Shown here: in pieces, positions 1 through 35,814 of the stretch
Position numbering within the stretch: position 1 is the first letter of the stretch
How the letters are laid out: each line of letters begins with the position of its first letter
Assembly (NCBI GenBank): GCA_026395995.1
Contig: JAPLXQ010000002.1
Location: 1-35,814, forward strand
DNA length: 35,814 bases
DNA from: Candidatus Nomurabacteria bacterium
GTDB taxonomy: Bacteria > Patescibacteriota > Minisyncoccia > Phycocordibacterales > UBA9973
Reading direction: 5' to 3'
The notes under the pieces: generated by a model
The model's input: only the letters and a program-made list of their open reading frames with translations
Database searches by the model: none
What the model was told of the DNA's origin: nothing
Position numbers and translations under genes: made by a program

Positions 1-2
1 AT

Positions 3-116
3 ACCAATGTCAGAAGTATCAATTGTGCATTGAAGAAATATTTGCAATACTACAACTACGAACGATTACATTTAAGTTTAAATTTAAAAACGCCTAATCA
101 AATTATATCAAAGTGA
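3..116 (+). CDS. C-terminal end of an integrase-core (rve) transposase, IS3/IS481-like; 5' part lies outside the window
   Basis: Frame 3 reads TNVRSINCALKKYLQYYNYERLHLSLNLKTPNQIISK*, resembling the C-terminal YYNxERxHxxLxxxTPxQ signature of rve transposases. Confidence 0.7.
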   Translation, partial: TNVRSINCALKKYLQYYNYERLHLSLNLKTPNQIISK

Positions 117-161
117 TTCCAAGCTATTGGTTAGAATACGACAATTTAAACCCTATAAATC

Positions 162-659
162 ATGGTCAAAATTATCCCCCTTCCTACAGTAACATCAGAT
201 GGTGTTACTGGTACTCAATTCATTGAAATTTGGAAAGAGAAAAATAAAAAAACTTTTTTCTATCAATCGGTTGAGGATATGCTTATGTCAAAGTCTTTTA
301 ATAAAAATTTAACAAAAGAAGTTATATACAATCCTGTAATTGTAGATTACAGGGATTTTCCAAAAGAAAAACGTTTTTTTTCAAAGATAATAAAAGAAGC
401 AATTGATTTTGGTTGCGTTGAGCCACCTGTAGAATTAGCTACAATTTTGAGATTAAAGCTAACAAATAAAGAAATTAAAAAATTAGGATTTGATTGGTTA
501 ATTCCGGTTCATAAACCACTTGTTGTTTCTAATAAAAAACTTCGTTTTATTATTGATTCACGTGAAAAGGAATTTCCCTTTGATACATTTGGGGTTGATA
601 ATTTACCATCAAGTGATACAGGTTTAATTTTTTTACTTCCAGTAAAAAACAAAAAATAA
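162..659 (+). CDS. Hypothetical protein
   Basis: 165-aa ORF followed by a strong terminator at 671-702. Confidence 0.65.
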   Translation: MVKIIPLPTVTSDGVTGTQFIEIWKEKNKKTFFYQSVEDMLMSKSFNKNLTKEVIYNPVIVDYRDFPKEKRFFSKIIKEAIDFGCVEPPVELATILRLKLTNKEIKKLGFDWLIPVHKPLVVSNKKLRFIIDSREKEFPFDTFGVDNLPSSDTGLIFLLPVKNKK

Positions 660-670
660 TAATTCAAAAG

Positions 671-702
671 AGCGACCTCGAGGTATCGAGAGGTCGCTCT
701 TT
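671..702 (+). terminator. Intrinsic terminator
   Basis: gagcgacctc-gaggtatcga-gaggtcgctc followed by tttttt. Confidence 0.8.
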
Positions 703-732
703 TTTCATTTCTATTTTATCTTTTGGTATTTC

Positions 733-1092
733 TTAATTCTCTAAATGCTTTTTACAAGTTGTGGCGGCGGGGTTGGCTTTCATTCTAGCTAATTCTATTT
801 CTTTTCCACAGACAGTACATTTTCCAAATGAAACTTTGTTGATATTTTTAATTGAAAATAAAATATTTTTTAATCGAGTTCCTAGGTCTTTTATCATTGA
901 ACTACGACTTTCATATTCTTCGAAACGGTCGGCTTGATCATTGGAATCTGCTTCAGGAAAGTCTTGTGCTTCTGGTTGAGCTTCCCATTCACCTGTCTCG
1001 GGATTCATTTTTCCCATGTCACCCATTTGGCCTACTAAGACATCTCTTTCTTTTTCTAAATCTTCTTTAATTTTTTGTTTGTTTAATGGCAT
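733..1092 (-). CDS. TraR/DksA family zinc-finger protein
   Basis: Coiled-coil N-terminus and C-terminal CTVCGKEIELARMKANPAATTCKKH zinc finger. Confidence 0.8.
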   Translation of the reverse strand: MPLNKQKIKEDLEKERDVLVGQMGDMGKMNPETGEWEAQPEAQDFPEADSNDQADRFEEYESRSSMIKDLGTRLKNILFSIKNINKVSFGKCTVCGKEIELARMKANPAATTCKKHLEN

Positions 1093-1109
1093 AGGTAAAT
1101 GATAACATT

Positions 1110-2003
1110 CTACTTTCCTACTTGTCCAGTAGACAATCTAAGCATTATTTCAACAGCCGTCTCATCATTTCCTATGATAACGACAGAGGTTTCATTTACA
1201 TAAACATATTCTAAAATTGTTTTTCCATTTTTGTCTGTTAGCGTTCGGGCATTTTTATTGTTTACAATATTATCAGTGAAACTAGTATTTAGTAGGTCTT
1301 TCGTATCAACATTTATTTCAATACCAAAAAGGCTATGCAAATCGTTAAATATTTGATTTTCCCAGATTTTAAAACCAGGGAAAATGTCGGTGAAAGAATT
1401 AACTTTTAATAAAATAAAAAATGATTTTGTTGTTCCATTGTATGCACCAATCAGAAAATTGTCATCCGTATAACTTGAAATTTCTGATGGTACATTCATT
1501 TGTAATAAACTAACAAATCTATTGAAACCAATAACTTTATTATTTTCTGTTAAATAGATAGCTTCTACTCCGTTATTTTTTACATCAGTGTTTAGAACTT
1601 CATTTTTTATGGTTTGAATTATTTGGTCTTTGGAAAGTGTATCAATTGGTAAAAATTGAGTCTTGTCTGTAAAGATTATAGATTTGTTTTGTTGTGTTAT
1701 TGGTACGCTAACTATTTTATTAGTATTTTTATATACTAAAAAAACCAGTGCCACAGTAGCAATCATTAAGACAGTAGAAATAATCATCAAAATCTTGTTC
1801 TTCTTTGATTCAGGAGAAAGGTTTTCTTTTTGCTCACCAAATTGCTCATCGCGCTCGATGAGTTTCTTTAATTCTATTCCTTGAATACTTTCTGCAGCTT
1901 TTGCCATATCTTCGGCATAGGTCTGCACCATTCCTTTTTTTGTGAGGATTGGTTCTTCTTTTGTTTCAATTGGTTTTGGAGTATTTAATTCATTCCCTTC
2001 CAT
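1110..2003 (-). CDS. Hypothetical membrane-anchored protein (single TM helix)
   Basis: ORF with internal hydrophobic segment ILMIISTVLMIATVALVFLVY; start at MEGNELN preferred over MLYLSDM. Confidence 0.6.
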   Translation of the reverse strand: MEGNELNTPKPIETKEEPILTKKGMVQTYAEDMAKAAESIQGIELKKLIERDEQFGEQKENLSPESKKNKILMIISTVLMIATVALVFLVYKNTNKIVSVPITQQNKSIIFTDKTQFLPIDTLSKDQIIQTIKNEVLNTDVKNNGVEAIYLTENNKVIGFNRFVSLLQMNVPSEISSYTDDNFLIGAYNGTTKSFFILLKVNSFTDIFPGFKIWENQIFNDLHSLFGIEINVDTKDLLNTSFTDNIVNNKNARTLTDKNGKTILEYVYVNETSVVIIGNDETAVEIMLRLSTGQVGK

Positions 2004-2025
2004 ATCTGATAAGTATAGCAAAAAT

Positions 2026-2056
2026 AAAAAATCCTCACACTAGGTGAGGATTTTTT
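2026..2056. terminator. Bidirectional intrinsic terminator
   Basis: aaaaaatcctcacactaggtgaggatttttt. Confidence 0.8.
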
Positions 2057-2062
2057 ATTTTA

Positions 2063-4204
2063 TTATGCTTGAGGTATTTGCAGTGGTAGTTTTGGTTGGA
2101 AGAAAGTTGGATTTGCTTCTTTGATAGATAGACTGATTTTTCCTCTTTGTACATCGACACCGATGACTTTTACTGGTACGATCATTCCTTCTTTAATCAA
2201 CTCAGCTACAGCGTTTACTCGGAAAGGTGCGAGCTCTGAAATGTGTACCATTCCATCTGTAAAATCATTTAGTCTGACGAATGCTCCGAAGTCTGCAATT
2301 TTTACTACTTCTCCTTGCAAGATTTCTCCGATTTTAAATTCGTGTGTCATTTCTTCTACGATTTGCTTTGCTTTTCCTGCAGAGCCATCACGACCAGTGA
2401 AATACACTGTTCCATCGTCTTCGATAGTGATTTCAGCTCCTGTTCTTTCTTTTATGTCTTTGATAACTTTTCCTCCTGAACCGATGACTCCACCTATTTG
2501 TTCTGGTTTGATTTTGATGATCAAAATTTCTGGAGCGTTTGGTGATATATGATCACGAGGTTTAGCAATTTCTTTTTCAATAGTGTCGAGAATTGTTAGA
2601 CGAGCTTTTTTACTTTGAGCCATTGCTTCACTCAAAATTTTTATCGGCACACCGTCAACTTTTACATCGAGTTGGATTGCTGTGATTCCTTCGCGAGTTC
2701 CAGCAACTTTGAAATCCATATCACCATGGTGATCTTCTGGACCTTGAATGTCTGTCAAAATTTTATATGCATTATCATTTTCATACATTAGTCCCATTGC
2801 GATTCCTGCGACTGGTGCTTTGATCGGAACACCAGCATCCATGAGTGCGAGAGTCGATGCACAAATACTTGCTTGTGAAGTTGATCCATTTGATGCAGTT
2901 GATTCAGAAACGATACGAATAGTGTAAGGAAAAATTTCTTTTTCTGGTAAGACCATCATCAATGCTTTTTCTGCGAGTGCTCCATGTCCGACTTCACGAC
3001 GATTTGTGAAACCACTTCTTCCTGGTTCTCCTGCAGAGAATGGAGGAAAATTGTAGTGATGCATAAATCTTCTTGAAGTTTGTAAATCCATTCCATTCAC
3101 TTCTTGTTTATCATCTGGTCCACCGAGTGTGAGTGCAGAGAGAACATGTGTTCCTCCACGATAAAAAATTCCTGAGCCATGTAAAATTTTTGAAAGACCT
3201 CCGGCTTGTGCATAGAGTTGTCTAACTTCATCCATCGCGCGACCATCAGCACGACGATTTTCTTTTATAGCTTTTTCGTGAAGCATATCGTTTTCTGTTT
3301 CGTCGAAAATATCATCTTCGAGTTGGAAATCTTTTTTGTCTGTTCCAGCGTATTTTTCTTTTACGAGTTCGTTCCAAATACTATGAAGTTCATCGATTTT
3401 TGCTTTCCCTGCTCCAGCGAAAATAGCAGCTTCCATTTTTGGTAAAATATTTTCTTTGAATAATATGACAGACTCTTCACTTATTTTGTCGTGAATTATT
3501 TCTCTTTTTGTTTTTCCGATTTCAGCTTGGATCTTCTTTTGGAAATCTTCTAATTTTGTAATTTCTTTACTTGCTGTTTCGAGAGCAATAGTTAATTCTT
3601 CTTCTTTTGCTTGTCTTGCGGCAGCTTCGATCATATTTATTGTTCCCTCTCTTCCACAAACCGTGAGGTCAAATTTGTATGGATACTCTTCTTGTCTTTT
3701 TGTAGTTGAAGCATTCACTACTAAATTTTCGTCATCATACTTTCCGATACGTACACAACCAATCGGTCCCTTCCATGGAATATTTGAAACGACGAGTGCG
3801 AGTGATGCAGCATTCACAGCGAGCATTGCTGGATCATTATCATCACAAGCGATAACAGTGACAATTACTTGCACTGCGTGGCGAAGATTTTGATCGAAGA
3901 GCGGGCGGATAGTTCTGTCGATTACACGAGATGCTAGGATCGCTTCATTTGATGGCTTTCCTTCACGACGAACGTATTGTGAACCGAGAATTTTTCCAGT
4001 CGCATAAAATTTTTCTGCGTAATCAACTGTGAGATTAAAAAATCCTAAACCTGCTTGCTTGTCTTTACTCATACAAGCTGTCGCTAACACTATAGTCTCG
4101 CCGTATTTCAACATCACACTACCATGTGCTTGGTCAGCTAGATCTGAAAAAATAGCGGTCATGATTTTTCCACCGATTTCTACTTCATACTCTTTTTTTT
4201 GCAT
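2063..4204 (-). CDS. pnp: Polyribonucleotide nucleotidyltransferase (PNPase)
   Basis: 713 aa with two RNase PH domains, KH domain (IIKIKPEQIGGVIGSGGKVIKDI) and S1 domain (GEVVKIADFGAFVRL). Confidence 0.97.
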   Translation of the reverse strand: MQKKEYEVEIGGKIMTAIFSDLADQAHGSVMLKYGETIVLATACMSKDKQAGLGFFNLTVDYAEKFYATGKILGSQYVRREGKPSNEAILASRVIDRTIRPLFDQNLRHAVQVIVTVIACDDNDPAMLAVNAASLALVVSNIPWKGPIGCVRIGKYDDENLVVNASTTKRQEEYPYKFDLTVCGREGTINMIEAAARQAKEEELTIALETASKEITKLEDFQKKIQAEIGKTKREIIHDKISEESVILFKENILPKMEAAIFAGAGKAKIDELHSIWNELVKEKYAGTDKKDFQLEDDIFDETENDMLHEKAIKENRRADGRAMDEVRQLYAQAGGLSKILHGSGIFYRGGTHVLSALTLGGPDDKQEVNGMDLQTSRRFMHHYNFPPFSAGEPGRSGFTNRREVGHGALAEKALMMVLPEKEIFPYTIRIVSESTASNGSTSQASICASTLALMDAGVPIKAPVAGIAMGLMYENDNAYKILTDIQGPEDHHGDMDFKVAGTREGITAIQLDVKVDGVPIKILSEAMAQSKKARLTILDTIEKEIAKPRDHISPNAPEILIIKIKPEQIGGVIGSGGKVIKDIKERTGAEITIEDDGTVYFTGRDGSAGKAKQIVEEMTHEFKIGEILQGEVVKIADFGAFVRLNDFTDGMVHISELAPFRVNAVAELIKEGMIVPVKVIGVDVQRGKISLSIKEANPTFFQPKLPLQIPQA

Positions 4205-4214
4205 ATTGTTTTGT

Positions 4215-4297
4215 CTCCGCTCCGAGCGGAGGTTTTAGTTTATCTCCAAACTAAAGTATTGTTCCATCTGTGAAACGTGATAACAAGTTGTTTCACA
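4215..4297 (-). promoter_or_regulatory. Structured pnp 5' leader with three consecutive perfect hairpins
   Basis: ctccgct-ccg-agcggag (4215-4231); tttagttt-atctcc-aaactaaa (4234-4255); tgtgaaac...gtttcaca (4269-4297). Confidence 0.5.
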
Positions 4298-4450
4298 CTT
4301 CTGATGTACACTACTGTGTGTCTGAAGACAAACTGATTAACTGTTAAATATATTGATTATACTAGCATTTTGGGTATAAAAAGTAAAAATTTGAAAATAA
4401 AAAACAGCTAGGCAATTGCTTCGCTGTTCTAATTTGTTTTATGAAACAAA

Positions 4451-4654
4451 TTAGGTTTCAAAAACCAAAATAACTGAACCGGTAAATTCTTTTTCCTCTA
4501 TTTTTGAATTTGGGTATTTTGTTACTTCAGTAATTGAATGAGATTGGGTCATTTTCCCAGGTGTTAATTTTCTTTTTTTAACAATAAAATCTTCAATTTT
4601 TTTAAATGTTAAAAAATAAGTCTTCTCTGTAAATATTTCTGAATTTATTGTCAT
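4451..4654 (-). CDS. Small hypothetical protein
   Basis: 67-aa ORF followed on the minus strand by the ctaatttgttt-tatg-aaacaaattag hairpin. Confidence 0.4.
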   Translation of the reverse strand: MTINSEIFTEKTYFLTFKKIEDFIVKKRKLTPGKMTQSHSITEVTKYPNSKIEEKEFTGSVILVFET

Positions 4655-4740
4655 TCTATCCTCAGCTCTTAACTGGATTTTTAGTTAAACATTTATTACA
4701 AATTTCTGAGTTCAGATTAACGTATTGTGTGGGTTTTGTC

Positions 4741-4791
4741 AAACAAAAAATACAACCCAAAATACAACCTCCAAACCTCCTTATCAGGAGG
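4741..4791 (-). repeat. Palindromic REP-like repeat, copy 1 (inverted)
   Basis: Minus strand: cctcctgataaggaggtttggaggttgtattttgggttgta; same family as copies 2-5. Confidence 0.75.
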
Positions 4792-4831
4792 CTTACTTCT
4801 AATAAAGTGTAGTGATGCTCGAACGAAGGTT

Positions 4832-4874
4832 TCCCTTCCTTGATAAGGGAAGGGTTAGGGATGGGTTGTATTTA
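4832..4874 (+). repeat. Palindromic REP-like repeat, copy 2
   Basis: cccttccttgataagggaagggttagggatgggttgtattta. Confidence 0.75.
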
Positions 4875-5232
4875 TTTTACTTATTAAATCTTTCAGTAAT
4901 AGTTCTGTATTATTTAATACTTCCTCATTCGTATATCTCAAAATCTTCAGTCCATACTTTTGTATTAAAATATTGTCACGTTCGGCGTCTCGAGCTTTTT
5001 GAAATTTATGAATTTCACCATCTATTTCTATAATTAGTCCGAGTGCCGAACAGTAAAAATCTACGATAAAATTATCAATTGGTTTTTGTGTTGTAAATTT
5101 AAAATTTTTTAACTTCTCACTTTTTAAAATCTCATTCCAGAATTTTATTTCAGCTTCAGTTTGATTTTTACGAAGTTCTTTTGCTCTCAATATTAATTCC
5201 TTGTTGTAGGGAAGAAATTTATACTTTTGCAT
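4855..5232 (-). CDS. DUF559 (Vsr/PD-(D/E)XK-like) endonuclease-domain protein
   Basis: LRKNQTEAEIKFWNEIL...FTTQKPIDNFIVDFYCSALGLIIEIDGEIH...RDNILIQKYGLKILRYTNEEV is the characteristic DUF559 pattern. Confidence 0.85.
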   Translation of the reverse strand: MQKYKFLPYNKELILRAKELRKNQTEAEIKFWNEILKSEKLKNFKFTTQKPIDNFIVDFYCSALGLIIEIDGEIHKFQKARDAERDNILIQKYGLKILRYTNEEVLNNTELLLKDLISKINTTHP

Positions 5233-5244
5233 TTTTGAGTTTAG

Positions 5245-5272
5245 CCCCTGACAAGGGGTTGGGGTTGTATTT
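5245..5272 (+). repeat. Palindromic REP-like repeat, copy 3
   Basis: cccctgacaaggggttggggttgtattt. Confidence 0.75.
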
Positions 5273-5281
5273 GTATTAAAG

Positions 5282-5310
5282 TCCCTGATAAGGGATTTAG
5301 GGTTGTATTT
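5282..5310 (+). repeat. Palindromic REP-like repeat, copy 4
   Basis: tccctgataagggatttagggttgtattt. Confidence 0.75.
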
Positions 5311-5334
5311 AAAATTTGTATTCTGTATTTTATT

Positions 5335-5364
5335 CCCCCTGATAAGGGGGCTAGGGGGTTGTTT
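5335..5364 (+). repeat. Palindromic REP-like repeat, copy 5
   Basis: ccccctgataagggggctagggggttgttt. Confidence 0.75.
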
Positions 5365-5880
5365 CTATTTTCCTCCACCTCCAATCAAATACTTTCTAGG
5401 ATTTTCTGAGAGATCAAAAAATTCGTCGACAGCTTCGCGGAGTTTGCCGGAAGTTGATTTGCCAAATGAAGCGACTTCGACTTGCACACCGATAGTCTGT
5501 AAATATTCTACGAGTGGAATGAAATCTCCATCGCCAGAGACGATGACGACAGCGTCGAGCTTTGGCGCCATTTTGATCACGTCCATGGCAAGGCCGACAT
5601 CCCAATCTGCTTTCTTTGCACCTCCGGCAAAGATTTGTAAATCTTTTGTTTTAGTTTCAATTCCGATTTTATTTAATGCTTCGAAGAATTTATTTTCATC
5701 CCCTGCTTCAGTGGTGATGACGTATGCTACAGCACGCACGAGTTTGCGTCCTGCGACTACGTCCTTCAAAATATTTCCGAAGTTCACGCGAGCGTGATAT
5801 AGGTTGCGCGCACTATGATATACGTTTTGCGTATCTATAAATACTGCGACGCGCTGTTCTTTGTGTTTTATTATACTCAT
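5365..5880 (-). CDS. NYN domain / LabA-like (PIN-fold) putative RNase
   Basis: VAVFIDTQNVYHSAR, KKADWDVGLAMDVIKMA, VVIVSGDGDFIPLVEYLQTIGVQVEV motifs. Confidence 0.88.
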   Translation of the reverse strand: MSIIKHKEQRVAVFIDTQNVYHSARNLYHARVNFGNILKDVVAGRKLVRAVAYVITTEAGDENKFFEALNKIGIETKTKDLQIFAGGAKKADWDVGLAMDVIKMAPKLDAVVIVSGDGDFIPLVEYLQTIGVQVEVASFGKSTSGKLREAVDEFFDLSENPRKYLIGGGGK

Positions 5881-5944
5881 ATTATTTATTATACTACTTT
5901 AAAAAACAAAATCCCCTCTCGGGGAAATTGTTGTTAGATTATTA

Positions 5945-6208
5945 TTATACTAATTCCATTTCCTTCATTATCGAGTCGTAGGCAGCCTTATCTTTTCGCA
6001 TCAAGTATTTAAGGTGTGTTCTGCGGTCTGCTACCATTTTGATAAGTCCACGGCGAGAGTGATTATCTTTCTTGTGCTTCTTTAAGTGTTTTGCTAGTTC
6101 GTCTATTTGTGTAGATAAAATAGCCACTTGCACTTGAGATGAACCAGTGTCTTTCTCGTGCTTTTGGTGTTTCTTTATAACTGCTTGTTTTTTCTTTGTT
6201 GCTAACAT
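5945..6208 (-). CDS. rpsO: 30S ribosomal protein S15
   Basis: HEKDTGSSQVQVAILSTQIDELAKHLKKHKKDNHSRRGLIKMVADRRTHLKYL. Confidence 0.97.
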   Translation of the reverse strand: MLATKKKQAVIKKHQKHEKDTGSSQVQVAILSTQIDELAKHLKKHKKDNHSRRGLIKMVADRRTHLKYLMRKDKAAYDSIMKEMELV

Positions 6209-6246
6209 GTTTTATATACTAGCATAGACTTCAGAAAATTGCAAAT

Positions 6247-6284
6247 CACCCCACCTCAGCCCTCCATTTGGTAAAGAGGGAGGA
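6247..6284. repeat. Dispersed palindromic repeat
   Basis: caccccacctcagccctccatttggtaaagagggagg. Confidence 0.55.
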
Positions 6285-6307
6285 AAAATAAAACAGGTAT
6301 TCCTCAT

Positions 6308-7054
6308 CTAAGTGGAATACCTGCTGTTTTTGAATTTTTCTATATTACCCATTATTTCTTTTTTGACTTCTTTGGCCAGATCTTCTGGATTTTTACCTTT
6401 ACCTTGAATAAGTTTTTTATTTATCATTGTCACTGCTCCAGGAGCAATAAAAAAACTTTTCTTATTTTTTATTTCAAAAGCTCCGATTACTGAAACTGGG
6501 ACAATTGTTTTATTGTATTTCACTACCAATTTAAATATTGCTAATTTAAATGGAAGCATTTCTCCGGTCGTAGTCCTCTCTCCTTCTGGACAAATAAAAA
6601 GATTATTTTTTCCTTCTCTTAAGACTTTGTCCATCTCGCGATACACTCGCAATTGATCTTTTGTACTTTTACGATTTAGTCCAATTGTATTTGTGCGTCT
6701 CAACCAAAAACGAAATATCGGTATATAAAAAAGCTTTTTAGCTACTACTGCTATTCCAGTTTCTCCATCAAAATAAATTCCAGTAATAAGCATATCTACG
6801 ACAGATCCATGGTTTATCATTATTACTCTTTGTTCACCATCTTTTGGAATTTTTCCATCAATAATTAATTTTACACCAAAAGCCCAAAGCATCATTTTGC
6901 AAACCTTTACATATTCTTTTGTTAAGATTCTGCCATCATCTACTAGCATATACCAAATAGTGTATGGTGTGACAGCAAATATAAAAGTCGATAGGATTAG
7001 GATATTACGAAAAAGGGTTGTTATTAAACCCTTTAAATTTTTTTTATTTTTCAT
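6308..7054 (-). CDS. 1-acyl-sn-glycerol-3-phosphate acyltransferase-like (PlsC family)
   Basis: NHGSVVD (HX4D) and FICPEGERTTTGEMLPFK motifs. Confidence 0.85.
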   Translation of the reverse strand: MKNKKNLKGLITTLFRNILILSTFIFAVTPYTIWYMLVDDGRILTKEYVKVCKMMLWAFGVKLIIDGKIPKDGEQRVIMINHGSVVDMLITGIYFDGETGIAVVAKKLFYIPIFRFWLRRTNTIGLNRKSTKDQLRVYREMDKVLREGKNNLFICPEGERTTTGEMLPFKLAIFKLVVKYNKTIVPVSVIGAFEIKNKKSFFIAPGAVTMINKKLIQGKGKNPEDLAKEVKKEIMGNIEKFKNSRYST

Positions 7055-7164
7055 AATAAAATTTTTAGGGTTTATATATCAAAGAATTATGTTTTTACTT
7101 TATCTTTTAATGTAAGCTAAGTCAATTAGCACTAAAATATTGTGCGACATGGTATAATTTTAGG

Positions 7165-8139
7165 ATGGCATCCGAGATAGAAAATTTAAAAAGGCAGTTT
7201 TTGGAATATTTGGAAATTGAAAAAGGTTCCAGTATTAAAACTGTCGAAAATTATGGGCACTACCTCACTCGGTTTTTTGAATATACAAAGATACAAAATG
7301 CGAAAGAAATTACTGACCAAGTTGTTCGTGAATTTCGTCTCTGGCTGAATAGACAATCTACTGGTAACAACAGAGCCACAGGAAAAACCTTATCTAAAAA
7401 AACTCAGAATTATTATTTGATAGCACTTCGCGTGTTTTTAAAATTCTTAGCAAAGAGAGACATCACATCACTCCATGCTGACAAGATAGAGCTCGCAAAG
7501 GTTCAAGAGAGATCTCTCGACCTCATTTCCCCTGCTGAACTTTCTAGATTATTAAATGCACCAAAAGACAATGATTTGAAATCTCTGCGTGATAAAGCAA
7601 TTCTAGAATTACTTTTTTCTACAGGACTCCGTGTTTCAGAACTTTGCTCACTTACTAGTGATTTGGATTTGAGTGTCGACGAATATTCTATTCGTGGAAA
7701 AGGTGGTAAGGTTCGCGTTGTATTTATTTCCGAAGATGCACGAAATGCAGTGAAAGCGTATTTAGCAAAAAGAAAAGATATGAGTGAAGCCCTTTTTATC
7801 CAAGTCGGTAAAGAAGTGAATCAAAAGAAAAAGCACCCCCACCCAACCTCCCCCTTAGCGAAGGGGGAGGAGAAAAATTCTTTCGATACAAAAGCATTAA
7901 CAAGAAGGTCAATAGAAAGAATTGTAAAACAATATGCGACGATGGCTGGGATTTCTAAAAAGGTTACTCCACACGTAGTGAGGCACTGCTTCGCTACTGA
8001 TTTACTTTCCAATGGTGCCGACATTCGCTCTGTGCAAATGATGCTAGGACATTCCAATATCGCCACAACACAAATCTATACTCACGTGACAGACAAGCAA
8101 CTTCTCGAAGTGCATAAGAAATTTCATAGTAAAAAATAA
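7165..8139 (+). CDS. Tyrosine recombinase XerC/XerD family
   Basis: TGLRVSEL, HVVRHCFATDLLSNGADIRSVQMMLGHSNIATTQIYTHV; catalytic R/H-x-x-R/H/Y present. Confidence 0.92.
   Translation: MASEIENLKRQFLEYLEIEKGSSIKTVENYGHYLTRFFEYTKIQNAKEITDQVVREFRLWLNRQSTGNNRATGKTLSKKTQNYYLIALRVFLKFLAKRDITSLHADKIELAKVQERSLDLISPAELSRLLNAPKDNDLKSLRDKAILELLFSTGLRVSELCSLTSDLDLSVDEYSIRGKGGKVRVVFISEDARNAVKAYLAKRKDMSEALFIQVGKEVNQKKKHPHPTSPLAKGEEKNSFDTKALTRRSIERIVKQYATMAGISKKVTPHVVRHCFATDLLSNGADIRSVQMMLGHSNIATTQIYTHVTDKQLLEVHKKFHSKK
7833..7879 (+). repeat. Palindromic repeat inserted in frame within the recombinase gene
   Basis: gcacccccacccaacctcccccttagcgaagggggaggagaaa, encoding KHPHPTSPLAKGEEK. Confidence 0.75.
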
Positions 8140-8155
8140 AATTGAAATAAAAAAA

Positions 8156-8410
8156 CAGCCCCTTTAATAATTTAGGGGCTGCCACAATTTAACATTATCT
8201 CTTAAACGAAAGAGCACGGGCACATTTAAGAGTCGGATTTGTTAAATTGAATGTTTAGAAGCTTAAGTCGCCCTTTCTCCAACTTCCATTAAATAATTCT
8301 TTATGAGAAATCGTATTCCCATAATTAATGTAATTTTTTTTGTTTGGCGTACTCTTACTTCTTTTAAAGAACCATTTTCTGAACATATTTTTTATGTATT
8401 AAATTAAATC
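8156..8410 (-). ncRNA. Candidate structured ncRNA (about 255 nt) between xerC/D and xth
   Basis: Minus-strand -35 TTGCTT (8440-8445), 16-nt spacer, -10 TATACT (8418-8423); ends at cagcccctaaattattaaaggggctgTTTTTTT; internal caatttaaca/tgttaaattg and ctcttaaa/tttaagag pairings; no plausible long ORF. Confidence 0.5.
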
Positions 8411-8465
8411 TAAAAATAGTATAGCATCTTTTTGTAAAAAAGCAAATTTGATGTATAATGTCTGA

Positions 8466-9245
8466 ATGATAAAAATAATTTCTTGGAATACAAATGGTCT
8501 GCGGGCTACTGCGAAGCAAGGATTTTTTACTCCCCTATTTAAAAGATACAAGCCTGATGTTTTGTGTTTACAAGAAACAAAAGTCGAGCCTGATCAGCTC
8601 CCTGCCGATGTTCGTAATATAAAAGGTTACGAAAGTTATTTTTCATATTCAAAATTACGAAAAGGTTATAGTGGTGTCGGTATGTATATAAAGAGTGAAT
8701 TAAAACCAAAAGAAATTTTTTATGGTATGGGAATAAAAAAGTTTGATGATGAAGGTAGAATAGTCGGTGCGAAGTTCAAAGATTACACTATTATATGTGG
8801 CTACTATCCGAACGGTGGCTCGGGTCCACATCGCCTAGAATACAAACTTGAATTTTATGACGCTTTTTTGAAATTTATTTTAAAGCTCCGCAAGAATGGC
8901 GAGAACGTTATTTTCTGTGGAGATATAAATACTGCACATGAAGCAGTCGATCTCGCTCGACCGAAGGCAAACGAAGAAAACACTGGCTTCCTCCCTATCG
9001 AACGTGCATGGATTACAAAAGTTATAAAAAATAAATTCATAGATATTTACAGGCATTTGAATCCAAATAAAAAAGATATGTATACATACTGGGATCAGAA
9101 GACTGCATCTCGTACTCGTAACGTTGGCTGGCGTATAGATTATTTTTTTGTAGATGAAAAGATTCTTCCAAAAGTTAAAAATACAGGCATGCTTTCTGAT
9201 TATATGGGTTCCGACCACTGCCCTATTTTTCTAGATTTAAAGTAA
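8466..9245 (+). CDS. xth: Exodeoxyribonuclease III / AP endonuclease
   Basis: MIKIISWNTNGLRA, CLQETKVEPDQLP, GDINTAHEAVDLARPK, RIDYFFVD, GSDHCPIFLDL. Confidence 0.95.
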   Translation: MIKIISWNTNGLRATAKQGFFTPLFKRYKPDVLCLQETKVEPDQLPADVRNIKGYESYFSYSKLRKGYSGVGMYIKSELKPKEIFYGMGIKKFDDEGRIVGAKFKDYTIICGYYPNGGSGPHRLEYKLEFYDAFLKFILKLRKNGENVIFCGDINTAHEAVDLARPKANEENTGFLPIERAWITKVIKNKFIDIYRHLNPNKKDMYTYWDQKTASRTRNVGWRIDYFFVDEKILPKVKNTGMLSDYMGSDHCPIFLDLK

Positions 9246-9283
9246 AAATTAAAATCCCGAGACACATAGTGCTCGGGTTTAAG

Positions 9284-9418
9284 TTAAATTTCTTCATCAT
9301 CTCTTTTATCATACGGCACAAACTCCTCAGTGATTTTTCCCTTCGAATGATTGTTTGATCCGTAGTGACTACGTCCTGCTTCTATTTTATAGAGCATTTT
9401 GTCTGTATCCAGATTCAC
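9284..9418 (-). CDS. Short ORF or decayed gene (44 aa with GTG start)
   Basis: VNLDTDKMLYKIEAGRSHYGSNNHSKGKITEEFVPYDKRDDEEI*; the open frame continues upstream without ATG. Not in the supplied ORF track. Confidence 0.4.
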   Translation of the reverse strand: MNLDTDKMLYKIEAGRSHYGSNNHSKGKITEEFVPYDKRDDEEI

Positions 9419-9557
9419 GGCAAATCGTACAACATCATGAAAAAATTTTTGATAAATATAAACTATGGTTGCTTTTCTGTGAATATATGGTAATGTATTA
9501 AAAGAACTTTTGTCTTAAGGTAGTGAGCCTTTTGAAAATTAAATAAAATAAAAACTC

Positions 9558-10499
9558 ATGCATATGGAAAATAGAGTAAAAGACACCTTAAGTCTTTCAA
9601 GAAAAACCTTCAAAGCAAAAAATCCAAATTCCCTATATTCAGATAATATTTTTTTTAAAATTATATATTCTCCTGTTTGGGTTATTTTGATAGCTTTCCT
9701 TTTATTATCATATTTTTTGAATTTTAGTATTTATTGGTGGCATTATCTATTGATATTTATAATCACACCACTTTTACCTCTTTTAAGAAATTTTCGTGAA
9801 AACCACAAAGAAGCAGTAAAGGTTACTAATGAAATTTTAAGAATTGAAAAAGAAAATTTAAAAAAAGAAAAGCATAAAGAGACTGTAAAAATGATGATAG
9901 TACTTAAGCAGAAAAAGAATATTGACCTACTTGAAATAAAAGCTAATTATTATGTTTTTAAAAGTATCGTTCCATATTCTTGTAAAGATACTACGAAGTC
10001 TTGCTTCATTGTATCTTTTACAGACCTAATGTATTCTGATGCCCTTCCTGAAATAACTGTAAACACTAAAAAGGTTAACATAAGTGTATTTAGTGATGAT
10101 CAGGTGTTGTGTTGGTTTGATAATAATGCCGATCAGGAATATTTACATTGGAAATGTAGTAAGTCTGAAGAAACAACATTAAACCCATACCATATTTTTT
10201 GGAGGAGTAACAATGTTTCATCGCGTTGGCAGTGTGAAGGACACACTCATGAAAAAATCGCCTTAATAAATAAAAACATTTTTCCGAATGCCGTCGAAGG
10301 TGTCGTGTATCCTTTTGATTTATTTATAAACAATAAATTTAAAGTTCGTGTTTTAGGCGAGTTTAAAAATAATAGAGGCTATATTGAAGTGAAATTACCT
10401 TCAGTTAAAAAAAATGATTGTATTAATCGTGAGTGTTTCTTGAGATTTGTTTTTGATAAATCAAAAGACTTTCCTCTCGGGAAACCAGAATTACTTTAA
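9558..10499 (+). CDS. Hypothetical membrane protein
   Basis: 313-aa ORF with two N-terminal TM segments; followed by perfect palindrome terminator. Confidence 0.65.
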   Translation: MHMENRVKDTLSLSRKTFKAKNPNSLYSDNIFFKIIYSPVWVILIAFLLLSYFLNFSIYWWHYLLIFIITPLLPLLRNFRENHKEAVKVTNEILRIEKENLKKEKHKETVKMMIVLKQKKNIDLLEIKANYYVFKSIVPYSCKDTTKSCFIVSFTDLMYSDALPEITVNTKKVNISVFSDDQVLCWFDNNADQEYLHWKCSKSEETTLNPYHIFWRSNNVSSRWQCEGHTHEKIALINKNIFPNAVEGVVYPFDLFINNKFKVRVLGEFKNNRGYIEVKLPSVKKNDCINRECFLRFVFDKSKDFPLGKPELL

Positions 10500-10508
10500 T
10501 GTGTAGTA

Positions 10509-10530
10509 TAGCGTTGCAATTGCAACGCTA
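10509..10530 (+). terminator. Intrinsic terminator (perfect 22-bp palindrome)
   Basis: tagcgttgcaattgcaacgcta followed by tttttttt. Confidence 0.8.
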
Positions 10531-10612
10531 TTTTTTTTGACTTTTAATGTGTTTATGATATCTTTAGCATAGAATAGATCATTATAGATCTTTAATACTA
10601 AAAATTTAGAAT

Positions 10613-11005
10613 ATGCCAGTCATTAAAATATTTCGCTCGGTTAAGGACCAAAAAGATACCCAAATTTCTGAATTAAAACAAGAAATCAAGGAAGTTGTGG
10701 TAAAAATAGAAGCCTTAAATTTAAAAGAAAAAAATGATGTAATAGTACTTTTCCCTTATGAAGCATCTGCTGTCTTTGAAGGAGAACAAGAAGAAATTGT
10801 TGTTGAAATATCAAACTTATTTAATAAAAAAGAGAGAACAAAAGAAGTGATAGATAAGCTGTTATACAATGTCGGGCAACTGGTAGAAGATTATTTTCCA
10901 AATGCTCGTGTGCAATGCACTGCCGAGAGTATAGATTCTACTAAGAATTTTTATATCACACCAGATGATGATGAAAAGGATGGTGGCGAAGAAGATACTG
11001 ATTAA
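10613..11005 (+). CDS. Hypothetical protein
   Basis: 130-aa ORF followed by aaaagagccaaaaggctctttttt terminator. Confidence 0.65.
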   Translation: MPVIKIFRSVKDQKDTQISELKQEIKEVVVKIEALNLKEKNDVIVLFPYEASAVFEGEQEEIVVEISNLFNKKERTKEVIDKLLYNVGQLVEDYFPNARVQCTAESIDSTKNFYITPDDDEKDGGEEDTD

Positions 11006-11108
11006 AAACAAAAGAGCCAAAAGGCTCTTTTTTATTTGCAAAAATTACAAATATGTTATAAATTCAGAAAAGAATAAACAGAACGATAGTTCGTTAAAAC
11101 TTAATAAA

Positions 11109-11603
11109 ATGAAGACTTTAAAAATATTTAGAACCATTTCTGCTATCGCTTCTTTTTTTCTTTTCTTTATAGAGATTTTTATTTTAGGAAACTATTTAAT
11201 AATATTTTTCGACACAGCTTCATTTTCAGGATCAATATTTTGTTTTTCCTCTATGATGATACTAGCTTCACTGCTATCTGTTTTTATTGAATCTTTTTGT
11301 GAGGATGATAAAGAAAATATTTTAACTAATAACATTTTCAGATTCATTTCTGCTATGCTATTCTTTGTTTTAATTGTCTGGTCATTTGTTGCATTGTTTT
11401 TAAGTGAAAAAAGTTTCTATGATTTAAATATTTTTCAAATATTTGATTTGATTATTTTTATGATAGCCGCAATTGCTAGAATTCTTGCAGAGTTTGTTTT
11501 TAGATTTAAACTAATAATAGTTCTGGAAGATAAACCAATCTCACGAGAAAGGATTATCGAATTTAATGAAAAATATTTTGACCCAAACAACCCATGGACT
11601 TAG
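11109..11603 (+). CDS. Hypothetical multi-pass membrane protein
   Basis: Start at MKTLKIFRTISAIASFFLFF inside the longer ORF; several TM segments. Confidence 0.6.
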   Translation: MKTLKIFRTISAIASFFLFFIEIFILGNYLIIFFDTASFSGSIFCFSSMMILASLLSVFIESFCEDDKENILTNNIFRFISAMLFFVLIVWSFVALFLSEKSFYDLNIFQIFDLIIFMIAAIARILAEFVFRFKLIIVLEDKPISRERIIEFNEKYFDPNNPWT

Positions 11604-11615
11604 TCTGTGGGTTTT

Positions 11616-12395
11616 TTATTTCACTTCCCCATCCAATCTCTTTGCTTCTGCCCATGCGAGCTCGTATATTTTTTTCATAGCATCCGCAATCTCTGCAGAT
11701 TCGATAATGATACCGAGCTTTTCTCTCCATGATGCGATCATTACTTTGTTATCGTAAATATTTATTTCAGGATGAAAGCCGAATTTTTCACTCGGGATTA
11801 TTAATGATTGTCTCATTTCTACATTATCTAGATTTGCTCGTTCTCTTGCATCTGCTGATTCAGGGAAAATTGCTCGAATCGGAATACCTTTTTTTGTGCG
11901 ACGTTTATAATATTCTGGAAAATAATGTGGAAGTGTTGGTTGAATATCTTCGACACTCGCATATGCCAAAATTTCTTCATGTGAACTCAAAGTATCTTCA
12001 TACACTTGTTCCAATCCGTCTTTGCCTTCATAGAATCTGATCTGTGGTCGGCCACTGACATTGTGTATCGATTTCAATTCTGGAATTATTTGTCGTGCTT
12101 CATTTAATTCATTTTGCCTTCTTTCCAATTCCCCTGTGATTAATTTTTCAATATTATCCGGAGATTCAGCGACGTATTCTTGTTTTGGCTCTTTCCCCGA
12201 GATACTTACGAGCTTTTTTGCTACTAATCTATCTAGTACATCGTACCCAGTAGTCCTATTTAAAAGTGCTTTTCGAGATATTTGTGAAACAGTTCCTTTC
12301 CCTAGCTCGAGGAGTGCAATATAAGCCACAATTTCGTTGTCAGAAAGGCCTATTATTTTGAGTTGTTTTTCAATTGGTGACAGTTCCTTTTTCAT
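11616..12395 (-). CDS. TrmB-family (archaeal-type) transcriptional regulator
   Basis: IIGLSDNEIVAYIALLELGKGTVSQISRKALLNRTTGYDVLDRLVAKKLV wHTH followed by effector-domain-like region. Confidence 0.85.
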   Translation of the reverse strand: MKKELSPIEKQLKIIGLSDNEIVAYIALLELGKGTVSQISRKALLNRTTGYDVLDRLVAKKLVSISGKEPKQEYVAESPDNIEKLITGELERRQNELNEARQIIPELKSIHNVSGRPQIRFYEGKDGLEQVYEDTLSSHEEILAYASVEDIQPTLPHYFPEYYKRRTKKGIPIRAIFPESADARERANLDNVEMRQSLIIPSEKFGFHPEINIYDNKVMIASWREKLGIIIESAEIADAMKKIYELAWAEAKRLDGEVK

Positions 12396-12491
12396 ACTTT
12401 TAAGTATATATTATTTGCTATATTTGTGTCAAGCTCATCCCACAGTATTCTATTATACCTTGTATTTAAAGGCTTTATTTGACTATACTAC

Positions 12492-12520
12492 TTGACATTT
12501 AGTATCGAACCTGCTATACT
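12492..12520 (+). promoter_or_regulatory. Sigma70-type promoter
   Basis: TTGACA - 17 nt - TATACT upstream of the ORF at 12570. Confidence 0.7.
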
Positions 12521-12569
12521 TATCTCAGAACGGTGAACTAATGATCCGATTCTTTAAAAATTAAATAAA

Positions 12570-12989
12570 ATGAAAAAATTTGTTACCTTTTATTCTTCAA
12601 TAAATGATTGTTTAATTATATTTTTACCACTTATCTGTAGTAGTATTATTTACCCTGGTTCAGCAGGAATTCTTATTTTTGAATTTTTTATAGTTTTTGT
12701 ATTACCTAAAGTAGTAAATTGGATTTTTTCCAAAAATCCTGAAGAATATGTTGACCCGCACCACGTTGTTTTGAATTTGTTTATCTTGCAATTCTTCATT
12801 GTTAATCTTTTAATTGCAGTTTTTATTTCTTCTTCTTGTTATATAAAAAATGTAAATTGTGGATATTGTGTACCAGGGTTTATTATTGATTTTTTATCTC
12901 CTAAAGAAATTGCTTTGAAGTTTGTATCAATTATTCTAGCTTTTGTAATTACTCATTTAGTTTATAGAAAAGCAAAAGAATATTTTTAA
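12570..12989 (+). CDS. Hypothetical membrane protein
   Basis: 139-aa ORF with TM segments, own promoter and terminator (12993-13021). Confidence 0.6.
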   Translation: MKKFVTFYSSINDCLIIFLPLICSSIIYPGSAGILIFEFFIVFVLPKVVNWIFSKNPEEYVDPHHVVLNLFILQFFIVNLLIAVFISSSCYIKNVNCGYCVPGFIIDFLSPKEIALKFVSIILAFVITHLVYRKAKEYF

Positions 12990-12992
12990 ACA

Positions 12993-13021
12993 AAAAAGTC
13001 AGAATTTAATTCTGACTTTTT
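12993..13021. terminator. Bidirectional intrinsic terminator
   Basis: aaaaaagtcagaatttaattctgacttttttt. Confidence 0.8.
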
Positions 13022-14554
13022 TTATTTTGTTACACCATGCTTTTTGTGTAATTGCAAAACTTCTTTTTCTTCGAGTTCTTCTTTCTTTTCTTTCGCTTTT
13101 TCTCCAAGTGCTTTTAGCTCGCTGTCCGATAGAGAATTTAATTCAACCACACGGACATCGAGGTACTCACGGACATTTTTACTTGGGTCATCAAGGACTT
13201 CTTCTAATAAAGCATTTAAAATAAAGCCCATTTTTGGACCGGCTTTTATGCCAAGTTCGTTCATTAAAATAGCCCCATCTATTTTTAATTGTGAAACAGA
13301 GATAGGGTCACGTAAACATTCTTCGATCATTGCATGATATTTGCGAAGTCTGTAAGGAGCTTCTTTTTTCTTCATACCGACACGGTCGCATTCGCGAACT
13401 TGCATCAAATCCCAAATATTAGTTTTCCCCACATTTACAATTACTCTTCGTACCGCAGATAAAGTTATAGTTTCTGTGTCAGAGAAGAACATATGATAGC
13501 GAACTAACTTTTCTACTTTTTGACATATATTTCCCGGATACTTTAATCTCTCCATTATTTTTTTTACCATTCGTGCACCGACGACTTCGTGCCCGTAGAA
13601 AGTATACTTCCCTTTTCCTCCAGCTTTTGTTCCGTCCCATCTGCGAGTGCGTGGTTTACCGATATCATGAAAGAGTGCAGAGAGCCTTATATCTAAAGGT
13701 TCATTTTTATCTGCAGCATGACCGAGTGCGTGCAGGATATGATCGAAGACATCATAAATGTGTTCACCTTTTTGTTCACAATGTATTCCCTCTTCGAGTT
13801 CAGGAATAATATGTTGCAACAATTTTAATTTTGAAAGCATTCCGATACCTGTCATCGGATATTTAGACATAATTATTTTTGAAAATTCATCACGAATTCT
13901 TTCGAAAGAAATATTTTTTATTAAGTCAGAGTTTTCCACAATTGCAGAAATTGTCTCGTGAGAAATTACGAAATCCAATTCTGTGGAAAACCTCACGGCA
14001 CGGATTAATCGCAAAGCATCCTCGTTAAACCTTTCTTTCGCATCCCCCACTGTACGGATAGTTTTGTTTTGTATGTCCTTTATACCTTCAAATAGGTCTA
14101 CTAGGTGTCCTTTAGAATTTAGCGCTAATGCGTTTATAGTGAAGTCGCGTCTTTTAAGGTCATCATTGATGCTTTGACTGAATTTAACCTCGTCTGGGTG
14201 TCTTTTATCGCTATATAAGCCCTCTATTCTATAGGGTGTCACCTCGATTATGTCGTATTTGGTTTCTTGTGAAACATCCTCTCCTGTTGTTTCACGAATA
14301 ACACATACTCCAACTGTACCGAACTTGTTCTCATAGATAGTTTTCTCGAACAAAGGCATTATCTGCTCTGGGTTGGCATTTGTCGTGATGTCCCAGTCTT
14401 TCGGTTCCCTGCCAATGATCATGTCTCTTACACATCCACCGACTAAGTACGCTTCAAAACCTCCTTTCTCTAAAGTAGTTAAAATACTTAAAACCTTTTC
14501 AGGTACTTTTTCTATTAAGTTTTTTGTAAGTGTCTCCACTTTGTTTTCGTGCAC
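13022..14554 (-). CDS. cca: CCA-adding tRNA nucleotidyltransferase / poly(A) polymerase family with HD domain
   Basis: YLVGGCVRDMIIGREPKDWDITTNANP, RRDFTINALALN, RLIRAVRF, HDIGKPRTR. GTG start at 14554 preferred; the longer ORF in the track reads through tRNA-Arg. Confidence 0.9.
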   Translation of the reverse strand: MHENKVETLTKNLIEKVPEKVLSILTTLEKGGFEAYLVGGCVRDMIIGREPKDWDITTNANPEQIMPLFEKTIYENKFGTVGVCVIRETTGEDVSQETKYDIIEVTPYRIEGLYSDKRHPDEVKFSQSINDDLKRRDFTINALALNSKGHLVDLFEGIKDIQNKTIRTVGDAKERFNEDALRLIRAVRFSTELDFVISHETISAIVENSDLIKNISFERIRDEFSKIIMSKYPMTGIGMLSKLKLLQHIIPELEEGIHCEQKGEHIYDVFDHILHALGHAADKNEPLDIRLSALFHDIGKPRTRRWDGTKAGGKGKYTFYGHEVVGARMVKKIMERLKYPGNICQKVEKLVRYHMFFSDTETITLSAVRRVIVNVGKTNIWDLMQVRECDRVGMKKKEAPYRLRKYHAMIEECLRDPISVSQLKIDGAILMNELGIKAGPKMGFILNALLEEVLDDPSKNVREYLDVRVVELNSLSDSELKALGEKAKEKKEELEEKEVLQLHKKHGVTK

Positions 14555-14567
14555 CCGGAGGGATTCG
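14549..14567 (-). repeat. Direct copy of the tRNA-Arg 3' end
   Basis: gtgcacccggagggattcg at 14549-14567 and at 14667-14685. Confidence 0.9.
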
Positions 14568-14656
14568 GCCACTACATGGCCAGGTATTTTTCCATTCTTA
14601 CTAGAATAAGGAAAAATCTTTCGAATACCCTCACAAAAGCAAATAAATTTGCTTTT
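14549..14656 (-). ncRNA. tRNA-linked three-way-junction element, Arg copy
   Basis: P0 AAAAGCAAAT-TT-ATTTGCTTTT; P1 GAGGG(T)ATTCG/CGAATCCCTC; P2 ATTTTTCC/GGAAAAAT; P3 GGCCAT-GTA-GTGGCC; its 3' end copies 19 nt of the tRNA-Arg 3' end. Confidence 0.65.
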
Positions 14657-14667
14657 TCGGTCGCTTG

Positions 14668-14739
14668 TGCACCCGGAGGGATTCGAACCCCCAACAACTG
14701 CTTCGAAGGCAGGCATGATATCCATTTCACTACGGGTGC
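14668..14739 (-). tRNA. tRNA-Arg (anticodon TCG), no encoded CCA
   Basis: Acceptor GCACCCG/CGGGTGC, discriminator A, anticodon loop CTTCGAA, T-arm GGGGG-TTCGAAT-CCCTC. Confidence 0.93.
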
Positions 14740-14845
14740 ATTAATTAGTATTAATCTTTTAATTATACATGTTTTAAAGTATTATACAAAACGAACCACT
14801 GTACTAGTTTTTAAAAGTCGAACTACTGTGTTACAATATAATAAT

Positions 14846-15502
14846 ATGAGATCAGATAAAGATAAAGCATTTAAACTTAGAAAAGAAGGTAAAACATACA
14901 GAGAACTTGAAAAACTGCTCACTATTTCACGCAGCACTCTTTCTGAGTGGTTTAAAGATGAAGAATGGTCAAAGTACATAAAAAAATCAAATTATATTAG
15001 TAACGTTAAATTAAGTACTGAAAGAATAAAAGATTTGAACGACAAGCGACAGGCGTTACTAGATAAAACATATAAATTAGTAGAAAAAGAAGCTGAGCAG
15101 GAGTTTGAAATATATAAAAATAACCCTTTATTTATGGCTGGATTGATGGTTTATGCTGGTGAAGGTGATAAAATTAATAAACATATAACAAGAGTAAGTA
15201 ATACAGATTTTTATTTACATAGGATTTTTATAGATTTTTCTGTTAAATTTTTAAATATTGTAAAAAAAGATATAAAAATTGCTCTTATAATTTATGGAGA
15301 TAATGTAGAATCAGATTGTATAGATAAATGGTCGAAAGAACTTGGTATTTTAAAGAGTAATTTTTATAAAACACAGGTAATAGTCGGAAAAGAAACAAGA
15401 AGAAAATTGCAATATGGTGTAGGAATGAGTATAATATCTGGTAAGGTTGTGGTTAAGAAAAAAGTAGTAAAATGGTTGGAGTTGTGTAAAGTTAATTTTT
15501 AA
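14846..15502 (+). CDS. HTH plus LAGLIDADG-like (homing-endonuclease-type) protein
   Basis: N-terminal HTH AFKLRKEGKTYRELEKLLTISRSTLSEWFKD; LFMAGLMVYAGEGDK resembles LAGLxDGEGx; start at 14846 preferred over 14549. Confidence 0.6.
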   Translation: MRSDKDKAFKLRKEGKTYRELEKLLTISRSTLSEWFKDEEWSKYIKKSNYISNVKLSTERIKDLNDKRQALLDKTYKLVEKEAEQEFEIYKNNPLFMAGLMVYAGEGDKINKHITRVSNTDFYLHRIFIDFSVKFLNIVKKDIKIALIIYGDNVESDCIDKWSKELGILKSNFYKTQVIVGKETRRKLQYGVGMSIISGKVVVKKKVVKWLELCKVNF

Positions 15503-15512
15503 TTATATAAAT

Positions 15513-15583
15513 GCGGTCATGGTTTAATGGTAGAATGCCTCGTTGCCAACGAGATGATGGGAGTTCGATTCTCCCTGACCGCA
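15513..15583 (+). tRNA. tRNA-Gly (anticodon GCC)
   Basis: Acceptor GCGGTCA/TGACCGC, loop TTGCCAA, T-arm GGGAG-TTCGATT-CTCCC. Confidence 0.95.
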
Positions 15584-15793
15584 CAACGAAATCAATTCAA
15601 AAACTTAGCAAGTTGTCCTTTATTTTAAACTTTATAAAACAAGGATTTTATGCAAAACTGTGGATAACTATGTGTGTATTGTTGATAAAGGACACACATT
15701 TGACTGTCTGTTAAATCAGGTAATTTCTATTTTGGCTTATATTATAAGGACATTTGGTATAAAAGACATAAAAACCCTATTTTAGCAGTAAAA

Positions 15794-15809
15794 CGTTTCA
15801 CGTGAAACA
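15794..15809. promoter_or_regulatory. parS-like site
   Basis: cgtttcacgtgaaaca matches 15 of 16 positions of the classic TGTTTCACGTGAAACA parS sequence. Confidence 0.5.
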
Positions 15810-15872
15810 CTTGGTGATTGTTAATCGTGAAACTTATTTGATTTTTCTAATTAGAGTAGTATAATTATATTA

Positions 15873-16319
15873 ATGCCAAAAGTATTTACCTCTGAAACAC
15901 AAAAGATAGGGGAAATAGGGGAGAATGTCGCCTGCAAGTTTCTCGTGAAACAAGGTTTCACTATTATTGAAAGGAATTACACTAGAAAGTACGGAGAAAT
16001 TGACATTGTCGCACAGCGACAGGAGAAACAGCTTGATAAACGTACAGGAGATGTTTCACAAGTAACAAAGATATATTTTATAGAAGTTAAGGCTGTTACA
16101 CGGGATCTGAGTGTTAATCGTGAAACACTCGACACCTGGAGACCAGAAGATAACATGCATCCCTGGAAGCTCAAACGTCTCTCAAGGACAATTCAGACGT
16201 ATTTGGTGGCAAAGAAAATCCCTGAAGATGTCGAGTGGCAGTTTGACCTTTTGGTTGTCTTTTTGGATATGAAAGCAAAGAAAGCGAGAGTAAAAATAGT
16301 CAGCGATGTTATTTTGTAG
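15873..16319 (+). CDS. yraN: YraN family (UPF0102) endonuclease-like protein
   Basis: IGEIGENVACKFLVKQGFTIIERNYTRKYGEIDIVA...IYFIEVKAV. Confidence 0.92.
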   Translation: MPKVFTSETQKIGEIGENVACKFLVKQGFTIIERNYTRKYGEIDIVAQRQEKQLDKRTGDVSQVTKIYFIEVKAVTRDLSVNRETLDTWRPEDNMHPWKLKRLSRTIQTYLVAKKIPEDVEWQFDLLVVFLDMKAKKARVKIVSDVIL

Positions 16320-16323
16320 TAAT

Positions 16324-16749
16324 ATGTTTACTATGAGTTTAGAAAGTAAAAAACATGGTCCGGTACATCATTTGGGTACTCCTATGAGTGAACATATAGG
16401 AAAACTTTCAGATGATTTTATCCCTTCAGATAAAGGTGAGAGTACAAATCCAGATGAAATAAAAAAGAAATGGAAGGGAGAAATTAATGCAAAGTTAAGA
16501 ACTTTAGAAGAGACACAGGAAAATATGTTGGTTAAATACCAAGTAGTAAAATCTCTTCTATATAAATTTGCATTAGGAACTTTAGATAAAGGTCTGTTGG
16601 CTGAAATAGGTCTCTTTATGAAAGAGCTTGAGGGGATAGATAAAGATTCTTTAGATTTTGAACCAAGTATGGAGGATCTGATAGACGAGATTGAAGTTTT
16701 TTCTGAAGAATATCTAGATAAATTTATGGAAAAAATAAAAGAGGATTAA
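16324..16749 (+). CDS. Hypothetical protein
   Basis: ORF directly downstream of yraN, acidic/coiled-coil. Confidence 0.6.
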   Translation: MFTMSLESKKHGPVHHLGTPMSEHIGKLSDDFIPSDKGESTNPDEIKKKWKGEINAKLRTLEETQENMLVKYQVVKSLLYKFALGTLDKGLLAEIGLFMKELEGIDKDSLDFEPSMEDLIDEIEVFSEEYLDKFMEKIKED

Positions 16750-16806
16750 AATATTTTCATTGTTTTTTCCTTTAAATATGTTAAGCTTATTATGTTTTTG
16801 ATACGA

Positions 16807-16877
16807 CGGGCTGTAGTATACCGGTAGTACACGTGTTTTGGGAACACGTTGACTGGGTTCGATTCCCAGCAGCCCGA
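16807..16877 (+). tRNA. tRNA-Pro (anticodon TGG)
   Basis: Acceptor CGGGCTG/CAGCCCG, loop TTTGGGA, T-arm CTGGG-TTCGATT-CCCAG. Confidence 0.95.
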
Positions 16878-16880
16878 ACT

Positions 16881-16912
16881 AGAAAAAGCACAGAGAAATC
16901 TCTGTGCTTTTT
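16881..16912 (+). terminator. Terminator downstream of tRNA-Pro
   Basis: aaaaagcacagaga-aatc-tctgtgcttttt. Confidence 0.75.
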
Positions 16913-16928
16913 CGTTGTGAGGGCTGGA

Positions 16929-17031
16929 GAAAGAAAATTTATTTTCTTTCGTTGGGATATCGAAAGACTTTTCCGTACGAGCGTAGCGAGGTGGAAAAGT
17001 ACCTGGCTATGTAATAGCCGATTCCCAGCAG
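16929..17031 (+). ncRNA. tRNA-linked three-way-junction element, Pro copy
   Basis: P0 GAAAGAAAAT-TT-ATTTTCTTTC; P1 GTTGGGA(T)ATCG/CGATTCCCAGC; P2 ACTTTTCC/GGAAAAGT; P3 GGCTAT-GTA-ATAGCC. Confidence 0.65.
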
Positions 17032-17042
17032 ATATACTTGCG

Positions 17043-17075
17043 TCTGGGAGTCGAAGGAGATTCCCAGCAGCCCGA
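17043..17075 (+). repeat. Second partial copy of the tRNA-Pro T-arm/acceptor 3' end
   Basis: gattcccagcagcccga at 17059-17075 identical to 16861-16877; preceded by tctgggagtcgaagga. Confidence 0.85.
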
Positions 17076-17085
17076 CTTTTAAAAT

Positions 17086-17115
17086 AAAAACCTCTCAATT
17101 TGAGAGGTTTTTATT
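17086..17115. terminator. Bidirectional intrinsic terminator
   Basis: aaaaacctctcaatttgagaggttttta. Confidence 0.75.
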
Positions 17116-17312
17116 TAATTTAATTTATTTTTTATTTCTTTCTTAATATTAGCCAATAAGGAATCTTTTTCTATAATCTCTTTCATTCTTTCTTCTTCTG
17201 AAATAGGGAATTTATTAGCATTATAATTATTTAAAGTTCCTTTGAGTTTCTCCTCATCTAATAGCTGATTAGCTATAACTTCATTTTCTAAGTGTTTTTT
17301 ATTTTCTATCAT
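17115..17312 (-). CDS. Small hypothetical protein
   Basis: 65-aa charged ORF between a terminator and an AT-rich promoter region. Confidence 0.45.
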   Translation of the reverse strand: MIENKKHLENEVIANQLLDEEKLKGTLNNYNANKFPISEEERMKEIIEKDSLLANIKKEIKNKLN

Positions 17313-17383
17313 ATATATGTATTATACACCCATTCAATCTAAAAGTCAATATTAAACAATTTATTTAATATTTTGTCAAAATG

Positions 17384-17454
17384 TGCGGGATAAGAGAGTC
17401 GAACTCTTCACCACAGTTTGGAAAACTGTTGTTTTACCGATAAACTAATCCCGC
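17384..17454 (-). tRNA. tRNA-Gly (anticodon TCC)
   Basis: Acceptor GCGGGAT/ATCCCGC, loop TTTCCAA, T-arm AAGAG-TTCGACT-CTCTT. Confidence 0.94.
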
Positions 17455-17567
17455 AATTCATATATATTAGCATTTTTATAAGAAAAAGCTATAGTATTAT
17501 CTACTTGACTTTTAGCTTAATATAGTATATTATATAGTTAAATTTATTTAACAAAAAAATTCAGAAA

Positions 17568-18557
17568 ATGAATAAAGAAAGATTAAGTTTAGAAGAAGTA
17601 AAAAATCTTTTACTTAAAAATGATGTAAGAACAATAGTGTCTTATATCGGAAAAGGCTGGATCCCAGAGATCGCCTACAACGAAAAAGAAATGTCTATTG
17701 ACGCAGTCATTTTGGCTGAGACAATGGGGGTTAAAGATTTTACAGAACCATTTATTGATGAAACTGAAGCCCGTGGAATCTTATGTTTGCCAGCGACAGC
17801 AAATATCTTTGATTTTTGTAAAAAAAAGCGAATCAATGTTTATCGTTTGGCAGATATTAAAGGTGTAGCGTATCTTTTCCGTAAATCGGATTTAGATAAA
17901 TACACCGGCCTTGGTTTGGAGTTGCACCCTTTTGCTGTCGAAGAAATTCAGCGAAGAAACATTATGAGTGTAATCTCTGAAATGTTCCCAATGATTTCTC
18001 GTATTTTTGAAACAGAACGAGGGGTACAAATCTTGGAAAGATATCTAGAAGGTGAAACTCTTGAAGAAATAGGTAGAATTCATGATTTGACGAGAGAACG
18101 TGTACGTCAAATACTGGGAAAAACAATTCTTAGGACGAGACACCGGACACCAATAATCTCTAAGTGGTTTAAAGTTTTTTCTAAAACAGAATACGCTACC
18201 TTGGATCCGGAGAAAGTTCTCAAGCTATTGGAAAGGGGCAAAGAGCTTGAAAAAGAAAATCAAACACTGAGGATTAGTCTGGAAGCTGTCTCAAGGCTTT
18301 CTAATTCTGAAGTTAATGCTGAACTTTCTAAAATAGAAGAAATTCTAAAAAAACAAAGCATTCTTCAAAAACCAGTCGTTGACCTTGATCTTTCAGTGAG
18401 AGCACTGAATACATTAAGGGCTTGTGGTATGGAAACATTAGCAGACGTTGTTAATTTTTCTGAACTTGAACTTTTGCAATTTAGAAACTTCGGCAAAAAA
18501 AGCTTGGACGAAGTTAAAGAAATGTTAGCCTTTCATGGGCTAACATTAAAACAATAA
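17568..18557 (+). CDS. Sigma-70 region 4 / RNA polymerase alpha-CTD fusion protein
   Basis: LERYLEGETLEEIGRIHDLTRERVRQILGK (sigma r4 HTH) and LDLSVRALNTLRACGMETLADVVNFSELELLQFRNFGKKSLDEVKEML (alpha-CTD HhH). Confidence 0.85.
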   Translation: MNKERLSLEEVKNLLLKNDVRTIVSYIGKGWIPEIAYNEKEMSIDAVILAETMGVKDFTEPFIDETEARGILCLPATANIFDFCKKKRINVYRLADIKGVAYLFRKSDLDKYTGLGLELHPFAVEEIQRRNIMSVISEMFPMISRIFETERGVQILERYLEGETLEEIGRIHDLTRERVRQILGKTILRTRHRTPIISKWFKVFSKTEYATLDPEKVLKLLERGKELEKENQTLRISLEAVSRLSNSEVNAELSKIEEILKKQSILQKPVVDLDLSVRALNTLRACGMETLADVVNFSELELLQFRNFGKKSLDEVKEMLAFHGLTLKQ

Positions 18558-18656
18558 GTGACACCCTGGTAGAGATTCTACTAGGGTGTTTTTATTTTGA
18601 CAGGAATTTTCATAATGTTACAATTAGAATATTAATATTAAACATTTTATAAAACC

Positions 18657-19460
18657 ATGAGTAATGAAATTCCAAAAGTAGAAGAAGCTCTAGATCAAAA
18701 AGTTGAAAATCCTGTCGCCAAAACGACGACAGAAGTTTTGATGAATAAGGGTGAACAAAGATATGACAATATTTCTGCTTCTATCAGTAAAGGAAAAACA
18801 CGAATGGGGAATTTATTGAAAGCTACTTTTGGACCAATGGGACGTCTTTTGAAAAAAGGTGCCTTTGGTGCTTTGGCCTCGCCAGATGCTATTGGTCATG
18901 GTTTAAAAGTGGGAGTAGAAGTCGGAGATAAGGGACTCAGTGGTTTTCTAGATGGGTTGGATGCTAGTGGAGACTGGATAAATGCTAAAGTTGAAAAAAT
19001 AGGTAAGGGTACAGTAAAAGGAATAAAAGAATTTGGTATTGGTACTGCTAATGTCAGTAAAGAAATAGGGAAGGGTGTAAAAGATGGTTTTATAAATAGT
19101 ATGGATTATATGGAAGCAAAGTCTATAAAAATGAATGAATGGATGGAACATAAGGCAGAAGTCGGTTCAAAAGTAAGTAACTTTTTAAAAAATAAAACAG
19201 TAGAAAATCTCGGTAAAGCAAAAGAGGGTCTTGGAAGTAGATGGAGAAATTTGATGGAACATGGAAAGACCGCTATCGCTAATGCAGAAATCAGAAGACA
19301 AGAAGAAAAGAATTTTTATGAAAAACAAATGAATGCTAGAAAAATGGCTATTCTTGAAAGTCAGGCACAATATCATCAAGAAAAATTGAATCAAATAAAA
19401 GCTAAAATGGCAGAATTACAACAAGTCGAAAGTTTTGAAGCTAATATGGCGTTCGCTTAA
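18657..19460 (+). CDS. Hypothetical amphipathic, Gly/Lys-rich protein (LEA-like)
   Basis: Repetitive segments such as KGTVKGIKEFGIGTANVSKEIGKGVKDG; no TM. Confidence 0.6.
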   Translation: MSNEIPKVEEALDQKVENPVAKTTTEVLMNKGEQRYDNISASISKGKTRMGNLLKATFGPMGRLLKKGAFGALASPDAIGHGLKVGVEVGDKGLSGFLDGLDASGDWINAKVEKIGKGTVKGIKEFGIGTANVSKEIGKGVKDGFINSMDYMEAKSIKMNEWMEHKAEVGSKVSNFLKNKTVENLGKAKEGLGSRWRNLMEHGKTAIANAEIRRQEEKNFYEKQMNARKMAILESQAQYHQEKLNQIKAKMAELQQVESFEANMAFA

Positions 19461-19464
19461 ATAT

Positions 19465-19836
19465 ATGACTATACCAGAAGCAAAAGATTTTTTTCTAAAA
19501 AGTAATTTCTCTGACGTTGCCAAGTCAAAGATAATGTTTATTCTAGATGGTAAAGAAGAAATGACCAAAGAGATTTTTTCTGAAATTAAAATCGTAATGC
19601 AACAAGAGCTCGACAATGATTTTGCTGAAGCCGGTGTCGATCTATCAAATGATAAAGAAGCTGAAACAATTAAAAAGAATTATGATGATAAATTGGAAAA
19701 GATTGATACAGATTTAAATGAAGACATGGATTTTGTAGAAAAAGAATTGAAAGAAGTAGAAGATTTACGTAAGCAAGTCGTACAAGGGAGTGACGAGATG
19801 GAGGCTGATAAGATAAGACAATCTTTACAAGGTTAA
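19465..19836 (+). CDS. Hypothetical acidic coiled-coil protein
   Basis: Start at MTIPEAKDFF, 4 nt after the preceding stop codon. Confidence 0.6.
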   Translation: MTIPEAKDFFLKSNFSDVAKSKIMFILDGKEEMTKEIFSEIKIVMQQELDNDFAEAGVDLSNDKEAETIKKNYDDKLEKIDTDLNEDMDFVEKELKEVEDLRKQVVQGSDEMEADKIRQSLQG

Positions 19837-19901
19837 AGACCTAAAACACAAAAGCCCTCGGCGTGAGCCTTGGGCTTTTGTAATTTGTCTCGAGACAAAT
19901 A

Positions 19902-20174
19902 TTATTCAACTGCGTCTTTCAAACCTTTTGCTGCACGGAATTTTGGAACTTTCTTTGCTGCTACTTTGACTTGTTCTCCAGTCTTTGGATTACGAGCCAT
20001 TCTAGCTGCACGTCCTTTTACAGAAAAGATTCCGAAACCAGCGATTGATACTTCACCTCCTTTTTTCATTGTGGCGATGATGGTATCGAAGATTCCGTCT
20101 ACGATTTCTTCTGCTGCTACTTTTGTACCGCCCATTTTAGCGTGTACCATTTCTACGATTGCTTGTTTATTCAT
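19902..20174 (-). CDS. HU/IHF family DNA-binding protein
   Basis: MNKQAIVEMVHAKMGGTKVAAEEIVDGIFDTI...GFGIFSVKGRAARMARNPKTGEQV. Confidence 0.95.
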   Translation of the reverse strand: MNKQAIVEMVHAKMGGTKVAAEEIVDGIFDTIIATMKKGGEVSIAGFGIFSVKGRAARMARNPKTGEQVKVAAKKVPKFRAAKGLKDAVE

Positions 20175-20289
20175 AAAATTATATATTTTATTTTTAATAA
20201 AAATCTTTCGACCTTGCCACCGCCAAGCGATAGCTAGCTCACCTATATATTATATATCAAGGGTTTTTTTAGGCAATAGTTAAAAGGTT

Positions 20290-20317
20290 TTGACTTTTTA
20301 CTATAAAAATGTATAAT
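20290..20317 (+). promoter_or_regulatory. Sigma70-type promoter
   Basis: TTGACT - 16 nt - TATAAT upstream of the ORF at 20370. Confidence 0.65.
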
Positions 20318-20369
20318 ATAGTTAGAAAAAAGGAATAGTCCTTTTAAATAAATTTAAAAAATAGAAATA

Positions 20370-20969
20370 ATGGGAAAAAATAAGAATTTTCTGATAGTTA
20401 TTGTTGTTCTTGGTTTTATTGTTTTGGTAACTTGGTTATCTTCTGGTTGCACAAAAAGACATTTTACTTTAATTGCCAATGAAACACCTTCAGAAAAGGT
20501 TGATTGGACGATTGATCCTAGCTTTTCAGGTGAATTCTTTTTTATTTCTGAAATAGAGAGGATTTCTTTACCATCAGATAGTATTGCGACCTTTGTTTAC
20601 AAGGACCCAAAGACAGGTTTTGAATACATTTTAGATGAAGAATTTCTTCATTCTGGTATGAATGGGTATCACCGTTTGATATCAGGGCCTTTTGGTACAA
20701 GGGGTTTGACTAAAACAAATTACAAAAAAATTGATCTATCTCAGGTCAGAACAGCAAAAAAATATCCAAATAAAAAGTTTCGTTGTACTGATACACAACC
20801 GCAGGCATTATTTTGCAGGTTTTCTAAAGAAGAAAAAATTTTTTATTTTGAACCGGGGCCAAATATTTACCATTTTTATATTGAAGAGTGGTATGGAATT
20901 ATTGTTCCAGCAGGCGTATTTTTACTTTGCGTTGTAATCTTACTGAGAAAAAAGAATAGAATAGAGTAG
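20370..20969 (+). CDS. Hypothetical membrane protein (N- and C-terminal TM)
   Basis: 199-aa ORF, followed by aacgacctaacggtcgttttttatttt. Confidence 0.6.
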   Translation: MGKNKNFLIVIVVLGFIVLVTWLSSGCTKRHFTLIANETPSEKVDWTIDPSFSGEFFFISEIERISLPSDSIATFVYKDPKTGFEYILDEEFLHSGMNGYHRLISGPFGTRGLTKTNYKKIDLSQVRTAKKYPNKKFRCTDTQPQALFCRFSKEEKIFYFEPGPNIYHFYIEEWYGIIVPAGVFLLCVVILLRKKNRIE

Positions 20970-21131
20970 AATAAAACAAACAAAACGACCTAACGGTCGT
21001 TTTTTATTTTACCGCATACCGCATGAGGACTACCCTCGATACTTTGACAATTTTGTAGAAAAATGCATAATTAGGAAAGAAAAAGACAAATTTTGCTCTT
21101 TAAAATAAATAAAAAAATAAAACAATAAGAT

Positions 21132-21947
21132 ATGAAAAGATTAGCAGTAGTTTTAGTATTTTTACTCGGTATTACCGATGTGTTTGCTCAGCAAAAAGAA
21201 AATGTTAAATGGGTCTTTGGAAAAGACTCTAGTAGTAATTTTGTAACAAAAGTAGAGTTTGGATTGATTAGAAATATTTTCGGTATTCCTAGTGAGCATG
21301 GGGAGTTTAAATTAGCTGGTTTAGACACTACGTCTGTAGTCAGTGAATATCATAAAACCCTATTTCGGGCTGAAATGTTTAACATGACTCCGGAAATTCA
21401 AAAAAGAGTGAAATCAAGTGATTTAGATAAATCCATGTCTCAACCTTTTGTGGCTGTCGGATGCGACTCAATAAAATATTCCACTTTGAGTATGTTTTTC
21501 CTTGTCAGGGAATCATATGCTGAATATGTTAGCATTATCTGGCGTGCTCGTATGCCGAGTGATAAATTTTCTTCATTTGATTTCAAAGAAGAAACAACTG
21601 AGGTTAAGGCTGAAATTCTATGGGGGAGGTTTAGTATATGTTTAGGAATAGTAATATTAGCACTTTGGTTTATACTTTGGATATATAAAAGAGACCCAAC
21701 TCTTACTATTTTTTTTCCGATTTGTTGGTTTTTGTTTTCTTCGTTTGGTTTCTTTATGATTTTTATCGTTGTTTACTGTTGTGATGCAAAATCGCAAATT
21801 AAATTTGATGTACTTACTTGGCAACAGTTAATAATTTTTTTGCCAATAACTATAATTTACTTTTATAAAGTTTTTAAAATTTGGAAGAATTATAGAAAGA
21901 AGTTGGAAGAACATATAGAAGAACCGTATGAACACTCTCATCAATAA
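21132..21947 (+). CDS. Hypothetical secreted/membrane protein
   Basis: Signal-peptide-like MKRLAVVLVFLLGITDVFAQ and C-terminal TM segments. Confidence 0.6.
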   Translation: MKRLAVVLVFLLGITDVFAQQKENVKWVFGKDSSSNFVTKVEFGLIRNIFGIPSEHGEFKLAGLDTTSVVSEYHKTLFRAEMFNMTPEIQKRVKSSDLDKSMSQPFVAVGCDSIKYSTLSMFFLVRESYAEYVSIIWRARMPSDKFSSFDFKEETTEVKAEILWGRFSICLGIVILALWFILWIYKRDPTLTIFFPICWFLFSSFGFFMIFIVVYCCDAKSQIKFDVLTWQQLIIFLPITIIYFYKVFKIWKNYRKKLEEHIEEPYEHSHQ

Positions 21948-22029
21948 ATTTGTGTTAACAATCTTAACACAAAACACCGTAGCAAATGCTATGGTGTTTT
22001 TATTTTGCCTATTTAATTTTAATCTTAAC

Positions 22030-22143
22030 GGGCGTACTCAATGATTCGAGATTCGCGAATCATTGTTACCCCAGAACCAGAGCAAAGCTCGGTACGGGGC
22101 ATGCTTTGATTTCTCTTGGATATTTGAGTTCTTGTTCGACTTT
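22030..22143 (-). pseudogene. Fragment of the rny 3' end (RNase Y C-terminus), interrupted by a 35-bp hairpin insertion
   Basis: Minus strand encodes HKVEQELKYPREIK, then the insert, then VTMIRESRIIEYAR*, versus native NKIEQELKYPGEIKVTMIRESRIIEYAR*. Confidence 0.85.
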
Positions 22144-22170
22144 GTGAGTTGTGGATAAATACTTGCATTT

Positions 22171-22214
22171 CTTAATATCGGATAGTATACTAAATGAAGT
22201 TATCCGATATTAAG
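22171..22214. promoter_or_regulatory. Candidate operator upstream of fic (perfect 14-bp inverted repeat)
   Basis: cttaatatcggata - 16 nt containing TATACT - tatccgatattaag. Confidence 0.7.
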
Positions 22215-22229
22215 GATAATTGATCAAAA

Positions 22230-23165
22230 ATGAAAAACGCACCTATTTTAAAACGAATTCAAGAGAAACTAGTCGTACTAAAAAATGCACGACCTTTTCC
22301 GCCGTATTTAGTAAATAAACTCCGCGAGCAGTTTTCTATTGAAATGAATTACAATTCTAATGCGATAGAAGGAAATACTCTCACATTACGTGAGACAATG
22401 CTTGTGTTGCAACAAGGAATAACAGTCAAAGGTAAATCACTTAAAGATCATTTGGAAGTAAAAAATCAAGCGAAAGCTATTGAATACTTATACGATGTAG
22501 TAGATAGTAAAAAAGATATTCTACTCTCTGAAATGCTTATTAGAAATTTACATATTTTAGTAGTACAAAATATTGATGGAGTAGAAGCAGGTTCATATCG
22601 CACTTATGATGTTCGTATAACTGGGAGTAAATATACGCCACCTCCTGCATTTGATGTCCCTCACCAAATGAGCGATTTAATATCTTGGTATAAAAAAAAT
22701 AAAGACAAATTAGATATTATTACACTCGCTACAGAATTCAAACATCGTTTCGTAGCTATCCATCCATTTGGTGATGGCAACGGCAGAGTGAGTAGACTTA
22801 TTTTAAATATTATTTTAATGAAACAAGGTTACCCTATCGTTGTGATATTAAAAAATGATAGAACAAAGTATTATAAAGCTTTACAAAAAGCTGATAAAAG
22901 TAAAATAGATGATTTAGTTTTGTTTATTTCTCAAGCAGTGGAAAGGTCCTTAGACTTATATATTAGAGCAATAAAAAATTCTACAAAAGAAAATACTTTA
23001 TTGTCTTTAGCCAAAATCGCTCCTCAAACAAAATACGATGCTGAATATCTTGGTCTTCTTGTACGAACTGGTAAGGTGGCAGGTGTGAAAGAAGGAAGAA
23101 ACTGGAAGACATCACTAGATGCAGTACAGAGATATGAAATGAACTTGATTAGAAAGAAAAAATAA
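22230..23165 (+). CDS. Fic family protein (putative AMPylase) with C-terminal HTH-like region
   Basis: HPFGDGNGRVSRL Fic motif; inhibitory-helix-like NYNSNAIEGNTLTL; C-terminal YLGLLVRTGKVAGVKEGRNWKTSLDAVQRY. Confidence 0.93.
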   Translation: MKNAPILKRIQEKLVVLKNARPFPPYLVNKLREQFSIEMNYNSNAIEGNTLTLRETMLVLQQGITVKGKSLKDHLEVKNQAKAIEYLYDVVDSKKDILLSEMLIRNLHILVVQNIDGVEAGSYRTYDVRITGSKYTPPPAFDVPHQMSDLISWYKKNKDKLDIITLATEFKHRFVAIHPFGDGNGRVSRLILNIILMKQGYPIVVILKNDRTKYYKALQKADKSKIDDLVLFISQAVERSLDLYIRAIKNSTKENTLLSLAKIAPQTKYDAEYLGLLVRTGKVAGVKEGRNWKTSLDAVQRYEMNLIRKKK

Positions 23166-23173
23166 ATTAAACA

Positions 23174-23204
23174 AAAAATCCTCACAGTTGTGAGGATTTT
23201 TTGT
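23174..23204. terminator. Bidirectional intrinsic terminator
   Basis: aaaaaatcctcacagttgtgaggatttttt. Confidence 0.8.
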
Positions 23205-23218
23205 TGTTATCTTAATTT

Positions 23219-24748
23219 TTATCTCGCGTATTCAATGATTCGAGATTCGCGGATCATGGTGACTTTGATTTCACCTGGATATTTGAGTTCTTGCTCAATC
23301 TTGTTTGCAATATCACGAGCCATGAGTTTTGCTTCAGTGTCAGATACTTTTTCTGGAGTGACGAAGATTCTCACTTCACGTCCGGCAGCGAGAGCATAAG
23401 ATTTCTCGACTCCTCCGAAGCCATTTACTAATGCTTCGAGTTCTTGCAATCGTTTCAAATAGTTCTCTACAGAGTCACGGCGGGCACCAGGACGACCACC
23501 AGAGATAGCATCGGCTGTCTGCACGATGACTGATTCAATAGTCTCATAAGGATAATCTTCATGGTGAGACTTCATAGCTGTGATGATTCTCTCATCAGCT
23601 CCGAATTTTTGAAGAATACGCATACCGATTTCGATATGTGTACCTTGGACTTCGTGGTCGAGAGCTTTACCGATATCGTGCACGAGTGCACCAGCTTTTG
23701 CGATGGCGACATCAGCACCGAGCTCTTCAGCGAGCATGCCGGCAATGTGTGTCATTTCGATAGAGTGCTGAAGAACATTTTGTCCATAACTAGTACGGAA
23801 GTATAGGCGACCAATGATGGCCACGATGCGTGGGTCAAAATTGAAGATTCCACATTCGTAGACTGCTTGCTCTCCTTTTTCTTTAATAATTTTATTAATT
23901 TCTTCTTTGGCTTTTTCTACGAGTTCTTCGATTTTGGCTGGTTGAATTCTTCCATCAAGAATCAAATTCTCAAGTGCCACACGAGCGACTTGTCGGCGAA
24001 TTGGGTCGAATGATGAAATGACGATTGTGCCTGGAGTATCATCGACGATGAGCTCGACTCCGGAGGCACGTTCGAAGGCACGAATGTTTCGTCCTTCTTT
24101 ACCGATAATCTTTCCTTTGATTTCGTTGTTTGGAATTGTAATGACAGTCGTCATCAATTCTGAAGCAGTACTAGATGCGAGACGTTGAATAGAAGTAGCT
24201 AAAATATCTTTTGCACGACGATCTAGCTTTTCTGTAGCAGAATTTTCTAATTTCTGCATACGTACCAAGATGTCTGCTTCGTATTTTTGCTCAATATCTT
24301 TCAAAAGCTGTTCTTTTGCTTCTTCAGAAGAAAGCTGGGCTACTTTTTCAAGTGCAGCTATTTTTTCTGCTTGGGCATTTTCGACTCTTTCTTGAATTTT
24401 TTTAATGTCTTCGACTTTTGTCTTAATACTCTCTACTTCTTTGTCTATCTCGACTTGGCGAGCATCCAAAAGCTCATCTTTTTTGATAAGTCTTTTTTCT
24501 GTTTCTTTGAACTCTTCACCTTTCTTTTTCTCTTCTTCTTTTAACTCTGCTAAGGTTACCTCTGATTTCTTTTTCGCTTCGTCTAAGATTCTTTGTGATT
24601 CTTCTCTCGCTCCGACCATCATGTCTTTGATGTCGATTTCAATCGATCGCTTTTTACCTAAAGCGATGATCAAGCGTAGGTAGTACCCAAGTCCAACGCC
24701 GAAAAAGAGCACACCGGCCCCGATCAAAAGTTTTATTGTTAAACTCAT
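23219..24748 (-). CDS. rny: Ribonuclease Y
   Basis: N-terminal TM, coiled coil, KH domain (IIGKEGRNIRAFERASGVELIVDDTP), HD domain (HSIEMTHIAGMLAEELGAD, LVHDIGKALDHE). Confidence 0.96.
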   Translation of the reverse strand: MSLTIKLLIGAGVLFFGVGLGYYLRLIIALGKKRSIEIDIKDMMVGAREESQRILDEAKKKSEVTLAELKEEEKKKGEEFKETEKRLIKKDELLDARQVEIDKEVESIKTKVEDIKKIQERVENAQAEKIAALEKVAQLSSEEAKEQLLKDIEQKYEADILVRMQKLENSATEKLDRRAKDILATSIQRLASSTASELMTTVITIPNNEIKGKIIGKEGRNIRAFERASGVELIVDDTPGTIVISSFDPIRRQVARVALENLILDGRIQPAKIEELVEKAKEEINKIIKEKGEQAVYECGIFNFDPRIVAIIGRLYFRTSYGQNVLQHSIEMTHIAGMLAEELGADVAIAKAGALVHDIGKALDHEVQGTHIEIGMRILQKFGADERIITAMKSHHEDYPYETIESVIVQTADAISGGRPGARRDSVENYLKRLQELEALVNGFGGVEKSYALAAGREVRIFVTPEKVSDTEAKLMARDIANKIEQELKYPGEIKVTMIRESRIIEYAR

Positions 24749-24770
24749 AAGCTTTGTGTCAGCTTATAAG
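24744..24770 (-). promoter_or_regulatory. Hairpin sequestering the rny start codon
   Basis: Minus strand CTTATAAGCT-gacacaa-AGCTTATGAG; the ATG lies within the 3' arm. Confidence 0.5.
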
Positions 24771-25029
24771 AACACACCATTAATTTGGCATTTCTCTAGT
24801 TTTTTGCGCGAGTTTTGTCTTTGCGCAGATATTTTTTGTAAAAATTTTTGAAACTTTCAAGATTGTCATAATGTAACGATATATTCCTAAAAACCAATTG
24901 TAAATAAATTTGTAAATCTCACATGTACAATATACCAAAAATAGCCTGGCTTGTCTATAAAAGGAAAATATTTGACAAAAACTTCAAAAGTAATAGGATT
25001 TAAGCAAAAGAACCTTAAAATAGATTATT

Positions 25030-25161
25030 ATGATAATTTTAGATAAATTTGTACCACCCGTGTCTACACATATGAGTACAGAACAAACTTTACTTATAAT
25101 AGCAGGTTTTATTTGTGTGGTTTTGTTTATTGCATTTTTAAATAAAGACAGAAGCAAATGA
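25030..25161 (+). CDS. Small single-TM protein
   Basis: MIILDKFVPPVSTHMSTEQTLLIIAGFICVVLFIAFLNKDRSK*; ATGA overlap with the next gene; absent from the ORF track. Confidence 0.55.
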   Translation: MIILDKFVPPVSTHMSTEQTLLIIAGFICVVLFIAFLNKDRSK

Positions 25162-25664
25162 ACAAAAAAACAGAATTCTTTCATCAGAAAGATGTCGTCC
25201 GAATAATAGATCCGTTATTTAAAGAATATTACGCTATTTTAAAGGAGGTTTTTCTCAATAAAAATGTTGATATTCAGCACATAGGAAGCTCGGCTATTCC
25301 TCACGCTTTAACAAAAAAAGATTTGGATATACAGATTCGTGTACCAGAAAAATATTTTGAAATAGCAGTGAAGATTTTGGCTGAGCTTTATAAAGAACAT
25401 CACTCAGAACTTTGGAGTGAGCAATTTGCAATAATGACTCACTTTGAAAACGGTATACATATTGATTTTGTGATTACTGTCATAAATTCAAAGTATGATA
25501 ACTTTTACAAAGTCAGGGATTATTTTATCGCAAACCCTGTTGAACTGGAAAAATACAATACTCTCAAGTTAAAGTTCCAAGGAAAAGATTATTTGGAGTA
25601 CACAAGAGCCAAAAGGATATTTTTCACTGAAATGTTTGGCGAGCAAGGGGATATGAATTTGTAA
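25158..25664 (+). CDS. GrpB family nucleotidyltransferase-like protein
   Basis: VDIQHIGSSAIPHALTKKDLDIQIRV motif and C-terminal YxxxKxxF-type end. Confidence 0.85.
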   Translation: MNKKTEFFHQKDVVRIIDPLFKEYYAILKEVFLNKNVDIQHIGSSAIPHALTKKDLDIQIRVPEKYFEIAVKILAELYKEHHSELWSEQFAIMTHFENGIHIDFVITVINSKYDNFYKVRDYFIANPVELEKYNTLKLKFQGKDYLEYTRAKRIFFTEMFGEQGDMNL

Positions 25665-25721
25665 TTATTTAATGTAAACAAAAACACCAGAAATTAATTC
25701 TGGTGTTTTTTATTTCAAATT

Positions 25722-26315
25722 TTATTTAGCAGGAGTTTTGGACTTTGTGACTATTTCATCAATGATGCCGTATTTTTTGGCTTCGTCGGAATCCATGTAG
25801 AAATCGCGTTCGACGTCTTTTTCTATTTGAGCGAGAGTCTTGCCTGTATTTTTCGCGAGTAATTTATTTAAATTATCTCGAGTTTTCAAAATATGTTTTG
25901 CAGAGATTGCTATATCTGTGGCTTGTCCTTCTACTCCACCTAGAGGTTGGTGAATCATGACTTCAGCATTTGGGAGAATGTATCTCTTACCTTTCTTTCC
26001 AGCAGAGAGGACGATAGCTGCGCCGGATGCTGCCATACCTACGCAAAATGTCGCGATGTCTGGACGAATATGATTCATTGTATCAACGATAGCCATAGTA
26101 GAAGTGACAGAGCCACCAGGTGAGTTCACATAGAGGAAGACATCCTTTTTAGGATCTTCACTTTCCAAAAATAATAATTGAGCAATAATAATGTTTGCTG
26201 TGTGGTCGTCTATTTGTCCGGAAAGGAAAATAATACGATCGCGAAGTAGGCGAGAGTAAATATCATACGCTCGCTCTCCAAACTGACTTTTCTCTATAAC
26301 TGTTGGTATTAACAT
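25722..26315 (-). CDS. clpP: ATP-dependent Clp protease proteolytic subunit
   Basis: [36 protein letters not shown]...[16 protein letters not shown]...[13 protein letters not shown]; start at 26315 preferred. Confidence 0.96.
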
Positions 26316-26366
26316 AGTTTTATAATATACCGAAAGACCTTTCAAATCAAATTTTAAATAAAAAAA

Positions 26367-26674
26367 CGCCAACCTTATTCAAGTTGGCGTAAAATAGTCC
26401 AATAGGCATAGATTGAAATATTCAATCTTCTCAGTCCTTTTATAAAGCTAATAAATCATAAATGATTTACCAAGGTTCAATGCTATCAGAGCATTTCTGT
26501 GGTTTTATCCCTGTACATCATAGAGCAATGGCTTTATGAATTTTTGTGTACCCCCTTTTCCAACTTTATAAAAATACCTCAGTTTTCGATTCTAGATAAC
26601 CGATCCTTCTCAATATGTAATCCCTTTCTGATATAAAACCAGAATTTCGTCACACCTGGATTAGAGAACTATTT
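26367..26674 (-). ncRNA. Candidate structured ncRNA (about 300 nt) between tig and clpP
   Basis: Minus-strand TTGCAT (26704-26709) - 17 nt - TAGAAT (26681-26686); ends in cgccaacttgaataaggttggcgTTTTTTT; several nested internal stems; no ORF. Confidence 0.55.
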
Positions 26675-26739
26675 ATTCTGATTCTATCTCTGTATTAAAA
26701 GTAATGCAACTTTGACTTTTTATTAGTTTATTTTAAATT

Positions 26740-26776
26740 AAATCAGCCCAACAAATTTAATTTGTTGGGCTGATTT
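26740..26776. terminator. Terminator of tig
   Basis: aaatcagcccaacaaatttaatttgttgggctgattt perfect inverted repeat. Confidence 0.8.
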
Positions 26777-26781
26777 AATTT

Positions 26782-27885
26782 TTATTTTTGTGCTTCTAAG
26801 AACTGGAAGACTTTTTCGTTAGTCAGAACATTTTCAGTGTGAGCACGAGCACGTTCTGGGTCAGCATCTTTATAGTGTTCTAGAATGTGTTCTACTTCGT
26901 GTTCGACATCGACTTCTTCAGGTTTCAAATTTTCTATTTTAGCTATTTCATTTAAAACTAGAGAAAGTTTTGATCTTTGTTCGGCATCTTTTCGGAAATC
27001 TGTACGTAGGTCAGCATCAGTCTTTTTTAAATGTTTTAAATAATCTTCAAATTTCATTCCCATTTGAGTAATATCACTTTCCATTCTTTGTAAGATTTTA
27101 TTTGTTTCAGACTCGATCAAGATTTCTGGTACATCCATTTCTGATTTTTCAATAATCTTTTCAATGATTTTGATTCTTGTTTTTTCTTTGATATTATTTT
27201 CTTTTTCTAATTTCATATTATCACTAATTTTTGTTTTAAAATCAGCAATATTTTCAAAAGGTCCCATAGCTTGGACAAATTCATCGTTGAATTCTGGAAG
27301 AATTGGTTGCAATATATCTCCCTCTCCTTTCAGGAGAGGGTCAGGGTGAGGTTTTGAGTCGACCTCATCCTCCGCCTTCTCCTGGAGAGGAGAAGGAACT
27401 TCCACCTTTGGAGCTCTTGAGGTGCGAATATCTAGAATAACTTTTTCAATTTCTTCTTCTGTAATATTAGTATTTTTTTCTTCATCAGTAAGTCCTCCAA
27501 TGATTTCTTTAGCTATTTTTTTATAGTCAGCCATTTTGACTTCAGGCAAGACTGCAGTTTTGATTTTGAAACCTAGGGCATTATTGCGGGCCAATTTTGT
27601 GATCATTATTTCTGGTCGTGAAATAGCATCAATTTTATTGTCTTCAAGAATTTTAGGATAATGCTCAGCCAAAGCTAACTCAGCCATTTCTTCTAAGATT
27701 TTAATTTCAGGAACTTTAGAAAGGATGATAGCTTCTGGAGCTTTTCCTTTTCGAAAACCATCGATTTCAATATTTTCACCAATTAGCTTTAAGGCTTTGG
27801 AATAATAACTTTCAAAAGCTTCAGCCTCCAATTCTCCTTCGATTTCTACTATACTTTGTGGTAATTTGTTTATTTTTATTTGCAT
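26782..27885 (-). CDS. tig: Trigger factor lacking a recognisable PPIase domain
   Basis: N-terminal GFRKGKAPEAIILSKV signature; C-terminal domain LPEFNDEFVQAMGPFENIADFKTKISDNMK; no FKBP segment between. Confidence 0.9.
   Translation of the reverse strand: MQIKINKLPQSIVEIEGELEAEAFESYYSKALKLIGENIEIDGFRKGKAPEAIILSKVPEIKILEEMAELALAEHYPKILEDNKIDAISRPEIMITKLARNNALGFKIKTAVLPEVKMADYKKIAKEIIGGLTDEEKNTNITEEEIEKVILDIRTSRAPKVEVPSPLQEKAEDEVDSKPHPDPLLKGEGDILQPILPEFNDEFVQAMGPFENIADFKTKISDNMKLEKENNIKEKTRIKIIEKIIEKSEMDVPEILIESETNKILQRMESDITQMGMKFEDYLKHLKKTDADLRTDFRKDAEQRSKLSLVLNEIAKIENLKPEEVDVEHEVEHILEHYKDADPERARAHTENVLTNEKVFQFLEAQK
27317..27400. repeat. Two adjacent palindromic repeats inserted in frame within tig
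   Basis: ctccctctcctttcaggagagggtcagggtgagg and cctcatcctccgccttctcctggagaggagaagga; encodes PSPLQEKAEDEVDSKPHPDPLLKGEGD. Confidence 0.75.
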
Positions 27886-27969
27886 ATTTTCATATTATAT
27901 TTATTGAGCCATTTTGTCAAAATTAAAAATCCTCCAGTCTAGTGGAGGATTTTTAATGAGTAATTTAGA

Positions 27970-28176
27970 TTATATTTTACTATCGATATTATTGATATCA
28001 GTAGTATTTAAATCTGTCTCTATTCCAGAAAATTCATCTGTGGTGACTTGAGACGGATTATTCCTTTGCTGCATTTGCTTTTTGACACTTGTCTTATAGA
28101 GGTAAACTCCACCTATTATCAAAATAATTATAATAATAACTGAGCCTATTAACGCACTGTTTGATTTTTGTTCCAT
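27970..28176 (-). CDS. Small single-TM protein
   Basis: MEQKSNSALIGSVIIIIILIIGGVYLYKTSVKKQ... Confidence 0.6.
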   Translation of the reverse strand: MEQKSNSALIGSVIIIIILIIGGVYLYKTSVKKQMQQRNNPSQVTTDEFSGIETDLNTTDINNIDSKI

Positions 28177-28180
28177 AATA

Positions 28181-28224
28181 TTCTTGTCCCGCGTAGCTTT
28201 GTAAAAGCAAAGTGGGATTATTTT
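28181..28224 (-). repeat. Duplicated 5'-leader element, copy 1
   Basis: ttcttgtcccgcgtagctttgtaaaagcaaagtgggattatttt, ending just upstream of the start codon at 28176. Confidence 0.8.
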
Positions 28225-28237
28225 AAGTTAATAATAA

Positions 28238-29098
28238 TTATTGAGTTGTTGTCGGTGGAGTAGTTGTAGTTACTGGTGCAACTGGGGTATTTGCTAATCT
28301 CGCTAATTTGATAGCAGTATTTAAGTCTCCTCTAGCTAATAATAATGAACTTTTTATATCATTGATTGCTAATTTGATTGTAGAAAAAGCTTCTGGTGTC
28401 ATTGTTGTAGGGATTGTAAGAGCAGCAAGCTTTGTCTTTGCTGTTGCAAGATTTGTTTTTGAACTTTCAAGTGAAGTTTGAGCAGAAGCTACATCTTTTC
28501 CAGCTGTAGTCATTTCTCCTAATTTTGTAGCCAGCTTTGTTTGTACTGCTTCAATATTAGTAATAGCATTTGTTAATCCTTCTGTTCTTACTTTTTCGGC
28601 TTCTTGTCTCCATTCACCCTTTTTTACTTCAGTGTCTGCTTTAAATGCCTCTTTTTTAGCTTCGATTTCAGTTTTTAATGCAGTTTTTTTTGCTTCAATA
28701 TCTGCTTTTAACGCAGTTTTATCAGCTTCTAATTTTACTTTAAAAGAGTCTCTTTCTTCTGGTGTGATTTGTCCATCAGCTTTCATTGCGTCAAATTCAG
28801 TTTTACGAGCATCTTTAAAATCTCCTTTTTCTTGTTTGATACCATCTCTTAATCCTTGTCTTTCATTTTTAATATCACCACGCATTCCTTGTTTTGCATC
28901 TTCAATACTGCGTTGCATGTCTTCTTTTTGTTTTTGTAATTCGTCACGATTCTTTTGTATTTCGTCTCTATTTTGTTGTCTTTCTTGTTTTAGACCTTGT
29001 AAACCTAAGCCACCATTATTGCCATCTTCTGCACGAGCAATACCGGTGATTGAAACTGCTAAACCTAAGACCATAATTAAACTTAAATATTTTTTCAT
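28238..29098 (-). CDS. Secreted coiled-coil protein
   Basis: Signal peptide MKKYLSLIMVLGLAVSITGIARA then long charged coiled coil. Confidence 0.75.
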   Translation of the reverse strand: MKKYLSLIMVLGLAVSITGIARAEDGNNGGLGLQGLKQERQQNRDEIQKNRDELQKQKEDMQRSIEDAKQGMRGDIKNERQGLRDGIKQEKGDFKDARKTEFDAMKADGQITPEERDSFKVKLEADKTALKADIEAKKTALKTEIEAKKEAFKADTEVKKGEWRQEAEKVRTEGLTNAITNIEAVQTKLATKLGEMTTAGKDVASAQTSLESSKTNLATAKTKLAALTIPTTMTPEAFSTIKLAINDIKSSLLLARGDLNTAIKLARLANTPVAPVTTTTPPTTTQ

Positions 29099-29102
29099 AT
29101 TT

Positions 29103-29146
29103 TTCTTGTCCCGCGTAGCTTTGTAAAAGCAAGGTGGGATTATTTT
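29103..29146 (-). repeat. Duplicated 5'-leader element, copy 2
   Basis: ttcttgtcccgcgtagctttgtaaaagcaaggtgggattatttt; one mismatch to copy 1. Confidence 0.8.
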
Positions 29147-29261
29147 TTATAAATTATTAATAAAACGACTACATATATAGTATACACTAAAGTAAATGAA
29201 GTTTTCATGATGTAAGTTAACAATTAAAAAACCATTACAGTGTAATGGTTTTTTAGTAAAT

Positions 29262-29846
29262 TTAATCTAGTTTTGGAGCATATTCCTTTTCATATCTCTC
29301 CTGACATTCTTTTATTATCTTTACAGCTTCATCTGCTTCAAAGAATCCTAGAGGTTTGCAAGTGCCGACTTTTTTCAAATGCTTATAGAATTCAAAATAG
29401 TGTTCTACTTCTTTTGCCCAATGTTCACCTAGGTCAGTGTAACTTTTAATGTGATCCATTCTCTTATCATCTGCGAGTACTGTGATTATTTTATCATCAC
29501 GTTCACCACCATCCTCGAATTTCATCACACCGATGACACGAAGCTCTGCTAGTGATCCTGGAATTAATGGTTCAGTTACATTTGCAATTAAAAGATCGAG
29601 CATATCATTGTCTTGGTCCCATGTTTGTGGGATGAGTCCATAAGCGACAGGATATGCAAGGGAAGAATATCCGACACGGTCGAGTTTTAATTGGCCTGAT
29701 TCAGTAATAAATTCATATTTATTTATTGAATTGGCATTGATTTCTACTAATCCGTTAACAATATTTTTACTCTCGTCTGCAAAAGCCGGCAACACGTGTT
29801 GCAAGTTGAGCATGAATTTTGATGGTTTGTGATTTATATTTGCCAT
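29262..29846 (-). CDS. ppa: Inorganic pyrophosphatase
   Basis: VNGLVEINANSINKYEF, LKLDRVGYSSLAYPVAYGLIPQTW, DNDMLDLLIA. Confidence 0.93.
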   Translation of the reverse strand: MANINHKPSKFMLNLQHVLPAFADESKNIVNGLVEINANSINKYEFITESGQLKLDRVGYSSLAYPVAYGLIPQTWDQDNDMLDLLIANVTEPLIPGSLAELRVIGVMKFEDGGERDDKIITVLADDKRMDHIKSYTDLGEHWAKEVEHYFEFYKHLKKVGTCKPLGFFEADEAVKIIKECQERYEKEYAPKLD

Positions 29847-29979
29847 AGAGTTATATTATATACTTAGAATTATCTTTTTACAAGACTTTTTAATTGTGTT
29901 TTTTTTACTTAAGCGTATAATTACAATATTATAAAAAATGGTCAATGGTGGGGATTATTATTAATTATTAAAAATAAAA

Positions 29980-32900
29980 ATGAAAAAATATTTATTAGTT
30001 TTTAGTTTGGTATTTGGTTTTATGTTTGTTTTCGGTTCTCATTCTGCTTTGGCGAAACAAAAGCTTTGTTATATTAGTCCAGATGGAGCAGGAGAATGTG
30101 AGAGCTGGACTTGTGAAGTAGGGACTTGTGACGTTTCTGTTTCTGGTGGATGTTCACAAAATGGGGTCACCTATACAGTTGATGATGAAAAAATCAGTTC
30201 TTCTTTAGAATCAACCACATGTGATAAATGGCAGAAAGAATCAGAAAAAAAATCTATGCGCATTACACCTTTCTTTATCAAAGAAGAAATTGCAAGCCCT
30301 GTACCTACCATAACTACTGGTGCACCAAATAAATATATGTCTCTACCTTATCCATTTACCATTCAAGGTGGTTATGGTACTGCTCCATTACCTGTAAACG
30401 ACCCAATGATCAATGGAAGTTTCCCTCCAAGTGATATTAATAATGATACTCCTGTTGAAATAGACTCTGCTGGCAAAATGTTGACTAATTATAGAATAAA
30501 TACGGCTGTTTCTCGAGCAATCTTTTGGCCACCGATAAATATGTGGACATTTATGGGCTTAGATCCTATTATGTCTACTTTCAAAGCTTTTACTGATACT
30601 AATTGGCAAGCAAACGCAGCTGCTAGCTCCAAGGGATACCCTTTGAGTATTTTAGGTTTATCTAACCCAGCACAACTTAGTCCTTTAATTCCATATACAA
30701 TTAAATGGGATGCGATTCCTGGTGCGGTAGCTTATCATTTTAGAATTTACCAATCTGGTAATGCTTTTGGCCTTGATTCAAATTTGCCTTATGATGCTAC
30801 TACGGGATTATATATGATTGATATTCCTAGTACTACAAATAGGTCTCAAAACTTTACATTAAGAGGAAACGTAAATTATAAGTGGTGGGCAGTGCCATTA
30901 GACACTTCTGGTAACATTATTTATGGGCCAGAAATAACTTCTAAAGGGGCTGGATACACAAAAAATCCTTATTTCAAAAATATCCCTGGTTTTAACAGTG
31001 CTACTCATCCAGTTACAAATTATTCGAATACAATAAATCTTGGTTTTACTGCTGGACATACATATTTTGCTGAACAAGGTGGAGCTTCTGCTTGGAGTAG
31101 TTTTGAACAAAATTATACAAACTATGGTCCAACAAATACTTTCTTGTATGATGGTAATTATACTGGTGGAAAAAGACCAGCAGATCCATTTATTGAATGG
31201 CTTCGTATTAAGGATGCTGTAAAATATGAAATACAATATGCTAATGTAGACATTCCAGATGGTACACCTTTTGTCGATGGTGCTACTTTTCAGTATCATG
31301 ATACACAGCCACCTTTTGGAACTCAAACAGTTACAACTCATGTAATAAACTTAGCCAATTGTCCTAATTGTGGATTACATGAAAGTAATATGAATTACAC
31401 AAACACAGATGATTTAATGACAGATAAACCAGGTTTCCAGTTTAATTTTAATGGAACAACAATTCCAGAAAACAATGCTACTGTTGGTCATGCTGGTTAT
31501 AATGATGGTTTGCATTGGCGTGTGAGAGGAATTATGGCAAATGGTTTGTCTATTCGTAAAAATATTAGTGTAGGGTCTGAAATAACTCCACCACTTCCTC
31601 CAGAACCATTTCAATCTTGGTATCCTACTTGGAGTAAGGTTTCAAATGCGACTGGTTATGTGATAGATGTTGTGAATCATGTTGATCCTAATACTTTAGA
31701 AAATTCTTCTGTGACATTTGGTCTTTTTCCAAATCTAGATGTACCTGCTCCATCTACAATACAAACAAGAGATGGTAGTATTGGAGCAGACCCGACAGTC
31801 TCTACAAACGCCTTCATGTTAAGAAAAATAGTGCCTCAAGGTACATATAATGTTTCCAAGGTTACAACCGATAAATTTAAAGATTTATTAAATAAATACA
31901 AGGTTTCATTTATTGAGAGCAATCTTTCTCTTGGTGTTTATGATGAATTGTATCTTGATCTTCCAATTGAAATATATCACATGGACTGGATTCATTTGGA
32001 TGAATTAGAATTAGATTATTTTAACAATAATTATGATCCTAATTATTTAAATCAATATTATTCAAATCTTACAGACGACCTAGGTGTGACAAGTATCACT
32101 TCACCTACTCCAAGCTCAGTCAAAATAGTAGCTAGTAGAAAATTCTTGATTAAAAACTTGAGTACTGGTAGAGCAAAAATTACAGTTGTCTCTTCTCCAG
32201 ATCATAAGACAAATACTATAACTTTTGGTGTAAATCCTGGTACAGGTCCTGGTACATACTCATTTGAAATAGTAAAAATGATTGAAACTCAAGTACCTGG
32301 AAATGGAATCTATCCTGTGGTCCATCCTTTGACTTATGGTCCATTCACAATGCCACTAGTCGGTGATGGAGATCTAACAAATAAAATATATACAGAATTA
32401 GATAAGTTGCTTCCTGGAACACAATACGATTATCGTACAAGATGTTTTACTGATCCAAATGCACAGGCACTAAATGTCGTTCCAAATAGAATTACATTTT
32501 GCCCTTGGTCTACTGTAGGCACATTCGTGACTCCTACAGGAGTACCTGCATCAATAACTATTCAACCTACACCAAGCAAACTCCATGCAACTGGAACAGC
32601 CGCATTGGCTTCTAGTACCAATGCTACTTTTGACACTATTCCATCTACTTCTACGTTAAAAGGCATCATTAAGCCTATGGCTAAAGCAAAAATGCAAAAT
32701 AATACAGATAAAATAGATGTATCAAAAATGTCTTCTGCTCAACTGAAAGCTTCAATGGAAGCAAGACAGTCTTTAATGCAAGCATATAAAGATTTGATAA
32801 AAGTTAAATCTTCTAAAAATCCTGCTGCTATTAAGGCTGCTCAAGATAAATTTAACACTACAGCTGGTGCAATGAAAATACCATCTGCTGTAAAAGTATC

Positions 32901-33066
32901 AGCTGTCGCTCCGTTAACAGCAAACGTAGAAAATAGTGGAGTTCAAATTCCAACTGTTATCTCTATTGTCGCTTTGTTGGGAATCGGTGGATTCATGATG
33001 TTTAATTACATGAAAAAAAGAAAACAAGCTCATGAGACCACTGGAATTTTTGGAGATGATAAATAG
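29980..33066 (+). CDS. Large cell-surface protein with Fn3/Ig-like repeats and C-terminal TM anchor
   Basis: Signal peptide; repeated I[K/E]WxxIPGAVAYHFRIY-like segments; C-terminal VISIVALLGIGGFMMFNYMKKRKQ. Confidence 0.8.
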   Translation: MKKYLLVFSLVFGFMFVFGSHSALAKQKLCYISPDGAGECESWTCEVGTCDVSVSGGCSQNGVTYTVDDEKISSSLESTTCDKWQKESEKKSMRITPFFIKEEIASPVPTITTGAPNKYMSLPYPFTIQGGYGTAPLPVNDPMINGSFPPSDINNDTPVEIDSAGKMLTNYRINTAVSRAIFWPPINMWTFMGLDPIMSTFKAFTDTNWQANAAASSKGYPLSILGLSNPAQLSPLIPYTIKWDAIPGAVAYHFRIYQSGNAFGLDSNLPYDATTGLYMIDIPSTTNRSQNFTLRGNVNYKWWAVPLDTSGNIIYGPEITSKGAGYTKNPYFKNIPGFNSATHPVTNYSNTINLGFTAGHTYFAEQGGASAWSSFEQNYTNYGPTNTFLYDGNYTGGKRPADPFIEWLRIKDAVKYEIQYANVDIPDGTPFVDGATFQYHDTQPPFGTQTVTTHVINLANCPNCGLHESNMNYTNTDDLMTDKPGFQFNFNGTTIPENNATVGHAGYNDGLHWRVRGIMANGLSIRKNISVGSEITPPLPPEPFQSWYPTWSKVSNATGYVIDVVNHVDPNTLENSSVTFGLFPNLDVPAPSTIQTRDGSIGADPTVSTNAFMLRKIVPQGTYNVSKVTTDKFKDLLNKYKVSFIESNLSLGVYDELYLDLPIEIYHMDWIHLDELELDYFNNNYDPNYLNQYYSNLTDDLGVTSITSPTPSSVKIVASRKFLIKNLSTGRAKITVVSSPDHKTNTITFGVNPGTGPGTYSFEIVKMIETQVPGNGIYPVVHPLTYGPFTMPLVGDGDLTNKIYTELDKLLPGTQYDYRTRCFTDPNAQALNVVPNRITFCPWSTVGTFVTPTGVPASITIQPTPSKLHATGTAALASSTNATFDTIPSTSTLKGIIKPMAKAKMQNNTDKIDVSKMSSAQLKASMEARQSLMQAYKDLIKVKSSKNPAAIKAAQDKFNTTAGAMKIPSAVKVSAVAPLTANVENSGVQIPTVISIVALLGIGGFMMFNYMKKRKQAHETTGIFGDDK

Positions 33067-33131
33067 TAGGGAATAATACAAAACAAAAAATCCCCGTAAG
33101 GGGATTTTTTGTTTTGTATTAAGAAGAATTT

Positions 33132-34331
33132 TTATTCTTCAGTCTTTTCGATAGCTTCTTCTACTTCTTCGGCGACTTCGACTTTTTCTCCGTCAGTGGA
33201 AGCAACCTCCGCTCCACCTTTACCTTTGATGTCGATTCTCCATCCTGTGAGCTTAGCGGCGAGGCGGACATTTTGTCCTCCTTTACCGATAGCGAGTGAA
33301 AGTTGATCTTCGGCGACTTCAATGATTGCTTTATGTTCAGCTTCATTAATGTCGATTGAAAGAACTTTTGCAGGGGAGATAGAATTGGCGACATATTCTT
33401 TTGGATCAGCTGACCAAGGGATAATATCAATTTTTTCATTTCCTAATTCGCTAGTCACTGTATTTACACGAGTTCCTTTTTGACCGACACATGAGCCGAC
33501 TGGGTCAATGTGCTCATCATTTGAATGAACTGCCATTTTTGAACGGCTTCCAGCTTCACGAGCGATACTTTTGATTTCCACGACACCACTAGTGACTTCT
33601 GGCGCCTCAATAGCAAAGAGTTTTTCTAGGAATTTCGGATGTGTACGAGACATTCGAAGGTTGATTCCACGTGGACTTTCTTCGACAGAGTATAGATAAG
33701 CACGGATTCTTTGGCCACGGCGGAAAAATTCACCAGGAATTTGTTCTTCAGCAGGTAAGACACCTGTCGCACGGCTAAAATCGATATAAATATTACCTCT
33801 TTCGATCTTTTGGACAACTCCAGAGACGATTTCTCCTTCTTTTGTACCATATTCATCCATGATAGATGTACGTTCTGCTTCACGAATACGTTGAATAATG
33901 ACTTGTTTGGCTGTCTGAGCAGCAATACGGCCATAATCATCTTTTTGTTCAAGTGGAAAAATCATTTCATCGTTTAATTCCACACCTTTTTTCATTTTTT
34001 TAGCATCTTCGAGTAAAATATGGTGCTCAGAATTGAATCTTGGTCTTTCGTCTCCTTCAGTAATGACTGAGTATTCTTCTTCCTCTTCACCTTCTTTTGC
34101 TTCTTCGATACGTACTAGGCTTTCATCAACGACGATTTTTACTTGGTAAAAATCGGTTTGTCCTGTTTCTATGTCAAATTTTGCACGGACTATTTGTCCT
34201 TTCTTTCCGTAATCTTTTTTATAAGCAGCAGCCATGGCTTGCTCGATGGCTTCAATTATTTTTTCTTTTGGTATTTTGCGTTCTTCCTCTAGTTGCTCTA
34301 GAGCTGACTTCATTGTTTTTAGGTCTAACAT
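33132..34331 (-). CDS. nusA: Transcription termination/antitermination protein NusA
   Basis: N-terminal domain, S1 (EGEIVSGVVQKIERGNIYIDF), KH (GSCVGQKGTRVNTVTSELGNEKIDII; LAIGKGGQNVRLAAKLTGWRIDI). Confidence 0.96.
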   Translation of the reverse strand: MLDLKTMKSALEQLEEERKIPKEKIIEAIEQAMAAAYKKDYGKKGQIVRAKFDIETGQTDFYQVKIVVDESLVRIEEAKEGEEEEEYSVITEGDERPRFNSEHHILLEDAKKMKKGVELNDEMIFPLEQKDDYGRIAAQTAKQVIIQRIREAERTSIMDEYGTKEGEIVSGVVQKIERGNIYIDFSRATGVLPAEEQIPGEFFRRGQRIRAYLYSVEESPRGINLRMSRTHPKFLEKLFAIEAPEVTSGVVEIKSIAREAGSRSKMAVHSNDEHIDPVGSCVGQKGTRVNTVTSELGNEKIDIIPWSADPKEYVANSISPAKVLSIDINEAEHKAIIEVAEDQLSLAIGKGGQNVRLAAKLTGWRIDIKGKGGAEVASTDGEKVEVAEEVEEAIEKTEE

Positions 34332-34453
34332 ATATTTAATTCTTTATTTTATATACTATTATTTATTTTTCGACTATTAAATTTTTACTAAAAAAGCCCG
34401 TTTCATAACGGACTTGTAGATATAGTATACTCTTTTAAGTTGAAAAGTTAATG

Positions 34454-34490
34454 TACCCCCTCACAACCTCCCCCTTATAAAGGGGAGGAG
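34454..34490. repeat. Dispersed palindromic repeat
   Basis: taccccctcacaacctcccccttataaaggggaggag. Confidence 0.6.
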
Positions 34491-34531
34491 AAATGCATTG
34501 TTTCTTTTTTTTAATCATATATAATTATAGT

Positions 34532-34816
34532 ATGATAGAAAATAAAAAAGGAAATACTTTTCTAATTGTTTTAATAATTTTTATTATTTTTTTAATATCT
34601 TTTCTTTTTATAAAAAATAAATATTTTTCAAATTCAGATTCAATGACAAAAGCAAGAAAAATAGAAATAATAAATAATTTATCTGGTAATACTCCAGATC
34701 CTGTTTTGGAAAAACAAACAAATGCTATTTTAAATAATTTGAATACTAATAATAACGATAAGCCTTTGACTGATGCAGAAATAAACACAATTACTAATAA
34801 TCTCAATAAAAAATAA
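34532..34816 (+). CDS. Small single-TM hypothetical protein
   Basis: MIENKKGNTFLIVLIIFIIFLISFLFIKNK...; start at MIENKK preferred. Confidence 0.55.
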   Translation: MIENKKGNTFLIVLIIFIIFLISFLFIKNKYFSNSDSMTKARKIEIINNLSGNTPDPVLEKQTNAILNNLNTNNNDKPLTDAEINTITNNLNKK

Positions 34817-34820
34817 AATT

Positions 34821-35814
34821 ATGAAAAAAACCTATTTAAGTATATTGGCCCTAGTCGTACTTATTATTTTGGGATCTTTTTCATTTTTAAAAATAAAAGT
34901 TAATGCTGCTTCTTCTGTCCCATCTCTTGCAATAAGAATTGTTGAAAATAACAATTTGACAAACGATGTCACTAATACTGCTACTGGTAACAATCCTTAT
35001 CCAGGGTCTTCTTTTATAAATACAAACCAATCTAATGGTATCAGTATTTATTGGGCAGCTGACAATCCAAGCCTTCTTGATTATAATTCCTGTAGAGCAC
35101 AAACATCAGTAGTCGGTTCTACTGCTTGGTCTTGGAATGGTGCTTCTGGTTCTACTGCCACTTTAATACCTTTAAACTGGAGTGCTCCAATCTTAGATTA
35201 TCCTACTGTTGCTACTAAATATATTATGTCCTGTAAAAGCCTTGTTTCTGGTAATGTAAATTTGATTTCTGAAATCACAGTTACACCTTCTGTTCACATA
35301 ACACCTCCAGCTTTAAAATTGCGTGTTTTTGAATCTGGAAATGCTACTCCAGTAATCAGTTCCGCAGACAATGCTCATAGTACCGATTCTCAATCAATGA
35401 CAATAACTTCTGGTAACAGTATTAGTCTTTCATGGGCCGCAGATACTGTGTCTAGTACTCTTACTTGTAATGCTAGTGCCTTTCCAGGTAATACTCCATG
35501 GAACTGGGGAAATCCTGGTTATAGTGGAACTTCAATTTCTCCTACTTTAGTTTGGAGTTCTTCTGTTACTGATACACCTACTGTCACCACTAATTATTTT
35601 GTTTCTTGTAAAAGTTTAATTGGTGGACCAGCATTAATGACAACAGTAGTTGTCACACCAATCATTATCCCAGTCCTACCTCCAGCCCTAAGTCTTAAAA
35701 TGGTAAATGGAACATCAGCTCCAGTTTTTAGTAATGCAAACAATACAACACCTCTTCCTGTAGCGACTGCAATGAATATTCCTTTAGGAACTTCTATCAA
35801 TATCTCATGGGCAG
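34821..35814 (+). CDS. Surface protein with tandem Ig-like repeats (3' end outside the window)
   Basis: Open frame to window end, absent from the ORF track: MKKTYLSILALVVLIILGSFSF..., repeated ISLSWAAD...SCKSL...VTP modules. Confidence 0.8.
   Translation, partial: MKKTYLSILALVVLIILGSFSFLKIKVNAASSVPSLAIRIVENNNLTNDVTNTATGNNPYPGSSFINTNQSNGISIYWAADNPSLLDYNSCRAQTSVVGSTAWSWNGASGSTATLIPLNWSAPILDYPTVATKYIMSCKSLVSGNVNLISEITVTPSVHITPPALKLRVFESGNATPVISSADNAHSTDSQSMTITSGNSISLSWAADTVSSTLTCNASAFPGNTPWNWGNPGYSGTSISPTLVWSSSVTDTPTVTTNYFVSCKSLIGGPALMTTVVVTPIIIPVLPPALSLKMVNGTSAPVFSNANNTTPLPVATAMNIPLGTSINISWA

What the first reader, a model, noticed from the sequence alone, without database searches (positions are those of the whole stretch)
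16929..17031. Novel structured element (AT hairpin plus three-way junction) downstream of tRNA-Pro, homologous to one downstream of tRNA-Arg
Seen directly: the plus strand after tRNA-Pro and the minus strand after tRNA-Arg align over about 100 nt. Pro: GAAAGAAAATTTATTTTCTTTC GTTGGGATATCGAAAG ACTTTTCC..GGAAAAGT ACCT GGCTATGTAATAGCC GATTCCCAGC. Arg: AAAAGCAAATTTATTTGCTTTT GTGAGGGTATTCGAAAG ATTTTTCC..GGAAAAAT ACCT GGCCATGTAGTGGCC GAATCCCTCC. Both fold as P0 plus a P1/P2/P3 junction with an identical AAAG strand (P1 to P2), identical ACCT strand (P2 to P3), a bulged U in P1 and a GTA loop on P3. Every stem differs by compensatory changes: P0 G-C/A-U and A-U/C-G; P1 several; P2 C-G/U-A; P3 U-A/C-G. 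Covariation in four stems between two copies is strong evidence for a conserved RNA (or ssDNA) fold. I do not recognise it as a named family.
Basis: partly seen in the sequence, partly recalled or inferred. Interest (0 to 1): 0.88.

Follow-up and report, generated by a model that had tools for sequence, protein, structure and literature searches.

The report
Tiny mobile elements at tRNA ends
The hairpin cluster after tRNA-Pro is one copy of a previously unnamed family of about 100-base, protein-free DNA insertions in Patescibacteria that sit at the ends of tRNA genes (a related type also at ribosomal-protein genes), carry a stretch complementary to the gene they sit in, and probably move as a structured RNA or single-stranded DNA.

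Summary
Two window copies (tRNA-Pro, tRNA-Arg) and a third in the genome (tRNA-Leu) belong to a family found in 46 of 100 related genomes. 30 of 33 base pairs show two-sided changes, and Rfam has no match.

Sister species show the empty site. So these are insertions of about 100 nt plus a duplicated gene end.

The 5' strand of P1 is complementary to the T-arm of the tRNA the element sits in: 65/88 fall in the top 5% against swapped tRNAs. Where the downstream copy has diverged, it pairs better with the real tRNA in 40/43 cases. Near-identical cores occur in one genome with different, matching arms.

An unrelated core (type III) shows the same layout at tRNAs and at ends of rpsI, rpmG, rplK and murD. 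The E. coli rtT repeat also has this layout, without detectable homology.

Best reading: a non-autonomous, non-coding mobile element whose target-complementary arm spans the insertion site. The enzyme is unknown; reverse transcriptase, Y1, IS110 and extra integrases do not track with it. Mobility is inferred, not shown.

The parts
16807..16877 (+). tRNA-Pro(tgg), the host gene of the first element; its last 17 nt (16861-16877, GATTCCCAGCAGCCCGA) are copy 1
   Evidence: ARAGORN and Rfam; repeat read
16882..16913 (+). terminator-like hairpin between tRNA-Pro and the element
   Evidence: direct reading
16914..16927 (+). left arm GTTGTGAGGGCTGG, partly complementary to the acceptor 3' strand of tRNA-Pro
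   Evidence: score 18 against own tRNA
16928..16950 (+). P0 AT-rich hairpin of the Pro element
   Evidence: P0 98% paired over the family, all nine pairs with two-sided change
16951..16966 (+). target-complementary arm (P1 5' strand) plus conserved GAAAG
16967..17019 (+). core: P2 (16967-16974/16993-17000), ACCT, P3 (17005-17019)
   Evidence: covariation
17020..17031 (+). partial copy 2 of the tRNA-Pro 3' end, P1 3' strand
17044..17075 (+). second short arm-like stretch (CTGGGAGTC) followed by a full 17-nt copy of the tRNA-Pro 3' end (17059-17075); probably a remnant of another unit
   Evidence: direct reading; 17-nt repeat
14667..14739 (-). tRNA-Arg(tcg), host gene of the second element; last 18 nt (14684-14667, GAATCCCTCCGGGTGCAC) are copy 1
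14658..14664 (-). left arm GCGACCG, complementary to the tRNA-Arg acceptor 3' strand with one mismatch and one G-T
   Evidence: score 14
14635..14657 (-). P0 hairpin of the Arg element
14618..14634 (-). target-complementary arm GTGAGGGTATTCGAAAG (P1 5' strand)
14567..14617 (-). core: P2 (14617-14610/14593-14586), ACCT, P3 (14581-14567)
14549..14566 (-). copy 2, exact 18-nt repeat of the tRNA-Arg 3' end, followed by the flank found directly after tRNA-Arg in empty relatives

Best explanation
The feature is an insertion of a small (about 100-130 nt), protein-free, non-autonomous mobile element. Its unit is: a copy of the target gene's end (copy 1, which completes the functional gene), often a terminator-like hairpin, an arm complementary to the target around the insertion site (bipartite, with hairpin P0 between its halves, in the window's type), and a conserved structured core (P2 and P3 on a three-way junction). 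It sits in front of the host's own gene end (copy 2). Shown here by sequence: the layout, the empty sites, the arm's specificity for its own target, the conserved core, several core types, and tRNA and protein-gene targets. Inferred: that the element moves; that the arm, acting as RNA or single-stranded DNA, picks or holds the target; that the core is bound by a protein acting in trans; and that copy 1 is the element-borne copy. The enzyme is not identified.
For: Direct copies of the tRNA end flank the element: 58/87 match own tRNA at >=12/13 nt against 0.04% for swapped tRNAs. Empty sites with alike flanks at tRNA-Arg/cca and tRNA-Pro/tRNA-Gly. Patchy presence: 46/100 relatives, 29 of the 60 in the same genus. 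Tandem copies. Arm complementary to own tRNA: 16.4 against 11.5+/-2.2 swapped, 65/88 in top 5%; prefers the real tRNA over copy 2 in 40/43. Same core, different matching arms in one genome. Same layout with an unrelated core at tRNAs and at rpsI, rpmG, rplK and murD ends, arm significant in 5 of 9 protein-gene cases. G-T over A-C 124:30 on the tRNA-sense strand.
Against: No movement observed; no enzyme found. Copy 1 as the element-borne copy is not proven. If the arm is fixed in the element, switching to a new target needs an unexplained way to rewrite it. The alignment is fitted to the model, so pair counts lean towards it.
Confidence: 0.62

Rival explanations
1. It is a resident tRNA-linked regulatory or tRNA-mimic RNA. 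The left arm and P1 rebuild an acceptor/T-arm minihelix ending in a tRNA 3' end, and the RNA is released during tRNA processing, as reported for E. coli rtT (own knowledge).
For: Covarying fold on the tRNA-sense strand; co-oriented with the tRNA and usually close to it; P1 with copy 2 kept in some loci without an upstream tRNA.
Against: Patchy occupancy and empty sites; terminator-like hairpins between tRNA and element in many; the arm prefers the tRNA over the element's own copy in 40/43; same layout at protein-gene ends for type III.
Confidence: 0.13
2. Arms match the tRNA because replication template switching within the near-palindrome copies the tRNA end onto the arm (quasipalindrome correction), so the match is a mutational by-product and not a guide.
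For: Copy 1 and the arm lie close together as a near-palindrome, sometimes a long nearly perfect one; P0 changes faster than the core yet stays paired.
Against: Nomurabacteria arms keep bulges and mismatches instead of becoming perfect. Arms end at a similar place near nt 53-54. It does not explain insertion itself.
Confidence: 0.12
3. They are scars or minimal attachment sites of larger islands moved by a tyrosine recombinase, with the cargo deleted.
For: Repeat runs from the T-loop to the tRNA end, as for known tRNA-targeting integrases; a gene-end copy keeps the gene whole; nearly every genome has a Xer-type recombinase.
Against: Core conserved and covarying across species with different targets; no extra integrase tracks with it; no longer version with cargo in the 6 kb after any tRNA of G348; several unrelated cores share the plan.
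Confidence: 0.1

Closest known systems
E. coli rtT / rttR repeats after tRNA-Tyr (Rfam RF00391)
   Same: Tandem units after a tRNA, each ending in a copy of the tRNA 3' end; a stretch (GGGGAAGGAT) complementary to the tRNA T-arm 5' of the core
   Different: No covariance-model homology either way; only at tRNA-Tyr as known; not described as a target-guided mobile element (own knowledge)
Integrase-driven islands and phages in tRNA genes
   Same: Identity block from the T-loop to the gene end; the gene is restored by the element's copy
   Different: No integrase or cargo, about 100 nt, conserved folded core, arm complementary to target
Integron attC sites
   Same: Short, structure-conserved, folded strand with bulges
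   Different: Stem sequence follows the neighbouring gene instead of fixed R/L boxes; no integron integrase tracked
IS110 bridge RNA and IS200/IS605-type guides
   Same: Target recognition by pairing with element nucleic acid (proposed here)
   Different: No transposase in the element; element-bearing genomes lack IS110 and several lack Y1 transposases; long direct repeat

Membership tests
rtT RNA (RF00391) | Match to the family covariance model | tested here: not met
   No match in the genome; E. coli control found; reverse search with R2 scores 7.3 bits
rtT RNA (RF00391) | Unit ends in a copy of the upstream tRNA 3' end | tested here: met
tRNA-targeting integrative element | Direct repeat of the tRNA end with intact gene at one side | tested here: met
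tRNA-targeting integrative element | Element-encoded or associated site-specific recombinase | tested here: not met
   No gene in the element; no extra integrase in element-bearing genomes beyond one Xer-type in most
Integron attC | Conserved R/L core boxes bound by IntI | tested here: not met
   Stem strands vary with the tRNA
IS200/IS605 or IS110 element | Cognate transposase present | tested here: not met
   G052 has 4 copies and neither family; IS110 in no element-bearing genus genome
Retroelement (group II intron, retron-like) | Reverse transcriptase in the genome | tested here: not met
   16/29 with element against 15/31 without; G052 none
Any Rfam family | Score at or above gathering cut-off | tested here: not met
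Intrinsic terminator | GC hairpin followed directly by a T-run | tested here: not met
   Branched structure ending in tRNA sequence; separate terminator-like hairpins precede it

The most novel reading that the evidence does not exclude
A new kind of mobile element: protein-free RNA (or single-stranded DNA) units that recognise the insertion site by base pairing through a built-in guide arm, rewrite that arm when they enter a new gene, and carry a replacement gene end so that insertion into essential tRNA and ribosomal-protein genes is harmless. Several unrelated cores share this plan, and E. coli rtT is a relic of it.
Probability: 0.3. Interest if true: 0.96.

Novelty: categorically new. Interest (0 to 1): 0.86.

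Why it matters
If right, this is a widespread class of genetic element that gene finders and RNA databases have missed because it lies in short spacers and has no protein. It would add another case in which nucleic-acid pairing tells an insertion where to go, in a form small enough to reconstitute and in genes that cells cannot lose. It would suggest an origin for the tRNA-end repeats of E. coli (rtT), and it makes a directly testable prediction: change the arm, change the target.

Tried and rejected
Phage carriage: an exact core pattern has no match in 2.9 million viral contigs. Rfam membership and homology with rtT: none found. Partner enzymes: reverse transcriptase, tyrosine recombinase, Y1 and IS110 families show no association. 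A helix-turn-helix protein near the Arg element looked like a partner (6 such genes lie within 2 kb of an element; about 0.4 element-gene pairs expected by chance), but in three species it sits between the same two tRNAs where one search found no element at that tRNA-Arg, so shared tRNA hot spots explain it; its predicted fold has no significant PDB match. First versions of the arm statistics used a wrong T-loop position or ungapped scoring and were redone. Literature searches found no description of these elements, but only open-access text is held. Comparing rpmG copies with relatives did not decide which copy is native.

Full report
1. The observation. A covariance model from just these two copies finds a third strong copy in the same genome, after tRNA-Leu(taa), and matches in 46 of 100 related genomes in 18 of 41 genera, with E-values down to 2e-21 outside the window's genome. 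On 67 distinct rows, 93.4% of cells pair (70.6% shuffled), 30 of 33 pairs show changes on both sides, and sliding the partner by one column drops pairing to about 52%. The alignment was fitted to the model, which favours the structure, but shuffles and slides were made on the same alignment. G-T outnumbers A-C 124 to 30, in each of the four helices, so the folded strand is the one with the tRNA sense; model fitting can favour G-T somewhat. Rfam has nothing. Named matches to an exact core pattern are mostly Candidatus Nomurabacteria / Paceibacterota.

2. The right-hand end of each element is a copy of the 3' end of the tRNA just upstream: 18 nt exact for Arg (14566-14549 against 14684-14667); 12 and 17 nt for Pro (17020-17031 and 17059-17075). 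In the wider set, 68 of 82 hits start no more than 57 nt after a tRNA on the same strand, and 58 of 87 keep a 12-of-13 match to their own tRNA end, against 0.04% when tRNAs are swapped. Eighteen isotypes are represented. Sister genomes show the empty site. At tRNA-Arg, relatives read GGGTGCAC|aataagttggaaacacttc straight into the cca gene, while the window has the element and a second GGGTGCAC before gaaaacaaagtggagacactt. The tRNA-Pro/tRNA-Gly spacer is 17-25 nt in four empty genomes and 120-138 nt in four of the filled ones, with alike flanks. Tandem copies occur. These are insertions.

3. The arm. The 5' strand of P1 and a second stretch before P0 are complementary to the T-arm and acceptor strand of the tRNA. 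P0 sits between the two halves, opposite the junction of T-arm and acceptor stem. Against its own tRNA (nt 59-65) the arm scores 16.4 of a possible 18.1; against other tRNAs 11.5 +/- 2.2; 65 of 88 are in the top 5%. Where the element's own copy 2 differs from the tRNA, the arm pairs better with the tRNA in 40 of 43 cases (p = 3e-9), and all six tRNAs with A57 have T opposite. So much of the P1 covariation is really target matching. In a near-complete genome (G348) the arm and the tRNA end form one long, nearly perfect inverted repeat around a terminator-like hairpin. Elements can share a core and differ in arm: in G040 the cores at tRNA-Leu(taa) and tRNA-Leu(tag) are 98% identical, while each arm fits its own tRNA.

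4. Other cores, other targets. G348 has further tRNA insertions with an unrelated core (type III: GGGTCGG-hairpin-GTGGAGGAAGG-hairpin-GGTGAGAT) and signs of a fourth type. A type III model hits 22 of 100 relatives and 55 of 117 genomes of the order. Of 47 loci read, 30 are after tRNAs, with inverted copies of 8-26 nt and mostly direct copies of 13-19 nt. Nine insertions lie at the ends of protein genes: rpsI in five genomes, rpmG in two, rplK in one, and the start of murD in one, where a 41-nt direct repeat covers the start of the coding sequence (gene names by sequence recall). Five of these nine have individually significant arm complementarity. The script mislocated a few loci and some without a tRNA were not resolved. 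In the G066 rpmG case the two gene-end copies differ almost only at synonymous positions, so both were probably under coding selection until recently and one may have come from another lineage with the element (inference).

5. How it most likely works. Shown: insertion at a gene end, direct copy, target-complementary arm spanning the insertion side of the copy, conserved folded core, no protein. Inferred: the unit consists of copy 1 + arm + core and inserts before the host's own end, so the gene stays whole; the arm as RNA or single-stranded DNA pairs with the target; a protein in trans does the chemistry. No candidate enzyme survives: reverse transcriptase, extra tyrosine integrase, Y1 and IS110 families do not follow the element across 60 genus genomes. 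A housekeeping Xer recombinase, present in nearly all, cannot be excluded. How the arm is rewritten on entering a new target is unexplained; template switching is the main rival.

6. Known relatives. E. coli K-12 rttR (rtT) has the same plan: GGGGAAGGAT complementary to the tRNA-Tyr T-arm, a core, then a copy of the tRNA end, in tandem units. There is no covariance-model homology in either direction, so it looks alike but cannot be filed with it. Integrase islands share the repeat and the restored gene end but not the rest. Literature searches found no account of these elements; only open-access papers were searchable.

7. Limits. Mobility, transcription and the role of the arm are untested. 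Genomes are mostly draft and metagenomic. Covariance-model E-values are rough.

Noticed in passing
window 14849-15502 (+): 218-aa protein with a weak helix-turn-helix match and a GEG-K motif between tRNA-Arg and tRNA-Gly; 1-5 relatives in 29 of 60 genus genomes, often beside tRNAs; confident model (pLDDT 88) without significant PDB fold match.
   Followed up: partly
window 13022-14725 (-): The longest ORF of the cca (tRNA nucleotidyltransferase) gene reads in frame back through the Arg element and into tRNA-Arg, so automatic start calls here would be wrong.
   Followed up: partly
window 17568-18557 (+): Protein combining a sigma-70 region 4 domain with an RNA polymerase alpha C-terminal domain.
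   Followed up: no
window 7165-8139 (+): Only tyrosine recombinase found in this genome, Xer-like.
   Followed up: partly
L142:411-544 (-), L063:1290-1421 (+), L072:373-489 (+): A possible further core type (GGCGGA...GGGTCG...GACCGA) with the same P0 and gene-end layout at tRNA-Gly, tRNA-Lys and tRNA-Arg.
   Followed up: no
L054, L067, L078, L091 upstream of the hits: Copies without an intact upstream tRNA share a TTCGAAC-TTT-TCC-like stretch upstream and keep P1 with copy 2; unexplained.
   Followed up: no
type I/II elements, P0: P0 changes faster than the core while staying paired (two Ser elements: 96% core, 56% P0 identity).
   Followed up: partly
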